A stretch of 64,000 nt of DNA from Antrihabitans stalactiti (GTDB lineage Bacteria; Actinomycetota; Actinomycetes; Mycobacteriales; Mycobacteriaceae): NCBI RefSeq assembly GCF_012932915.1, contig NZ_VCQU01000006.1:1-64000 (forward strand). The letters are read 5' to 3'. The notes below the pieces were generated by a model. It was not told where the DNA came from, ran no database searches, and saw only the letters and a list, made by a program, of their open reading frames with translations. The position numbers were made by a program, and so were the translations under genes. Below are positions 1 through 64,000 of this stretch, piece by piece (the first letter of the stretch is position 1; each line of letters starts with the position of its first letter).

Positions 1-65
1 ACCGATCTGGGCATGAACTGATCCAAGCCCGGTCTCAGGTGCCATCACCTACGCATCCAACAACC

Positions 66-104
66 TGTCCCACATGTGGGTAGACATCAGATGTCCCACA
101 TGTG
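66..104. repeat. Tandem TGTCCCACATGTG repeat at left edge
   Basis: The 13-mer TGTCCCACATGTG occurs at 66-78 and again at 92-104, 26 bases apart. Each copy contains the palindrome CACATGTG, and the outer parts also form a CACATGTGGG / CCCACATGTG inverted repeat. Two equally spaced dyads in a non-coding edge look like an operator for a gene lying left of the window, but that gene is not visible. No other gene is seen in positions 1-167. Confidence 0.55.
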
Positions 105-117
105 TCGAGACTGGACA

Positions 118-147
118 GAGTCTCTGGACTCCTAAAAGACTCACGAG
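118..147. repeat. Palindromic repeat family A, copy 1 (half copy)
   Basis: Bases 118-147 carry the loop and complete right arm (GGACTCCTAAAAGACTCACG and onward) of a hairpin repeat that recurs in full at 10410, 20012, 39537 and 44151. The left arm is missing here, so this copy cannot fold into the full hairpin. It starts about 20 bases beyond the stop codon of the MinD-like ATPase gene. Confidence 0.8.
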
Positions 148-167
148 GGGGTGCGGACTTACGCGGG

Positions 168-1553
168 TTAGGACTCGGAGTGCCGACCGCTCTGGATGGC
201 GAATTCGTCGGCAACCATTGCCGCGAGCTCGAGGAAGGCGCGCTTGGTCGGCTTGCCGACCAGTTCGAGGTCGATCTCAGCGCCCTCGGCGAGATGGTCG
301 TCGTACGGCACGACCTGAACGGCCCGGGTGCGGTCGAGGAAAAGCCTGCGCAACTGGTCGATGTCGACCGACGATGCACCTTTCCGGGAGGCGTTCACCA
401 CGACGACCGTGCGCTCGACGAGATTGCCGTGACCGTGATGCTCGAGCCAATCCAACGTGGCCGACGCGCTGCGGGCGCCGTCGATCGCGGGTGAGGTGAC
501 CAGGACCAGCGAGCTGGCCATGTCGAGGACGCCGCTCATCGCGGAATGCATCAGTCCTGTGCCGCAGTCGGTCAGGATGATGTTGTAGTACGACTGCAGG
601 ACCCCGATGGCCGAGCGGTAATCCGCTTCGCTGAACGCTTCCGACACTGCCGGATCTTGCTCGCTGGCAAGGACTTCCAGTCGGCTCGGCGCCTGAGACG
701 TGTGCGCTCGGACGTCGCTGTAGCGGTGGATGTTCGGGTCGTCGAGGAGGTTGCGTACGGTCGAGCGAGTCTGCTTCGGGACGCGGTGGGCGAGCGTGCC
801 CAGGTCCGGGTTGGCGTCGATGGCGACGACGCGATCGCCGCGGAGCGACGCGAACGTCGAGCCGAGCCCGACCGTCGTCGTTGTCTTGCCGACGCCGCCT
901 TTCAGCGACAGGATCGCGATGCGGTAATCGCCGCGGACCGGCTGATTCACGCGGTCGACGAGCTCGCGGTACGCAATATCTGCGTGCGACTCACCGGGGT
1001 TGATGTTGCCGCCGGACGCCTTGTGCAGAGCCAGTCGCCATCCGCTGCGCGGTGGCCGCTTCGCTCGTCTGAGCAAGCTCAGATCGTTGACCGATTGCGG
1101 CGGCTGCTGTTGGTGCTGCTGCGGGGCGCCCTGCCATTGGCCTTGGTATTGCGGCTGTTGCTGCGGTGGGGGTGCCCACCCGTAGACGGGACCGTTGGGC
1201 GGAATATCGGGCGGCGCTTGGTAGCGGGCCGCGACCTGGTCCTCGTGGACCGGCACCCGACGGACCGTTCCATCCGATGCGATCTCCGACTTCTCACGCG
1301 AGTAGTGGTCGTTGTCGTAGCCGTCCGGCTGCTGCGGTGTGTAGCTCGACGGAGGGAACGAGCCCTGCGCAACCGCCCATGGGTTCGCGGCCTGTGGTTC
1401 CGACCGGGGGGCCTCTTGGGGCACCTGCTGATGCTGCGGCTCGACGTTGTCCGGTCGTCGCCCGACCTGATGCGCTCGCGCAGGAGCCGCGGGTTCCTCG
1501 GATTGCTGCGGCTGCAGCCATGGTGGCGTGGCGGGACTGTATTCGTTGTTCAC
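168..1553 (-). CDS. MinD/ParA-like P-loop ATPase with Pro/Gln-rich N-terminus (ESX-associated type)
   Basis: A 461-residue protein with GTG start and a strong G-rich ribosome site just upstream. Residues 1-155 are low-complexity, rich in Pro and Gln. Residues about 160-200 carry a basic segment ending in a GWR motif, as in MinD-like ATPases of type VII (ESX) loci such as EspI. A deviant Walker A KGGVGKTT lies at 218-225, followed by DANPD. The role is inferred to be cytoplasmic positioning or assembly of a membrane machine. No ESX component is in the window. It lies 149 bases downstream of the FHA gene and may be the last gene of the PknG operon. Confidence 0.8.
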   Translation of the reverse strand: MNNEYSPATPPWLQPQQSEEPAAPARAHQVGRRPDNVEPQHQQVPQEAPRSEPQAANPWAVAQGSFPPSSYTPQQPDGYDNDHYSREKSEIASDGTVRRVPVHEDQVAARYQAPPDIPPNGPVYGWAPPPQQQPQYQGQWQGAPQQHQQQPPQSVNDLSLLRRAKRPPRSGWRLALHKASGGNINPGESHADIAYRELVDRVNQPVRGDYRIAILSLKGGVGKTTTTVGLGSTFASLRGDRVVAIDANPDLGTLAHRVPKQTRSTVRNLLDDPNIHRYSDVRAHTSQAPSRLEVLASEQDPAVSEAFSEADYRSAIGVLQSYYNIILTDCGTGLMHSAMSGVLDMASSLVLVTSPAIDGARSASATLDWLEHHGHGNLVERTVVVVNASRKGASSVDIDQLRRLFLDRTRAVQVVPYDDHLAEGAEIDLELVGKPTKRAFLELAAMVADEFAIQSGRHSES

Positions 1554-1702
1554 GGCTTTCCCCCCAGGACATTCACGGACGTTTCACTGCGCGCTAGCGG
1601 CAATCACGCTAGCATCTTCGCCTCGTTCGTCGCGCTCTCGAAGTGACCGCGCAACGCGGTCGCAACCATCTGGCTAACCAGCGTCGATGTGCCGGAAACG
1701 AC

Positions 1703-2344
1703 CTATGAAAGCACGAATGTGATCGTCGTCCACGCCCCGACGTGCACACGGTCGCCGCTGCGCAACGGCGTCGCTACATTGGGAGGTAGGAGGTCGTCAC
1801 TCGCGTTGAGGCTGGTGCCGTTCGTCGACCCTACGTCGGTCAGCTCCAGTCCGTCCCCGACGATCCGCACGACCGCATGAACTCGGGAAACGCCCGCGTC
1901 GGCAGGCGGCACGCTCAGGTCGATCACGGGCGTCACCCCCTGCGAGCGACTGTGCTTGCCGATGAGGAATTCCTCACCTTGCAAGGTGATTCGGCGCTGT
2001 GGGAAGTAACTGGGGAAAGCAACGGTATCGGCGTCCGGGCCCTCACGTGCCTGCACTCGGTCGTAGTAGGCGCGATCGGCGTCGATCACCGCAGTCCATT
2101 GCACAGTGCTCGCCGACGGACCGCTCGGCGGTGCAGGCAACGCAGAATCATGACCGCAGTCTTCGCAGAATCGACCGACGACTGGGGCGCCGCAAGCTGG
2201 ACACTCCTTCGCTGCGGTCGGGGCTGGAACGACCGCGGTCGGCTCGGCGACCGGCGTGCTGACCGGCCGGGCAGACATCGGGGTGCCGCACACATCGCAG
2301 TAGTCCGTTGCGGCCGAAATGTGGCCTTCCACACAGGTCACCAT
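1703..2344 (-). CDS. FHA-domain protein with two N-terminal zinc ribbons
   Basis: 213 residues. Two zinc ribbons come first: Cys4/Cys16/Cys19, with His8 as a possible fourth ligand, and CPAC...CEDC at about 48-63. A C-terminal FHA domain follows at about 117-205 with the diagnostic GKHSRS, SRVHA and GSTNG motifs that bind phosphothreonine. It is likely the reader, and perhaps substrate, of the PknG kinase encoded upstream, in the way GarA/OdhI is for mycobacterial and corynebacterial PknG (inference). Its ATG overlaps the last base of the VWA gene's stop by one base, indicating translational coupling. The 149 bases after it, up to the ATPase gene, show no gene. Confidence 0.88.
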   Translation of the reverse strand: MVTCVEGHISAATDYCDVCGTPMSARPVSTPVAEPTAVVPAPTAAKECPACGAPVVGRFCEDCGHDSALPAPPSGPSASTVQWTAVIDADRAYYDRVQAREGPDADTVAFPSYFPQRRITLQGEEFLIGKHSRSQGVTPVIDLSVPPADAGVSRVHAVVRIVGDGLELTDVGSTNGTSLNASDDLLPPNVATPLRSGDRVHVGAWTTITFVLS

Positions 2345-3642
2345 TACGACTCCTTCGGTTGTGACCGCACTCGCGCCGTCTTGGTCGATCGTGCATCGAG
2401 TGCCATCTCGTCTGCGGCCGCAACCTGCCGTCGCAGCCTCACCGTGCCGGTGCGCTCGTCGACCTCGACGACCTTTGCGAGAAGCTTCGCGGTGCCTTCG
2501 TTGCCCGACTCCTCGGCGAGTTGCATCGCCCGGCGCAGTTTCGCGGTCGCGGTGTCGTCGTCACCGCTCTTGCGTGCTGCCAAACCCTCTTGGACGACCT
2601 GCGCAAGTTCGGCCTGGCCCGTGTAGTGCGCGACGCGGCGACTGATTTTCGCCGACAACTCGGTATCCGCGGTCCACACCGCTTTGATCAGTCCCTCGCC
2701 GACCACCTCGTCGCCTGCGACCACGCTGACCCGGGCAGCGAGCTTCTCGCGGCCCGCCGCGGCAGGTTCGACCTCGATCTGAATGTGATAGTCACGATCC
2801 TCGGTACCCCAGGCACCGAGCGGGTAGTCGCCGCGCTGAGTTCCGGATTCCGTGCGCCGGGCGGTGAGATCCTCGACCGTCGGCGCGACTTGCTTGACGA
2901 AATGAATGCGAGCGCCGACCGGCGTCCAGAGCCGTAGCGTCAAGTCGGGGATCGTCTTGGTCATAGCGACCCGCATCATCGACGCGAAGTCGGCGGCCAG
3001 TCCGGCTGGATCGGCGACGATGTCGACCGTGCCGAGCAGCGCGGATGCGATCGGGCGCAGTTCGTCCACGCGCCAGTCGGTACCGACGCCGCGGCAATCG
3101 CAGGAGAACTTGCCGGTGGCGAGTTGGATCTGTCGAGCCAGTGCCTCCGGCGTTTCGTGTTCGTTCTTGCCGTCGGTCAGCAGGATCGCATGGGCGAGGG
3201 CACCGGGGTGGCGCTCGACGAGCCGACGAGTCAGCTCCAGCCAAGTCCCCATGGCGGTGCCGCCTTTGGGGCGCAGACCGTCGACAGCTCGCAGCGCCTC
3301 CGCCTTCGTTGCCCGCGACGCCCGGACCGGGCTGCCACCGATCGGGAAGACCAAGCGCGCCACTTCCGTGCCCGCGATGATGGCGAAGAACGTTCCGTCG
3401 GTCAGTTCGTCGATGGCGGCGGCGGTGGCGCGTTTTGCTCCCTCGAACTTTGCGAACGGCGCTTGCATGGAACCGGAGCAGTCGATGGCGATCACCTCGA
3501 TCCGGTCCGGCGTCGGACCGGCTGGGACCGCGTTCTCGCCACCGTCGATCGTCACGATGGCGTCGACGGTGCCGGTTCCTTCGGCGAGGTAGAAGTTCTG
3601 ATCGACAGCGACTGAAAAACCTTGCTGCTGTGGGGAACTCAT
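2344..3642 (-). CDS. VWA-domain protein of the PknG operon
   Basis: 432 residues from an ATG with a GGAGG site seven bases upstream; longer upstream reading gives Arg-rich shadow sequence, so this start is preferred. The von Willebrand A domain spans about residues 45-220 with an intact MIDAS (DCSGS at 54-58, the GGT segment, TDG), so metal-dependent protein binding is expected. The C-terminal region is alpha/beta with tandem helices and no recognised catalytic motif. The start overlaps the phosphatase stop as ATGA. Similar VWA proteins accompany PP2C/FHA/kinase clusters; a scaffold role is inferred. No signal peptide is seen. Confidence 0.85.
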   Translation of the reverse strand: MSSPQQQGFSVAVDQNFYLAEGTGTVDAIVTIDGGENAVPAGPTPDRIEVIAIDCSGSMQAPFAKFEGAKRATAAAIDELTDGTFFAIIAGTEVARLVFPIGGSPVRASRATKAEALRAVDGLRPKGGTAMGTWLELTRRLVERHPGALAHAILLTDGKNEHETPEALARQIQLATGKFSCDCRGVGTDWRVDELRPIASALLGTVDIVADPAGLAADFASMMRVAMTKTIPDLTLRLWTPVGARIHFVKQVAPTVEDLTARRTESGTQRGDYPLGAWGTEDRDYHIQIEVEPAAAGREKLAARVSVVAGDEVVGEGLIKAVWTADTELSAKISRRVAHYTGQAELAQVVQEGLAARKSGDDDTATAKLRRAMQLAEESGNEGTAKLLAKVVEVDERTGTVRLRRQVAAADEMALDARSTKTARVRSQPKES

Positions 3643-4664
3643 GCTGCCTCCGTATCTTTCGGTGGGATCGGCACGACCGCGACGGTGATGTTGTCTCTGC
3701 CGCCCGATGCGAGAGCGAATTCGACGAGAGTCCTTGCGGCAGTGTTCGCGTCGCCGACGGTCGCGATCGTGGCCAAGTCGGCGGCGTTGGGTAGGTAGTT
3801 CCACAGGCCGTCGCTACAGACGAGCACCACCCCCGGACCCGAGGTACTGAAGGATTTGACTGCGAAGCTCGGCAACGGCTCCGCACCGGCGTCGGCACCC
3901 AGCCATCGGGTGATCATGTGTGCGCGCGGATCGGCCATAGCGGCCTTTTCGTCCGCAACCCCGGCGGTGATCAGTTCCTGCGCCCACGAATCGTCGACCG
4001 TCAGCTGCTGTGACGGTTCTGCCGCTCCCTCGGCTGCCAGCCAGTACACGCGGCTGTCGCCGACGTTGCCGACCGTGACGTCGGTGCGGCCACCGCGGGT
4101 TGCCAGCGCTGCTGCAGTGAAGGTGCACGACGGCGCGTGTTCCTGATCGGGTGTCGCCACGGCGGTCGCCGCCTCGCCTGCCGCGGCTATCGCTGCGACC
4201 ATCGCCTCTTCGGCATCTCGCCCGTCCGATAGCCAGGAGAGCAGCGTTTCGACGCCGGCACGTGCGGCTGCTCCGGACGCCGCCTGCGGGTTGTCGGTTG
4301 TCGAGACGCCGTCGCAGACGACGATCGCGATTGCCGCAGGTGGCCCGCCTTCCCCGTCGCCGTCCAAGAATCCCGCGGCCCCCGAGTCCTCGTTGCGCGG
4401 ATGGACAAGGCCGCGGTCTGTGATGAGGGCAATCGGCCCGAGTTCGCGTTCGTCGCGATCGGTCGCGCCACGCAAATGACCGCACACGACGCAGTAGTCG
4501 TCGGAGTCGAACGATTCCCCGCCGCATTCTGCGCAGCTCGCACTCACCGGACCGAGCTGCGGAACCAGGACCTGGTGCACCGCCAGTTCCGCGCCGCAGT
4601 TTTCACAGAACCGGTCGCTCGTGTGCGCCGGCGTGCCGCACTGCACGCACGCGCGGGCGGTCAC
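3639..4664 (-). CDS. PP2C-family Ser/Thr protein phosphatase with N-terminal zinc ribbons
   Basis: 341 residues, GTG start overlapping the pknG stop (GTGA). Residues 6-23 and 44-61 are two CxxC...CxxC zinc ribbons. The PP2C domain follows with NED (about 91-93), CDGVS (about 117-121), GNVGDSRVYW, CSDGLWNY and GGRDNI, which together supply the metal-binding aspartates. It should dephosphorylate Ser/Thr residues, most simply undoing PknG action on operon products. No membrane segment is seen, so it is probably cytosolic. The fusion of zinc ribbons to the phosphatase mirrors the kinase and FHA proteins of the same operon. Confidence 0.92.
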   Translation of the reverse strand: MTARACVQCGTPAHTSDRFCENCGAELAVHQVLVPQLGPVSASCAECGGESFDSDDYCVVCGHLRGATDRDERELGPIALITDRGLVHPRNEDSGAAGFLDGDGEGGPPAAIAIVVCDGVSTTDNPQAASGAAARAGVETLLSWLSDGRDAEEAMVAAIAAAGEAATAVATPDQEHAPSCTFTAAALATRGGRTDVTVGNVGDSRVYWLAAEGAAEPSQQLTVDDSWAQELITAGVADEKAAMADPRAHMITRWLGADAGAEPLPSFAVKSFSTSGPGVVLVCSDGLWNYLPNAADLATIATVGDANTAARTLVEFALASGGRDNITVAVVPIPPKDTEAA

Positions 4665-6892
4665 AACGTCGTCCGGGGGCGCATGGCGTTGGCACGGTCG
4701 ACGAGGGTGAAGCGTTCCCAATAGTCCGGCGTTTCGCGCGCGAGGTCGCGGTAGCACCGTTCGATTCCGGTCCGCACTCCTGCTTCGGTCAGGTCGACTC
4801 CCAGCAGCCGAATGCCCTGCCTGTTCCTGCCGCCGGAGTGCAGCCACGCGAGCGCTGCGTCGAACACCTTCAACCGAATGGTTGCCCGTCGCCGCGTCGA
4901 CTCCACGTTGAGTGCCTCGACGCGCGAGCCGGCTTCGCGCAGCAGGTCCTCGTTCAGTTGTTCAGGAGCCAAACCGTCCAGCTGTGTTTCGACGCCGGCG
5001 ATCTGCGCTTCTGTGAACAGCGATGATGCGGACGGCACCTCGTCCAGGACCTGCGTCGCTCCGGCACGGTCGCCCGCTGCGGACCGTTGCCTGGCCAGAC
5101 CGAACGCCGTGCTCACGAACGACCGATCGGTCCGCCACACCGCTTCGTAGTACTCGGTTGCCGTTGCTGCGTCGCCCCGAAGTTCGGCGACCGCGCCCAG
5201 CGCCATTTTCGGCGCAAGCTCGCCGGGCAGCGCGGTCAGGACGCCGTCGAATTCCTGCTGGGCCTGGTCGAATGCTCCGTTGAGCAGGTCCGCTTGCCCG
5301 CGGTACCACGCGATCCGCCAGTCGCCGGGAATGATCTGTTCGAGCCCGTCCAGGCGTGACCGTGCCTCGGCGTGATCGCCCGTTTCCAGCGCCGCCCGCA
5401 CCAGGCGCAGGGGAATCTCGATCGATTCGACTTTGCCCATCGCGGTCGTGGCGCCACTCGCGGTTTCGAGGGCGTGCTCCAAGTGGGCCGGTTTCGTGCC
5501 GCTGGTGGTGGCCAGCAATGCCGCGCCACTGTCGGTGGGATCGACGAGCGGAACTGGGAGCGCGGCGATCACGTGCGCCGGGTCGATGCTCGCCTCAGCA
5601 CCGGACCCGACGCCGAAGGCCGCACGCTGCGGACTGAAGTACGCGGACATCCCCGGCCGCGGCGTTCCGTCGTTGCGAGCCAAGATCTCCCGCAGGACGC
5701 CGGTGAGCTGGTCGGCCATTTCTTCGGTCGATGCAAAACGCGCACTCGGATCGGCGTTGGTCGCACGAAGGATGGCGCGGAACAGCGACGGATGTGTCGC
5801 GAACACGGGCACGGATTCGGGGCCGGGGAGTTGCTCGACGAAGTGACCGCGCTCTTGCGGGACTGCGGTCACGAGAACTGCGAGAGTGCGCCCCACCGTG
5901 TAGATCTCGGTGGCGACAGTGGGCCCGGTCTCTGCGATCTCGGGCGCTTGATAGCCGATCGTGCCGTAGATCGCGCTGTCCTCGTCGTCCATCGACACAA
6001 CCGCGCCGAGGTCGATCAGCTTGAGTTGCTCGTCGGTTTGCATCACGTTGTCGGGCTTGAAATCGCAGTACGCGACGCCAAGGGTGTGCAAATAGCCCAG
6101 CGCAGGCAACATTTCGACGATGTAGGCCACAGCCTGCTCGGGCGGCAGGTACTCACCGGTCTCCTGGGTGTGGCGCTTGAGAATCTGCTTGAGCGAAGTA
6201 CCGCCGACGTACTCCATCACGATGTAGCCGACCGCCACTCCGTCGGAACCCTTGTGCTCGACGAAGTTGTGGATCTTCACGATGCTGGGATGCTCGACCT
6301 CGGCAAGGAAGCGTCGCTCGGCGACCGCTGCTGCCATCGCATCGGCGTCGCCGGAGTTCAGCAGGCCTTTCAGTACCACCCAGCGGTTGTTGACGTTGCG
6401 ATCGACGGCGAGGTAGATCCAGCCGAGACCGCCGTGCGCCAAGCAACCGCGCACCTCGTATTGGCCGCCGACGACATCGCCCGTAACAAGCTTCGGGGTG
6501 AACGAGAACTTGGTCCGGCAGTTGGCGCAGAAGCCCTCGCTCCGTCCCGGCCGACCGTCCCGCCCACGACCGACCGGGTTACCGCAGCTGCTGCAAAACC
6601 GTTTGTTCTCCGCCACTTGCGGATCGACCATCATCGCGGTGGTGGGGTCGACTCGCGGTGCGCGAGGGACATCGACCATCCCCGCACCCAGGTGGCCACG
6701 CGAACTCGATCTGGTCGACTTCGACCGGTTGGTTCGGACCGAACGCGACGAGGTGCGGGCCGTCGTCGAGTTGGCAGCCGTTGCCGTCGAGCGCGTCGAC
6801 GCCTGGGCAGGTGCCGCCTGCGGTGCAGTTCCGCACACTTCGCAGTAGCCGTCGACGACAGTTCCGCCGCAGCCGGGTTCGGCGCAGGTCAT
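4661..6892 (-). CDS. pknG: Serine/threonine protein kinase PknG
   Basis: 743 residues, close to the 750 of M. tuberculosis PknG. The ATG is preceded by AGGAGG. Order: an N-terminal zinc ribbon (Cys3/8/17/20) absent from the mycobacterial description I know; a Ser/Thr-rich linker; a rubredoxin-like CxxC pair (about Cys100/103 and 122/125); a kinase domain from about 145 with VVLK (Lys175), catalytic loop YCDFKPDN (Asp277) and DLG (Asp294); and a C-terminal TPR region. PknG links external Asp/Glu, sensed by GlnH/GlnX, to 2-oxoglutarate metabolism through GarA in relatives. It is co-transcribed with glnX-glnH upstream and the phosphatase, VWA and FHA genes downstream. Confidence 0.96.
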   Translation of the reverse strand: MTCAEPGCGGTVVDGYCEVCGTAPQAAPAQASTRSTATAANSTTARTSSRSVRTNRSKSTRSSSRGHLGAGMVDVPRAPRVDPTTAMMVDPQVAENKRFCSSCGNPVGRGRDGRPGRSEGFCANCRTKFSFTPKLVTGDVVGGQYEVRGCLAHGGLGWIYLAVDRNVNNRWVVLKGLLNSGDADAMAAAVAERRFLAEVEHPSIVKIHNFVEHKGSDGVAVGYIVMEYVGGTSLKQILKRHTQETGEYLPPEQAVAYIVEMLPALGYLHTLGVAYCDFKPDNVMQTDEQLKLIDLGAVVSMDDEDSAIYGTIGYQAPEIAETGPTVATEIYTVGRTLAVLVTAVPQERGHFVEQLPGPESVPVFATHPSLFRAILRATNADPSARFASTEEMADQLTGVLREILARNDGTPRPGMSAYFSPQRAAFGVGSGAEASIDPAHVIAALPVPLVDPTDSGAALLATTSGTKPAHLEHALETASGATTAMGKVESIEIPLRLVRAALETGDHAEARSRLDGLEQIIPGDWRIAWYRGQADLLNGAFDQAQQEFDGVLTALPGELAPKMALGAVAELRGDAATATEYYEAVWRTDRSFVSTAFGLARQRSAAGDRAGATQVLDEVPSASSLFTEAQIAGVETQLDGLAPEQLNEDLLREAGSRVEALNVESTRRRATIRLKVFDAALAWLHSGGRNRQGIRLLGVDLTEAGVRTGIERCYRDLARETPDYWERFTLVDRANAMRPRTTL

Positions 6893-6902
6893 CGTGGCCT
6901 CC

Positions 6903-8126
6903 TCATCGATTCTCTTCTCGCGCTGTAGCTTTCGCCGCGATGATGTCTCGCTGTGCGGTGATCGCGCGGGTCGCGGCCTGCAGATCGCATGGGCGACGGG
7001 CGAGCAAATCGGCGGCCGTACGGTCTGCGGCGAGGACATCACGGTCTTCGCCCACGCCGAGTCGTGCCGCCTTGGCTTGATATGCCGAATGGCGGCCACG
7101 AAGCTCGGCGTGCCGGTCCAGCAGGCCTTGCGCCAGATCTTCGTCGGCGGCCGCTTGGGTCAGTTCGGTCTCGACAGCCTCGCGCAAGCTCTTGATAGCC
7201 GCGACGCGTGCCTTCGGATTACCTCGTAACGCAGCAACTTCCGTCAGTCGTGAACGGAGCGATTCGGTGCGATCCGACGGAATCGGCAAGGGGGCGGTCA
7301 CGATGGATCTGGCGACCTTGTCGCGCGCCTGCGCACCTCGCAACCGCGACTCGGCGATCTCGTTGACCTCGCTGCCGAGCTCGGCGATGGTGCTCGCCCA
7401 ATGCGCGAGAACCTTTGCAATGCCGTCGAATTCGCTGCATACCCGGCCGACGCGGTCGGCGATGGTGGTGATCGCGGCCTCGACGCTCGGAACCGTCAGC
7501 GACAGCGGATCGTTCGCGGACGTATCGAGCAGGTTCGCGATGTCGCGGCTGACCGCCCGCAGCTCGGATGGCGCCGTCGAGCCGTCGGGGTCGACGGACA
7601 ATGCCGCCGCGATCTTGTCGAGCCGCTTCTGCAACGGGGCAAGCTGGGAGAGCACGAACGAGTTGATCTCGTCGACTGCGCTGACCAATTCGGTGACCGC
7701 GGGATACGCGACCTTCATCCGTTCGACGATGTCGGCGATGCCGATGTGCAGAACGGTTTCGGTCGGCCCCATCAGCGACCGTTGCGCCAGCGGAACTGCG
7801 GTGCGCTCCAGCTCGAGTGGGCGGTCGCGGAGCAAATGGGTGAGCTCCACGCGGTCCGCGTCGTTCGGTTTCGACCGCCGAGCCCGTACGGTCCGTGCTG
7901 ATTCGAGGATCGACTTCATTCGTCCGTAGTCATCCCACATCAGAGCCAATGACGCGGCGCAGGGCGCCCATTTCTTCGCCGTGTTTCCGGTCGGCGGATA
8001 CAGCCGCAAATGGGCGAGCCCCGGGTGTTGATCGAGTTCGACGAGCGAGGCGATGATCCGCTCGAGTTCGGCATTGCGAGCGGACAAGTCGCTGTCGATC
8101 TCGATCGACGTCAGGATCGGGTGCAC
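6903..8126 (-). CDS. Coiled-coil protein of unknown function between glnH and pknG
   Basis: 407 residues from a GTG that has AGGA about nine bases upstream and lies five bases after the glnH stop; pknG starts ten bases after its end. The sequence is almost entirely predicted helix, rich in Ala, Leu, Arg and Glu with heptad-like stretches, without signal peptide, membrane segment or catalytic motif. I do not recognise the family. Its fixed place inside the operon suggests a cytosolic adaptor or regulator of PknG or GlnX. In M. tuberculosis glnH and pknG are adjacent, so this gene is an insertion relative to that layout. Confidence 0.8.
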   Translation of the reverse strand: MHPILTSIEIDSDLSARNAELERIIASLVELDQHPGLAHLRLYPPTGNTAKKWAPCAASLALMWDDYGRMKSILESARTVRARRSKPNDADRVELTHLLRDRPLELERTAVPLAQRSLMGPTETVLHIGIADIVERMKVAYPAVTELVSAVDEINSFVLSQLAPLQKRLDKIAAALSVDPDGSTAPSELRAVSRDIANLLDTSANDPLSLTVPSVEAAITTIADRVGRVCSEFDGIAKVLAHWASTIAELGSEVNEIAESRLRGAQARDKVARSIVTAPLPIPSDRTESLRSRLTEVAALRGNPKARVAAIKSLREAVETELTQAAADEDLAQGLLDRHAELRGRHSAYQAKAARLGVGEDRDVLAADRTAADLLARRPCDLQAATRAITAQRDIIAAKATAREENR

Positions 8127-8131
8127 GGTCG

Positions 8132-9097
8132 TCAATCCTGATATCGCGGAATCGGCGGGCCGGGCGACGGGCCGAGGCTGCCGAGCCTCGCGTTGTAGAT
8201 CCGGTCCCAAGTGCCGTCGGAACGCATGCGCTCGAGGACGCCGTTCACGAAACGGATTAGGTCTGTCCGCTCCTTCGGGACCCCGACAGCAAAGTTGTCG
8301 GTACCGAGCGATTCGCCGACGACGGCAAGGTTCGGATCCTGTGCAGCCAGCCCGAGCAAGATCGGAGTGTCGGTGCTGATCGCGTCGACCTGGCCTTGCT
8401 GCAGGAGGACGAGACAGTCGGTGTAGTTCGTCGCGCCGGTGACTTTCGGTGGCTGCGGCAGGCTCAGCAACACCGGTACGACCGTTGTGCCGACGACGAC
8501 GCAGACCCGCTTGCCTGCAAGGTCCTTCGTCGACGAGATGCCCGACGACTTCGCCGCGAGTACGCGACGGTCGGTGCTGAAATACACCGCCGAGAAGCCG
8601 ACTCGCTGCCGACGATCACAGGTGGCAGAGAACGTACGGACCACCATGTCGACCTTGCCGTCTTTCAGCGCGGTCTCACGATCGGCGGCGGACAGCGAGA
8701 GGAAGTCGATCTTGTCCGGGTCGCCGAGCAGGTCACGGGCCATTTCGCGGGCGAGGTCGATGTCGAAGCCTTCGAGCTGCCCGGTCACGGGGTTCCGGAA
8801 GCCGAACAGGTAGGTGTTCTGGTCGACCCCGACTCGCAGCCGGCCGCGGTTGGCGATCTCGGCCATCGTCGATCCCGCAGGCATGGCGCCAGGCGCGGGA
8901 TTTCGGCCCGGCCGGAGACTGACGTCGGTGTCGCACGTGGAGTCGTCGAGAGTCGTTGGCACCGACGTGATCTCCTGTGCACCCACCGGAGTCGGATTGA
9001 CCGGACCCACCGGTGGCAGTTCGGACGTCGACGACTCGCAACCGGTGACGACGAGCGCGGCCACGAGCAGCGCGAGCCATCCTGCGCGCCTCGTCAT
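8132..9097 (-). CDS. glnH: GlnH-type glutamate/aspartate-binding lipoprotein
   Basis: 321 residues. The ATG overlaps the glnX stop (ATGA). The N-terminus is a lipoprotein signal ending in the lipobox VVTGC. The rest is a bacterial extracellular solute-binding domain, family 3 (G-R-LRVGVDQNTY near the start, then the FDIDLAREMARDLLG segment). No ABC permease or ATPase is near, so, as in mycobacteria and corynebacteria, it probably senses dicarboxylic amino acids and signals through GlnX to PknG rather than importing them. Confidence 0.93.
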   Translation of the reverse strand: MTRRAGWLALLVAALVVTGCESSTSELPPVGPVNPTPVGAQEITSVPTTLDDSTCDTDVSLRPGRNPAPGAMPAGSTMAEIANRGRLRVGVDQNTYLFGFRNPVTGQLEGFDIDLAREMARDLLGDPDKIDFLSLSAADRETALKDGKVDMVVRTFSATCDRRQRVGFSAVYFSTDRRVLAAKSSGISSTKDLAGKRVCVVVGTTVVPVLLSLPQPPKVTGATNYTDCLVLLQQGQVDAISTDTPILLGLAAQDPNLAVVGESLGTDNFAVGVPKERTDLIRFVNGVLERMRSDGTWDRIYNARLGSLGPSPGPPIPRYQD

Positions 9098-10356
9098 AAG
9101 AACTCCTTCAACCGCGGCCACAGCCCGGCAACGACCGCGACGGCAGCAACACCCAGCAACACGAGTATGGCTGTGGGACTCAATGCGAGCCTGCTCCCGG
9201 CAGCGTCGACCCGATCGCGCAACTCGGTCCGTGCGTGCGCGATTTCGCCCTGAATCGAGGAGTCCAGCTTGCCGAACTGCGCGGTCGAACCTTCTGGTTC
9301 GGCTCCGATCGCCTGCCGCACGGCACCGGCGTAATCGGCTTTGAGATACGCCTCGAGTTGCTTGGCATGCCCAGAGGTCCAGGTGTCGAAGCCATCGGCC
9401 GACGCTCCTGCTGCAGCCAACTGCTCGCGCAGCTTGCTGATGTGATCGGCGAACGACTTCTCGATCGGGCCGACGTCGCCCCGGGTGATGAGTTCGAGCG
9501 TTTCGTCGGTCCGCGCTTGCTGCGCCAGAATTCTGGCTTGGGCAAGATGGTCGAATTTCGTCGAGCCATCGGTCCGGCTGGCGTCGATGCTGTTGCTCGC
9601 CAAAGACATTGCGATGGTGATCCACAGCAGGGCGATCACCGTCGCGATCGCCGCGAGGACCAGCCCGGTGTTGTATCTGCGATTGGTGCGCGTGAACAAC
9701 AGAAACGACGTTGCCGCCAACGCGACGAGCACGAGGAGTAGCAGAACGATCGTGCTCCACGGATTGGCGGCGATATCGGCTTGGCTGCGAGTGAGGTCCG
9801 CAAACTTTGCCGAGTAGAGCTTTTCGGCATTCGGTAGCAACGAGGTCTGCATGAGGGCAGACGCTTCGCGCAGGTATGCGGCGCCGACCGGGAAGCCCTG
9901 CCGATTGTTCGCCCTCGCGGATTCGATCAAGCCGGTGTAGGCCGGTAGCCCAGCGGCGATCTGTGCGACCGCGTTACGGGTCTCGTCGTCGCCGGAGCCT
10001 GAGGTGGCCGCCGCCAAGGCGGTGGCAGCGTCGGCCAGTGCCTGCTGATACTTGGACCTGACCTGGGGCGACTCGATGCCACCGGACAGAAACGCTGCTG
10101 CCGCCGTCGCGTCCGCGGTCGAGAGCGCGGCGTAGAGATTCTGCGCCGCGAATGCGAGCGGTTCGGTGGTGTCGAGAACGTGGGTGCGTTCGGCCTTCTT
10201 GTTGTTCAGCTGCGCGGACCCGACTATTCCGGTCACGACACACGCAATGACGAGGATGATGCCGACCCCGCCGATCATGCCCGGGGTGGTGGCCGCGAAA
10301 CGCCGTAACCAGGCCACTGCGCGGTGCCGGCCCGTCCTCGTTTGCGATCGCGTCAC
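9094..10356 (-). CDS. glnX: GlnX-like transmembrane signalling protein
   Basis: 420 residues, GTG start behind a GGGAGGGGG ribosome site. Four membrane helices are visible at about 25-46, 201-222, 230-252 and 393-413, enclosing two helical extracytoplasmic regions of about 145 residues each, the arrangement described for GlnX (Rv0412c). It is the first gene of the operon and overlaps glnH. By analogy it carries the GlnH occupancy signal across the membrane to PknG. The short region before it holds a hairpin repeat and the leuA end. Confidence 0.9.
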   Translation of the reverse strand: MTRSQTRTGRHRAVAWLRRFAATTPGMIGGVGIILVIACVVTGIVGSAQLNNKKAERTHVLDTTEPLAFAAQNLYAALSTADATAAAAFLSGGIESPQVRSKYQQALADAATALAAATSGSGDDETRNAVAQIAAGLPAYTGLIESARANNRQGFPVGAAYLREASALMQTSLLPNAEKLYSAKFADLTRSQADIAANPWSTIVLLLLVLVALAATSFLLFTRTNRRYNTGLVLAAIATVIALLWITIAMSLASNSIDASRTDGSTKFDHLAQARILAQQARTDETLELITRGDVGPIEKSFADHISKLREQLAAAGASADGFDTWTSGHAKQLEAYLKADYAGAVRQAIGAEPEGSTAQFGKLDSSIQGEIAHARTELRDRVDAAGSRLALSPTAILVLLGVAAVAVVAGLWPRLKEFL

Positions 10357-10409
10357 TGTCCCCCTCCCCGAGTGGTCGGTCGTTCAGCCGCGATAGTAAT
10401 GCGCTAACC

Positions 10410-10455
10410 CTCGTGAGTCTTTTCGGAGTCCAGGGACTCCGAAAAGACTCACGAG
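10410..10455. repeat. Palindromic repeat family A, copy 2
   Basis: A near-perfect 46-base hairpin, CTCGTGAGTCTTTTCGGAGT on the left and its complement on the right, with a three-base loop. Compared with other copies, TTTTAGG/CCTAAAA is changed to TTTTCGG/CCGAAAA on both arms, a compensatory change. It sits four bases after the leuA stop and probably ends leuA transcription before glnX. Confidence 0.9.
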
Positions 10456-10459
10456 CAGT

Positions 10460-12343
<1,884 letters not shown>

Positions 12344-12385
12344 TCAGACCCCGCCGCGGCGACCGAGGAGAAGCGCCCGCTGCAT
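12344..12385 (-). CDS. leuA leader peptide (LeuL-like), MQRALLLGRRGGV
   Basis: A 13-codon reading frame ATG...TGA whose codons 5-7 are CTT CTC CTC (Leu-Leu-Leu). It lies 90 bases before leuA on the same strand. A -10-like TAGACT ends eight bases before the ATG, so the message would be almost leaderless. Leucyl-tRNA-dependent stalling on the three Leu codons would control folding of the following hairpin. Leader peptides of this kind are known for actinobacterial leuA; this one is read directly from the sequence. It does not have a Shine-Dalgarno site. Confidence 0.8.
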   Translation of the reverse strand: MQRALLLGRRGGV

Positions 12386-12393
12386 AGCTGAAA

Positions 12394-12421
12394 AGTCTAC
12401 ATGCTTGCCGAGGCCGCCCAA
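12394..12421 (-). promoter_or_regulatory. Likely leuA promoter
   Basis: On the minus strand TTGGGC (12416-12421) and TAGACT (12394-12399) are separated by 16 bases, an acceptable housekeeping-sigma promoter whose start point would fall at or just before the leader-peptide ATG. Confidence 0.5.
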
Positions 12422-12466
12422 ATGGATATTGAGACTCGCTTGAGTGAACGGCTGTACACTGGCTAG

Positions 12467-13207
12467 GTGACCACGAGGCAGGAAGTATTAGCCGCCGCGC
12501 GGGTGCGGCTCGACGGACGCGACCCGGCGGGCGTCGGGCTGCGCGAAATCGCTCGGGCGCTGGACATGTCGTCGACCTCGATCTATCGGTACTTCGATTC
12601 GATGCACGACCTGCGGACCGCGCTGGGAATGCAACAGCCCAAGCCTGAAGTCCCCGCCGGGTTCACCGACCAGTTCGTCGAGCGAGCCATGAGCCCCGAC
12701 CGCATTCATTCCGTCATCGCGGATCTGCTCGGTACCTCGCTGGTCATCGGTCCGCTGGCGGTAGGGCCCGGTAAGCGTGGTCGAGCGGTCGCCCGCGGCG
12801 TCGTCGGGGATATCGCGACGACTCGTGCGGCAAGGGGATTGGCGGCGAAGATTCCGGTCGGTCTCGTCATCGATATCGAGGTCGGCCGGTTTCAGAAGCG
12901 AATCTGCGCGAAAGTCGTGGTCCCGATCGGGATCAGCGCGCGTGTGAAAGACGATCTCACCTTGGTCATCGACGTTGCGAGGCCACATCCGCGAGCAATT
13001 TCGGTCGACGTCGACGCGCTCGGTCTGTCGGCTGTCGTCGTCCGCAAGGTCGGCAAAGTCGACGACCTCGTTCGCGCCAACACCCTCGCGCACATCGACG
13101 CCGTGCTCGCCAGTCCCGAAGGTAAGGCGGCGACGACCATCGATATCGGCCAGATGATCGACGACGCGTGGGCGGCAGGTGTCGTGTTCGAGCGCCGCGC
13201 AATGTAG
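12467..13207 (+). CDS. TetR-type HTH fused to an unrecognised C-terminal domain
   Basis: 246 residues starting at GTG. TACACT at 12455-12460 ends six bases before the GTG, so the message is probably leaderless. Residues 1-50 are a clear TetR/AcrR helix-turn-helix (GLREIARALDMSSTSIYRYF). The rest does not look like the usual all-helical TetR ligand domain. From about residue 95 it alternates short hydrophobic strands (VGLVIDIEV, AKVVVPIGI, LTLVIDV), suggesting a beta-rich lipid- or ligand-binding fold. Divergent from leuA, with a short ACTC/GAGT dyad between them. Function unknown; a regulator that binds a hydrophobic ligand is one guess. Confidence 0.75.
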   Translation: MTTRQEVLAAARVRLDGRDPAGVGLREIARALDMSSTSIYRYFDSMHDLRTALGMQQPKPEVPAGFTDQFVERAMSPDRIHSVIADLLGTSLVIGPLAVGPGKRGRAVARGVVGDIATTRAARGLAAKIPVGLVIDIEVGRFQKRICAKVVVPIGISARVKDDLTLVIDVARPHPRAISVDVDALGLSAVVVRKVGKVDDLVRANTLAHIDAVLASPEGKAATTIDIGQMIDDAWAAGVVFERRAM

Positions 13208-13245
13208 GTTGACCTCGCACGATTTACTTCAAGGCGAGGGAACCA

Positions 13246-14856
13246 TTGGACAGACGGGCCTTCTTCAAGACCGCAGGCATCGCGGCCGCGTCTTTGGGCG
13301 TCGGTCTGAGTAGCCGCGCGGTCGCGCATGGCGACGGTCCGTGGGCGACGCTCTTCCGTGGTTGGGTGCCGGAAATCTTTGCGCCCCTTCCCGATCCGCC
13401 TGACCACACCGCTGCGATCGTCATCGGGTCCGGCTTCGGCGGCGCCATCTCGGCGCTGCGCCTCGCCGAGGCAGGCGTCGCGACGACTGTTCTCGAGCGC
13501 GGATCGCAGTGGCCGAACGACCCGTGGCGCGAAATCTTCACCGGCGACGATCTGCCGGACGGCCGTGGTTTCTGGCACCGGACGAGCTTCACCGGTGTGA
13601 CGAAAGTGCCGGTGTTTTTCGAGGACTTCGGCGGCGTTCTCGATTGCACAGAATTCGGAAACATCGACGTGTGGCGCGCTGCCGCTGTCGGCGGCGGGTC
13701 CATCATCTTCACGGGCGCGATGGTCGAACCGGAGAAGCGGCATTTCGATTCTGTCTTCCGCGGAGTGGTGAGCTTCGACGAACTGCACAACACGTACTAC
13801 CCCCGCGTTCGGCAGATGCTTCGCCTGTCGACGATGCCCGCTGACATCTACGGTTCGGACCCGTTCGCTCATTCGCGGGCGTGGGACGACCAGGCGCGGC
13901 GCGCTGGCTATCAGCCGCAGCCAGTGGAATCGATCTTCAACTGGGACGTCATCCGAAGCGAGTTGGCCGGTACGTCGCGTAAGTCGGCCACCGCGTCGCG
14001 CAGTAACCTCGGCAACTCGAACGGCGCGAAGTTCGACCTCAACCAGAACTACCTCCGGCTGGCGCGCGAAACTGGCAAGGCGGGGGTTTTCCCAGGGCAC
14101 CGCGTCGATGCGATTGCCCAGGAGCCGGGCGGACGCTACAGCGTCTCGATCACGAAGATCGGCCCGACCGGCGATGTCCAGCGCACCCGCACTCTGACCT
14201 GCGACCGGCTCTTCCTCGGCGCAGGGTCGATCGGTACCTCGGAACTGCTGGTCCGTGCGCGGGCGACTGGCGCACTGCCCAACCTCAACGAACACATCGG
14301 CGAGGGGTGGGGGACCAACGGCGATGTCGGTCTTGCTCGTGGAGTGACGTCGTTCGGCGGTGGCACCGGCGGTGTGCCGTGCGCAAGCAAGATCACCGAC
14401 GACCCCGGTCTGCCGACGACGTTGGAGAATTGGTTCATCCCCGGACTTCCAGTCGACGTGGGTGCGCTGGCCTCGCTCGGGATCGTGCTCGATTCGACGC
14501 GAGCGCGCTTCGGCTACGACCCGCGCACCGGCCGGGTCGGCCTGGATTGGCCGGCCAACGGTAACGACGCCGCGCTCGAGGCGACGCGCGTGATGAACGA
14601 CCGGGTGCAGCAACGGTCCGGGTCGATGTTCGACTACAAGCCCATCGGCTACGACGCGAACGCGCGCTTCACCGCGCACCCGCTCGGCGGTGCAGTGCTC
14701 GGGTTGGCTACGGACGCATACGGCCGAGTGCACGGCCATCCGGGACTGTTCGTGATGGACGGCGCCGCGATTCCGGGTAGCACGGCAGCCGTGAATCCAT
14801 CGTTGACCATTTCCGCGATTGCGGAGCGAAACATCGAGGCTATTCTGCGGAGCTGA
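13246..14856 (+). CDS. GMC-family FAD oxidoreductase, cholesterol-oxidase-like
   Basis: 536 residues, TTG start with GAGGGA nine bases upstream. The N-terminus is a twin-arginine signal (RRAFFKTAG), so it is probably exported folded. An FAD-binding GSGFGGAISALRL follows at about residue 61, then GGGSIIFTG. The C-terminal TAHPLGG and NPSLTISAIAERN segments match the catalytic His and Asn regions of class I cholesterol oxidases (ChoA/ChoD type). Oxidation of a 3-hydroxysteroid is the best guess, but other alcohols are possible. It ends three bases before the convergent alkB gene. Confidence 0.85.
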   Translation: MDRRAFFKTAGIAAASLGVGLSSRAVAHGDGPWATLFRGWVPEIFAPLPDPPDHTAAIVIGSGFGGAISALRLAEAGVATTVLERGSQWPNDPWREIFTGDDLPDGRGFWHRTSFTGVTKVPVFFEDFGGVLDCTEFGNIDVWRAAAVGGGSIIFTGAMVEPEKRHFDSVFRGVVSFDELHNTYYPRVRQMLRLSTMPADIYGSDPFAHSRAWDDQARRAGYQPQPVESIFNWDVIRSELAGTSRKSATASRSNLGNSNGAKFDLNQNYLRLARETGKAGVFPGHRVDAIAQEPGGRYSVSITKIGPTGDVQRTRTLTCDRLFLGAGSIGTSELLVRARATGALPNLNEHIGEGWGTNGDVGLARGVTSFGGGTGGVPCASKITDDPGLPTTLENWFIPGLPVDVGALASLGIVLDSTRARFGYDPRTGRVGLDWPANGNDAALEATRVMNDRVQQRSGSMFDYKPIGYDANARFTAHPLGGAVLGLATDAYGRVHGHPGLFVMDGAAIPGSTAAVNPSLTISAIAERNIEAILRS

Positions 14857-14859
14857 TCG

Positions 14860-16026
14860 CTACGCGGCGTTTTCCAGACCCTTGCCGGTTGCTTCGATGC
14901 GGGCGCGGTACCGCGGTGCCAGATTCGCGCGGGTGAGGTCGCCGTTGTAGTGGGCGCGGACTCGGGGGTTCATGATTGCGCGCCACAGCGGCGGGATCAT
15001 CGCGTACACGATCATCGTGGCGTAGCCGGCCGGAAGCTGTGGCGCTTCGTCGCACGACCGCAACGTCTGGTAGCGGCGGCCCGGGTTGGCGTGGTGGTCG
15101 CTGTGCCGTTGCAGGTGGAACAGGAACACATTGGTGACCAGGCGATCGCTGTTCCAGGAGTGCCGTGGTGCTGTGCGTTCATAGCGACCGTTGGGCAATT
15201 GCTCACGCATCAGTCCGTAGTGCTCGACGTAGTTGACGGTTTCCAGCATGGTGAACGCAATGACGGCCTGTAGCAGCAGGTATGGCGCGATCTCGATGCC
15301 GAACACGGCGATCAGGGTGCCGAACAGTACGGCGCTCATCGCCCACGCTTGCAGGATGTTGTTCCGGATGCTGAACCACGGCTTGCCCTTACGGGCCAAT
15401 TGTTCGGCTTCGAGTTTCAGCGCGGAGCGGAAACCGCCGCTGATGCTGCGAGGCAGGAACCGCCACAGGCTTTCGCCATAGCGCGAGGACGCGGGATCGG
15501 GTGGGGTGGCGACGCGGACGTGGTGGCCGCGGTTGTGTTCGACGAAGAAATGCCCGTAGCCGGATTGGGCGAGCGCGACTTTGGCGAGCCAACGTTCGTG
15601 CTTCTCGGCGCGGTGGCCCAATTCGTGGGCCGCGTTGATGCCGATGCCGGAGATGAGGCCGACGGTGACCGCGAGGCCGATCTTGTCGAGAACAGACAAA
15701 CCGGTGCCTGCCCAGAGATAGCTGGAGACCAAAAGGCCGGAGAGCAGGATCGGCAGGAACAGGTAAGTGCACCAGCGGTAGAAGCGGTCGTCGGAGATTC
15801 GTTCGTAGTCGGATTCGGGCACGTTCGCTCCGTCGTCACCGACCACGATGTCGAGGATCGGGATTGCCACGAAGACGACGAGCGGACCGATCCACCAGAA
15901 CAATTCCAGGCCCGTAAGCATCACGAGCTGCGAAGGCAGCAAGGCGCATGCTGGTGCGATCAGCCCAAGGATCCACAGGGACCGCTTGCGGTCGCGCCAT
16001 CCACCTTCGAATCCGTCCGTGCTCAT
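14860..16026 (-). CDS. alkB: AlkB-type membrane alkane 1-monooxygenase
   Basis: 388 residues from the ATG at 16026, with AAGGG nine bases upstream; an ATG three codons earlier is possible. Six hydrophobic helices and the four histidine groups of non-haem di-iron membrane hydroxylases are present: HELGHR, EHNRGHH, NYVEHYG and LQRHSDHHA. It hydroxylates terminal carbons of alkanes using electrons from rubredoxin. Rhodococcal alkB genes normally sit with two rubredoxin genes and a reductase; none is present here, so electrons must come from partners elsewhere. Confidence 0.93.
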   Translation of the reverse strand: MSTDGFEGGWRDRKRSLWILGLIAPACALLPSQLVMLTGLELFWWIGPLVVFVAIPILDIVVGDDGANVPESDYERISDDRFYRWCTYLFLPILLSGLLVSSYLWAGTGLSVLDKIGLAVTVGLISGIGINAAHELGHRAEKHERWLAKVALAQSGYGHFFVEHNRGHHVRVATPPDPASSRYGESLWRFLPRSISGGFRSALKLEAEQLARKGKPWFSIRNNILQAWAMSAVLFGTLIAVFGIEIAPYLLLQAVIAFTMLETVNYVEHYGLMREQLPNGRYERTAPRHSWNSDRLVTNVFLFHLQRHSDHHANPGRRYQTLRSCDEAPQLPAGYATMIVYAMIPPLWRAIMNPRVRAHYNGDLTRANLAPRYRARIEATGKGLENAA

Positions 16027-16184
16027 TGCCCGCATCCCTTGAAAATCGTTTGTCCTCGCCGATTAGATAGCCGGTGACGCTGTGAGTGTTACCTAACGAC
16101 TGGCAACAAAATGGTCTCGACTAGTTGCTGGCGGATAGCGGTTTGGGTCCCCTAAGATCGAATGCGACGTTAGGAGCTCCGGAA

Positions 16185-16952
16185 ATGCAGGACCCGGTCG
16201 AAATTGGTCCGTACCCGCGAAAGCCCCCGGTGACGATCGTCGACTGGGCGATGTTGGTTCTTGCAATCGTTTCGGTGATTTATCTGGCGTGGATCACGTT
16301 TTGGCACGTCTCCGACGACATTCATCGCACGATCGTCTACGTCGACTACGGAGTCTGTGCGATCTTCGCCATCGAATTCTGCTGGCGATGGCGGCGCGAA
16401 GGCTGGGGTTGGCGTTTCCCCGTACGAAACTGGTACGAGGTCCTGGGAATGATCCCTGTGACGAACCCTGCGTTTCGCGGGTTTCGGCTGCTACGCATCG
16501 TGGTCGTGCTGGCCCGGTTGGGCCGCGCCGCCGACCGCGCGGTCGGCGATCGCGTGACCGCGGCCGTCGTCAACAAGTTCGTCAACACCATCGTCGACGT
16601 CATCAAGCGGCCGATCACCGTCGCCATGCTCGACGAGGTCGCCGACGTCCTTCAGCATGGGCGATATACGACAAACATCGCAAATGCGTTGGAGGAGAAT
16701 CGAGCCGAGCTCGACGCGATGATCCTCGAGCGCATACGCAAGGATCCTCAGGCTGGAAGGTTGAAGTTCGTTCCGTTCCACGACGACATTGTTCGGATCG
16801 CAACCGACACCACATTCCGTATCGTGTTCCAGGTGCTGGAAGACCCGAGGACCGACGAACTGGTCTCCGATCTCGTCCGCGAGAACCTGGATCAGATCAA
16901 GGAGTCCGTGCGCGAAAAGGACATCGTCCGCCGCCCCGGTGCCACACGATGA
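16185..16952 (+). CDS. Voltage-sensor-like membrane protein (ion-channel superfamily, no pore)
   Basis: 255 residues, ATG with AGGAG eight bases before. Hydrophobic segments at about 18-40 and 50-68 and a hydrophobic stretch near 83-92 resemble S1-S3. The following helix, about 96-120, carries Arg at 98, 101, 104, 111, 114 and 118, as in an S4 voltage sensor. No pore loop (TVGYGD) follows; the remaining 135 residues are helical and soluble. It could be a voltage-sensing or proton-channel-like protein, or a sensor domain that lost its pore. The stop overlaps the start of the next gene (ATGA). Confidence 0.75.
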   Translation: MQDPVEIGPYPRKPPVTIVDWAMLVLAIVSVIYLAWITFWHVSDDIHRTIVYVDYGVCAIFAIEFCWRWRREGWGWRFPVRNWYEVLGMIPVTNPAFRGFRLLRIVVVLARLGRAADRAVGDRVTAAVVNKFVNTIVDVIKRPITVAMLDEVADVLQHGRYTTNIANALEENRAELDAMILERIRKDPQAGRLKFVPFHDDIVRIATDTTFRIVFQVLEDPRTDELVSDLVRENLDQIKESVREKDIVRRPGATR

Positions 16953-17311
16953 CCGCCGCGCAGATCGACGTTGCGCGCGCGTACGTCGACGCTCTGATCA
17001 CCCACGATGGCGAGTCGGTCGCGTTCGCGCCCGATGCGGTGCGCTACGAAATGGGACTCAAAACTGGGCGGTCGGGTAGGCATTTGCGTCGGAGTTTGTC
17101 GCGTGGGCCGCAGTACCGGGTGATTCTCGGAATTCGTGATTTCACGGCGACCGTCGAAGCCGACGTCGTCCACACCGAATATCTGCTGGATGCCGGTTTT
17201 CTCGGCCGCAGAATCACAACGGTTAAAGTCGTCGAAGATTTCATTATTCCTGCGGACGATCTATTGATCCACCGCGTCGACGCGAAAATTGGTCGACCGC
17301 CCAGATCGTAG
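16949..17311 (+). CDS. NTF2/SnoaL-like small protein
   Basis: 120 residues. The start ATG overlaps the stop of the voltage-sensor-like gene, so the two are translationally coupled. The N-terminal helix (ARAYVDALITHDGESVAFA) and following strands match the NTF2-like fold used by SnoaL-type cyclases and many ligand-binding proteins. No catalytic residues can be assigned. It ends six bases before the convergent ltrA gene. Partnership with the membrane protein is inferred from coupling only. Confidence 0.75.
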   Translation: MTAAQIDVARAYVDALITHDGESVAFAPDAVRYEMGLKTGRSGRHLRRSLSRGPQYRVILGIRDFTATVEADVVHTEYLLDAGFLGRRITTVKVVEDFIIPADDLLIHRVDAKIGRPPRS

Positions 17312-17317
17312 AAATGG

Positions 17318-18526
17318 CTATTCGTTGCTGCCGTGCCGAATCTGCTCGCGTGGATCGGCGAACTTCGTGGTCTCGTAGGCAATCAGCGCGATGGTGACAG
17401 CCGTAAGAATTCCGAGCGACACGAGTGCAGGTAGGGCGGCGGCAAGCGGGGTCAACGCAACCAACACGACTGCCGCGACCAGTCTCGGGACCGTGACGGT
17501 CCGGACCGCGTACCACTTGAAGAACACCAACGCGAGTAGGTACAGCACGACTCCGCCGTACAGCGAGAACAACGGGATTCCGTACAACGCGTCGCCGAGT
17601 TTGTGATGATGCTCGTCGCCGACGTAGCTGAGGACTTTCTTGAGCCCCAGCGACAAACCGATGACCGCTATCACCAGCGGCAGGTGTCCGAACGTGTAGC
17701 TGTTGCGGGCGATCTTGATCTGGCGCGCGCCGTCCGCCTGGTCGAGCGCGTGCTCGACGGCTATCGACGTGACGTCGAAGTATGCCCACCACAAGAGGCC
17801 CGAGATCGCCAGTCCGAGCATCGTGGCGACGATGATCGGCCACGAGATCGGCAGGGCAGCGACACCGATGCCGATCGATACGATCGATTCCCCGAGCGCG
17901 ACGATCACGATCAAGCCATGGCGTTCCGCGAAATGGCTTGGTGACCGCAGTCGCCAGTCCTCGCCGGCGAGCATCGTCCCGATGTAGTCGCCGGCAAGAG
18001 CGGCCAACCACAGCAACGTCTGCACGGTGCCTTCGGTCTGGGATGCGATCAGCAGCAGCGTCGTACTGATGACGATGGACGGAACCCATTTCACCAACTG
18101 GCCACGCAACTGCGGATCCTCACGACTCACGACCCAGAAGAGTGCAAGGTGAACGACGCGGACCACGAAATAGCCGACCGCAAACATCACCGGACCGGAC
18201 AGGCCGCCAGGAATGTCGTCGAAAGCCTCGGGAATGGTCAGCGCGACAATGAAAGTGGCGCCCATCGCTACGAACATTCCTACCTTGATCACACCTTCGT
18301 CGGCGCGAACGATGTTGCCGAGCCATGAGTAGCCAACCCAGCACCACCACAACACGCCCGACACCAGTACGGAGCGGAGCAGATTGACCGCACTGGTGTC
18401 GTGGGCGAAGAGGTCGGTGACCTGCGTCATCGCATAAACGAAGACGAGGTCGAAGAAGAGCTCGAGGTTCGAAACGGAGGCTCGTTCCGATGCTGCCTGC
18501 ACGCGAACGCGTTTGGGGATGCTCAC
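17318..18526 (-). CDS. Low-temperature-requirement protein A (LtrA) family membrane protein
   Basis: 402 residues, GTG start without a clear ribosome site. About eleven hydrophobic helices are visible, and the LELFFDLVFVYAMTQ near the N-terminus and FAERHGLIVIVALGESI in the middle are the LtrA family signatures. First noted in Listeria for growth in the cold; the biochemical role is not established. It is tandem with, but 22 bases beyond, the SRPBCC gene and may be read from the same transcript. Confidence 0.88.
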   Translation of the reverse strand: MSIPKRVRVQAASERASVSNLELFFDLVFVYAMTQVTDLFAHDTSAVNLLRSVLVSGVLWWCWVGYSWLGNIVRADEGVIKVGMFVAMGATFIVALTIPEAFDDIPGGLSGPVMFAVGYFVVRVVHLALFWVVSREDPQLRGQLVKWVPSIVISTTLLLIASQTEGTVQTLLWLAALAGDYIGTMLAGEDWRLRSPSHFAERHGLIVIVALGESIVSIGIGVAALPISWPIIVATMLGLAISGLLWWAYFDVTSIAVEHALDQADGARQIKIARNSYTFGHLPLVIAVIGLSLGLKKVLSYVGDEHHHKLGDALYGIPLFSLYGGVVLYLLALVFFKWYAVRTVTVPRLVAAVVLVALTPLAAALPALVSLGILTAVTIALIAYETTKFADPREQIRHGSNE

Positions 18527-18548
18527 GGCGACAATCGTGCCACTGCGG

Positions 18549-19409
18549 TTAGGAGGCTTGCGCGGCTTCGTCCTGAATCCAGATCGGGCGCCAGTTGCTG
18601 ATCTCGTGGAATCGGCGCAGCTCGGCCAAGCCGCTGACCGAACCCAACCAACCTGCGTGTGGCGGGGTTGCCGGGTCGAAACCGCTTTGCACGAAGGTCA
18701 AGCGGGTCTTGCCGTTGGAATCGGCGAGTTCCCAGGACGTGACGCCAGCGCCGGTGCCCCAGTCGACAGACAGCTTCTTGTCCGGCACGACGTCGACGAC
18801 CTTGGCGGCATAGCCGCTCTCGAAGCCGCCCATGGCGTAGCGGCCGCCGGCCCAGGCCTCGATGTCGATCGGGTAGCCGAACCACGCAGTGACCGTCTGG
18901 CCATCGATCAACGACTCGTACACCTCGTGCAGCGGTGCATCGATGACGGTTTCGGTGGCCATCGTGGGGTCGGTGAAATCGTGCCGGTAGGTCAGTTCGC
19001 GACCTTCCAGCAAGTCGACGAGGTTGGCGATCGCCATGCACCAGAAGGTCTGGAGGACGCCGCGAATGGAGGCGGTGACGTCGAGTGCTTCCGACATGAC
19101 GAAGTGCGACTGCGACAGCGCGACGATCGTGTTCTCATCGTTCTCGGCTTCGAGCGTGATCTCGACCGTCGTATCGACGCCATCGAGCAGCCAGTTGAAT
19201 TTCAGTGATCGGTCGTCGACGTGGAGCAGTCGTTGGTGCGGCGCATCGCCTTCCGGCGTGTAGCGGCCCCAGAACTCGAACGTCGTCGGCAGGTCGACGG
19301 CAGCCTTCTCGGCGAGCCAGATCTGGAGGGACTCCGGGTTGATCAGTGCATCCCGAACCGCAGGTAGGGGAGCGTTCACGCGGGCACGCAGGATCATCGG
19401 TTCAGTCAT
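18549..19409 (-). CDS. Tandem SRPBCC (AHSA1-like) domain protein
   Basis: 286 residues, ATG with GGGAGAAG upstream. Two SRPBCC/Bet v1-like halves are visible: residues 1-150 start with ILRARVNAPLPAVRDAL and residues about 150-286 start with TVIDAPLHEVYESLIDG, each with the AW-G motif region. Such proteins bind hydrophobic ligands or act as Aha1-like chaperone partners. Pairing with an ArsR-like winged-helix regulator is a recurrent arrangement; here the regulator gene overlaps its start by eight bases, so both are made together. Confidence 0.85.
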   Translation of the reverse strand: MTEPMILRARVNAPLPAVRDALINPESLQIWLAEKAAVDLPTTFEFWGRYTPEGDAPHQRLLHVDDRSLKFNWLLDGVDTTVEITLEAENDENTIVALSQSHFVMSEALDVTASIRGVLQTFWCMAIANLVDLLEGRELTYRHDFTDPTMATETVIDAPLHEVYESLIDGQTVTAWFGYPIDIEAWAGGRYAMGGFESGYAAKVVDVVPDKKLSVDWGTGAGVTSWELADSNGKTRLTFVQSGFDPATPPHAGWLGSVSGLAELRRFHEISNWRPIWIQDEAAQAS

Positions 19410-19947
19410 CGTCTTCTCCCTTTGGGTAGCAAGCCATAGCGACCTTGAAGGCATCGCCCTCGGAGCCGCCGTATTTGGTGAACAGGGCCTGCAGCGCGGA
19501 CTGCAGGTCGGCCATGAATTGCTGGCGTTGTTCGGGTGGCACCCGAATCTCGCCGGATACGCCGATCGAGGGGAGCTCCGGCCGGGTGCGGTCGAGAGCG
19601 GCGACGTCGGCTTGCACTTCTTCCATCAGGTCCAGCAGATAGCCGAGGCTCAGCTCGTCCTGCGCCTTGCGCAGTCCGATCCGACCTACGAGCCGAGGTG
19701 ACAACCAATACGAGCGGGCGCTCGCTTGGTAGATCCCCTCGTCGATTCCCCGAACCTTGCGTACGGAGACCTGATCGACCAGTCCGGCGTCGACCAACTT
19801 CCTGACTTGGTAGTAGACGCGCTGGGGTGTTTGCCCGAGCCGGTTCGCGACGTCGGTGCACGTCCCCGGCTCGGCCAGCTGCCGCAGCACTTCGATGCGT
19901 TGCGGCTTGAGCAGGATCTCCGCCTGCTCTAGCTCTTCCAAGTACAT
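19402..19947 (-). CDS. ArsR-like winged-helix transcriptional regulator
   Basis: 181 residues from the ATG at 19947 (GAGAG seven bases before); an ATG at 19959 is an alternative. Residues about 12-75 form a winged helix (LLKPQRIEVLRQLAEPGTCTD, then the recognition helix of TPQRVYYQVRKLVDAG). The rest is a helical effector or dimer region ending in an acidic tail. It probably controls its own operon with the SRPBCC gene. A TTGACA box lies about 45 bases upstream, in an AT-rich stretch unlike the surrounding DNA. Confidence 0.85.
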   Translation of the reverse strand: MYLEELEQAEILLKPQRIEVLRQLAEPGTCTDVANRLGQTPQRVYYQVRKLVDAGLVDQVSVRKVRGIDEGIYQASARSYWLSPRLVGRIGLRKAQDELSLGYLLDLMEEVQADVAALDRTRPELPSIGVSGEIRVPPEQRQQFMADLQSALQALFTKYGGSEGDAFKVAMACYPKGEDDD

Positions 19948-19992
19948 GACATCTCTCATAACAAAAATGAGTTTGTACGTAAAAATATGTTT

Positions 19993-19998
19993 TGTCAA
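19993..19998 (-). promoter_or_regulatory. -35 box of the winged-helix/SRPBCC operon
   Basis: A perfect TTGACA on the minus strand, followed by AT-rich DNA with TACAAA and CAAACT as -10 candidates 15 or 17 bases away. The AT-rich segment 19960-19992 also contains the likely operator for the regulator. Confidence 0.5.
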
Positions 19999-20011
19999 TA
20001 CCGCCTGGGTC

Positions 20012-20051
20012 GTGCGTCTTTTAGGAGTCCAGGGACTCCTAAAAGACGCAC
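20012..20051. repeat. Palindromic repeat family A, copy 3
   Basis: A hairpin with arms GTGCGTCTTTTAGGAGTCC and complement around an AGG loop. Its outer stem reads GTGCG/CGCAC instead of GTGAG/CTCAC, changed on both arms. Unlike the other copies it lies between divergent genes, upstream of the winged-helix promoter and 148 bases before ask, so it cannot be their terminator. Confidence 0.9.
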
Positions 20052-20198
20052 AAGCGCGCCGAGCATGCCACGACTTTGTCGTCCACGATGGCGAAGAATT
20101 TGCGGCTGCGGCTGCCTGACCGACGGGCGCCTGCGTGTTCTCGGTAGGCTGATGTGCTGGTGGTACCGCCAGCTTGCAACCTTCGAAAGGGAATCCGC

Positions 20199-21464
20199 GT
20201 GGCTCTCGTCGTCCAGAAGTACGGGGGATCGTCGGTCGAATCGGCCGAGCGCATCCGGCGCGTCGCTGAGCGGATCGTCGAGACCAAGAAGGCAGGCAAC
20301 GACGTCGTCGTGGTCGTCTCTGCCATGGGAGACACCACTGACGAGTTGCTCGATCTCGCCGAGCAGGTGTGTCCGGTGCCGCCTGCGCGCGAGCTCGACA
20401 TGTTGTTGACCTCCGGTGAGCGCATCTCGAACGCGTTGGTGGCCATGGCAATTCATTCGCTCGGAGCGGAAGCGCGGTCGTTCACCGGTTCGCAGGCGGG
20501 CGTGATCACCACGAGCGCCCACGGCAACGCCAAGATCATCGACGTGACGCCGGGCCGCGTCCGTGCCGCGCTCGACAAGGGCTCGATCGTTCTGGTCGCC
20601 GGATTCCAGGGCGTGAGTCAGGACAGCAAGGACGTCACTACCCTCGGTCGCGGCGGGTCCGACACGACGGCGGTCGCGTTGGCGGCGGCGTTGAACGCGG
20701 ACGTCTGCGAGATCTACTCCGACGTCGACGGCGTCTATACCGCGGACCCGCGCATCGTGCCCAACGCGCAGAAGCTCGCCTATGTCTCGTTCGAGGAAAT
20801 GCTCGAGATGGCGGCGTGCGGCGCGAAGGTCCTCGGACTGCGCTGCGTCGAATACGCACGGCGCTATCACGTCAAGGTGCATGTTCGTTCGTCCTACACG
20901 GACAACGAGGGAACTTACGTATACGGATCGATGGAGGACATCCCCGTGGAAGAAGCCATTCTCACCGGTGTCGCGCACGATCGCAGCGAGGCGAAGGTGA
21001 CGGTCGTCGGGCTGCCCGACTCGCCTGGCTACGCGGCGAAAGTGTTCCGCGCGGTGGCAGACGCCGACATCAATATCGACATGGTGCTGCAGAACATCTC
21101 GAAGATCGACACCGGCAAGACCGACATCACCTTCACCTTGCCCAAGACCGACGGTCCGCGCGCGGTGGAGCAGTTGACGAAGCTGCAGGGCGTCATCGGC
21201 TTCTCGAACATCGTGTACGACGACCACATCGGCAAGGTCTCGCTCGTGGGCGCCGGGATGAAGAGTCACCCGGGCGTAACGGCAACCTTCTGCGAGGCGC
21301 TCGCAGAGGCAGGCGTGAACATCGATCTGATCTCGACATCCGAGATCCGGATATCTGTGTTGTGCCGCGACACGGAATTGGATCATGCTGTCAAGGCGTT
21401 GCACGAAGCATTCGGCCTCGGTGGGGACGAAGAAGTGGTCGTGCACGCGGGGACTGGAAGGTAG
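20199..21464 (+). CDS. ask: Aspartokinase, alpha subunit
   Basis: 421 residues, the length of M. tuberculosis Ask, from a GTG with AAAGGGAA before it. It phosphorylates aspartate at the start of the lysine, threonine, methionine and diaminopimelate pathway. The kinase domain opens with VQKYGGSSV and contains GRGGSDTTA; two ACT domains follow from about residue 265 and bind the feedback inhibitors. It lies nine bases before asd, the enzyme of the next step. An internal start for the beta subunit is visible. Confidence 0.97.
20946..21464 (+). CDS. Aspartokinase beta subunit (in-frame internal start)
   Basis: Within ask a GTG at 20946 is preceded by GGAGG (20933-20937) with an eight-base spacer. 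Translation from it gives a 172-residue protein consisting of the two ACT domains, the same length as the beta subunit of corynebacterial aspartokinase. Alpha2beta2 aspartokinases made from overlapping frames are established in actinomycetes, and the strong site inside the gene supports the same here. Confidence 0.75.
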
Positions 21465-22715
<1,251 letters not shown>

Positions 22716-22849
22716 TTGCGTCCCTTCCGTTGCGTAAATCCGAGATTATCGGCAGGGACTGTCATCTGAACCGAGGCGCGCGGGCATCGATCATCACAGA
22801 ACCTTCACATTTTCCGCCGATCGCATCGCGAATCTGCTAGGCGCGTACG

Positions 22850-24178
22850 GTGTCACCCATGATTCGGCTTGGGAGGGCCGGGGTGTCCTTCTCGTCTGCA
22901 GTACTGATAACGGTCGTCCTGTGTCTCGCGGTGCCCGGACTCGGCCGCAGCGAACCCGTCGCCGTGAACTGCGCCCAGAGCCTTGGGCCGTCACAGTCCA
23001 CCGCAACTCCCGAGTCGGTCGGCATGGACGCCGCGAAGTTGAACGAAGCTATCGCCTTTGCGTTCCGACGGAATCGGTCGAGTGTCCAGGTGTTTCGCCA
23101 CAATTGCCTGGTCGGCGCCGGCGTGGACAACGCGATCACCGGTGACGAGCGCTGGGCGTTGTGGAGTGTCGCCAAGAGCGTCGTTTCCATGATCACGGGG
23201 ATTGCCTACGACGAAGGTCGGCTCGGCCTCGACGACTCGATCGGTCAATACCTTCCCGCAGGTTTGGGCGACGAAGCCCATCGCGCTGTGACGATCCGGC
23301 AACTGCTCACCGAGACCTCGGGGCTGCGGAGCGCGACGGTGTCCGAGAGTGCTCCCGGCGTTGCGCAAATCGAACCGAACATCGCACTGCAGGCTTTGGC
23401 TACACCATTGGTCTACCCACCGGGATCGACGTACGAATACAACCAGCGGGCAGTCGATCTGCTCGTCTACGTCGTGGAACGTGCTGTGGGGGAGAAGTTC
23501 TCGTCGTTCGCGCAACGAAAACTGTTCGAACCGCTAGGAATTGCAGAGTCCGACTACTACTGGGCCAGAGACAGATCTCAGAACACCTATGGCTTCTCGT
23601 TCATTTTCATGTCGCCGAACGATCTCTCGAAGCTTGGTCTCTTGATGCTGGCAGAGGGATCGTGGGCCGGTCAGCGGGTGCTTTCGTCCAGTTACATTCG
23701 GCAAGCGACGACGCCGTCCGAGCGCAACCATTGCCTCGGGTTGTTGTTTTGGCTGGGCGGTCCGGGGTGTAAGGAGCCGGTGAGTGGAGCACCGCCCGAC
23801 ACGTTTGCGATGGCAGGCCTCGGCGGACAGAACACATTCGTGATCCCAAGCCTGGACATCGTCGTGACGTGGACCGGCGTCTTCGGCAACGTGACCGGTC
23901 TCGGCTTGCCTGGTTCGATCCAAAATGGGGCCGAACTGACACACAACTTCTTTCGAATCTTGAGCGCGTCGATCACAGATGTAGCGGTTCCCGATCCCGG
24001 GCCGTACACCGAGCCACCGGTTCCTGCCGAGGACCTCGGCCCCTTCACCAGCCTCGAGATCACGCTGGGCATATTCGGGATAGGTCCGTACTCGTACCCG
24101 GGCTGCGATGTCTTCCACTGTGGGCCCGAACCGTTGGCTCCGCCGTTCTCGGATTGGCTGCGTTCGCTGCCTCGGTAA
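22850..24178 (+). CDS. Secreted serine beta-lactamase-like hydrolase
   Basis: 442 residues; GTG at 22850 or ATG at 22859, neither with a clear ribosome site. An N-terminal signal (VSFSSAVLITVVLCLAVPGL) indicates export. The class C beta-lactamase/esterase fold is shown by SVAKSV (SxxK, near residue 105) and YEYNQ (YxN). The third motif appears degenerate (AGLGGQN). A 75-residue Pro-rich tail with two Cys follows the domain. Substrate unknown: peptide, ester or beta-lactam are all possible. It ends in front of a large palindrome and the convergent transporter. Confidence 0.85.
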   Translation: MSPMIRLGRAGVSFSSAVLITVVLCLAVPGLGRSEPVAVNCAQSLGPSQSTATPESVGMDAAKLNEAIAFAFRRNRSSVQVFRHNCLVGAGVDNAITGDERWALWSVAKSVVSMITGIAYDEGRLGLDDSIGQYLPAGLGDEAHRAVTIRQLLTETSGLRSATVSESAPGVAQIEPNIALQALATPLVYPPGSTYEYNQRAVDLLVYVVERAVGEKFSSFAQRKLFEPLGIAESDYYWARDRSQNTYGFSFIFMSPNDLSKLGLLMLAEGSWAGQRVLSSSYIRQATTPSERNHCLGLLFWLGGPGCKEPVSGAPPDTFAMAGLGGQNTFVIPSLDIVVTWTGVFGNVTGLGLPGSIQNGAELTHNFFRILSASITDVAVPDPGPYTEPPVPAEDLGPFTSLEITLGIFGIGPYSYPGCDVFHCGPEPLAPPFSDWLRSLPR

Positions 24179-24190
24179 CCCCCCACCCAA

Positions 24191-24292
24191 CCGTGCGCGC
24201 GTCTCACCCCGTGAGGGGTAAAAATCACGCACAGTTACAACTCTCGGACTGTGCGTGATTTTCACCCCTGGGGAGGTGAGACGCGCGCACGG
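24191..24292. repeat. Palindromic repeat family B, inverted pair
   Basis: Two 45-base units in inverted order (24191-24235 and 24248-24292) around a 12-base spacer form a long hairpin: the left has GTGCGCGCGTCTCACC and GGGGTAAAAATCACGCAC, the right their near-exact complements. It separates convergent genes and is a likely bidirectional terminator. The right unit encodes the last codons and stop of the APC transporter. Confidence 0.9.
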
Positions 24293-25503
24293 AGGGCCCA
24301 GACCGTCGCGCCGAGCGCGAAGACTCCGAGACCGATCAGCACCGACCACGCGGGTAGCGAGAACGCCAACACGACGCAGCCGACCGCTCCGAGGACGGGA
24401 ATCGCCCGCGCGGGTCGCCCTTCGTCGGCGTGCAGCGTCGCGGCGGACGCGTTGGCGATGAGGTAGTAGACGAGCACTGCGAAGGACGAAAATCCGATCG
24501 CCGAACGCAGGTCGAGGGTTGCTGCGAGGACGGCCACGACCACGCCGACAGCGAGCTCCGCGCGATGGGGGACACCGTACTTCGGGTGTACGACGTCGAG
24601 GGCTCGGGGGAGATGACCGTCGCGTGCCATCGCCAATGTCGTCCGCGAGACGCCAAGGACGAGGGCAAGAAGGGAGCCGGTCGCGGCGACGACCGCGCCG
24701 ACCGACACGATCGGAGCCAGCCACGCCGCACCAGCTGCAGTGACAGCTGCGCGAAGTGGGTCGGTGGCTGTCGCGAGCCGGTCAGGTCCGAGTGCAGACA
24801 AGACAGCGACGGCGACCAATGCGTACACGACGAGGGAAATGCCGAGCGCAATGGTGATGGCCCGCGGGATGGTCCGTTCCGGTTCGACCACCTCTTCGCC
24901 GAGTGTCGCGATCCTGGCGTATCCAGCGAACGCGAAGAACAGCAAGCCGGCTGCTTGCAGCACACCGCCTGCATCGATCGCCGAGGTCAGCGAACCTCCG
25001 GCATGCGGACCGGCCGCGCACGCGACGACCGCAGCCACCAGCACCGTCAGCACGACTGCGACGATGACTCGGGTGGCCAGTGCGGACTTCTGTACACCCA
25101 GGTAGTTGATAGCGGTCACGCCCAACACGGCGATCGCTGCGATCAGATGCTGCTGCTCGGGCCACGCGTAGGCCCCGATCGTCAACGCCATCGCCGCGCA
25201 CGACGCCGTCTTGCCGACGACGAAGCCCCAGCCAGCGAGATAGCCCCAGAATTCGCCAAGCCGCTCGCGACCGTAGACGTACGTGCCGCCCGATTGCGGG
25301 TAGCGACGTGCAAGGCTCGCCGACGACGTTGCGTTGCAGTACGCGACGACTGCCGCGATGGCCAGAGCGATCAGGAGACCTGACCCAGCGGCGGCAGCCG
25401 CAGGGGCAAGTGCGGCGAAGATGCCCGCGCCGACCATTGAACCGAGGCCGATCACGATGGAGTCGGTCAGACTCAGCCGTCGCTGCAAAGGCACAGGAGT
25501 CAT
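24262..25503 (-). CDS. APC-family amino acid permease
   Basis: 413 residues from ATG at 25503, with a weak AGG site. About twelve membrane helices are visible, and the first contains the APC consensus GLGSMVGAGIFAALAP; the GGTYVYGRERLGEFWG segment after helix 3 is also typical. A cation- or amino-acid-exchanging importer is expected; substrate is not determinable. The C-terminal tail (RVSPPQG) is encoded by the palindromic repeat, so the natural end was probably altered by its insertion. A strong hairpin lies just before the start. Confidence 0.88.
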   Translation of the reverse strand: MTPVPLQRRLSLTDSIVIGLGSMVGAGIFAALAPAAAAAGSGLLIALAIAAVVAYCNATSSASLARRYPQSGGTYVYGRERLGEFWGYLAGWGFVVGKTASCAAMALTIGAYAWPEQQHLIAAIAVLGVTAINYLGVQKSALATRVIVAVVLTVLVAAVVACAAGPHAGGSLTSAIDAGGVLQAAGLLFFAFAGYARIATLGEEVVEPERTIPRAITIALGISLVVYALVAVAVLSALGPDRLATATDPLRAAVTAAGAAWLAPIVSVGAVVAATGSLLALVLGVSRTTLAMARDGHLPRALDVVHPKYGVPHRAELAVGVVVAVLAATLDLRSAIGFSSFAVLVYYLIANASAATLHADEGRPARAIPVLGAVGCVVLAFSLPAWSVLIGLGVFALGATVWALRARVSPPQG

Positions 25504-25519
25504 CTTGCCTGGACATGGC

Positions 25520-25555
25520 GAAGGCCGCCCATCGAGGGTGTGAGGGGCGGCCTTC
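25520..25555 (-). promoter_or_regulatory. Strong hairpin before the APC permease start
   Basis: An 11-base perfect stem GAAGGCCGCCC / GGGCGGCCTTC with a 14-base loop ends 16 bases before the ATG on the permease strand. It would form in the leader RNA and could limit ribosome access or end transcription early. No T-run follows. No known riboswitch class is recognised in the surrounding 200 bases. Confidence 0.5.
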
Positions 25556-25648
25556 GAGGTCGACGTCCGCAACGCCTCTCGGCGAGTGGTCGCTCGTGGC
25601 GACAAATGGGGTGAGGCCCGGGGGTGCGGGACGTCGACGAATGAGTCA

Positions 25649-25661
25649 ACCAACGATTGGT
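25649..25661. promoter_or_regulatory. Dyad ACCAA-CGA-TTGGT between divergent genes
   Basis: A perfect 13-base inverted repeat in the intergenic region between the permease and the SDR-ceramidase operon. It is a candidate operator; the protein that binds it is unknown. Confidence 0.35.
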
Positions 25662-25759
25662 GAAAACTATTCCGGCCCGGCATTCACAACGATTCCGATG
25701 TGGGCGCGGTGGTAAGAGGTGTTTCACAACTCGAGCGGTCTGCCCTACGTTCTTCAGCC

Positions 25760-26569
25760 ATGAGGTTCACGCGCAAACACGTCGTCATCACCGGCGGCTC
25801 GAGTGGAATCGGGCTGGCCACGGCGTCGCTGCTTGCGGCAAACGGTGCCGATCTCTCGTTGATTGCACGGCGGCCTGCTGTGCTCGATCACGCGGCTGCC
25901 GCGCTCCGGCGTTCGGGCGGGACTGTGCGCACCGCGGCCGCTGACGTCTCACGCCAGGAAGAAATCCAGGGTGCGATCGCCGACCTGGTAGCCGACGGCG
26001 GGCCGTGTGATGTGCTGATCACAAGCGCAGGCCAGGCGCGACCTGGCAAGTTCGTCGACTTGGCAGACGATGTGTTCCGGCAGATGATCGAGGTCGACTA
26101 CTTCGGCACGCTCTACGCGGTCCGTGCCGTTGCACCGCAGATGATCGAGCGCGGCGAAGGGTCGATCACCGCGATCTCCTCGATGACAGGGATCATCGGG
26201 ACCTACGGCTACACCGCGTACGCCCCAGCGAAGTTCGCGGTCCGGGGGCTGATGGAGGCGCTGCGTGACGAGCTGACCCCGCACGGTGTCCACGTCGGAT
26301 GCGTCTTCCCGCCCGATGTCGACACACCGCAATTGGCCGACGAGAACAGGTTCAAGCCGGCCGAGACCGCGGCGATCAGCGGGACTCTGAAGCCCATCAG
26401 CGCAGACCGGATGGCCGCGTCGATCGTCAACGGCATCGAGGCGCGAAAGTTCACGATCTTCGCCGGCCGCGGCCACGCAGTGATCGCAGGCCTGGGTCCT
26501 GCGATCGCACCACTGTGGCGTCGCTATGCCGACCACAAAGTTGCTACTGCGGCAGAGGTGCGGCCGTGA
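25760..26569 (+). CDS. Short-chain dehydrogenase, 3-ketosphinganine-reductase-like
   Basis: 269 residues. The ATG is chosen because the protein then begins with the Rossmann strand (KHVVITGGSSGIG). NADP-binding TGGSSGIG at 11-18, catalytic Ser in ITAISSMTG and YxxxK as YAPAK are present. The 60 residues after the catalytic Lys (PPDVDTPQLADENRFKPAET) match the branch that includes 3-ketodihydrosphingosine reductase. Its stop overlaps the start of a ceramidase gene (GTGA), so a role in sphingoid or long-chain ketone metabolism is inferred from both family and context. Confidence 0.83.
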   Translation: MRFTRKHVVITGGSSGIGLATASLLAANGADLSLIARRPAVLDHAAAALRRSGGTVRTAAADVSRQEEIQGAIADLVADGGPCDVLITSAGQARPGKFVDLADDVFRQMIEVDYFGTLYAVRAVAPQMIERGEGSITAISSMTGIIGTYGYTAYAPAKFAVRGLMEALRDELTPHGVHVGCVFPPDVDTPQLADENRFKPAETAAISGTLKPISADRMAASIVNGIEARKFTIFAGRGHAVIAGLGPAIAPLWRRYADHKVATAAEVRP

Positions 26570-28491
26570 CCGAATTTCGAGTCGGTCGCGGCATTTCCGA
26601 CGTCACCGGTGAGGCTGCAGAAGCGGGAATGCTGGGCTACGGGAAGGCCGAGCAGCGGTCCGACGGTATCCATATGCGTTTGCGATCACGGGCCTTCGTG
26701 TTCGCTTCGGGGAACGAGCGGGTACTCCTGGTCGTGAGCGAACTTCCGCTGATGTTCGACAGCATTCACCGAACGGTGCTGGCTCGGCTCGCGGACCGCT
26801 TCGGCGGGCTTTACACGGCTCGCAACACCATGCTGACGGTCACCCACACCCACTGCGGACCGGGCGGATATTCGCATCACCTGCTCTACAACACGACGAC
26901 GAACGGGTTCCGGCCCAAGACGTTCGACGCGACCGTCGACGGCACGGTCGAAGCTGTCGAGCGGGCTCATGCCGATGTCGCCGACGCGATGCTTTCGCTG
27001 AATCGAGGGACTCTCGAGAATGCGAGTGTCAACCGATCGAGGGTGGCCTTCGAACGGAACCCGTTGTCGGACAAGGAGTTCTTCCCCGACGCGATCGATC
27101 CGCAGATAACCTTGCTCCGCATCGAACGTGAAGGCGGTCTCGCGGGTGCGGTCACGTGGTTCGCGTCGCACAACACGAGCATGACCAACACGAACACGTT
27201 GATCAGCTCGGACAACAAGGGTTACGCCGCCTACCACTGGGAACGAGTGGAGCGTGGTGTCGACTACCTCGCAAACATCGAACCGGATTTCATCGCTGCT
27301 TTCGCGCAGACGAATGCAGGCGATATGTCGCCGAATCTCAATCTGAAGCCAGGCAGCGGTCCGACCGAAAACGAAGTCGAGAACACCAGGATCATCGGAT
27401 CTCGCCAATATGACGCAGCTGCGGAACTGCTTGCCGAGCAAGCAGTTCCGTTGACGGGCGGCGTGGACTCCCGCGTGGTCTATATCGATCTGTCCGATGT
27501 GGAAGTGGCGCCCGAGTTCGCAGGCGACGGGGCTGTGCACCACACGTCGGGTCCGGCCGTCGGTGCGTCCGCGCTCGCGGGAGCGTGGGCTGATGGCGTC
27601 GGTTTTCCGGGATTTCGCGAGGGTGCGAATCCGGTGTTCGACGTCCCGAGCAAGCTTGCGTATGGCGCCTTCAAGCATTTGCGAGATTCTCAGGCGCCCA
27701 AAGGGATTGTCCTTTCCGGTTCGACGCTCAACAAGATCCGTCCGCTCGTGGCAGAGCGATTCCCAGTGCAGCTCTTGCGGATCGGTCGTTTGTACTTGGT
27801 CGGCATACCCGGTGAGGTGACCATCGTTTCCGGACTTCGATTGCGTCGCACTGTTGCTGAGATCGTCGGCGCGGACCTGGACGACGTATTGGTCGCCGGC
27901 TACAGCAACGGCTACTTCCACTACGTCACGACGCCCGAAGAATACGAAGCTCAGCAGTACGAAGGCGGCAGCACGTTGTTCGGGCGCTGGCAGTTGCCCG
28001 CATTGCAGCAGACCGCCGCGCTGCTCGCCCGCGCGATGAAGAACAGTCTGCCCGCTCCTGACGGCGTCGAGCTGCCGACGCTGCGCGTACCCAGGTCACG
28101 AGTTCCCAAGGTGCCCAACGATGTAACGCCGCCCGAGCGAGCCTTCGGCGATGTGCTGATCGAACCCGGTCCCGCGTGCGAGCCGGGCGCGCAGGTGCGG
28201 GCGACTTTCGTCGGCGCCTATCCCGACAACGACCTCCATCGCGGCGGCACCTACCTCGAGGTCCAGCAAGAGACAGCGTCAGGTTGGCGACGAATAGCCG
28301 ACGATGGCGACTTCTCGACGACGTTCCGATGGTCACGTGACGGCAAGGCGCGGTCGTCGATCGTCGTGACATGGAATGTCCCCGACGGTCAGCCCGCGGG
28401 GAACTACCGCATCGGCTACCACGGCGACGCTGCCGGCCCAGGCGGACTGACTCCCTTCACCGGCTTCACGCGGAGTTTCGCTGTCGGTTGA
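26566..28491 (+). CDS. Neutral ceramidase
   Basis: 641 residues, close to M. tuberculosis Rv0669c and Pseudomonas ceramidases. It hydrolyses ceramide to sphingosine and fatty acid. Zinc ligands lie in THTHCGPGG (about 93-101) and in the SHNTSMTN segment; the catalytic Ser is in NAGDMSPN (Ser255). A C-terminal Ig-like domain (about 500-641) completes the usual architecture. No signal peptide is seen, in contrast to secreted homologues. The GTG start overlaps the SDR stop, making a two-gene sphingolipid-type operon. Confidence 0.93.
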   Translation: MTEFRVGRGISDVTGEAAEAGMLGYGKAEQRSDGIHMRLRSRAFVFASGNERVLLVVSELPLMFDSIHRTVLARLADRFGGLYTARNTMLTVTHTHCGPGGYSHHLLYNTTTNGFRPKTFDATVDGTVEAVERAHADVADAMLSLNRGTLENASVNRSRVAFERNPLSDKEFFPDAIDPQITLLRIEREGGLAGAVTWFASHNTSMTNTNTLISSDNKGYAAYHWERVERGVDYLANIEPDFIAAFAQTNAGDMSPNLNLKPGSGPTENEVENTRIIGSRQYDAAAELLAEQAVPLTGGVDSRVVYIDLSDVEVAPEFAGDGAVHHTSGPAVGASALAGAWADGVGFPGFREGANPVFDVPSKLAYGAFKHLRDSQAPKGIVLSGSTLNKIRPLVAERFPVQLLRIGRLYLVGIPGEVTIVSGLRLRRTVAEIVGADLDDVLVAGYSNGYFHYVTTPEEYEAQQYEGGSTLFGRWQLPALQQTAALLARAMKNSLPAPDGVELPTLRVPRSRVPKVPNDVTPPERAFGDVLIEPGPACEPGAQVRATFVGAYPDNDLHRGGTYLEVQQETASGWRRIADDGDFSTTFRWSRDGKARSSIVVTWNVPDGQPAGNYRIGYHGDAAGPGGLTPFTGFTRSFAVG

Positions 28492-28510
28492 GTTCGCTAC
28501 GGTGGTCGGC

Positions 28511-29374
28511 ATGCGGATAGCGACCTGGAATGTGAATTCCGCCAAGCAGCGCGTGCCCCGTCTGCTGCCATGGCTCGACCAGCGAAAGCCCGACGTCGTC
28601 TGCTTACAGGAGACGAAACTTGCCGACGACGCCTTCACTGCGTTGCTGGGTGACGAGCTCGCGGCGTGAGGCTACGAGTTCGCGTTGGCTGGTGAGGTCC
28701 AGTGGAACGGCGTCGCCATCCTGTCCAAGGTCGGCCTGGAGAACATCGAGGTGGGACTCGTTGGCGCACCGGGCTTTCCACACCAAGAAGCACGGGCGGT
28801 CGCGGCGACCTGCGGTGGTGTGAAGGTGCATTCGCTGTATGTCCCCAACGGGCGGGAGCCGGATTCCGACCACTATCGCTACAAGCTCGAGTGGCTTGCA
28901 GCGCTGCGTGAGGTGGTTCGCGCTGGGCCGACGGACGCTGTCGTGTGCGGCGATATCAACATCGCACCGACCGACGCCGACGTCTTCGATCCCACGGCAT
29001 ACATCGGCCAAACGCACGTCACGCCGCCGGAACGCCAGGCCCTGGCAGATCTACAGGCGCTCGGTCTGCACGACGTCGTCCGCGATCGCTGGCCCGACGA
29101 ACGCGTCTTCAGCTACTGGGACTACCGCGCTGGGATGTTCCACAAGAACCTCGGTATGCGAATCGACCTGGTCCTCGCGAGCGATCCGGTCGCCGAGCGG
29201 GTCCGTGCGGCTTGGATCGATCGACTCGCACGGAAGGGGACAGGTCCGAGCGACCACGCGCCGGTGATCGTCGACCTCGACGAAGCGCCGGACGGCGATA
29301 TCGGCCCGATGATCCCGCCGCCGTCGGCACCTGCCGCCAAACGCGGCAAGACCAAGCTCCCACAGGCCAAGTAG
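28511..29374 (+). pseudogene. xthA: Exodeoxyribonuclease III (xthA) interrupted by an in-frame TGA
   Basis: From ATG 28511 the frame reads MRIATWNVNSAKQRVPRLLP with the catalytic Glu in CLQETK, then hits TGA at codon 53 (28667-28669). The same frame continues without shift through the rest of the family: VPNGRE, catalytic GDINIAPTD, and GPSDHAPV, to a stop at 29374. In homologues an ordinary residue, often Arg, fills the interrupted position before GYE, so a single CGA to TGA change would explain it. As read, the N-terminal 52 residues hold part of the active site, so neither fragment should work. Sequencing error or readthrough remain possible. Confidence 0.88.
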
Positions 29375-29375
29375 C

Positions 29376-29419
29376 CCGTGCGCGCGTCTCACCCTCCCCG
29401 GGGTAAAAATCACGCACGG
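29376..29419. repeat. Palindromic repeat family B, single copy
   Basis: One unit of the family seen paired at 24191 (GTGCGCGCGTCTCACC ... GGGGTAAAAATCACGCAC). Its ends and the central CCCCGGGG are self-complementary. It starts two bases after the xthA stop and ends three bases before the NUDIX start; its TAAAAA at 29404-29409 could serve as a -10 box for that gene. Confidence 0.85.
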
Positions 29420-29421
29420 TT

Positions 29422-29892
29422 GTGGCCGTGAAACTCAGCGCGGGAACGATCCTTTACCGAGTCACCGACGGTGGGCTAGAGGTGCTGCTCGGGCACATGG
29501 GCGGCCCTTTCTGGGCACGCAAAGACGAAGGGGCGTGGTCGATTCCGAAGGGCGAATACGTCGACGGCGAAGAACCGCGGGCCGCAGCGGTCCGTGAGTT
29601 CCACGAAGAGATGGGGGCTCCGCTCCCCGAGGGCGAACTGGTCGAACTAGGTGCGTTCAAGCAATCGAGCGCAAAACAGGTCATCGCGTTCGCCCTCGAA
29701 GCGGACTTCGATGCCGACAACATCGTCAGCAACACCTTCGAGATGGAGTGGCCGCCGAGATCCGGTCGGTTACAAAGCTTTCCCGAGATCGACCGCGCCG
29801 CGTGGTTCGACGTCGACACGGCACGCCGGAAATTGGTCAAGGGTCAGGTGCCCATACTCGATCAGCTCACAGAAGTCCGAAAAAGTAGATAG
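29422..29892 (+). CDS. NUDIX hydrolase
   Basis: 156 residues from GTG 29422 (GTG 29428 is an alternative); no ribosome site, since the repeat abuts the start. The NUDIX box is complete (GEYVDGEEPRAAAVREFHEE then MGA) at about residues 43-65. The AGTILYR N-terminus and WSIPKGE preceding the box fit the branch of small bis-nucleoside-polyphosphate or NTP hydrolases. Exact substrate unknown. Its 3' end overlaps a microprotein gene on the other strand. Confidence 0.88.
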   Translation: MAVKLSAGTILYRVTDGGLEVLLGHMGGPFWARKDEGAWSIPKGEYVDGEEPRAAAVREFHEEMGAPLPEGELVELGAFKQSSAKQVIAFALEADFDADNIVSNTFEMEWPPRSGRLQSFPEIDRAAWFDVDTARRKLVKGQVPILDQLTEVRKSR

Positions 29893-29926
29893 CGCAAGCG
29901 AGTATGAAGACGACCACGGTTTCCAT
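29867..29926 (-). CDS. 19-residue single-helix membrane microprotein, METVVVFILACAIYFFGLL
   Basis: A 20-codon frame on the minus strand with an excellent ribosome site, GGGAGGGAGGACCG directly before the ATG. After a Met-Glu-Thr start the whole peptide is one hydrophobic helix with a Cys and two aromatic residues, ending in TGA. This is the size and form of regulatory membrane microproteins that bind a larger membrane complex (such as KdpF or CydX), but no such partner gene is adjacent. It overlaps the end of the NUDIX gene by 26 bases. I do not recognise the family. The rest of 29927-30184 shows no other convincing gene. Confidence 0.6.
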   Translation of the reverse strand: METVVVFILACAIYFFGLL

Positions 29927-30184
29927 CGGTCCTCCCTCCCGGATGTGGGCCTACTTCCATAATCGCCCGGATCCGGCATTTCGCAACAAGCCAGAAGTCG
30001 TCTTGCCGAGCCGGCAAATTTGCGGCGACTTCGTGCAGATCAGCACGGCGATTCGCTGTTGACCGGCTGTGACCGATGTCGCACCCGCACGGAATCCATG
30101 CGACGATGGCTGGGCTGCATTCGGGTCGACGGAGACCTTCCGTCGCGCCGTATGCCTGTTCTCAATGACGAGAAGGAGACGAAC

Positions 30185-30967
30185 TTGGCTGCCGTGGCCC
30201 CGGGTGCTGGTTTCGCTGTGAGCCCTAAGTTGCAGGTCAAAGAGGTTTTTGCGCTCGCACACGCGATCAAGTACGCCGGCCGTCCGATACGTCAGCCCGC
30301 GCGTAGCGACGAAGCCAAGGTCCCAGTGCTGATCGTGCCGGGCATCGTCGTCGGGGACTGGTTCATGACGCCACTTCGCCGCCACCTCCGTCGAGCCGGG
30401 CACGTCACCATCGACAGCCAAATCGTGTCCAACATCCGCTGCAGCGATGCCGCGCTCGAACGACTGGAGCGCATCCTCGAAGCGGAAGTGGCAAAGCACG
30501 GTCGGCCGATTGCGATTGTCGGCTACAGCCGCGGTGGCATGTTCGGCCGAGCACTCGCAACCCGACGACCGGATCTTGTCGCCGGCCTCATCACGCTCGC
30601 CTCGCCGCTCATCGATGCGGCGACGGCAGTGTCTCCGGTGCTACTCGGCCCGGTGGGATTGATGGCCCGGTTGAACAGAACGGGATCGTCGCAGCTCATG
30701 TCCGACGATTGCCTGAACGGCGAATGCTACGAGCGGACTGCGCTCGAACTCGCCCAGAAGTTCCCGCGCGATATCCCGTTCACCTCGGTGATTTCGAGCG
30801 AAGACGGATTCGTCGAGCGCCGCGCGATGCTCGATCCAGACGCCCAGCATGTCGAGGTGCGTGAAGGCCACCTCAGCATCGTCGCGAGCAAAGAAACGTT
30901 CCGCGTCATCGACGCATCGCTTGCCGAGATGCACGCAACGAAGCGGGCGCGCCGCGTCGCGTCGTAG
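30185..30967 (+). CDS. Alpha/beta-hydrolase (lipase/esterase-like)
   Basis: 260 residues from a TTG with AAGGAG seven bases upstream; an ATG 11 codons earlier (30152) lacks such a site. The core starts with VPVLIVPGIVVGDW, and the nucleophile elbow is GYSRGG, preceded by IAIVGY. The acid and His are probably in SSEDGFV and EGHLSIV. Location cytosolic as no signal is visible. Substrate unknown; PGAP1- or triacylglycerol-lipase-like enzymes are nearest in pattern. It ends before a terminator and tRNA-Pro. Confidence 0.82.
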   Translation: MAAVAPGAGFAVSPKLQVKEVFALAHAIKYAGRPIRQPARSDEAKVPVLIVPGIVVGDWFMTPLRRHLRRAGHVTIDSQIVSNIRCSDAALERLERILEAEVAKHGRPIAIVGYSRGGMFGRALATRRPDLVAGLITLASPLIDAATAVSPVLLGPVGLMARLNRTGSSQLMSDDCLNGECYERTALELAQKFPRDIPFTSVISSEDGFVERRAMLDPDAQHVEVREGHLSIVASKETFRVIDASLAEMHATKRARRVAS

Positions 30968-30986
30968 CCTCGTACCCACCACGCAA

Positions 30987-31024
30987 AACTGCCCCTGACC
31001 CGGTTTCCCGGATCAGGGGCAGTT
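30987..31024. terminator. Terminator between hydrolase gene and tRNA-Pro
   Basis: A 12-base perfect stem AACTGCCCCTGA / TCAGGGGCAGTT with a 14-base loop, flanked by A-run on the left and TTCTGT on the right. It lies between convergent transcripts and can work in both directions. Confidence 0.8.
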
Positions 31025-31044
31025 CTGTCGTCTCAACCAACGAG

Positions 31045-31118
<74 letters not shown>

Positions 31119-31172
31119 TTTTGTAACCTGCGCTAGCTTACAGCAGCTTGCGATGCGGGCCGAATCGCCAGG

Positions 31173-32138
31173 TCAGGGCGTCTCCGACCGCGCCGCAATG
31201 TCAGTCGACGACGCTTCACGGTCGGCGGCGTGTTTGCGAGGCGGAGCCGCGACCAACGTCAGCAGAGTCGCTTCGGGCCTGCAGCAGAAGCGATACGGCG
31301 CCCACGGTGAGGTGCCGATGCCTGCCGAGACGTGTAATTGCGTGTGCGCGCCCCACTTCGACGGACCCTTCACGCGGGACCGGTCGAGTTCGCAATTCGT
31401 GACGAGCGCGCCGTAGAAGGGCACACACAGCTGGCCGCCGTGGGTGTGGCCCGCGAGGACTAGGTCGTAGCCATCCTCGGCGAACCGGTCCAGTACTCGC
31501 GGCTCGGGGGAGTGGGTCAGGCCGAGTCGAAGGTCAGCGACCGGATTGGGTGCCCCGGCGATGGTGTCGTACCGGTCGCGTTTGAGATGCGGATCGTCGA
31601 CGCCGCCAGTTGCGATGCGGATGCCTGCGACTTCGAGATCGTGGCGGACGTGCGTGAGGTCGTGCCAGCCGCGTTCGGTGAACGCAGCGCGCAAGTCGCG
31701 CCACGGCAATGGGTCGCCCATGACCCGCTTATGGTCTTTCTTGAAGTACTTCAGCGGATTCTTCGGCACGGGTGCGAAGTAGTCGTTGCTCCCGAAGACG
31801 AACAGGCCTGGCCGCGCAAGCAATGGATCGAGCGCCTGCACGACCGCCGGAACTGCGCGCTGATGGGAGAGATTGTCGCCGGTGTTGATCACGAGGTCCG
31901 GCTCGAGCCGGTCGAGTTCGCGCAGCCACTGCTGCTTGAGCCGTTGCCCCGGGGTCATATGAAGGTCGCTGATGTGTAGCACGCGCAGCGACGAGGAACC
32001 TGGCGCGAGGACCGGCATGGTCGTTTCGCGCAACGTGAAGGCGTTGCGTTCGACCAACGAGGCGTAACCGACGCCCAGCGCGGCAGCCCCTGCTGCACCC
32101 TGCGCGGCGCGCTTGAGGACGTTTCGGTTCACTGGCAT
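31173..32138 (-). CDS. Metallophosphoesterase (YkuE-like)
   Basis: 321 residues, ATG start. Residues about 10-30 form a hydrophobic anchor. Calcineurin-type metal motifs appear in order: HISDLH, NTGDN, GSNDYF (in place of GNHD), HSPEP and AGHTHGGQ. An Asn-Asp replaces the usual Asn-His in the third motif, which may change activity. Homologues are broad phosphodiesterases or envelope enzymes. In M. tuberculosis the same gene (Rv3683) neighbours ponA2, as here with only yqeY between, so a cell-envelope role is plausible. Confidence 0.87.
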   Translation of the reverse strand: MPVNRNVLKRAAQGAAGAAALGVGYASLVERNAFTLRETTMPVLAPGSSSLRVLHISDLHMTPGQRLKQQWLRELDRLEPDLVINTGDNLSHQRAVPAVVQALDPLLARPGLFVFGSNDYFAPVPKNPLKYFKKDHKRVMGDPLPWRDLRAAFTERGWHDLTHVRHDLEVAGIRIATGGVDDPHLKRDRYDTIAGAPNPVADLRLGLTHSPEPRVLDRFAEDGYDLVLAGHTHGGQLCVPFYGALVTNCELDRSRVKGPSKWGAHTQLHVSAGIGTSPWAPYRFCCRPEATLLTLVAAPPRKHAADREASSTDIAARSETP

Positions 32139-32206
32139 CGGTCCAGGATAATTGACCGTTGAAATCCAGGCGCAATCATCGTCTGAGGTCACGTAGCGTT
32201 GCGCTC

Positions 32207-32671
32207 ATGGCAGAACTGAAGGCACAACTGCGGACCGACCTGACAGCCGCTATGAAGAACCAGGATGTGCTGCGACGCGAGACGCTGCGGATGATCTTGG
32301 CCGCCATTCAGACCGCTGAGGTGTCCGGCACCGCGGCGCATGAACTCACCGACGAAGAGGTCTTGTCGGTATTGGCGAAAGAGTCGAAGAAGCGCGGCGA
32401 ATCGGCCGAGATCTACACCGAGAACGGCCGCGGCGAACTTGCCGCGAAGGAGCGGGCGGAAGCGCAGATCATCGACGAATACCTGCCCACCCAATACAAC
32501 GACGCCGAACTGGCCGACGCTGTGGATACGGCAATCGCGCAGGTTGCGGATGTGCTCGGCGAGCGACCGTCGATGCGGCAGATGGGCGCGGTCATGAAAG
32601 CGGCTCAGGCACTCACCGCGGGCAAGGCCGACGGAAAGCGCCTTTCGGCAGCGGTCAAAGCTCGGCTCTGA
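32207..32671 (+). CDS. GatB/YqeY-domain protein
   Basis: 154 residues, ATG without obvious ribosome site. The YqeY fold is clear from LKAQLRTDLTAAMKNQD at the start, RRETLRMILAAIQ, and the C-terminal helical tail domain shared with the B subunit of Glu-tRNA(Gln) amidotransferase (DEYLPTQYND...GAVMKAAQ). Free-standing members probably bind tRNA or act on charged tRNA, but no activity is proven. It is divergent from the phosphoesterase and ends 15 bases before the convergent ponA2. Confidence 0.92.
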   Translation: MAELKAQLRTDLTAAMKNQDVLRRETLRMILAAIQTAEVSGTAAHELTDEEVLSVLAKESKKRGESAEIYTENGRGELAAKERAEAQIIDEYLPTQYNDAELADAVDTAIAQVADVLGERPSMRQMGAVMKAAQALTAGKADGKRLSAAVKARL

Positions 32672-32686
32672 CCGCCGCCGAGTGAC

Positions 32687-35044
32687 CTAGCGCGGTGGCG
32701 GAATCGGTGGGAACGTCGGCGGTCCGGTCGACGGTCGGGGGCCCGGCGTTTCACTGGGCCGCGGTGGCGGCGAGTTCTTCTGACTGCCGTCGCTGACGTA
32801 CAGGTTGATCGTCGACCCGGGGATCGCGGACCCGGAGGGCGAGGTGCCGGTCACCGTCCCGCGATTCTGTGCACCCGCGGTCGTCACGACGACGACCTTG
32901 AATCCGGCCGAGGTCAACGTCGACGTCGCGGCACCCTGACTCATCCCGGTCACGTCGGGGACCTGAGCGTTCTGTGATCCTCGGACATATTTCTGGTCCA
33001 GCGGCGGCAGGACCGGTGGCTCGAAGCTTCCGACCACCGGTTTGATCGCGTTGTACCAGGTTCTCGCGGGTTCGTTTCCGCCGAAGAGGTTGCCGTTACC
33101 GCAGTTTCGCAGCGGGAACGAGCAGATCTCGCCGGGTGTCGGCGTATCGCCGTAGACGTACGCGGCCCCGGCGAGCGAATTTGTGAAGCCGAGGAAGGCC
33201 GACGACCTGTGCGACTCCGTGGTGCCCGTCTTGCCGGACACGGGGTAGGACCAACCCGCCGCACCGGCAGCGCCCGCCGAGGTGCCAGCGCCCTGGTCGT
33301 CCTTGCTCAGCGCGTTTGCGAGGGTGTTTGCCAACCCGGGCTCGACAACCTGCTCACAGGCCTGCTGGGTCAGCGGAACGGCCGCACCATGGCGATCGAA
33401 GATCGAATCGATCGGCGTCGGTGGGCACCATTTGCCCGACGAGGCGAGTGTTGCGGCGACGTTCGACAATTCGAGCGGGTTGACCGCCGTCGGACCGAGC
33501 GTGAACGAACCGAGATTCTGTTCCTTGACCATGTCGGCGAGGCTCTGCTCGGTGAAGCCCGACGTTCCGGGCAGCGTGTAGGAGCGGAGTCCGAGCCGGA
33601 TCGCCATGTCGACGGTCGGCGTCACCCCCACCGACTGAATCAGCTTGACGAAGGCGGTGTTCGGTGACGTCGCTAATGCTTCGGTGACCGACATCGGCGA
33701 CTTGTAGGCACCGGCATTCTCGACACAGTAGGAATCAGCGGGGCAGCCTTTCGCACCGCCGTGACCCATTCCCTTCGCAGCGAAGAATTTGGGAACCTCG
33801 AGCGATGCGTTGATGCCGAGACCCTTCTCCATCGCCGCCGCTGTGGTGAAGATCTTGAAGACAGAGCCCGCGCCGTCGCCGACCATCGAGAACGGCTGTG
33901 GCTGGACGGTTTCGTGAGCGTCGCCGTTGAGTCCATAGGACCGGCTGCTTGCCATCGCGAGGACCCGATGCGAGTCCTGGCCAGGCTGGATGACGTTCAT
34001 TACCTCGGCGATATCGGGGAGGGTCGGGTTGGCAGCACCCGCGACGGCAGCCCGCGTCGAATCCTGCACCGCTGGGTCGAGCGTCGTCTTGATCAGGTAG
34101 CCGCCCTTGTCGATCTGCTCGCGAGAAAGGCCGGAGTTGACGAGGTACTGCAGCGCGTAGTCGCAGAAGAATCCGCGGTCGTTTGCTGCGATGCACCCAC
34201 GGGGCAGCCCGCCCGGTTCCGGCAGCACGCCGAGTGGCTGGCTCTTCGCGGTCCGAAATTCGGCGGCCCGGGCCGGAATGTTCTGGATCATGGTGTCGAG
34301 AACCGTGTTGCGACGCTCGAGCACACCGTCCGGATTCGTGTACGGGTTCAACTTCGAGCTCGACTGCACCATGCCGGCCAACATCGCTGCCTGGGTGGCG
34401 TTCAGTTGCGAGGCATCGATGCCGAAGTAGGTACGGGCAGCGTCCTGGATTCCGAAAGAAGAGTTGCCGAACGGTACGAGGTTCAGATACCTGGTGAGGA
34501 TCTCGTCCTTGGTGAGCTTCTTGTCGAGGGTCAGCGCCATCCGGATCTCACGGATCTTTCGCGCGGGGGTCGTCTCGATTGCTGCGCGGCGCTCGGCATC
34601 GGTTTTCGCGACGACAAGAAGTTGATAGTTCTTCACGTACTGCTGGTCGATCGTCGAGGCGCCCTGCTGAACTTCGCCGGTCGTCGTATTGGTCAGGAAG
34701 GCACGGAGGGTGCCCTGCCAGTCGACGCCTTGGTGTTCGGCGAAGCGGCGGTCCTCGATGGACACGATCGCGAGCTTCATCTCGTTGGAGATCTTGTCGC
34801 TGGGCACTTCGAATCGGCGCTGGTCGTACAACCAGGCGATCGGGTTGCCTGCGATGTCCACCATCGTCGAGACGGCGGGGACCGTGCCCTCGACGAGCTC
34901 GGCGGAAACGTTGTCCACAGTGTCTGCAGCGCGGTTGGAGACGAATCCGAATCCACCGGCTAGCGGGAAGAGGATGCCCGCCAAGAGAACGGCGGCGAGG
35001 AGGCAGCTGCCGACCAGCTTGGCGATTGTATTAGTGACCGACAC
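32687..35044 (-). CDS. ponA2: Bifunctional penicillin-binding protein PonA2 with PASTA domain
   Basis: 785 residues from GTG 35044; this start places the membrane anchor (LVGSCLLAAVLLAGILFPLAG) at residues 10-32 as in mycobacterial PonA2. The glycosyltransferase (GT51) domain has EDRRFAEHQGVDW and GASTIDQQYVKN; the transpeptidase has SVFK, SPNTAF and SGKTGTTE. One PASTA domain (VPDVTGMSQGAATSTL) precedes a Pro-rich tail. It polymerises and cross-links peptidoglycan outside the membrane. As in M. tuberculosis, it is divergent from whiB4. Confidence 0.96.
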   Translation of the reverse strand: MSVTNTIAKLVGSCLLAAVLLAGILFPLAGGFGFVSNRAADTVDNVSAELVEGTVPAVSTMVDIAGNPIAWLYDQRRFEVPSDKISNEMKLAIVSIEDRRFAEHQGVDWQGTLRAFLTNTTTGEVQQGASTIDQQYVKNYQLLVVAKTDAERRAAIETTPARKIREIRMALTLDKKLTKDEILTRYLNLVPFGNSSFGIQDAARTYFGIDASQLNATQAAMLAGMVQSSSKLNPYTNPDGVLERRNTVLDTMIQNIPARAAEFRTAKSQPLGVLPEPGGLPRGCIAANDRGFFCDYALQYLVNSGLSREQIDKGGYLIKTTLDPAVQDSTRAAVAGAANPTLPDIAEVMNVIQPGQDSHRVLAMASSRSYGLNGDAHETVQPQPFSMVGDGAGSVFKIFTTAAAMEKGLGINASLEVPKFFAAKGMGHGGAKGCPADSYCVENAGAYKSPMSVTEALATSPNTAFVKLIQSVGVTPTVDMAIRLGLRSYTLPGTSGFTEQSLADMVKEQNLGSFTLGPTAVNPLELSNVAATLASSGKWCPPTPIDSIFDRHGAAVPLTQQACEQVVEPGLANTLANALSKDDQGAGTSAGAAGAAGWSYPVSGKTGTTESHRSSAFLGFTNSLAGAAYVYGDTPTPGEICSFPLRNCGNGNLFGGNEPARTWYNAIKPVVGSFEPPVLPPLDQKYVRGSQNAQVPDVTGMSQGAATSTLTSAGFKVVVVTTAGAQNRGTVTGTSPSGSAIPGSTINLYVSDGSQKNSPPPRPSETPGPRPSTGPPTFPPIPPPR

Positions 35045-35245
35045 GCTAGACAGACTACGTGGCGCGCAGACCACGAACGAGTCCAAAGCCTTCACGCCGT
35101 CGCGGGCGGCGATCTGGGGTCGATCGTGACCCTTCTGAGACTTGGACACTTGTCCGAGAATTCAGGATTTCCTTATGTTTGCTGAAAATCTGCCGCGGTT
35201 CCGGAGCCTGTGGACGCGCGTACCAAAAAATTCCAAACTCTGCAC

Positions 35246-35275
35246 TTGCGCCAATGGCTATCTGTTACCTAGATT
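35246..35275 (+). promoter_or_regulatory. Likely whiB4 promoter
   Basis: TTGCGC (35246-35251) and TAGATT (35270-35275) with an 18-base spacer. The start point would be near 35283, leaving a 145-base leader before whiB4. The 383-base region 35045-35427 between ponA2 and whiB4 otherwise holds only a dyad at 35286 and AT-rich DNA. Confidence 0.45.
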
Positions 35276-35285
35276 ATCTTCTCAG

Positions 35286-35303
35286 TGTGATCTCTCTCTC
35301 ACA
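35286..35303. promoter_or_regulatory. TGTGA-N8-TCACA dyad
   Basis: TGTGATCTCTCTCTCACA is an inverted repeat resembling a CRP/GlxR site, but with an eight-base instead of six-base spacer. It falls just downstream of the predicted whiB4 start point, where a bound protein would block transcription. Confidence 0.35.
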
Positions 35304-35427
35304 GACAACTAAATGTGGTGTAGCTCTCGGCGAGACCTTCGTAGGAACAGGGAAGAACTCGCTCGGCTACGCGAATTTCTTTTGAGCGCCGTTAACTCGG
35401 TGTTCGGACTGCAAAGGGGCAAACCGA

Positions 35428-35751
35428 ATGCACATGACCACCCCGATCGCCCGACTGGATGTAGAGCAAGCAGAGGCGCGAATCGCCTGGGTGACCCAAG
35501 CCCGATGCAGAGAAGTTGATCCCGACCAGTTGTTCGTCCGCGGTGCTGCGCAGCGCAAAGCAGCGACTATCTGTCGGCATTGCCCAGTTCTGATGCAGTG
35601 TGGCGCTGACGCTTTGGACAATCGCGTCGAGTTCGGGGTGTGGGGCGGCATGACCGAGCGCCAGCGACGCGCCCTCTTGAAGCAGCATCCAGAGGTCGAG
35701 TCGTGGAGCGATTTCTTCGAGTCTCAGCGGCACCACCAGCCTGCAATGTAA
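35428..35751 (+). CDS. whiB4: WhiB-family iron-sulfur redox regulator, WhiB4-like
   Basis: 107 residues, ATG with AAAGGGG eight bases before. The four Cys for a [4Fe-4S] cluster are present as Cys27, then CRHC (Cys49/52) and Cys58, with the GVWGG turn near residue 70 and a basic tail (MTERQRRALLKQH). Position divergent from ponA2 and beside the two ArsA-like ATPases matches whiB4 of M. tuberculosis, a redox-responsive DNA-binding protein. A strong terminator follows. Confidence 0.93.
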   Translation: MHMTTPIARLDVEQAEARIAWVTQARCREVDPDQLFVRGAAQRKAATICRHCPVLMQCGADALDNRVEFGVWGGMTERQRRALLKQHPEVESWSDFFESQRHHQPAM

Positions 35752-35760
35752 TTACTCAAA

Positions 35761-35798
35761 AATGAGACCGCCGCGTCACTCGACGCGGCGGTCTCATT
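35761..35798. terminator. Bidirectional terminator after whiB4
   Basis: A 17-base perfect stem AATGAGACCGCCGCGTC and complement with loop ACTC, flanked by A- and T-rich ends. It separates whiB4 from the convergent ArsA-like gene. Confidence 0.93.
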
Positions 35799-35848
35799 TG
35801 TAATTAGTGGTGAAATGCTCGCATTTCACAATTCTCTGCAACCGTCAC

Positions 35849-36982
35849 TCAGCCGTGCTTTGTGAGTTGATCGGCGACTGCACGCAATGCGTCGAGATCG
35901 GTCACCTCGTAAGGCAATGACGGAACGCCGACGATTGCTACCCGCGGATGCGCACCCGTGAATCGCTGCAGCAGATGCGTTTCCCGCTTGTCGGTGAGAG
36001 CGCGTTGCGCATGCACGCGGAGAACGCCTGCAGCAAGCACAGTTTCGGGGGTCTGCTCCTCGGCGTCGAGGCGGTCTGCCGCAGTCAGAGCGTGACCCGA
36101 CGACAGCGAACTCAGCGTCGGGTGCGTCCGGTTGAGCACAAGCCCTGCGAGAGGCATGTTTTCGCTCGACAGACGATCGACGAAGAACGACGCTTCGCGC
36201 AACGCGTCTGGCTCGGCCGCCGAGACGACGACGAAATTCGTACCCGGCCTTGATAACAGCTCGAATGTGCGCTGTGACCGTGCGCGGAAGCCACCGAACA
36301 TGGTGTCCAGCGACTGAATGAAAACAGAAGCATTGCTGAGCATGTCGCCACCGACAATGGTCGACACGCCTTTCAGCGCGAGCCCCATTGCCCCTGTGAC
36401 GAATCGGCCGAAGCCGCGTCCCGGAGCCATGAAGATGCGAATCATGCGCCCGTCCAGGAAGTTGCCGAGACGCTTAGGTGCATCGAGGAAGTCGAGTGCA
36501 TTCCGCGACGGCGGTGTGTCGACGACGATCAGATCCCAGATTCCTTGGTCGGACAGCTGGCCGAGTTTCTCCATCGCCATGTATTCCTGCGTACCGCCGA
36601 ACGACGAAACGGCAGTCTGATAAACAGGATTCGCGAAAATGGACTCGGCTTTGTCCGGCGCGTGCTCGATGACCATGTCGTCGAAAGTGCGCTTCATGTT
36701 CAACATCATCGCCTGCAGCTGGCCCTTGACCTCCGGGCCCAGATCTACCGGTTGCGGGTCGTTGTCGAGGTTCTCCACGCCGAGTGCCTGTGCGAGGCGA
36801 CGCGCCGGATCGATGGTGAGCACCACCGTCTTTCGGCCGTGCTCGGCAGCGCGGAGTGCAAGTGCAGCGGCAGTCGTCGTTTTGCCGACGCCACCCGACC
36901 CGCAACACACGATGAGATGCGTCTTGGGATCCTTGAGAATTCGATCCAGCTGGAGTGGTGGAGCTGAAGTAGCCGTCGTCAT
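35849..36982 (-). CDS. ArsA/GET3-like P-loop ATPase (Rv3680 homologue)
   Basis: 377 residues. Walker A is [17 protein letters not shown] (near residue 28), with switch motifs [15 protein letters not shown] and [15 protein letters not shown], as in the anion-transporting/ArsA superfamily. The second P-loop of classical ArsA is absent; the partner gene upstream provides a second subunit. In M. tuberculosis the pair was linked to protection from stress during glycerol growth (recalled, not tested here). Start overlaps the partner's stop (ATGA). Confidence 0.9.
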
Positions 36983-37995
36983 CGCACACCCTGTTCGGTC
37001 AACTTGGCAGCCAATTCGTAGAGCCCGCCCAAATCGACACCTTCGGGCAGGGCGGGGAGGTGCATACGCGCGACATCGACTTTCGCCAATTGCGCGGCGC
37101 TGTCGTCTTGTCCCTGCAATGTCGCGGAGTGCTCGATGGTTTCGGTGATAAGTCCTTCGAAATCGCTGTCGGACACCGCGATTCCCACCTTGTCCAGCCC
37201 TTTTCGGAGGGCTTCGGCGTCGATCTTTCCTTGCGCCGCTTCGGCTCTGGTTTCTTTCGCCAGGATGCCCTGCGTAGCGCGGTTCACGATCACCGTGCCG
37301 ACCCGCAGGTCGGCGGCCTTGAGATCCGCGATCGCGTCTGCGGTCTCCTGCACGGGCAGTGCCTCGAGGAGGGTGACGAGGTGAATGATCGTGTCGTCTG
37401 AATGCAGCAGCCGGACAACGCCTTCACTCTGAGAGGCAACGGGACCGCCCTTTGCCAGGTCCTGCATTGCCTTCGTCACGTCGAGGAACGACGTGATCCG
37501 GCCCGTCGGCGGTGAATCGACGACGACCTCGTCGTACACGCGCTTGCCTGCCTTGTCGACGCGGACCACGCATTCCTTGATCTTGCCGGTGAGGATGACG
37601 TCACGAAGGCCAGGGGCCAATGTGGTGACGAACTCGATGGCGCCCATGCGGCGCATCGCGCGACCGGCGAAGCCGAGGTTGTAGAACATGTCGAGGTATT
37701 CGAGGAAGGCGTGCTCGGTGTCGATCGGCAAAGCCACGACCTCGCCGCCACCGTCCGCGGTCGCGATCTTGGTTTCGGTCGGCGGCAGCGGCGGAACGTC
37801 GAACAACTGCGCAATGCCCTGCCTCCCCTCCACCTCGACGAGAAGGACGCGTCGTCCGCCGGCTGCGAGCGCTAGCGCAAGTGCTGCTGCGACAGTCGAC
37901 TTACCGGTTCCGCCCTTGCCGGATACGTAATGCAGCCGTGCTTTGGCAGCTTTCGCCGGCCACACGTCTTCTTGTTGAGTCTCAGTTGATGACAC
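36979..37995 (-). CDS. ArsA/GET3-like P-loop ATPase (Rv3679 homologue)
   Basis: 338 residues from GTG 37995, near-leaderless behind TATAGG. Walker [17 protein letters not shown] is at about 25-40; VDSPPTGRI is the switch II region. It overlaps and should form a heteromer with the next ATPase. The two differ in the P-loop (KGGTGKST versus SGGVGKTT). Located on the cytosolic side; cargo or transported ion unknown. Divergent from the DUF4177-RidA-MBL operon, as in M. tuberculosis. Confidence 0.9.
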
Positions 37996-38049
37996 GAAGC
38001 CGAGCCTATAGCGAGTAGGTGCGGTCGAACACAGCGAACCTGGAATTGA

Positions 38050-38086
38050 CTAGGCCGCGTCTCTCATTCTTCGAGACTCGGCCTAG
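38050..38086. repeat. Interrupted inverted repeat in divergent promoter region
   Basis: CTAGGCCG-c-GTCTC ... GAGAC-t-CGGCCTAG pairs over 13 of 14 positions around a nine-base loop. It sits between two apparently near-leaderless divergent genes and is therefore probably not transcribed by either, pointing to an operator or a silent repeat rather than a terminator. Confidence 0.6.
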
Positions 38087-38131
38087 CGTGCTGGTTGGTC
38101 GCTCCGCAAGCTCCGCGACTAGTCTCAGCGC

Positions 38132-38296
38132 ATGACCGAGTTGACCACGTGGGAGTACGCGACAGTTCCTCTGCTGACCCACGTCACGAAGCAAATCTTG
38201 GACCAATGGGGATCCGACGGTTGGGAGCTCGTCACCGTGCTGCCCGGTCCGACGGGCGAACAGCACGTGGCGTATCTCAAGCGTCCCAAAAGCTGA
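38132..38296 (+). CDS. DUF4177 small protein (Rv3678A-like)
   Basis: 54 residues. TAGTCT ends six bases before the ATG, suggesting a leaderless message. The WEYATVPLL start and ILDQWGSDGWELVTVLPGP middle are the DUF4177 signature. Function is unknown. Its stop overlaps the next start (TGATG), so it is coupled to the RidA gene. Too short to be called by many gene finders, but family and synteny support it. Confidence 0.85.
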   Translation: MTELTTWEYATVPLLTHVTKQILDQWGSDGWELVTVLPGPTGEQHVAYLKRPKS

Positions 38297-38754
38297 TGGC
38301 GTGGACAGCGCGCCTGGCTGAGCTGGGCATCGAACTTCCGCCGGTCGCCGCCCCGGTCGCCGCGTACATTCCCGCGGTGCAGACCGGCTCGCTGGTCTAC
38401 ACGTCCGGCCAGATCCCGATCGTCGGCGGCAAGGTCGCGTTCACCGGGAAGGTCGGAGCGGACGTGTCGGCCGAAGACGCGAAGGCGGCCGCCAGGATCT
38501 GTGCGCTGAATACGCTTGCGGCCGTTCACGATCTGGTCGGCATCGATTCGGTGGTCCGAATTGTCAAGGTCGTCGGGTTCGTCGCGTCCGCGGACGGTTT
38601 CACCGGACAGCCCGGCGTCGTCAACGGTGCATCCGAGTTGTACGGCGAGGTCTTCGGCGATGCCGGAAAGCATTCGCGATCGGCCGTGGGAGTGTCCGAG
38701 CTGCCGCTCGGAGTTCCGGTCGAGGTCGAGCTCATCGTCGAGGTCGCGCCGTAA
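38296..38754 (+). CDS. RidA/YjgF-family protein
   Basis: 152 residues. The YjgF/RidA fold is indicated by VQTGSLVYTSGQIPIV and GVSELPLGVPVEVELIVEV, typical of the longer actinobacterial branch (Rv3678c). Canonical RidA deaminates reactive enamines such as 2-aminoacrylate, using an Arg near the C-terminus; that Arg is not obvious here, so activity may differ. It is the middle gene of a three-gene operon with DUF4177 and an MBL hydrolase. Confidence 0.88.
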   Translation: MAWTARLAELGIELPPVAAPVAAYIPAVQTGSLVYTSGQIPIVGGKVAFTGKVGADVSAEDAKAAARICALNTLAAVHDLVGIDSVVRIVKVVGFVASADGFTGQPGVVNGASELYGEVFGDAGKHSRSAVGVSELPLGVPVEVELIVEVAP

Positions 38755-38763
38755 GGTTGGGTC

Positions 38764-39543
38764 ATGACGTTGGAGCATCCCGCGTACGGCCAACTCCGCC
38801 AGGTCACGCCGACGGCGGCGGTTCTGCTGGCGAACAATCCCGGCAAGATGACGCTCGACGGAACCAACACCTGGATCCTTCGAGCGCCGGGTAGCGATTC
38901 GTGTGTCGTCGTCGACCCGGGTCCTCGAGACAAAAGTCACGCCGCAAGGATCGCGGAATTCGGTCCGGTGGCTCTGACTTTGGTGACTCACCGCCACTTC
39001 GACCACACTGCGGGCGTCAAGCGGCACGTGAAGCTGACGGGCAGCCCCGTCCGATCTGCCGATCCGAAGTTCCTGCGAGGCTCGGAGACTCCGCTCGCGG
39101 CAGGCGAGGTTATCGAAGCGGCGGGTCTGCGCATCGAAGTGCTTGCCACGCCCGGTCACACGGGCGATTCGGTGAGCTTCGTGCTCGACGACGCTGTGCT
39201 CACGGGCGACACGATCCTCGGCCGCGGGACCACCGTGATCGACACACGGGACGGCACGCTCGCGGACTACCTGGCCTCGTTAGAGGCGTTGGCTGCGATC
39301 GGCGGCGGGCGTCGCCTGCTGCCCGCGCACGGACCAGACCACCCCGACACCGCAGACGTCGCCCGCGCTTACCTGGCCCACCGGCAAGAACGCCTCGACC
39401 AGGTCCGGGGTGCGCTGGAGGTGCTGGGTCCGAACGCGAAGCCGATGCAGGTCGTCAGACACGTCTATTCCGACGTCGACAAGAAGCTGTGGCCCGCTGC
39501 CCGCAGCTCGGTCAAGGCTCAGCTGGAGTACCTACGCTCGTGA
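38764..39543 (+). CDS. Metallo-beta-lactamase-fold hydrolase (Rv3677c-like)
   Basis: 259 residues. The zinc-binding motif is THRHFDH, with further ligands in TPGHTGD, LTGD and GHGP-like PAHGPDH. A C-terminal helical region (RQERLDQVRGALE...) fits the LACTB2/glyoxalase-II-like branch, some members of which are RNases. Substrate unknown. The stop codon TGA is part of palindromic repeat A4, which starts within the last codons. Confidence 0.88.
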   Translation: MTLEHPAYGQLRQVTPTAAVLLANNPGKMTLDGTNTWILRAPGSDSCVVVDPGPRDKSHAARIAEFGPVALTLVTHRHFDHTAGVKRHVKLTGSPVRSADPKFLRGSETPLAAGEVIEAAGLRIEVLATPGHTGDSVSFVLDDAVLTGDTILGRGTTVIDTRDGTLADYLASLEALAAIGGGRRLLPAHGPDHPDTADVARAYLAHRQERLDQVRGALEVLGPNAKPMQVVRHVYSDVDKKLWPAARSSVKAQLEYLRS

Positions 39544-39582
39544 GTCTTTCAGGAGTCTCTGGACTCCCAAAAGACTCACGAG
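39537..39582. repeat. Palindromic repeat family A, copy 4
   Basis: CTCGTGAGTCTTTCAGGAGT, loop TCT, then GGACTCCCAAAAGACTCACG and AG. Two stem positions are mismatched, unlike other copies. It overlaps the last codons and stop of the MBL gene and ends two bases from the crp stop, acting as terminator between convergent genes. Confidence 0.9.
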
Positions 39583-39584
39583 AG

Positions 39585-40259
39585 TCAGCGGGCTCGTCGG
39601 GCCAAACGCTCCGAGTCGGAAATAAGCACGCTCTTGCCTTCCAGCCGCAACCATCCGCGATGTGCGAAATCAGCAAGCGCCTTGTTGACCGTCTCTCGTG
39701 ATGCGCCGACGAGCTGCGCGATCTCTTCCTGAGTGAGGTCGTGCGTGACGCGGAGCGCGCCACCCTCCTGAGTGCCGAACCGCTGGGCGAGCTGCAGCAA
39801 CGCCTTCGCCACGCGACCGGGAACGTCGGTGAAGATGAGGTCGGCGAGGTTGTTGTTGGTGCGGCGCAACCGTCGAGCGAGAACGCGAAGCAGCTGCTCG
39901 GCGATCTCCGGACGCTGGTCGATCCATTCCTTCAACGCGTCGCGGTCCATGCTCACGGCGCGGACCTCGGTGACCGTTGTCGCGGTCGAGGTGCGCGGGC
40001 CGGGGTCGAAGATGGAGAGCTCGCCGAACATGTCCGACGGACCCATGATGTACAGCAGGTTCTCGCGACCGTCCGGCGAACGGCGGCCGAGTTTCACCTT
40101 GCCGGAAATGATGATGAACAAGCGGTCGCCGGGTTCACCTTCGTTGAAGATGACATGACCGCGCGGAAAATCGACGGGGTGCAGTTGCTGGCTGAGGGCA
40201 GCGACCGCCGACGGCTCGACTCCTTGGAAGATGCCGGCTCTGGCCAGGGCCTCGTCCAC
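39585..40259 (-). CDS. crp: CRP/FNR-family cAMP receptor protein
   Basis: 224 residues, the length of M. tuberculosis Crp (Rv3676) and near GlxR, from GTG with AAGGAG before it. The cyclic-nucleotide-binding domain has [17 protein letters not shown] (phosphate-binding cassette); the winged helix has [20 protein letters not shown]. It is the global cAMP-responsive regulator of carbon and stress genes. A GTG-N8-CAC dyad 91 bases upstream could serve autoregulation, and a matching box precedes acs in this window. Confidence 0.96.
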
Positions 40260-40349
40260 GTGTGCTCCTTAAAAGGCAAGGTGTGATGGCAAGCAGTTGA
40301 TTTCAAGCGCGCGTAACGAAGCGGAGTCTACTGTGCCCGGTACCAACGG

Positions 40350-40367
40350 TAGTGACATAGGCCACTA
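40350..40367. promoter_or_regulatory. Possible CRP operator upstream of crp
   Basis: TAGTGACATAGGCCACTA is an 18-base inverted repeat whose GTG-N8-CAC core has the geometry of TGTGA-N6-TCACA, though only GTG and CAC match fully. Position suits autoregulation. Confidence 0.4.
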
Positions 40368-40421
40368 GGTACTCGAAGTTTGTGCCCTGGAAAGTTATCA
40401 GGAGGGTGTTTTGCGGGCCTC

Positions 40422-40685
40422 TCAGCTGGCTCGAACGCTCAGCTGGGCACCGGTGCGGGCAGTCCGCTGGCCGGTTCCGCGATTGCGGAGTCGCTGAAAG
40501 CGGGCCAGCGCGTCGGGCATGTTGTTCTTTGCTGCAGCTACCTCGGCGTTGATCGTCTTGTCCAGGTATTCCTGGGCGTCGCCTTGTGTGTGAGTGATGC
40601 GCCGGAGGCGGACCTCCAGGCGCTCCATAGCCAGCGCGAACAGCATGAGCAACACCGGGAACAGCACCACAGCGAGTCCTTGCAT
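40422..40685 (-). CDS. Small membrane-anchored protein (Rv3675-like)
   Basis: 87 residues from the ATG at 40685. The N-terminal 20 residues ([20 protein letters not shown]) are one membrane helix, followed by a basic and acidic helical tail of about 65 residues. Position between crp and nth matches Rv3675. Function unknown. No ribosome site is convincing, so the start is approximate. Confidence 0.75.
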
Positions 40686-40765
40686 ACCGAGGAGTAAACA
40701 CGGCGAAGGTCTCAGAAGGAACACGGCGCCCGAATTCTTTTCATCTGGGTCCGTACAGTTATGAG

Positions 40766-41539
40766 GTGCCTGCGACTCACACTTCCGGTAACGGAACCTC
40801 TTCGTCCGGCGGCAACCGCGAAGAGACGAAGCTCGGCTTGGTGCGGCGGGCCCGGCGGATGAATCGAAAGCTCGGCGAAGCCTTCCCGCATGTCTACTGC
40901 GAGCTCGATTTCACGACTCCGCTCGAATTGGCCGTTGCCACAATACTTTCGGCGCAGTGCACCGACGTGCGCGTCAACGAGACGACGCCTGCGGTTTTCG
41001 CGAAGTACTCGACGGCGCGCGACTACGCCGAGGCGGACCGCGCCGAGCTGGAGGAAATGATCAGGCCGACCGGCTTCTTCCGGAACAAGGCGAACTCGCT
41101 GATCGGTCTCGGTCAGGCGCTGTTGGCGAACTTCGACGGTGAAGTGCCGCACACCATGGCGGAGTTGGTGACGCTCCCAGGAATCGGTCGCAAGACTGCC
41201 AACGTCATCTTGGGAAACGCATTCGATATCCCAGGAATCACGGTCGACACCCACTTCGGCAGGCTCGTCCGACGATGGGGTTGGACCACCGAAGAAGACG
41301 CCGTGAAGGTCGAGCATGCGATCGGTGAGCTGATCGAACGCAAAGAATGGACGATCCTGTCGCACCGGGTGATTTTCCACGGGCGACGGGTGTGTCACGC
41401 GCGCAAACCGGCGTGCGGCGTGTGCGTCCTGGCGAAAGACTGCCCGTCCTACGGGTTGGGACCGACCGATCCCGTGACTGCCGCCAAGCTGGTCAAGGGC
41501 CCTGAGACGGATCACCTGCTCGCACTGGCCGGTCTGTGA
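40766..41539 (+). CDS. nth: Endonuclease III (DNA glycosylase/AP lyase)
   Basis: 257 residues, GTG start. It removes oxidised pyrimidines and cleaves the AP site. The helix-hairpin-helix [15 protein letters not shown] contains catalytic Lys143; catalytic Asp161 is in TVDTHFGR; Cys210, 217, 220 and 226 form the C-x6-C-x2-C-x5-C [4Fe-4S] cluster. About 25 extra residues at the N-terminus are low-complexity. It starts a run of four closely spaced genes (nth-tlpA-NUDIX-marP). Confidence 0.96.
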
Positions 41540-41540
41540 G

Positions 41541-42170
41541 ATGACGATGCCCAACGCGGGTCGGTGGGGAATCGCTGCCCTCATCGTCATCGGCGCGTTG
41601 GTCGTTGCCCTCTGGCCTCGCGGCGAGCACGACGACCGCGCTGACCAGCCGAGCCCTACTGCCACCGCGGAATCGCCCGAACAACTGCTGCAAGCGCGAA
41701 CGGAGGCAGCGCTTGCGGACTGTCCAGCGGGCGACCAAGCCGCGTCGGGACCGTTGGCAGGTATCACGCTCGAGTGCCTCGCCAACGGTCGGTCCGTCGA
41801 TCTCGGGCGAATCCTCGCGGGGCGGCCGGCATTGCTGAATCTGTGGGCCTTCTGGTGTGCGCCTTGCGCCGAGGAGTTGCCCGTGCTTGCCGAATACGCA
41901 GCGAAGACGCCCGGCGTCGACGTGCTGACCGTCCACTCCGATGCGTCACAAACGCGTGCGCTCGCGCGACTCACCGACCTCGGCGTCCGGCTCGGCGGCG
42001 TCCAGGACGCGGGCGCGAAGGTGCGGGCCGCAGTCGGCGCGCCGAGCGTGCTGCCAATCACGGTCCTGGTCAGGCCGGACGGCACGATTGCAAAGGTGAT
42101 TGCGAAACCGTTCACCAGCGTGGACGAGATCGCGGCAGCCGTCGAAGCAAATCTAGGAGTAGCGGCATGA
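41541..42170 (+). CDS. Membrane-anchored thioredoxin-like protein (TlpA/ResA type)
   Basis: 209 residues, starting one base after the nth stop. A membrane helix at about 9-25 anchors it with the catalytic domain outside. WAFWCAPCAEELP carries the active-site Cys106 and Cys109, and cis-Pro lies in VLPITVLV. Two extra Cys (61 and 79) before the domain may form a structural disulfide. Matches Rv3673c. Likely reduces or isomerises disulfides of exported proteins, possibly including MarP encoded two genes on. Confidence 0.9.
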   Translation: MTMPNAGRWGIAALIVIGALVVALWPRGEHDDRADQPSPTATAESPEQLLQARTEAALADCPAGDQAASGPLAGITLECLANGRSVDLGRILAGRPALLNLWAFWCAPCAEELPVLAEYAAKTPGVDVLTVHSDASQTRALARLTDLGVRLGGVQDAGAKVRAAVGAPSVLPITVLVRPDGTIAKVIAKPFTSVDEIAAAVEANLGVAA

Positions 42171-42919
42171 GCACCGACGACGTGCCGCCGTGGCTGCACA
42201 AGATCGCGAACAACGCGCCGTCCGATCCGCACGGCACAAACCCCGTCATTTCCCGTTTCGCCGAAGCTGACGCTGCTGCGCGGAAAGCGGCGGTACTCGT
42301 GTTGTTCGGCGGGTCGCCGGCGTCGGATCCCGCCGCAGCGGGCGGTTTACCCGCCGATGCCGATGTGCTTCTGACGCAGCGCGCGTCGACGATGCGGCAA
42401 CACCGCGGTCAGGTTGCCTTTCCTGGTGGCGGCAGAGATCCCGACGACGACGGACCCGTCGCCACCGCCCTGCGTGAGGCCCAGGAAGAGACGGGCCTCG
42501 ATCCTGCAGGCGTTCAGCTCCTGCGCGTCCTGCCTGGCATCTATGTCCCGCCTTCGAAGTTCGACGTCACAACGGTCGTCGCGTACTGGCGCACGCCGAG
42601 CCCTGTGCACGTGGTCGACGCGCAGGAGGCCGAGCGAGTGGTCCGCGTTCCCCTACGCACCCTCATCGACCCCGCGAACCGGTTCGTCGTAGTCCACCCC
42701 CTCGGCTACCGCGGGCCCGCATTTTCCGTGGACGGGCTCGTCGTATGGGGCTTCACGGGCGGCATACTCGCCGGCCTGCTGGCCGTATCGGGTTGGGAAG
42801 TCGAATGGGACGTCAACGACGTGCGTGATCTCGAGTCGACACTCGCTGCGGCCGGTATGGGTGACACTCTTACTCGCACACCCGAGATGGATTCTCCGTC
42901 GCTTCGAGGAGCCGACTGA
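42167..42919 (+). CDS. CoA-pyrophosphatase-type NUDIX hydrolase
   Basis: 250 residues, ATG overlapping the previous stop (ATGA), with TAGGAG site. The NUDIX box (GGRDPDDDGPVATALREAQE then ETGL) is preceded by LLTQRASTMRQHRGQVAFPG, the signature of CoA pyrophosphatases (PCD1/NudL, UPF0035). It hydrolyses CoA or its derivatives to 3',5'-ADP and phosphopantetheine. Homologue of Rv3672c. Confidence 0.93.
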   Translation: MSTDDVPPWLHKIANNAPSDPHGTNPVISRFAEADAAARKAAVLVLFGGSPASDPAAAGGLPADADVLLTQRASTMRQHRGQVAFPGGGRDPDDDGPVATALREAQEETGLDPAGVQLLRVLPGIYVPPSKFDVTTVVAYWRTPSPVHVVDAQEAERVVRVPLRTLIDPANRFVVVHPLGYRGPAFSVDGLVVWGFTGGILAGLLAVSGWEVEWDVNDVRDLESTLAAAGMGDTLTRTPEMDSPSLRGAD

Positions 42920-44137
42920 ATGACCTCATCGAATTGGCTCGACATCGGCGTTGTTTTGGTCGCCGTACTCGCCGCGTCATCCGGGTGGCGGCAAGGCGCC
43001 GTCGCATCCGCGCTGGCGTTCACGGGTGTCGTCCTCGGCGCGGTGGCGGGCATCCTCATCGCACCACACGTGCTCCAGCACGTCGACGAAGGTCGTAGCC
43101 GAGTTCTGGTCGGAGTACTGCTGATCGTCACCCTCGTGATCGTGGGCGAGGTCGCAGGGATGGTGCTGGGCCGCGCAGCACGCAGCAGTATGCGTAACCC
43201 GGTCGCTCGCACGGTGGACAGCACGGTCGGTGCCGCGTTGCAGTTGGTTGCGGTACTCGTCGCAGCATGGCTGCTCGCGGTCCCGTTGACGGCGTCGTCG
43301 CAGCCGCAGGTCGCCGCCGCGGTCCGTGGTTCGAATGTGCTGAGCAAGGTCGATGAGGTCGCTCCCGACTGGATGCGCGGCCTGCCGAACGAGTTCCGCT
43401 CGTTTCTCGACACCTCCGGACTGCCCGATGTGATCCCGCGGTTCCGCCGCACACCGATCACATCGGTCGAACCACCCGACGCCAGCGTGTTGTCCAGCCC
43501 GGTAGCGAGGGACCTGCAGCAGAGTGTTGTCCGAATCAAAGGCATTGCCCAGAGTTGCCAGCGCGCGCTGGAAGGCTCGGGTTTCGTCGTCGCGAAGGAC
43601 CGCGTCATGACGAACGCGCACGTCCTCGCCGGAACATCGGGAGTCACCGTCGACACCGCCGACGGACCGTTGGACGCACAGGTCGTGTTGTTCGACCCCA
43701 CAGTGGACATCGCGATTCTGGCCGTCCCGAATCTCACGGTCGAGGTCGACGGGCAGCAGGTGCGTGGAAAGGTGCTCAGCTTCGCCGACAAGCTCGCCGA
43801 CACCGGTGACGACGCGATCGTCCTCGGCTACCCCGGTGGCGGCCCGTACACGGCCAGTGCAGCACGCGTCCGCGAGCGAATCGACCTCTCGGGGCCGAAC
43901 ATCTATCGCACCGGCAACGTCGAGCGTGAGGTCTACACGGTCCGAGGGCAGATCAGGCAGGGCAACTCCGGTGGTCCGCTGGTCGACGAGCACGAGCGAG
44001 TGCTCGGCGTCGTGTTCGGCGCGGCAGTGGACGACAAGGAGACGGGCTTCGTCTTGACGAAGAGTGCGGTCGAGCAGCAATTGGCTCAGGCTCCGGCTCT
44101 GACCGAGACGGTCCCAACCGGCGACTGCATCGTGTAG
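42920..44137 (+). CDS. marP: MarP, membrane serine protease for acid resistance
   Basis: 405 residues, starting immediately after the NUDIX stop. Four membrane helices (about 8-27, 29-47, 62-84, 104-122) resemble the CvpA family, followed by a periplasmic chymotrypsin-like domain with His234 (TNAHVLAG), Asp263 (DPTVDIAIL) and Ser350 (GNSGGPL). Cys213 and Cys403 correspond to the disulfide that controls activity in M. tuberculosis MarP (Rv3671c), needed for pH homeostasis. Confidence 0.95.
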   Translation: MTSSNWLDIGVVLVAVLAASSGWRQGAVASALAFTGVVLGAVAGILIAPHVLQHVDEGRSRVLVGVLLIVTLVIVGEVAGMVLGRAARSSMRNPVARTVDSTVGAALQLVAVLVAAWLLAVPLTASSQPQVAAAVRGSNVLSKVDEVAPDWMRGLPNEFRSFLDTSGLPDVIPRFRRTPITSVEPPDASVLSSPVARDLQQSVVRIKGIAQSCQRALEGSGFVVAKDRVMTNAHVLAGTSGVTVDTADGPLDAQVVLFDPTVDIAILAVPNLTVEVDGQQVRGKVLSFADKLADTGDDAIVLGYPGGGPYTASAARVRERIDLSGPNIYRTGNVEREVYTVRGQIRQGNSGGPLVDEHERVLGVVFGAAVDDKETGFVLTKSAVEQQLAQAPALTETVPTGDCIV

Positions 44138-44150
44138 TCGCAGCTCAACC

Positions 44151-44196
44151 CTCGTGAGTCTTTTAGGAGTCCCTGGACTCCTAAAAGACTCACGAG
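44151..44196. repeat. Palindromic repeat family A, copy 5
   Basis: CTCGTGAGTCTTTTAGGAGT, loop CCT, and the exact complement: a perfect 46-base hairpin 14 bases after marP and eight bases after the ephE-like stop, thus a bidirectional terminator. Confidence 0.93.
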
Positions 44197-44203
44197 CAGC
44201 GGG

Positions 44204-45133
44204 TTACGGGTGGGCTCCCACAAAACGGGCGAGTTCGGCATTGACCTCGTCCGCGCGCTCCTGATGAACGAAGTGGCCTGCACCCGGAATCGCACACAGC
44301 TGCCTGTGTGGTGCCCATTTCGTGCATCGGGCAAGCGTGCTGACCAGGATGTAGGGGTCGTGATCGCCATGCAGCTGGATCACCGGGATAGAAATCGGGC
44401 GGTCCATCTTCGCCATGAACTTGCGACCGTCCGGCCGCCACTGGCTACGAAACGCCCACCGCTGATACTCCAGCGCCGAGTGCGCGACGCCGGGAATCTG
44501 AATCGCGGACCGCATTCGCCTTGCTACGTCGGTGAATTCGGCCGATCGCGGCCACAACGGTCCGGACCTGGTGCGCAGCAGTCGCTCGACTTCGAACCCG
44601 TCGTGCTTGATCAGGGACCGCTCCGGTAGCAGCGGGAGCTGGTACTTCAGGAACGACGGCAACCACGCGGACCGCTGCGGACGGTCTCGCAGGACGCCGC
44701 GTTTGAGTGCGATCGGGTGAGGGGAACTGACCAAGGCAATGGACCGCACGAGCCTCGGATGCAACACCGCGGTCGCCCAGCAGACCAACCCGCCGTCGGC
44801 ATGCCCGACGAGGGTGGCGCTCGTATACCCGAGCGCGCGGATCAATCCAGCGATGTCGCCTGCGAGCGTCCAGCCGTCGTAGCCGCGCGGCGGCTTGTCC
44901 GAATCGCCGTAACCACGCAGGTCCACAGCGACCGCCCGGTACCCGGCGTCGGCCAAACCGGTCAGCTGGTGGCGCCACGACCACCAGAAGTCGGAGAAGC
45001 CGTGCAGCATCACGACAAGCGGAGCCTGCGCCGAGCCGGTATCCGCGATATGGAAGCGGATACCGTTGGCGTGAACGTCACGGTGGGTCCAGGGACCGTC
45101 GAATCGAACGGTGGAGGGATCCGGATAGTCCAC
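44204..45133 (-). CDS. EphE-like alpha/beta-hydrolase, noncanonical nucleophile
   Basis: 309 residues from GTG 45133, which shares one base with the preceding stop. The oxyanion-hole HGFSDFWWSWRHQL and VDLRGYGDSDKPPRGYDG are typical of epoxide hydrolases, and the His is in GAGHFVHQE. At the nucleophile elbow, however, the sequence is VGHADGG: aligned with GHDWGG, the catalytic Asp position is Ala. Rv3670 (EphE), its syntenic counterpart, is as far as I recall the same. It may be a non-catalytic or altered hydrolase. Confidence 0.85.
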   Translation of the reverse strand: MDYPDPSTVRFDGPWTHRDVHANGIRFHIADTGSAQAPLVVMLHGFSDFWWSWRHQLTGLADAGYRAVAVDLRGYGDSDKPPRGYDGWTLAGDIAGLIRALGYTSATLVGHADGGLVCWATAVLHPRLVRSIALVSSPHPIALKRGVLRDRPQRSAWLPSFLKYQLPLLPERSLIKHDGFEVERLLRTRSGPLWPRSAEFTDVARRMRSAIQIPGVAHSALEYQRWAFRSQWRPDGRKFMAKMDRPISIPVIQLHGDHDPYILVSTLARCTKWAPHRQLCAIPGAGHFVHQERADEVNAELARFVGAHP

Positions 45134-45672
45134 TAGCTGTTGAGCGCCCCGCTCGCGTGCTTGCCGTCGAACGGTCCGTGTTCGGCTCCGCCGGGCAGCA
45201 CGAGCTTCGCGTCTTTGAGCGAGTCGATCGTCTTCTGCGGCGCCCGAATCTTGCGCACTCGCAGGAAGCCGAGCAGCCCGAAGAGGATCGCGGTGAACAG
45301 CATCAGCAGGAAGACGAGAAGGAACGCCAGCCAGCGCGACATCCACAGCTGGTCGAAAAGCTCGGCGAGGAAGAAAAAGAAGTAGAACGAGCTGAAGAGC
45401 AGCACGGTCAACGCCAGGATGAAGAAGACACTGCCTTGCAGGGCTTTCTTGACCTCGCCGGTCACCTCCGCCTTCGCGAGGGCTACCTCTGCGCGGACCA
45501 GGGTCGATACCTGCGTCGTCGCGTCCTTGACCAATGCGCCGATGCTTCCCTCGCCGGGAATCTCCACATCGGAGAGCGGAATCGAGGCAATGGTCGTCGG
45601 AGCTCCAGAATCGGGCGCGGCGTGACGTCCACCGCTCTTGTCCCGGCCGTTATTGCTCTTCGTGAAGCTCAC
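45133..45672 (-). CDS. Phage-holin-like (PF07332-type) membrane protein
   Basis: 179 residues, GTG start with GGAGGGG upstream. Two adjacent membrane helices (about 82-103 and 112-137), rich in Phe, follow an amphipathic helix (SIGALVKDATTQVSTLVRAE). This is the actinobacterial holin-X/DUF1469 type (Rv3669). Despite the name no lysis role is proven; it may shape membrane or secretion sites. It overlaps the ephE-like gene by one base. Confidence 0.87.
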   Translation of the reverse strand: MSFTKSNNGRDKSGGRHAAPDSGAPTTIASIPLSDVEIPGEGSIGALVKDATTQVSTLVRAEVALAKAEVTGEVKKALQGSVFFILALTVLLFSSFYFFFFLAELFDQLWMSRWLAFLLVFLLMLFTAILFGLLGFLRVRKIRAPQKTIDSLKDAKLVLPGGAEHGPFDGKHASGALNS

Positions 45673-45705
45673 TTGTCGACCCCTCCGGTGTCCTGGTTCT
45701 GCCGG

Positions 45706-46914
45706 TCATTCCTTTATTGCGTCACGACGCGCCTGGTGCACACGGCCGCGTCGCAACAGTAGCGCCGATCCCATGAGCGATGCGGCTAAAGACGTGACGA
45801 GCACCGCAGCTTTTGCGATCTCGACATCACTCTGGTCACCGGCACCCGTCAGCGCGAGTTCTGCTACGAGAAGGCTAACGGTGAAGCCGATTGCCCCGAG
45901 CACCGACAGTGCGAACAGGTCCCTACCGACCAGATTCTTCGGGCGCGTCGCGATCCCGAGCTTGATCGCGAGCCAGCTGATTCCGAAGATTCCCACCGTC
46001 TTTCCGACGAGCAGGCCCGCGATGATCGCGAGTGAAATCTTGTTGGTGAACAGGTGGCCGAATACCTCGCCGTTCATCGGCACACCCGACGCGAACAGCG
46101 CAAACAGCGGAACGCACAGACCCGCGGAGATCGGTTGGATGCGGTGCTCCAAGCGTGTCGCGGGCGCCTCGTATTCGCCCGGATCCTTGCGCACTCGGGT
46201 CAGTAGGCCCAGCGCGACGCCGGCAATTGTCGCGTGGATGCCCGACGCATGAACGGCGTACCAGGTGAACAACGCCAGCGGGACGTAGAGAAACGGCGTG
46301 GTTATCCGTCGATACTGGGCAAACCAGTAGGTCGCGAAGCAGACCGCGGAGACTGCGAGCCACACGATGGCGATCGATGCGGTGAACAGCACCGCGATCA
46401 GCAGGATCGCGAGCAGGTCGTCGACGACAGCGAGGCTCAGCAGAAAGACCCGGGCACCGGCCGGAATCTTGGATCCGGTCATGGCAAGAACTGCCAGCGC
46501 GAACGCGATGTCGGTGGCGACGGGGATCGCCCAACCGCGGTCCATTCCGGGAGCGCCGAACCCGATCACTGCGGCGATGACCGCAGGCACCACGACGCCA
46601 CCACACGCGGCGATGACTGGCAGTAACGCCTTCTTTCGGTCGGCGAGCTCGCCGACCACCAACTCTCGCTTGAGCTCGAGGCCCGCCACAAAGAAGAAAA
46701 CCGCCAAGAGCCCGTCTTGCACCCATGCGCCGACGCTGAGGTCGAGGTGGATCGCGGAGATGCCGAACACCGTGTCGCGGACCGTTGCATAGGTATCGGC
46801 GACAGGCGAATTGGCCCAAATTATCGCTGCTGCGGCGGCGACCAAGAGGATTGCGCCGCCCACCGTTTCGATGCGCAGATAACGCATCAGCTCAGAGCGG
46901 AGCGGCTGGATCAC
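45706..46914 (-). CDS. nhaA: Na+/H+ antiporter NhaA
   Basis: 402 residues, GTG start. Twelve helices; the ion-binding Asp pair is in LSLAVVDDLLAIL, and the TDIAFALAVLAM and GLELKRELVVGEL segments are family signatures. It exports sodium in exchange for protons, supporting alkaline and salt tolerance. It ends 33 bases after the holin-like gene start and could lead that operon. M. tuberculosis has a protease gene (Rv3668c) here instead. Confidence 0.95.
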   Translation of the reverse strand: MIQPLRSELMRYLRIETVGGAILLVAAAAAIIWANSPVADTYATVRDTVFGISAIHLDLSVGAWVQDGLLAVFFFVAGLELKRELVVGELADRKKALLPVIAACGGVVVPAVIAAVIGFGAPGMDRGWAIPVATDIAFALAVLAMTGSKIPAGARVFLLSLAVVDDLLAILLIAVLFTASIAIVWLAVSAVCFATYWFAQYRRITTPFLYVPLALFTWYAVHASGIHATIAGVALGLLTRVRKDPGEYEAPATRLEHRIQPISAGLCVPLFALFASGVPMNGEVFGHLFTNKISLAIIAGLLVGKTVGIFGISWLAIKLGIATRPKNLVGRDLFALSVLGAIGFTVSLLVAELALTGAGDQSDVEIAKAAVLVTSLAASLMGSALLLRRGRVHQARRDAIKE

Positions 46915-46929
46915 GGGTCCCTCTCGGTC

Positions 46930-46958
46930 GTTGTATTTCCGCTGGCAGGGGTGGGTAA
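46930..46958 (+). promoter_or_regulatory. Possible stress-sigma promoter of the 26-residue gene
   Basis: GTTGTA (46930-46935), 17 bases, then GGGTAA (46953-46958). This resembles the GTTT-N15/17-GGGTA pattern of actinobacterial SigF/SigB-type promoters. The start point would be near 46965, about 75 bases before the small gene. Confidence 0.35.
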
Positions 46959-47040
46959 TCCGAGCCCTCGGGGGGGTTATCGAAGAAAGCGATTCAACCG
47001 AAGATTGTTCTCACGCAAACCTCTACAAGGAGTGGTTCCC

Positions 47041-47121
47041 ATGACCGTTTTGGAATTCACCGAGTACTTCATCCAGATGGCGATGTCCGAAGACGTCGAG
47101 ATGCTCGACGAAGCCGCGTGA
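47041..47121 (+). CDS. 26-residue acidic small protein
   Basis: ATG with AAGGAG eight bases upstream, 26 sense codons, then TGA. The peptide starts MTVLEFTEYFIQMAMSED and ends MLDEAA: an amphipathic helix with three aromatic residues on one side and seven acidic residues. No Cys, no signal, no tailored core as in RiPPs, and no modification enzyme nearby. A hairpin terminator follows after 11 bases, giving a complete small transcription unit between nhaA and acs. I do not recognise the family. Confidence 0.65.
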   Translation: MTVLEFTEYFIQMAMSEDVEMLDEAA

Positions 47122-47132
47122 GCCACCCGAAC

Positions 47133-47172
47133 CGTGCGTGAGTTCGGCCCTCAGGGGGCCAAACTCACGCAC
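47133..47172. repeat. Palindrome (family C) / bidirectional terminator before acs end
   Basis: GTGCGTGAGTT and AACTCACGCAC enclose GGCCC-tcag-GGGGCC. The outer arms share GTGCGTGA with family B. It lies between the convergent 26-residue gene and acs and should end both. Confidence 0.88.
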
Positions 47173-47178
47173 AGGGGG

Positions 47179-49128
47179 TTAGCTGCTTCGAATTGCCTCG
47201 AATACCTTCGGATCGACCAACGTGGATGTGTCGCCCAGTTCGCGACCTTCCGCAACGTCGCGGAGCAAGCGCCGCATGATCTTGCCGCTGCGAGTTTTCG
47301 GTAGCTCCGGGACGATGTGAATCTCGCGCGGTTTCGCGATCGGACTGATGGCTCGCGAAACCTCCGCTTTCAGCTCGTCCACCAAGCCATCGCTGCCGCC
47401 CTTCGCGCTGGCCTTGAGGATGACGAACGCGACGATGCCCTGCCCGGTCATCTCGTCCGATGCGCCGACGACGGCAGCCTCGGCAACACTGTGATGCCCG
47501 ACCAGCGCGGACTCGACTTCCGAGGTCGAGATTCGGTGCCCGGATACGTTCATGACGTCGTCGACGCGACCGAGGACCCAGAAGGCGTCGTCCTCGTCGA
47601 CTTTTGCGCCGTCACCAGCGAAGTACCAGCCCTGCTCGGCGTACTTCTCCCAGTACGTCGCCTTGTAGCGCTCCAAATCACCCCAGATGCCGCGCAACAT
47701 CGACGGCCACGGCTGGTCCAATACCAAGTAACCGACCGCCTCGGTCTCACCGAGAGCGATGTCGTTGCCGTCGTCGTCGACGACCTTCGCCGAAATTCCG
47801 GGCAGCGGCCCCATCGCAGCGCCCGGCTTGGTAGCGGTGACGCCGGGCAGTGGGCTCATCATGATTGCCCCGGTTTCGGTCTGCCACCAGGTGTCGACGA
47901 TTGGGACGTTGTCGCCACCGATGTACTTGCGGTACCAGCGCCACGCTTGCGGGTTGATCGGTTCGCCGACCGAGCCGAGCAGTCGGATCGAGGACAGATC
48001 GTGCGCCTCGGGGATGGCGTGGCCCCACTTCATGAACGTCCGGACCAAGGTGGGTGCGGTGTAATAGATTGTGACGCCGTACTTTTCGACGATCTCCCAG
48101 TGGCGATGCTCGTTCGGTGAATTGGGGGTGCCTTCGTAGACGACTTGGGTGGTCCGGTTGCTGAGCGGTCCGTAGACGATGTAGGAGTGCCCGGTGACCC
48201 AGCCGATGTCGGCGGTGCACCAGTAGACGTCCTGACCGGCTTTGTGGTCGAAGACGTAGTGGTGGGTGTAGGAGGTCTGGGTCAGGTAGCCGCCCGTGGT
48301 GTGGACGATTCCCTTTGGCTTCCCCGTCGTGCCCGAGGTGTAGAGGATGAACAACGGATGCTCGGAATCGAAAGCCTCCGCAGTGTGTTCGGGTGAAGCC
48401 TCGGCCACCGTTTCGTGCCACCAGGCGTCACGGCCTTCGGTCCAGGGGACCTCGACGTTCGTACGGCGCACGATCAGAACGTGCTCGACAGAATGCGGGA
48501 CGTCGCCGTGGGCGTAGAGCGCCTCGTCGACGGCTTCCTTCAGCGGTGCGGATTTGCCACGTCGCCATTGACCGTCGGTGGTCACGATGAGGCGGGCTTC
48601 GGCGTCGTCGACCCGGCTGCGCAGCGCCGAGGGGGAGTAGCCGGCGAAGACGACCGAGTGGGTCAGGCCAAGGCGAGCGCAGGCCAGCATCGAGATGATG
48701 GCTTCGGGGATCATCGGCATGTAGATGGCGACGCGGTCGCCGGCTTCCAGACCGAGTTCGGTGAAGTAGTTTGCGGCCCTGGAGACTTCGGCGAGCAGGT
48801 CGTTGTAGGTCAGGTCGCGTGAGTCGCCGGGTTCGCCTTCCCAGTGGATGGCGACCTGGTCGCCGTGACCGTCGAGGACGTGGCGGTCGACGCAGTTGTA
48901 GGCGACGTTGAGCTTGCCGCCGACGAACCATTTCGCGACCGGTGCGTCGGTCCAGTCGAGGACCTCGGTGAACGGCTCGTGCCAGTGCAGTCGCGCTGCT
49001 TGGTCGGCCCAGAAGCCGAGTCGATCGGCCTCTGCAGCGGCGGCGAGTTCAGGTCCGGCGTTGGCAGCCTGCGCGAACTCGGGGGTGGGTGGGTATGCGT
49101 CCTGAACCGATTTCTCGGTGTCGGTCAT
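47179..49128 (-). CDS. acs: Acetyl-CoA synthetase
   Basis: 649 residues, ATG with GAGG eight bases before. It activates acetate through acetyl-AMP. The ATP-binding YTSGTTGKPKG, DTWWQTETG, GRVDDVMNVSGHRI and PKTRSGKIMRR motifs are all present; the last holds the Lys whose acetylation inactivates the enzyme. The M. tuberculosis gene (Rv3667) is under cAMP and acetylation control; a CRP-type box 91 bases upstream suggests the same here. Confidence 0.97.
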   Translation of the reverse strand: MTDTEKSVQDAYPPTPEFAQAANAGPELAAAAEADRLGFWADQAARLHWHEPFTEVLDWTDAPVAKWFVGGKLNVAYNCVDRHVLDGHGDQVAIHWEGEPGDSRDLTYNDLLAEVSRAANYFTELGLEAGDRVAIYMPMIPEAIISMLACARLGLTHSVVFAGYSPSALRSRVDDAEARLIVTTDGQWRRGKSAPLKEAVDEALYAHGDVPHSVEHVLIVRRTNVEVPWTEGRDAWWHETVAEASPEHTAEAFDSEHPLFILYTSGTTGKPKGIVHTTGGYLTQTSYTHHYVFDHKAGQDVYWCTADIGWVTGHSYIVYGPLSNRTTQVVYEGTPNSPNEHRHWEIVEKYGVTIYYTAPTLVRTFMKWGHAIPEAHDLSSIRLLGSVGEPINPQAWRWYRKYIGGDNVPIVDTWWQTETGAIMMSPLPGVTATKPGAAMGPLPGISAKVVDDDGNDIALGETEAVGYLVLDQPWPSMLRGIWGDLERYKATYWEKYAEQGWYFAGDGAKVDEDDAFWVLGRVDDVMNVSGHRISTSEVESALVGHHSVAEAAVVGASDEMTGQGIVAFVILKASAKGGSDGLVDELKAEVSRAISPIAKPREIHIVPELPKTRSGKIMRRLLRDVAEGRELGDTSTLVDPKVFEAIRSS

Positions 49129-49218
49129 GGCGGCGCCTCTTCCTGGATCGACGGTTCGCGCGTCGAGACGGCGGTTCGCCCCATCCCGAGCGGAATTCCC
49201 ATGGCCGACGTTAGCCGA

Positions 49219-49234
49219 TGTGACTGGCGTCGCA
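49219..49234. promoter_or_regulatory. CRP-type box between acs and dppA
   Basis: TGTGACTGGCGTCGCA matches TGTGA-N6-TCACA at nine of ten defined positions. It lies 91 bases before acs and 102 before dppA, so it could serve either. Crp is encoded 9 kb away. Confidence 0.5.
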
Positions 49235-49335
49235 CGCTTCACGTCACGATTGAAGACCGCATACCGCCGGGAAGGCGAGACAAGGACCGTTCAGGTGGCT
49301 AATGTCTCCCGCATTCCAACAAGCGGGAGTCGACC

Positions 49336-50934
49336 GTGAGATTCAGAAAAGTTACTGCGATTGCGGCTACTGCGTTTCTTGCCGTCGGGCTCGGTCTTTC
49401 TGCGTGCTCGACCGAAAGCGACGACTGCCCGGACTGCGTGACCACTTTCGCAGGCGAGCCGCAACATCCACTGTTGCCGTCCAATACGAACGAAAATATG
49501 GGCGGGCGAGTAGTCGACCGGCTGTGGGCGGGCCTTCGCTATTACGACGCGGACGGTGGCGTCCACGACGAGGTCGCGGAATCCATCACCACGACCGACC
49601 AGAAGAACTTCACGGTCACGATCAAGCCGGATTGGAAGTTCACCGATGGTTCGGCGGTGACAGCCAAGTCGTTCGTCGACGCCTGGAACTACGGCGCGCT
49701 GAGCACGAACGCGCAAGTGCAGAGCTATGCATTCGGGCAGATCGCCGGCTTCGACGAGGTGAGTGCCGAGAATCCGACGGTGCAGACGATGTCCGGACTG
49801 AAGGTGACCGGCGACCGCACTTTCACCATCGAATTGAAAGAGCCGTCGATCGATTTCGCGCTGGGCCTCGGCTATGCGCCGTTCTATCCGCTGCCGGAGG
49901 CGGCGTTCAAGGACATGAAAGCGTTCGGTGAGAATCCGATCGGAAACGGTCCGTACAAATTCGTGAAGTGGGACCACAACACCGCCATCGATCTTGTGCC
50001 GAATCCGGACTACAAGGGCGGCCGACCCGCGAAGAACAAGGGTCTGCGATTCAAGATGTATCAGTCGCTCGAGACGGCGTACGCCGACTTGCTGGCGGGC
50101 AACCTGGACACCCTCGACACGATTCCCGACAACGCGTTGTCGACGTACAAGCAGGATCTCGGCGATCGCGCGATCACCAAGGCCACTGCGCAGAACGCTC
50201 ACATCGGAATTCAGCCGACCACCGCACACTTCGCGGGCGCGGAAGGAGTCTTGCGGCGCAAGGCAATCTCCATGTCGATCAACCGAGAACAGATCGCGCA
50301 GAACATCTTCCACGGCACTCGGGTGCCTGCCCGCGACTTCACGTCCCGCACCCTTCCTGGTTTCGTCGACAATCTTCCCGGCACCGAAGCGTTGACGTAC
50401 AACCCGGAGGAGGCCAAGCGAGTGTGGGCGCAGGCAGACGCCATCGCGCCGTGGAGTGGAACGTTCGAGATCGCCTACAACGCCGACGGCGGCCACCAGG
50501 CATGGATCGAGGCGGTCGCGCACAGCATCGAGAACACACTCGGCATCACAGCCACCGGCAGTTCCTACCCTACGTTCAAGCAGATTCGCGACGAAATCTC
50601 TGGCAAGACGATCGGCAAGGCCTTCCGTTACGGCTGGCAGGGCGACTATCCGTCGATGCTGCAATTCTTGACAGCGCAGTACATCAGCACCTCTGAAACC
50701 AATGACATCGGCTACAACAATCCCGAATTCGACCGGTTGATCGCGGCGGCTCAAGGCGCGCCGACGCTCGAGGAGTCGTACAAGATCATCGCGCAGGCAC
50801 AGACTTTGCTGCTCGCCGATATGGCCGACGTTCCGGTGTTCGATTACATCGCAGCCGCAGGGTTTTCGGCGAAGGTGCGTGCCGGACTCGCCTGGAACGG
50901 GCTTTTCGACTACGAGAATATTGCTCCGGCGTAG
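49336..50934 (+). CDS. dppA: Peptide ABC transporter substrate-binding lipoprotein
   Basis: 532 residues, GTG start. A lipoprotein signal ends at GLSACS. The rest is an extracellular solute-binding protein family 5 (NENMGGRVVDRLWAGL, NPIGNGPYKFVKWD, KAISMSINREQIAQ). It captures di- or oligopeptides, or haem as reported for DppA of M. tuberculosis (Rv3666c). First gene of dppABCD, with each gene overlapping or within ten bases of the next. Confidence 0.93.
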   Translation: MRFRKVTAIAATAFLAVGLGLSACSTESDDCPDCVTTFAGEPQHPLLPSNTNENMGGRVVDRLWAGLRYYDADGGVHDEVAESITTTDQKNFTVTIKPDWKFTDGSAVTAKSFVDAWNYGALSTNAQVQSYAFGQIAGFDEVSAENPTVQTMSGLKVTGDRTFTIELKEPSIDFALGLGYAPFYPLPEAAFKDMKAFGENPIGNGPYKFVKWDHNTAIDLVPNPDYKGGRPAKNKGLRFKMYQSLETAYADLLAGNLDTLDTIPDNALSTYKQDLGDRAITKATAQNAHIGIQPTTAHFAGAEGVLRRKAISMSINREQIAQNIFHGTRVPARDFTSRTLPGFVDNLPGTEALTYNPEEAKRVWAQADAIAPWSGTFEIAYNADGGHQAWIEAVAHSIENTLGITATGSSYPTFKQIRDEISGKTIGKAFRYGWQGDYPSMLQFLTAQYISTSETNDIGYNNPEFDRLIAAAQGAPTLEESYKIIAQAQTLLLADMADVPVFDYIAAAGFSAKVRAGLAWNGLFDYENIAPA

Positions 50935-50943
50935 GAGCGGGCA

Positions 50944-51870
50944 GTGGCCTGGTACATAGTCCGTCGGCTGCTGCAGATGGTCCCCGTCTTCCTGGGGGCC
51001 ACGCTGCTCATCTACGCGATGGTTTTCCTGATACCGGGTGATCCGATCGCGGCACTCGCCGGTCCGCGAAAGCTGACGCCGGCCGTGGAGGCGCAATTAC
51101 GCGCGCGCTATCACCTGGACCAGCCGTTCTTCACCCAGTATCTGCTGTACCTCAAAGGCATCGTGACCTTCGACTTCGGCACGGCGTTCTCGGGCCGACC
51201 GGTCCGCGACGAATTGGCCCGAGCCTTCCCGATCACGATGAAACTCGCGGTGATGGCGGTGGCGATCGAGGGTGTGTTCGGCGTCGTCTTCGGCCTGATC
51301 GCGGGCCTGCGCAAAGGCAAGTGGTTCGATTCGGTGTTGCTGGTCGTCAGTCTCGTCATCATCGCGGTCCCGATCTTCGTGGTGGGCTTTCTCGCGCAGT
51401 ACTTCCTGGGCATCAAATGGGGGGTTGCGCCGGTGACCGTGACCGGGAAAGCGACTGTCGGCGAACTCCTGGTCCCGGCATTCGTCCTCGGGTCGCTGTC
51501 GTTTGCCTATGTGCTGCGGTTGACGCGAAATTCGGTGGCAGAGAACCTGTCCGCCGACTTCGTCCGTACCGCAACGGCGAAAGGACTGTCGCGCCGACGC
51601 GTCGTGACCGTGCATGTGCTGCGGAACTCGATGATCCCCGTCGTCACGTTCCTCGGCGCCGACCTTGGGGCGTTGATGGGCGGCGCGATCGTCACCGAGG
51701 GAATCTTCAACATCCCCGGCGTCGGCGGCACGTTGTACCAAGCGATCGTGCGCGGCGAGCCGCCGACAGTGGTGTCCTTCGTGACGGTCCTCATCGTGGT
51801 CTTCCTGCTGGCGAATCTTCTCGTCGATCTGCTGTACGCGCTACTCGATCCGAGGATTCGCTATGCCTGA
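50944..51870 (+). CDS. dppB: Peptide ABC transporter permease DppB
   Basis: 308 residues, GTG with GGAGCGG upstream. Six helices; the N-terminal MVFLIPGDPIAAL and the EAA loop (VRTATAKGLSRRRVVTVHVLR) are typical of DppB/OppB. Forms the membrane channel with DppC, whose gene starts eight bases before this stop. Confidence 0.95.
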   Translation: MAWYIVRRLLQMVPVFLGATLLIYAMVFLIPGDPIAALAGPRKLTPAVEAQLRARYHLDQPFFTQYLLYLKGIVTFDFGTAFSGRPVRDELARAFPITMKLAVMAVAIEGVFGVVFGLIAGLRKGKWFDSVLLVVSLVIIAVPIFVVGFLAQYFLGIKWGVAPVTVTGKATVGELLVPAFVLGSLSFAYVLRLTRNSVAENLSADFVRTATAKGLSRRRVVTVHVLRNSMIPVVTFLGADLGALMGGAIVTEGIFNIPGVGGTLYQAIVRGEPPTVVSFVTVLIVVFLLANLLVDLLYALLDPRIRYA

Positions 51871-52792
51871 GGGGCAGGAGTATTTCGTCGCACCACCCGA
51901 CGAGGTCGAGGTGCTCGCGACCGACCGGGTCGTCGAATCGGGAAAGCCGACGAGCATCTGGACCGACGCGTGGCGACAGCTGCGCCGGAACCCGTTGTTC
52001 GTCGTCGCGGCCGCACTGCTCGTGTTCATAGCGGTCGTCGTGGCCTTCCCCGGTCTGTTCACCGATCTGAATCCGCGTTACTGCCTGGGCGATCACAGCA
52101 TGGCGCCGCGTACCGACGGGCATCCTTTCGGCTTCGATCTGCAAGGGTGCGACGTCTACGCCCGTACGATCTACGGCGCTCGCGCGTCGGTGTTCGCGGG
52201 GGTCGGCGCCACCACGCTGTTCGTCCTGATCGGAGGCACCCTCGGCGCCCTCGCAGGGTTCTACGGCGGCATTCTGGATTCGATCATTTCGCGGGTGGCC
52301 GAGATCGTGTTCGCACTTCCGTTGATGCTCGCGGCAATTGTCTTGATGCAATTGCTCGATTCCCGAACGATCTGGACCGTCATCGTGATTCTGGCGTCGT
52401 TCTCGTGGCCGCAGGCGGCGCGGATCGCGAGGGGAGCGGTCATTCAAGCGAAAAGCAGCGACTATGTACTTGCGGCAAAAGCGCTGGGCGTCTCGCGCTT
52501 TCGGACGTTGATACGCCATGTGGTTCCAAACGCCGCAGGCCCGCTGATCGTCGTCACGACGATTTCGCTCGGAGTATTCATCGTCGCCGAAGCAACATTG
52601 TCCTACCTCGGCGTCGGGCTCCCGACAACGGTCGTCTCGTGGGGCGGTGACATCGCGACTGGGCAGAAGGAGATCCGTCGGTCCGCGATCTTGTTCTATC
52701 CCGCAACAGCTTTGGCCATTACGGTTCTCAGCTTCATCATGCTCGGCGACGCCGTCCGAGATGCGCTCGATCCGAAGGCGCGGAAAAGGTGA
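51863..52792 (+). CDS. dppC: Peptide ABC transporter permease DppC
   Basis: 309 residues, ATG overlapping dppB. An N-terminal soluble part of about 40 residues precedes the first helix, as in OppC. The EAA loop VLAAKALGVSRFRTLIRHV contacts the ATPase. Overlaps dppD by GTGA. Confidence 0.95.
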   Translation: MPEGQEYFVAPPDEVEVLATDRVVESGKPTSIWTDAWRQLRRNPLFVVAAALLVFIAVVVAFPGLFTDLNPRYCLGDHSMAPRTDGHPFGFDLQGCDVYARTIYGARASVFAGVGATTLFVLIGGTLGALAGFYGGILDSIISRVAEIVFALPLMLAAIVLMQLLDSRTIWTVIVILASFSWPQAARIARGAVIQAKSSDYVLAAKALGVSRFRTLIRHVVPNAAGPLIVVTTISLGVFIVAEATLSYLGVGLPTTVVSWGGDIATGQKEIRRSAILFYPATALAITVLSFIMLGDAVRDALDPKARKR

Positions 52793-54453
52793 AGCCGCTG
52801 TTGGAGATTCGCGGTCTCAACGTCGACTATTCGTCGGAGGGGACGTCGACCTCGGCGGTCTGCGACGTCAACCTGACGGTCTATCCCGGGCAGACGGTCG
52901 CCATCGTCGGTGAGTCCGGGTCGGGTAAATCGACTACCGCACACGCCATAATCGATTTGCTGCCGGGCAGCGGCAGGGTGACGTCCGGCTCGATCGTGTT
53001 CGACGGCGAGGACCTGTCGGCGAACAAGCGCGTTGCCGCCGTACGCGGCAAGGAGATCGGGTTCGTGCCGCAGGATCCGATGACGAATCTGAACCCGGTG
53101 TGGACGGTCGGTTTTCAAATTGCCGAGACCCTTCGAGCCAACGGCGTCGCCAAAGGCAAGGCTGCAAAAGAGCGCGCTGTCGAACTGCTCACCGAAGCGG
53201 GGATGAACGACGCGCCACGACGCGTCAAGCAGTATCCGCACGAGTTCTCCGGCGGCATGCGGCAGCGCGCGCTGATCGCGATTGGACTTGCGTGCCGACC
53301 CAAGCTGCTGATCGCCGACGAGCCGACCTCAGCGCTCGACGTCACGGTGCAGCGCCAGATCCTCGATCACCTCGATCGGCTGACCGACGAACTCGGCACC
53401 GCGGTCCTGCTCATCACACACGATCTAGGCCTCGCCGCCGAGCGCGCCGAACATGTCGTCGTGATGTATCGGGGCAGCGTCGTCGAATCGGGTCCAGCAC
53501 AACAGATTCTGCGGGATCCACAACATGAGTACACGAAGCGATTGGTCGGCTCGGCGCCCTCACTGGCATCGCAGCGGCTGTCCTCGGTGTTGGCGCGTAG
53601 GGAAATTCGCGACCAAGCAATCGAGGTGGCGCAACAAGTCGCCGAGGTCGACACCCCGGACGTCGTTGTTGCGCAGAGCTTGACAAAGAAGTTCAAGATT
53701 CGCGGCGGCGCTCCGTGGAGGTCGACGGATTTCGCCGCCGTCGACGATGTCAGCTTCGCGATCAAACGTGGCACCACACTTGCGCTGGTTGGGGAATCCG
53801 GCTCTGGGAAGTCGACTGTGGCGCAGATGGTGCTTGGGCTGTTGGAGCCGACGTCGGGGACGGTCACGTTCGAGGGCGCCGACGTCGCGAAGCTCGACAC
53901 CAAAGCGGCGTTCGCGTTTCGACGCAAGGTCCAGCCGGTCTTCCAGAATCCGTACGGCTCGCTGGACCCGATGTATTCGATCTATCGGACCATCGAGGAG
54001 CCACTGCGCACACACCGAATCGGCGATCGCAAGACCCGCGAGGCGACGGTCCGGGATCTACTCGACAAAGTGTCGCTGCCATCGACGGTCATGCGTCGTT
54101 ATCCCAACGAACTGTCCGGCGGTCAACGGCAACGCGTCGCGATTGCTCGTGCCCTTGCGCTGCAACCCGAACTCGTCGTGTGCGACGAGGCTGTCTCTGC
54201 ATTGGACGTGCTGGTCCAAGCGCAGATCCTCACATTGCTCAACGACCTGCAGGCGGAACTCGGCTTGTCATACCTCTTCATCACCCACGATCTCGCCGTG
54301 GTCAGGCAGATCGCGGACGACGTTGTGGTGATGAGCAACGGGCAGGTCGTGGAGGCTGCGTCGACGGTGTCGGTGTTCGACAATCCGCAGGAGGATTACA
54401 CGCGCAGATTGCTCGATGCGATTCCTGGCAGGGCGGCGCTTCGCGCGTTGTGA
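52789..54453 (+). CDS. dppD: Peptide ABC transporter, fused double ATPase DppD
   Basis: 554 residues with two complete ABC ATPase domains in one chain. Each has Walker A GESGSGKST (about residues 42 and 336), ABC signature (FSGGMRQR; LSGGQRQR) and Walker B (LLIADEPTSALD; LVVCDEAVSALD). In the second, the usual EPT after Walker B is EAV, but the catalytic Glu is kept. This replaces the separate DppD and DppF of many bacteria, as in Rv3663c. Confidence 0.95.
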   Translation: MKPLLEIRGLNVDYSSEGTSTSAVCDVNLTVYPGQTVAIVGESGSGKSTTAHAIIDLLPGSGRVTSGSIVFDGEDLSANKRVAAVRGKEIGFVPQDPMTNLNPVWTVGFQIAETLRANGVAKGKAAKERAVELLTEAGMNDAPRRVKQYPHEFSGGMRQRALIAIGLACRPKLLIADEPTSALDVTVQRQILDHLDRLTDELGTAVLLITHDLGLAAERAEHVVVMYRGSVVESGPAQQILRDPQHEYTKRLVGSAPSLASQRLSSVLARREIRDQAIEVAQQVAEVDTPDVVVAQSLTKKFKIRGGAPWRSTDFAAVDDVSFAIKRGTTLALVGESGSGKSTVAQMVLGLLEPTSGTVTFEGADVAKLDTKAAFAFRRKVQPVFQNPYGSLDPMYSIYRTIEEPLRTHRIGDRKTREATVRDLLDKVSLPSTVMRRYPNELSGGQRQRVAIARALALQPELVVCDEAVSALDVLVQAQILTLLNDLQAELGLSYLFITHDLAVVRQIADDVVVMSNGQVVEAASTVSVFDNPQEDYTRRLLDAIPGRAALRAL

Positions 54454-54478
54454 GTCGACGACGGTAGCGTCAGCGGCC

Positions 54479-55225
54479 GTGAACAATCCTTTGGGTCCAC
54501 TTGTCGCGCTGCCGGGCGTGGCAGAGGCAGCCGACCGTGCGCGCGAGGCGCTGGCGGCCGTGCACATGCACAAGGCCAACCGCCGTGGCTGGCAGGCGAC
54601 GGCAGCGGAGGCAGCGGTGCGAGCTGGGCGCGCATCCGCTGCGATCGATGGCGGTCCGTCCGAGCTGCCCGCAGACGGACAGGTGACGAACCCGGTGCTT
54701 GCTGGATCGTTGCGGGTCGCCCAAGCATTGGACGGAGATTCGCTGCAGATACTTGTCGGTGTCTGGCGTCGCGCGCCTCTCCAGGCGCTCGCACGGTTGC
54801 ATTTGCTCGCCGCGGCCGATCTCGCAGAGGGCGATGCAGCGCTCGGAAGGCCACGTGCAGACCCCGGAATTGCCGAGCGACTCTCGCTTCTGGCCGACAT
54901 CGTGCTCGACGGCTCCGCGCCTGCGCCGGTCATTGCGGGGGTCGTACACGGAGAATTATTGGCTCTTCGCCCATTCGGTTCTGCCGACGGCGTAGTCGCC
55001 CGTGGAGCGTCGAGGCTGGTCGCAGTGGCGTCAGGGCTCGATCCGCACAACCTGGGTGTACCTGAAGTCGCGTGGCTGAAAGACAGGACCGGATACAGCG
55101 CAGCAGCCGCCGGCTTCGCCTCGGGTGATCCGGTCGCTCTTGGCGCATGGCTGAACCTGTGTTCGGAGGCGTTCGAGGCTGGCGCACGCGAGGCAGTGTC
55201 GATCGCGAACTCGGTTGACGGGTAG
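54479..55225 (+). CDS. Degenerate Fic-domain protein (Rv3662c-like)
   Basis: 248 residues from GTG 54479. The helical core resembles Fic proteins: an N-terminal ASAAIDGG in the position of the inhibitory SxxxEG motif, and VIAGVVHGELLALRPF leading into the active loop. The canonical HPFxxGNGRxxR is RPFGSADGVVAR, so the catalytic His and the GN-R residues are lost and AMP-transfer is unlikely. Retained synteny after dppD suggests a conserved, non-enzymatic role. Start 25 bases after dppD; possibly the last gene of that operon. Confidence 0.7.
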   Translation: MNNPLGPLVALPGVAEAADRAREALAAVHMHKANRRGWQATAAEAAVRAGRASAAIDGGPSELPADGQVTNPVLAGSLRVAQALDGDSLQILVGVWRRAPLQALARLHLLAAADLAEGDAALGRPRADPGIAERLSLLADIVLDGSAPAPVIAGVVHGELLALRPFGSADGVVARGASRLVAVASGLDPHNLGVPEVAWLKDRTGYSAAAAGFASGDPVALGAWLNLCSEAFEAGAREAVSIANSVDG

Positions 55226-55251
55226 CTGTTCCGGCGCTGATTCAGCCCGAA

Positions 55252-55552
55252 CATAAAAAACGGGCGGTGCTGCCGATTGCTCGACTTCACCGCCCGCTAA
55301 CAAGGACTACCCGGTTACCAAGCGTGCTAGGTGGGTTGTGTGGTTGGCCTCGGCGTCAATCCGACCTTCGCTGGTTCATCCCCGCAACCTGTGCGAGGTC
55401 CTCGCCCGCGAAGACCCGAATCACGCAGGCCCACAACGCTTCTGCCCTTGTCGCGGCGCGCTCCGCGTGGGTGCCTGGTGCCCTTGCTGGGAATCCCGGT
55501 TGGGAGATCGGCCCTTCTCTTCTGGCCCGATCTTGGCCGCCCGTTCTTCCGT
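55252..55552 (-). ncRNA. Ms1/MTS2823-type RNA (RNAP-binding small RNA)
   Basis: A gene-free 388-base region (55226-55613) holds a strong promoter (TTGATG-17-TACAAA) reading leftward and, about 300 bases on, a hairpin CGGGCGGTG/CACCGCCCG followed by a T-run. The implied transcript is about 300 bases, matching Ms1 of Mycobacterium smegmatis and MTS2823 of M. tuberculosis, and it occupies the same place and orientation: between the Rv3661 and Rv3662c homologues, co-oriented with the former. Ms1 binds sigma-free RNA polymerase core in stationary phase. Identification rests on position, size and signals, not on alignment. Confidence 0.8.
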
Positions 55553-55558
55553 AACTCA

Positions 55559-55587
55559 TTTGTACTCTGTGACCCCGCTCACATCAA
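55559..55587 (-). promoter_or_regulatory. Promoter of the Ms1-type RNA
   Basis: On the minus strand TTGATG (55582-55587), exactly 17 bases, TACAAA (55559-55564). The start point would be about 55552. It is one of the best-matching housekeeping promoters in the window, as expected for an abundant RNA. Confidence 0.7.
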
Positions 55588-55613
55588 GGGGAACTTCCTG
55601 AGAGTGTCGTAAG

Positions 55614-56432
55614 TCAGCGTTTGCGGCGTAATAGCCCGTATGTCACCGCGCCGGCGAGGAGGGCGCTGAGCCCCACTGCCGCAGTCGCTGCGACGGTGGT
55701 CGACGAGGGTGCCTGGATACGCGCGCGCAGCGACACGGGATTCGAGAACGTCAGAATCGGCCAGCCACGGCTGGCGGCCTCCTTGCGCAAGTTGCGGTCC
55801 GGATTGACGGCAGTGGGATGGCCGACGGCCTCCAGCATCGGCAGATCTGTAATCGAATCGGAGTACGCGAAGCTGGCTGCGAGGTCGTAATTCTCCGACA
55901 CTGCAAGACTGTTGATGGCCTCGACTTTGCCGGTGCCGTAGCAGTAGAACGAGAGCTCGCCGGTGTACTTGCCGTTTTCGACAGCGAGCTTGGTTGCGGC
56001 AGTGTGCGTGGCGCCGAGGGCTTCGGCGATCGGTGCGACAACCTCCTCGCCCGAGGCCGAGACGACGATGATGTCGTGGCCGCGAATCTTGTGATCCGCG
56101 ATCAGGTCTGCGGCTTCGGCAAAGATCAGCGGGTCGACGATGTCGTGCAGAGTCTCGGCGACGATCGCCTTGACCTGGGCCACATCCCAGCCTGTGCACA
56201 TGTTCGCGAGGTGGGCGCGCATGCGTTCGACCTGGTCGTGGTCGGCGCCCGATAGCAGAAACAAGAACTGGGCATAGCTGCTCTTGAGCACAGCTCTGCG
56301 ATTCAGCAACCCCTGGTCGAAGAACGGCTTGCTGAATGCGAGGGTGCTCGACTTGGCGATTATCGTTTTGTCGAGGTCGAAAAAGGCTGCGATGCGTGTG
56401 CCTGTGGTCTCAACTGAGCTTTGCGCCGTCAC
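55614..56432 (-). CDS. HAD-IB phosphatase, SerB-like, with C-terminal membrane helix
   Basis: 272 residues from GTG 56432 (start approximate). HAD motif I is FFDLDKT, motif II VVSASGEE, motif III/IV AYSDSITDLPML, as in the SerB/HAD-IB hydrolases (Rv3661). A C-terminal helix (about 243-265, TVAATAAVGLSALLAGAVTY) followed by RRKR anchors it in the membrane. Substrate not known: phosphoserine, lysophosphatidate or similar. Flanked by two small RNA genes. Confidence 0.88.
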   Translation of the reverse strand: MTAQSSVETTGTRIAAFFDLDKTIIAKSSTLAFSKPFFDQGLLNRRAVLKSSYAQFLFLLSGADHDQVERMRAHLANMCTGWDVAQVKAIVAETLHDIVDPLIFAEAADLIADHKIRGHDIIVVSASGEEVVAPIAEALGATHTAATKLAVENGKYTGELSFYCYGTGKVEAINSLAVSENYDLAASFAYSDSITDLPMLEAVGHPTAVNPDRNLRKEAASRGWPILTFSNPVSLRARIQAPSSTTVAATAAVGLSALLAGAVTYGLLRRKR

Positions 56433-56544
56433 GGCTACAGGATATGCATGCGACCGAACTTGGCGTTTGTCCAGTTGAGGGCATTGCAACTCCGAGAGAA
56501 CTTGAACTTGCAATCAGGGCTGGGTCCGGGTGTAGTATTGCGGA

Positions 56545-56640
56545 CACCTGGACATGTTCCAGGCGTGTTCAGCCCGACCCCCCGGGGCTGAACCCGACGG
56601 CCCTCGCCTCCTCCCCCCCTGGCGAGGGCCGTCCTCTATT
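56545..56640 (+). ncRNA. 6C small RNA (B11 type)
   Basis: Two hairpins with C-rich loops follow each other: GTTCAGCCC/GGGCTGAAC (56567-56593) with loop GACCCCCCG, and GACGGCCCTCGCC/GGCGAGGGCCGTC (56596-56633) with a loop of seven consecutive C, then CTCTATTT. Two stems each with six or more loop cytosines define 6C RNA. TAGTAT at 56533-56538 is a fitting -10. The place between the Rv3661 and Rv3660c homologues, and the strand, match B11 of M. tuberculosis. The RNA uses its C loops to pair with G-rich mRNA leaders. Confidence 0.92.
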
Positions 56641-56790
56641 TCGGGGTAGGTCCGATTCCCGTCGCTGAGACAGCGAAAACGCATGTGGGAGTGGCGGTTA
56701 CCGCCTTCGTGTTGGTTTGGATCGTGCCTGATGCCGACCTCTCGAGGGCTCCGATGACTTCGTGTCAGTTTGGTACGGCAGTACCGAGAG

Positions 56791-56817
56791 TTATCCACAA
56801 GGGCGGAGTTATCCACA
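56791..56817 (+). promoter_or_regulatory. Two tandem DnaA boxes upstream of ssd
   Basis: Perfect DnaA boxes TTATCCACA at 56791-56799 and 56809-56817, in the same direction, within a 12-base direct repeat GAGTTATCCACA with an 18-base period. They lie 53-79 bases before the ssd start, in the promoter zone. A GGTAC-ggca-GTACC dyad (56772-56785) lies just before. The remaining bases 56641-56771 show no gene. Confidence 0.65.
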
Positions 56818-56869
56818 TTCGCGCGGTACCCCCTTTCGCGGCTCTCGGCAGTACCCCAAGCTCGACTCC

Positions 56870-57979
56870 ATGGACCTCGACCAGGCTGTCAGCCGACCCA
56901 CCCCACGGGTCGCGATGCTCGTGCACGACGCAGACCTCCGCGGCGAAATACGCCGGATCGCGGCTGCCGCAGATGTGGTTCTCGACGAAATTGCCGGCGC
57001 CGTCGGTCGCCAGCTCTGGCAGGCACCGCATGTCGTTGTAGTGGACACGCCGACGGCGCAATCTCTCATCCTCGACCGCATGCCGCGTAGGCGCGGAGTC
57101 GTATTGGTGTGCTCGAGTAGCCCCGATCTGAACGACTGGGAGACGGCGTCGGCGCTCGGCGCCGAGCATGTGATCGGCCTTCCCAAGCAGGAATTCGAAT
57201 TGGTCGAAGTGTTCGGCGCCCGATCTGACGCCGACACGGGTGGCGGACCCGTGATCGCGATCGTGGGCGGCCGCGGCGGTGCGGGTGCGTCGACGTTCGC
57301 AGCGGCGTTGGCCGTCTTCGGAGCATCGACGCGATATCGGGCGGACACTCTGCTGATCGACGTCGACAGTGCAGGCGGCGGGATCGATCTGTTGCTCGGT
57401 GCCGAGCACGTTCCGGGGTTGCGGTGGCCCTCACTGGTCCTAGAGGGTGGTCGCGTGTCGCCGGTCGCGCTGCACAACGCATTGCCTTCTGCTGCGCCTG
57501 GGCTGACGGTGCTCGCCTGCGGGCGTGGCGAATTCGCGCTGGACCCGAATCCCGCGGCGGTGTCCGCAGTGATCGAAGCGGGCAGCAGTGCAGGCAACCT
57601 CGTCGTCGGCGACGTGCCGCGACGCCCGTCCGACGCGGGGGATGCCTTCCTCGATGCGGCGGATCTGGTCGTCATCGTGGTGCCCGCCGAACTGCGCGCC
57701 AGTGCCGCAGCAGAAGCTGTGGTGGCGCGCGTCGCGGCACACAGTCGACACTCCGGCCTCGTCGTGCGCGGACCGGCTCCAGGCGGGCTGCGTGGCTCCG
57801 ATATCGCTGCCGCCCTTGGGGTACCGATCCTCGCGGCGGTCCGGCCCGAACCGCGGCTGGCCGATCTGCTCGAACGGGGCGGTCTGCGGTTGCGCCGCCG
57901 GAGCCCGCTGCGCGTCGCCGCTGCGGCCGTGCTCGCAGCGGTGGAAGACCGGACCATTGCGCGAGGTCGGGCCGCATGA
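56870..57979 (+). CDS. ssd: CpaE/Ssd-like septum-site/pilus ATPase (Rv3660c-like)
   Basis: 369 residues; ATG without clear ribosome site. A receiver-like N-terminal domain (VAMLVHDADLRGEIRRI) precedes a MinD/ParA-fold domain with deviant P-loop GGRGGAGASTFAAALA (about residue 130) and LLIDVDSAGGGIDLLLG. It starts the seven-gene Tad-like operon. The M. tuberculosis counterpart was reported to inhibit septation when overproduced; in Tad systems CpaE localises the pilus machine. Downstream start overlaps as ATGA. Confidence 0.9.
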   Translation: MDLDQAVSRPTPRVAMLVHDADLRGEIRRIAAAADVVLDEIAGAVGRQLWQAPHVVVVDTPTAQSLILDRMPRRRGVVLVCSSSPDLNDWETASALGAEHVIGLPKQEFELVEVFGARSDADTGGGPVIAIVGGRGGAGASTFAAALAVFGASTRYRADTLLIDVDSAGGGIDLLLGAEHVPGLRWPSLVLEGGRVSPVALHNALPSAAPGLTVLACGRGEFALDPNPAAVSAVIEAGSSAGNLVVGDVPRRPSDAGDAFLDAADLVVIVVPAELRASAAAEAVVARVAAHSRHSGLVVRGPAPGGLRGSDIAAALGVPILAAVRPEPRLADLLERGGLRLRRRSPLRVAAAAVLAAVEDRTIARGRAA

Positions 57980-59151
57980 GCGCGATCGTTACCGCGGACC
58001 TGCTGGATCGCGTTCGCGATCGGCTCGCCGAGACCACGAGTGAGCCTTCGCCTGCCATGGTCGCCGCAGCACTACGTGCCGAAGCTGGCGGCGTGCTCGG
58101 CGACACCGATCTGCTCCGTGCTCTGCGGCTGCTGGAGACCGAGTTCACCGGCGTCGGTCCGCTTGATCCGCTGCTCGCCGATCCGGCGGTCGCGGACGTA
58201 TTGGTGACAGCACCTGACGAGGTATGGGTCGATCGAGGCCGTGGATTACAACGCACCACAACGCGATTCGCAGACGAAGCCGCGGTCCGTCGGCTGGCAC
58301 AACGGCTCGCGCTCGCCGCAGGCAGACGGTTGGACGATGCGCAGCCCTGGGTGGACGGTCGGTTACCAGGCGTCGGTCACTCTGGGTTCGGCGTCCGGCT
58401 TCATGCGGTGCTCGCGCCGATCTCGCAAGGTGGGACGTGTCTGTCGCTACGCGTCCTGCGCCCGGCGACGCAAGGTCTCGACGCGTTGGTCGCCGGGGGA
58501 GCAATCGCGCCGGACGCACACGCACTCCTGCTTCGGGTTGTCGCTGCGCGCCTGGCGTTCCTGGTCGTCGGCGGCACCGGCGCAGGCAAGACAACACTCC
58601 TTTCCGCGCTGCTCGCACAGGTCGACACCACCGAGCGGATCGTGTGTGTCGAGGATGCGGCCGAGTTGGCACCACCGCATCCACACGTCGTTCGGTTGGT
58701 CGCTCGAGCGCCGAATGTCGAGGGAGTCGGCGAGGTGACGGTCCGAGATCTTGTTCGGCAGGCGTTACGAATGCGGCCTGACCGCATCGTGGTGGGCGAG
58801 GTCCGTGGGGCCGAGGTCATCGACCTGCTCACTGCTTTGAACACCGGTCACGACGGCGGCGCGGGAACGGTCCATGCCAACTCGCCGGAGGAAGTCCCTG
58901 CCCGACTCGAAGCGCTTGCAGCACTGGGCGGAATGGATCGCGCAGCACTGCACAGTCAGCTGGCAGCTGCGGTGCAGGTCGTGCTGCACGTGCATCGCCG
59001 CGCCGACGGGACTCGCAGACTCGTCGAAATCGGTCTTGTGCGTAGGGAGGCGAATGGGCTGGTTGGCATTGTTCCCGCCTGGTCTGCCATCGGTGTCGAG
59101 CCTGCGGCAGGAGCATTGAATGCACTGCTGGACAGGAGGTCCGGGCTGTGA
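57976..59151 (+). CDS. tadA: TadA/CpaF secretion ATPase
   Basis: 391 residues. A helical N-terminal domain is followed by a type II/IV secretion ATPase core: Walker A VVGGTGAGKTTLLSALL (about residue 199), Asp box VCVEDAAEL, Walker B MRPDRIVVGEVRG and GTVHANSPEE. It powers pilin assembly at the inner membrane. Homologue of Rv3659c. Confidence 0.95.
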   Translation: MSAIVTADLLDRVRDRLAETTSEPSPAMVAAALRAEAGGVLGDTDLLRALRLLETEFTGVGPLDPLLADPAVADVLVTAPDEVWVDRGRGLQRTTTRFADEAAVRRLAQRLALAAGRRLDDAQPWVDGRLPGVGHSGFGVRLHAVLAPISQGGTCLSLRVLRPATQGLDALVAGGAIAPDAHALLLRVVAARLAFLVVGGTGAGKTTLLSALLAQVDTTERIVCVEDAAELAPPHPHVVRLVARAPNVEGVGEVTVRDLVRQALRMRPDRIVVGEVRGAEVIDLLTALNTGHDGGAGTVHANSPEEVPARLEALAALGGMDRAALHSQLAAAVQVVLHVHRRADGTRRLVEIGLVRREANGLVGIVPAWSAIGVEPAAGALNALLDRRSGL

Positions 59152-59936
59152 TTGTCGGGTTGGTCCTCACTTCGCTCGCGGTGCTCGTGCTACCGGGGCG
59201 AGCGTCCGGTCGCCGGTTCGACGTGTGCTATCCGCAGCCGCGCCCTGCTCGGCGGCGGGTACCCGATTCGTCGGTTTTGGTCGGATTGGTGTGTATCGCT
59301 GCACTGTTGGTGAGCGGTCCGCATGCGGTGATTGCGTGCGGGATTGCGTCGATGACAGTGCGGCATCGATACCTCCGCGCTCGGCGTGACCGGATGTACC
59401 AACTCGAGCGGCGAAAGTTGTTGGACGGGTTGGAGATACTGATCGGCGAACTCCGAGTCGGTGCCCATCCGTCCGCGGCCTGTGAGGCAGCGGCAGCCGA
59501 ATGCAGCGGGGCCGCGGCGCAAACCTTCGCGGTCGCCGCTGCGCGAAGTCGGCTGGGTGGCAGCGCTGCTTCCGGTGTCCGCGGCGAATCATCCGTCGTT
59601 GCAGCAGAATTTGCTCGCATTGCAGTCGCATGGCGGGTCGCCGAGAAACATGGTCTCGCCCTTGCTGAGCTGCTCGAAGCCGCGCGGTCGGATCTGCTCG
59701 GACGCATACGCTTTCGCAGTCGGACCGAGTCGGCTCTGGCCGGCGCTCGAGCGACAGGCGCGGTGCTGGCTGGATTGCCCTTGCTCGGTCTGGTGCTCGG
59801 CCACTTGATGGGTGCGTCGCCCCTGCGGGTGCTCCTGGGCGGCGGGTTCGGCGGCGCGTTGTTGATTGCAGGCACCGTGTTCGCCTGCGCCGGTTTGCTG
59901 TGGACTGACGCCATCACCGGCCGGGTCGTGGCATGA
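59148..59936 (+). CDS. tadB: TadB-like inner-membrane secretion protein
   Basis: 262 residues, GTG overlapping tadA. A type II secretion F domain (ERRKLLDGLEILIGELRVGA, then LIGRIRFRSRTESALAG-like stretch) lies between N-terminal helices and two C-terminal helices. It forms the membrane platform with the next protein. Matches Rv3658c. Confidence 0.88.
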   Translation: MIVGLVLTSLAVLVLPGRASGRRFDVCYPQPRPARRRVPDSSVLVGLVCIAALLVSGPHAVIACGIASMTVRHRYLRARRDRMYQLERRKLLDGLEILIGELRVGAHPSAACEAAAAECSGAAAQTFAVAAARSRLGGSAASGVRGESSVVAAEFARIAVAWRVAEKHGLALAELLEAARSDLLGRIRFRSRTESALAGARATGAVLAGLPLLGLVLGHLMGASPLRVLLGGGFGGALLIAGTVFACAGLLWTDAITGRVVA

Positions 59937-60511
59937 CGACTTTCGCGATCGCCATGGTTTCGGCGGCAATCCTCGCACTGCCGCCACCCACGAGTGCCGC
60001 TCGTCGGCTCGGTGGCCTGCAACTGACGGTTGTCGACGATCGCCAGGCTGCACCGAAAGACGATCCGCATGCTGTCGCTTCGACTTTCGACCTGCTCGCC
60101 GCATGTCTGCGCGCAGGGCTACCGATGGCCACGGCGGCGGCAACGGTCGCAGAGAGTTCGCCTGCGCCACTGTCGATGTCACTCCGCCGAGCCGCAGATC
60201 TGCTTGCGCTCGGAGCCGACGCGGCAACAGCGTGGCAGGACGCTTCGTCGGATCCCGCGACCGAGTCGCTCGCCCGAATGGCCCGCAGATCGGCTCGCTC
60301 GGGCTCGTCGCTTGCCGGCGCGATGACGGAGTTGGCACTCCAGAGACGCACAGAGGCAGAGGATGCTGCGGGAGCACAGGCGGAGCGAGCGGGTGTCTTG
60401 ATCAGTGGTCCGCTCGGGTTGTGCTTTCTACCCGCGTTCATCTGTCTCGGCATCGTCCCGGTAGTGGTCGGTCTCGCGGGCCATGTGCTCGGCGGCGGTG
60501 GATTGCTGTGA
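59933..60511 (+). CDS. tadC: TadC-like inner-membrane secretion protein
   Basis: 192 residues, ATG overlapping tadB. A short F domain (FDLLAACLRAGLPMATAAAT, then RMARRSARSGSSLAGAMTEL) and a C-terminal pair of helices. Smaller than proteobacterial TadC, typical of actinobacteria (Rv3657c). Confidence 0.87.
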   Translation: MTTFAIAMVSAAILALPPPTSAARRLGGLQLTVVDDRQAAPKDDPHAVASTFDLLAACLRAGLPMATAAATVAESSPAPLSMSLRRAADLLALGADAATAWQDASSDPATESLARMARRSARSGSSLAGAMTELALQRRTEAEDAAGAQAERAGVLISGPLGLCFLPAFICLGIVPVVVGLAGHVLGGGGLL

Positions 60512-60565
60512 TCACGAAACTTCGGCGCGGACTTGCCGCGCCGGGAAACAAAGGAGGGGAATCCG

Positions 60566-60769
60566 ATGGTGAAGTCGGCTTATCGGGAGTTGCAGACGCG
60601 GCTGTTGCTGGCGGTGACAGAGGAAGACGGAATGAGCACCGCCGAATACGCAATCGGCACGATCGCAGCAGCCGCTTTTGGTGCGGTCCTGTACACAGTC
60701 GTCACGGGAGACTCCATCGTCAACGCACTGACGAGGATCATCGACAAGGCACTGAGCACGTCGGTCTAG
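60566..60769 (+). CDS. Flp-like pilin (DUF4244)
   Basis: 67 residues, ATG with AAGGAGGGG upstream, the strongest site in the operon and fitting a major structural product. EDGMSTAEYAIGTIAAAAFG has the pilin cleavage-zone features: Glu five residues after the Gly, Tyr after it, then a hydrophobic helix. Processing by a prepilin peptidase is expected before the MSTAEY segment; no peptidase gene is in the window. Matches Rv3656c. Confidence 0.9.
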   Translation: MVKSAYRELQTRLLLAVTEEDGMSTAEYAIGTIAAAAFGAVLYTVVTGDSIVNALTRIIDKALSTSV

Positions 60770-60789
60770 TCCGAGGCGACCGCGGTGCC

Positions 60790-61101
60790 GTGACCGTGGA
60801 GGCGGCGATCGCAATTGCGTCGATCATGGTGGTCGTCGTCATGTGCATCGGGGCGGTGCTTGCCACATCGATGCACATCAGGTGCGTCGACGCTGCTCGG
60901 GAAGCGGCGCGGCTGGCAGCGCGGGGTGATGAGACGAATGCGGAGGCATCGGCCCATCGGGTCGCGCCGGACGGAGCTCACGTCTCGGTCCGGACCGAAG
61001 GCGACCACGTCGTCGCCACGGTCAGCGTCGAAATGGCTCTCCTGCCGCTGATCGAGATATCCGCCGAGGCGGTGGCGGCCGTGGAACCGGAGGCCGAATG
61101 A
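60790..61101 (+). CDS. TadE-like pseudopilin
   Basis: 103 residues from GTG 60790; the true start may lie up to 20 codons upstream, overlapping the pilin gene. TVEAAIAIASIMVVVVMCIGA is the TadE hydrophobic segment with Glu at position 5 of the mature protein, followed by CVDAAREAARLAARGD, conserved in Rv3655c. Likely minor pilin, membrane-anchored with the rest outside. Overlaps the next gene by ATGA. Confidence 0.82.
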   Translation: MTVEAAIAIASIMVVVVMCIGAVLATSMHIRCVDAAREAARLAARGDETNAEASAHRVAPDGAHVSVRTEGDHVVATVSVEMALLPLIEISAEAVAAVEPEAE

Positions 61102-61451
61102 AGCGACTCGCCGACGACCACGGGGTGGCAACGGTGTTCGCGAGCTTCGTGATGCTGGCGCTGCTCGTGGTCGCCGTCTCGATCGTGCAGGTCGGGTCGT
61201 CTGTCGCGGCTCGGCATCGGGCGCAGTCCGCTGCCGACCTCGCGGCACTGGCTGCGGCCGGAGCGCTCGACGATGGTGACGAGTCTGCCTGTAGTGCAGC
61301 CGAAACCATCGCGCACCGGATGTCGGTCAGTGTCGCGACCTGCATGGTCGAGGACTGGGATGTGGTGGTGACCGTGACGGCCACGAAGGAACTTGCCGCG
61401 TTCGGATCCAAGGAGGTCAGGGCTGTCGCGCGCGCCGGGCCGGTCGAGTAG
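61098..61451 (+). CDS. TadE-like protein of the helicase/secretion neighbourhood (Rv3654c-like)
   Basis: 117 residues. A short cytosolic start ([13 protein letters not shown]) leads into a membrane helix and then [20 protein letters not shown], the conserved stretch of this family. Two Cys (about 64 and 81) may form a disulfide outside. Last gene of the Tad operon; 28 bases precede the transporter gene. Confidence 0.88.
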
Positions 61452-61479
61452 GTCTCGAAGACGGGACATCGGTGGCAAT

Positions 61480-63426
61480 ATGCGAGCGGTGACAACCCCG
61501 GTTGAGTCGCGGCTGCGGCATTGGCTGCTCGCGGATATCCACGAGCACGACATTCCCATGAAACGTACGGAGGCCGAGCAGACCGAGAAGAAACATCCGT
61601 GGTGGAAGGTCATGTGCCTTACCGGCGTCGACTATTTCTCCACGCTCGGGTACCAACCCGGCATCGCGGCGCTGGCTGCCGGGGTGTTGTCGCCGTTGGC
61701 GACTCTGGTGTTGGTTGCGCTGACGCTGTTCGGAGCACTGCCGGTGTATCGGCGCGTGGCGCGGGAGAGTCCACGCGGGGAGGGCTCGATTGCCATGCTC
61801 GCGAACCTGTTGCCCAAATGGAGCGGAAAGCTCTTCATCCTGGTCTTACTAGGCTTCGCAGCGACCGACTTCATCATCACGATCACGCTGTCTGCCGCAG
61901 ACGGTGCCGCGCACCTCATCGAGAATCCGTTCGCGCCGAGCGCGTTTCAGGACCAAAACCTGTGGATCACGTTGGTCCTGCTTGCGTTGCTTGCTGCCGT
62001 CTTCTTGCGTGGCTTCAGTGAAGCTATCGGCATCGCAGTAGCGCTCGTCGGTGTATTTCTCGCGCTCAACTTCGTCGTGGTCGTCGTCGGCATGGCCAAA
62101 ATTCTGTCGGCCGAGTCGCTGGTGACCGACTGGACGCACGCGATGACCGCAGAGCACGGCAGTCCGTGGGCGATGCTCGGTGTCTCGTTGCTCGTGTTCC
62201 CGAAACTGGCGCTAGGCCTCTCGGGTTTCGAGACTGGCGTCGCCGTGATGCCGCAGATCAAAGGCGACCCGGGCGATACCGACGAAGTGCCCACCGGGCG
62301 GATCCGCGGTGCCCGCCACCTGCTCCTCACGTCAGCGTTGATCATGAGCGGATTCCTCGTCGTCACGAGCTTCATGACGACCGTCTTGATTCCCGAGGAC
62401 GAATTCAAAGCTGGTGGCGAGGCGAACGGTCGAGCGCTCGCGTACTTGGCGCACAAGCATCTCGGCGAAATATTCGGCACCGCCTACGACGTGAGCACGA
62501 TCGCGATCCTCTGGTTCGCCGGTGCCTCGGCGATGGCCGGTTTGCTGAATCTGGTTCCGCGTTACCTGCCGCGATTCGGGATGGCGCCCGAGTGGGGCCA
62601 GGCGGTGCGGCCGCTGGTGCTGGTGTTCGCCGTCGCGTCGTTCGGGATCACGTGGTATTTCGACGCCGATGTCGACGCGCAGGGTTCGGCGTACGCGACC
62701 GGCGTGTTGGTTCTCATCACGTCGGCGTCGGTCGCGGTCGCATTGTCAGCCGCTCGAAAAGGCGAGCACGCCAAGACAGTCGGCTTCGCGCTGGTTGCAG
62801 TGGTCTTCGTCTACACGACGATCGCGAACATTTTCGAGCGCCCCGAAGGTTTGCAGATCGCGATCCTGTTCGTCCTCGCAATCGTGACCGTGTCGTTCGT
62901 GTCGAGAATCCTTCGGTCGTTCGAGCTGCGCGCGATCGAGGTCACTTTCGACGATGCCGCGCTGGAGTTGCTGGAGGACGCCGCGGAGTACGGCGCCATT
63001 CGGATCGTCACGCACGACAACGAGGACGTCAGCGAGGCCGAATACCGCGACAAGGAAGCAACTCAGCGGCGGGAGAGTCGGCTCCCCGGCGCCGAGCCCA
63101 TCGTGTTTCTCGAGGTGACCATCGTCGACGCATCGGAGTTCAGCACCGACATCCACGTGCGCGGCAGGCATCAGGGCGAGTACCGGATTCTCTGCGTCGA
63201 CAGTGCTGTCATCCCGAATACGATCGCCGCGATCCTGCTAGCGATCCGCGACCGCTTCGGCACGATTCCGCACGTCTACTTCGAATGGACCGAGGGAAAC
63301 CCCGTCGTCAACTTGCTGAAATTCCTGTTCGTTGGCGAAGGCGAGGTCGCGCCGGTAACCCGCGAAGTGCTGCGCCGCGCCGAACCTGACATCGAGCGCC
63401 GTCCGCACGTTCACGTCGACAGTTAG
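61480..63426 (+). CDS. APC-superfamily transporter with C-terminal soluble domain
   Basis: 648 residues from ATG 61480; a Met at residue 27 is an alternative. About twelve helices from residue 45 ([20 protein letters not shown]) to 500, then a 150-residue cytosolic domain ([20 protein letters not shown] onward, with [11 protein letters not shown]). The length and tail match large actinobacterial APC-type amino acid or potassium-uptake-like permeases. Substrate unknown. Its stop overlaps the convergent helicase stop by four bases. Confidence 0.83.
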
Positions 63427-64000
63427 CCGAGTTCCGCGACGACCGCGCTCAACAGGCGAACAGCGCCATCCTTGTCGAGCGGGTGATTTCCGTTGCCGCA
63501 CTTGGGGGATTGGATACAGGACGGGCACCCCGCGCCGCATTCGCAGTCTGCGATGGCGTCGCGCGTTGCGGTCAGCCAGGTCAGGATTTCTTCGTGTCCG
63601 CGATCGGCAAATCCTGCGCCGCCCTGATGCCCGTCGTAGACGAAGACGCTGGGTAGTCCGGTGTCGGGGTGCAGCGCGGTAGACACACCGCCGATATCGC
63701 CGCGGTCGCAGGTCGCGACCAGCGGCAGCAGTCCGATCGCCGCGTGTTCGGCGGCGTGCAATGCGCCAGGAACGCGATCGTCGGGGATTCCCGCAGCTGC
63801 CAACAGCTTTGCCGTCACCGTGTACAGGACCGCGCGAGTGTGCAACGTCTGTACCGGCATATCGAGATCGACCGAGTCCAATACTTGACCGGACAACATC
63901 TTTCGCAAGTAGCCCACTACTTGGCTGTTCACCTCGACCCGCACCAACGAGACCCGGACCTCGCCGTAGCCGTCTTCGGAAAGGACCTCGTCGATAGCGA
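63423..64000 (-). CDS. DEAD/DEAH-box helicase, C-terminal DUF1998 part (cut by window end)
   Basis: Only the last 192 codons are present; the frame remains open to the right edge. The zinc-binding cluster [20 protein letters not shown] near the end, preceded by [16 protein letters not shown], is the DUF1998 signature of Rv3649-type helicases (MrfA-like, DNA repair). In related genomes this helicase adjoins the Tad cluster, hence the term helicase/secretion neighbourhood. Confidence 0.92.

Follow-up and report, generated by a model that had tools for sequence, protein, structure and literature searches.

Ahead of ssd, at the head of a Tad locus of Antrihabitans stalactiti, two exact copies of TTATCCACA lie in the same orientation with an 18-base period, where the original prediction had placed them: box 1 at 56791..56799 and box 2 at 56809..56817, both on the plus strand. 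The window, by which we mean the whole 64-kb stretch of DNA that was analysed, contains no further exact copy; shuffled windows held a mean of 0.08, and one of 100 shuffles reached two. The ATG of ssd (56870..57979, +, from the ORF list) begins at 56870, 52 bp past box 2. A predicted -10-like hexamer, CAAGCT (56857..56862, +), was read from the sequence 39 bp after box 2 and 7 bp before the ATG, and the start is apparently leaderless. The gene product matched TIGR03815 (CpaE_hom_Actino, septum site-determining protein Ssd) with 336 bits against a cut-off of 154; it is a CpaE-type ATPase heading a Tad operon. On the same strand follow tadA, encoding the pilus assembly ATPase (57976..59151; TIGR03819, 524 bits; PF00437), and genes for a tadB-like (59148..59936) and a tadC-like (59933..60511) membrane protein, both matching PF00482 T2SSF. 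Beyond them are a small DUF4244 protein (60533..60769, +; PF14029), perhaps a Flp-type pilin from its position and size, and a TadE-like protein of the Rv3654c family (61098..61451, +; TIGR03816, 104 bits).

Upstream of ssd lies a HAD-type gene on the minus strand, flanked by two small RNAs. Ms1 is at 55252-55552 on the minus strand. The 6C RNA (56564..56637, +; Rfam RF01066, 74.1 bits) is a neighbour outside the element; it runs in the same direction as ssd, and its terminal hairpin lies before the boxes. A reading of the boxes as part of a replication origin was dropped. The sole DnaA_C (PF08299) match of the genome sits on another contig, C20, where dnaN was placed beside dnaA by eye; because dnaA lies there, the window is not oriC, in agreement with the original prediction.

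Upstream regions of ssd in relatives, where that prediction had expected the pair to recur, did carry it. In the genus Antrihabitans it was found just upstream of ssd in 4/4 genomes: both boxes are exact in three, and the fourth combines TTATCCACA with TTGTCCACA. The Ssd proteins of these four genomes are only 57-62% identical. A degenerate pair was defined as two boxes on the same strand with a period of 17-19, at most 3 mismatches over the 18 positions, and no more than 400 bp upstream. Such a pair was present in 26 of the 30 loci best by Ssd similarity (reversed motif, 0/30; shuffles, 0/600). Among 80 named ssd loci, which are the best 80 of 419 found and overlap the best-30 set through shared genomes, 63 carried it at ≤3 mismatches and 74 at 4, and the reversed motif was seen in 0/80. 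By genus, the named loci with a pair were Antrihabitans 2/2, Nocardia 26/28, Rhodococcus 16/18, Rhodococcoides 2/2 and Skermania 1/1; Mycobacterium in the wide sense was a poorer fit (16/26), and at ≤3 mismatches no pair was seen at ssd in Aldersonia (0/1), Prescottella (0/1) or Haloechinothrix (0/1). Controls at the same stringency gave 1/309 for shifted windows of the same ssd loci and 0/17 for dnaA upstream regions. Periods of 17, 18, 19 and 20 bp occurred in 7, 48, 8 and 3 of the 80 loci (3 mismatches), any other period from 10 to 44 bp in at most 2. The exact consensus pair is rare, standing ahead of ssd in 19 of the 385 Ssd-matching genomes among 401 of the family; conservation of the ssd pair holds only with mismatches allowed. 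Because the ssd, comEA and yraN-comM loci are related, these counts and those given below for the other two are not independent.

The rest of the A. stalactiti genome was then searched. In its 6.76 Mb, TTATCCACA occurs 30 times and TTGTCCACA 22 times. The sum, 52, is close to the 47 occurrences of the reversed pattern, which shows no genome-wide enrichment of single boxes; a crude ORF predictor puts 25 of the 30 TTATCCACA copies in intergenic positions. What stands out are eight same-strand pairs of neighbouring boxes 13-20 bp apart. At ≤3 mismatches, pairs with a 9-bp gap were found nine times (reversed control, one) and pairs with a 10-bp gap six times, one of which overlaps another (control, two). 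Their targets include ssd, comEA followed by comEC (PF03772), a gene for a SAF/RcpC-CpaB protein, a DUF4192 gene, and yraN followed by comM and then dprA (TIGR00732). Seven members of a DUF559/MTES_1575/AbiEi_4-like family also have a pair ahead of them; membership was assigned by BLAST links and Pfam, with only L067 and L239 passing the Pfam cut-off, and in one of the seven an open frame was found only from about 430 bp on. The gene for the A24 prepilin peptidase carries a single exact box at the same place. Within one genome, a shared site stands ahead of several unlinked operons for uptake and ssDNA handling, as in a competence regulon. Two pairs are off-theme, one by a cyclodehydratase-like gene and one by an unassigned gene, as is the 20-bp pair of L079, which overlaps predicted genes. 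At the cyclodehydratase-like gene, in two genomes of the genus (L075, L115), the pair is upstream but points away.

Several further observations were made at these loci. The AbiEi_4-like genes (L065, L066, L067, L068, L074, L078, L081, L239) form a divergent multi-copy family of winged-helix proteins with a DUF559/MTES_1575 nuclease-like end, repeatedly with the element upstream; L066 has two separate boxes. A second shared stretch, CCCAGGTCGC, was noticed by eye about 13-14 bp past box 2 in L067, L068, L070 and L238, and L239 has a complement-like version of it. DUF4192 proteins (L063, L119) share the element and may be competence proteins. On contig C20, about 30 kb from dnaA and so near oriC, a tandem pair with a 13-bp period lies between crgA and a PH-domain gene (L072, 4054-4075). 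Two inverted TTATCCACA boxes lie between an F420 oxidoreductase gene and xerC (L064, 4060-4085), and in two genomes of genus g3 (L124, L131) a tandem pair precedes a gene for an M23 peptidase, with xerC about 0.8 kb away.

The 401 genomes of the family held 108 exact pairs, in 68 genomes. The gene in front was assigned from 94 fetched pairs, 4 in the A. stalactiti genome and 10 set before ssd by coordinates. Forty-one of the 108 precede genes of uptake or transformation: ssd (19), tadA (1), comEA (7), cpaB (4), the A24 peptidase (4, of which three were assigned from a Pfam score slightly short of the cut-off or by resemblance), yraN-comM (1) and the SSB gene (5). The DUF559/AbiEi-like family follows 24 of the 108 (two by weak similarity), DUF4192 one by Pfam and three more that resemble it by eye, DUF222 three (one only by weak similarity), and one unnamed family seven; 29 stand before other genes, without evident uptake role or assignment. 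In two g3 genomes, an ECF sigma-70-type gene, nearest SigM, follows an exact pair (L118 by Pfam and NCBIfam, L120 by similarity). Outside the sites, 938 kb of strand yielded one further pair at 3 mismatches and one for the reversed motif; three more matches there are the sites of off-centre loci.

comEA and yraN-comM were tested regardless of boxes, each on its 30 best loci. At comEA the pair was present in 23/30 (reversed, 0/30; shuffles, 0/600), and in 15 of these 23 its end lies 62-63 bp ahead of the predicted start. At yraN-comM it was present in 14/30 at 3 mismatches and 20/30 at 4, with 0/30 for the reversed motif at 4. The element is conserved at the same genes across genera for ssd and comEA, and its conservation at yraN-comM is weaker than at these two. 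A class-wide search for exact pairs found them in 18 of 394 genomes, 4 of which belong to this family; 12 of the other 14 are of one genus, g67 of family f19, where a single exact pair with a 17-bp period is conserved in 12 genomes (L217-L228). All 31 genomes of a second family, f6, contain comEA, and a pair 17-19 bp apart was found in 0/30 comEA loci at 3 mismatches. Ahead of comEA in this family, the sense strand carries TCCACA in 23/30 loci and its complement in 3/30. In several of these loci, TCCACA recurs at an interval of 27-29 bp, and a TAGCGT-like hexamer and the start come about 39 bp further on. At 4 mismatches, periods of 27, 28 and 29 occurred in 1, 3 and 2 of 30 loci (reversed, 0, 0 and 1), and no other period between 10 and 44 was seen in more than 2. 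The 27-29 bp repeat, visible in several loci, would be longer by one helical turn; it was spotted post hoc and on few loci.

Most starts have a [TC]AnnnT hexamer, the predicted -10, 5-8 bp ahead of the ATG or GTG, as leaderless genes do. At ssd, the distance from box 2 to this hexamer is 38-40 bp in 49/58 loci, 49-51 bp in 8/58 and 22 bp in one; 16 of 74 loci were set aside as lacking the hexamer, 10 of which read GACGCT. At comEA (2 of 26 set aside), the distance is 49-51 bp in 23/24 and 38 bp in one. The 93 distinct exact pairs, ahead of mixed gene classes, gave 42 placements, of which 20 fall at 37-42 bp, 20 at 50-51 bp and two elsewhere; many of the 93 gave none, and orthologues repeat among the placements. 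In the A. stalactiti genome, the distances are 39 bp for ssd, as read directly, 40 for cpaB, 50 for comEA, 49 for DUF4192, and 35, 39, 50 and 51 for the DUF559/AbiEi-like family, and the single box of the A24 peptidase gene is 38 bp from its hexamer by eye. No -10 candidate was found for 5 of the 13 pairs in this genome, yraN among them. The element thus keeps a fixed helical phase to the predicted promoter, in two windows about 11 bp apart, from which the face of the helix seems to matter. This geometry suggests that of an activator touching RNA polymerase. The claim that the pair ahead of ssd and the Tad genes is a conserved element is supported, and the element is linked to the predicted promoter.

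Taken together, the direct repeat with core TCCACA precedes, in the A. stalactiti genome or in relatives, genes for the Tad pilus, comEA-comEC, yraN-comM-dprA, cpaB, the prepilin peptidase, an ssb paralogue and DUF559/AbiEi-like proteins. We consider it probable, from sequence comparison, that in Mycobacteriales the pair is a tandem promoter element of the activator type, belonging to a competence (DNA-uptake) regulon. One protein bound to both boxes would touch RNA polymerase from one face of the DNA and would switch on leaderless promoters; genes for ssDNA handling and recombination would thereby be expressed jointly with those of the uptake pilus and the DNA channel. The DUF559/AbiEi-like genes have no obvious place in a theme of uptake. 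The original prediction was right that the element is regulatory and conserved, and genes other than ssd lie within its reach as well. The prediction had also proposed a special tie to septation, which found no support: the pair also precedes comEA, yraN-comM-dprA, cpaB, the prepilin peptidase and ssb, and the Ssd protein itself is an ATPase of the CpaE type. What these genes share is DNA uptake rather than division.

Chance placement of the boxes has next to nothing in its favour against the control counts (reversed motif 0/80, shifted windows 1/309, dnaA upstream regions 0/17), and we regard it as negligible. That the boxes might be dispersed clusters for DnaA titration, of the datA or Bacillus cluster type, intergenic by accident and without a role in nearby genes, would agree with several tandem pairs being spread over the genome; however, their location follows gene identity across genera and they keep a constant helical phase relative to the predicted promoter, for which reason we reject titration as very improbable. 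A repressor operator, for example one serving the winged-helix proteins of AbiEi_4 type, which have the pair at their own genes, would explain by autoregulation why these genes follow 24 of the 108 exact pairs. Such an operator is unlikely: the box sequence is constant within the genome while the AbiEi_4-type paralogues diverge widely, and the site is upstream of the predicted promoter, not over it. PafBC was dropped as a candidate regulator, its reported motif being different and often spanning -35 to -10 (available part of PMC8151990).

The original prediction had DnaA bind the pair. On this account DnaA would activate, or repress, ssd-tad and the other competence operons and tie uptake to the state of replication. 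Both boxes are the high-affinity DnaA box of E. coli and B. subtilis, and TTGTCCACA, which box 1 of Mycobacterium ssd most often resembles (TTG in 9/26), is the box reported for M. tuberculosis (both from the accessible part of PMC4285127). The oriC side and the dnaA promoter of the A. stalactiti genome hold one exact TTATCCACAG each. DnaA is a known transcription factor (PMC8203912, as far as its accessible text goes). It is also the sole PF08299 protein in 21/21 genomes, so no paralogue competes for the role, and a DnaA paralogue as the regulator was ruled out on this count. Against DnaA stands the spacing. In 22 oriC-side regions (900 bp after dnaA, ≤4 mismatches; 14 from this family and 8 from other families in the order), boxes on the same strand are 12 bp apart in 19/22, 20 in 13, 21 in 12 and 22 in 7, whereas 17-18 bp was found in 0/22 and 19 bp in 2/22; the spacing of the pair is not oriC-like. 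The first three bases drift as well. TCCACA is nearly constant while bases 1-3 vary by genus: box 2 has TTA or TTG in Nocardia, TCA and CTA occur in Rhodococcus, and box 2 of Mycobacterium ssd has TCA in 15/26, reading mostly TCATCCACA; in f6, these bases are often not DnaA-like. The element is, moreover, tied to a functional gene set and not to replication genes. The 9-bp consensus of a putative DnaA site is there and the oriC-like arrangement is not, so the claim of DnaA control keeps its support from the box sequence and loses ground on spacing and drift. The original prediction may be right about DnaA; we hold such binding and control possible and, on balance, doubtful, and rate DnaA as the activator of a Mycobacteriales competence regulon, with Tad pilus, ComEA/EC and DprA/ComM together, a shade lower still.

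If the pair is the element of a competence regulon, we give a dedicated factor as its binder somewhat better than an even chance, and DnaA, the main named candidate, rather less than an even one. A dedicated activator recognising the core TCCACA would fit the difference from oriC spacing and the drift of bases 1-3 better than DnaA does, and is favoured for these reasons. To our knowledge, no activator with this core is known.

The nearest experimental system is Micrococcus luteus, for which the following is taken from the available portions of the sources. Both tad clusters and comEC are needed for transformation, and a prepilin-peptidase mutant was also made (PMC4322843). Expression of com genes is affected by a cpaB/cpaE operon that neighbours an HTH_17 gene, whose product, Mlut_14660, was proposed as a com-gene repressor (PMC8467076); no such HTH gene was found beside cpaB in A. 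stalactiti, where three neighbours encode a zinc ribbon protein, MscL and 5-FTHF cyclo-ligase. M. luteus has no ComK homologue (PMC4322843, PMC6667448), and upstream regulators are still to be identified according to a 2026 paper (PMC12849477). In the same portions, PMC8467076, PMC12849477, PMC6667448 and PMC4322843 describe no shared promoter element or activator; the word DnaA is absent from the first three, and "motif" appears in just one, not for a promoter. The accessible text of a review on DnaA as a transcription factor (PMC8203912) mentions neither competence nor pilus. By word search, DnaA and promoter are absent from papers on rv3660c and the M. tuberculosis Flp operon. Among the matches listed, the literature on DnaA and competence, on the box and a regulon, and on an actinobacterial competence motif contained nothing relevant, and no competence activator or operator for Actinomycetota was among them; subscription literature was mostly outside the search, so absence from print is unproved.

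The pair would be one instance of a common switch that turns on natural DNA uptake in this group of bacteria. An element common to several uptake operons can serve as bait for the activator and as a predictor of the regulon in any genome, and it raises the question of whether, given suitable conditions, natural transformation can occur in Rhodococcus, Nocardia and environmental mycobacteria. If it is true that DnaA binds, replication and DNA uptake would be joined directly, with uptake licensed by the state of replication initiation.

In Bacillus subtilis, ComK boxes place one activator site, with whole-helical-turn spacing, ahead of the pilus, comE and dprA/ssb-type genes of the ComK regulon. 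The present element is like these boxes in its gene classes and helical-turn spacing and differs in sequence. In gamma-proteobacteria, the Sxy/CRP-S regulon has comM, dprA, ssb, pilus and uptake genes under one element, a CRP-type inverted site; the gene set is similar to that described here, where the element is a direct repeat of TCCACA and not an inverted site. With DnaA-regulated promoters and box clusters it shares the 9-mer, but it is repeated at 18 bp instead of the 12 and 20-22 bp of oriC, and its bases 1-3 drift. With the competence system of M. luteus (tad-1/tad-2, comEA/EC), it shares a similar set of structural genes within Actinomycetota.
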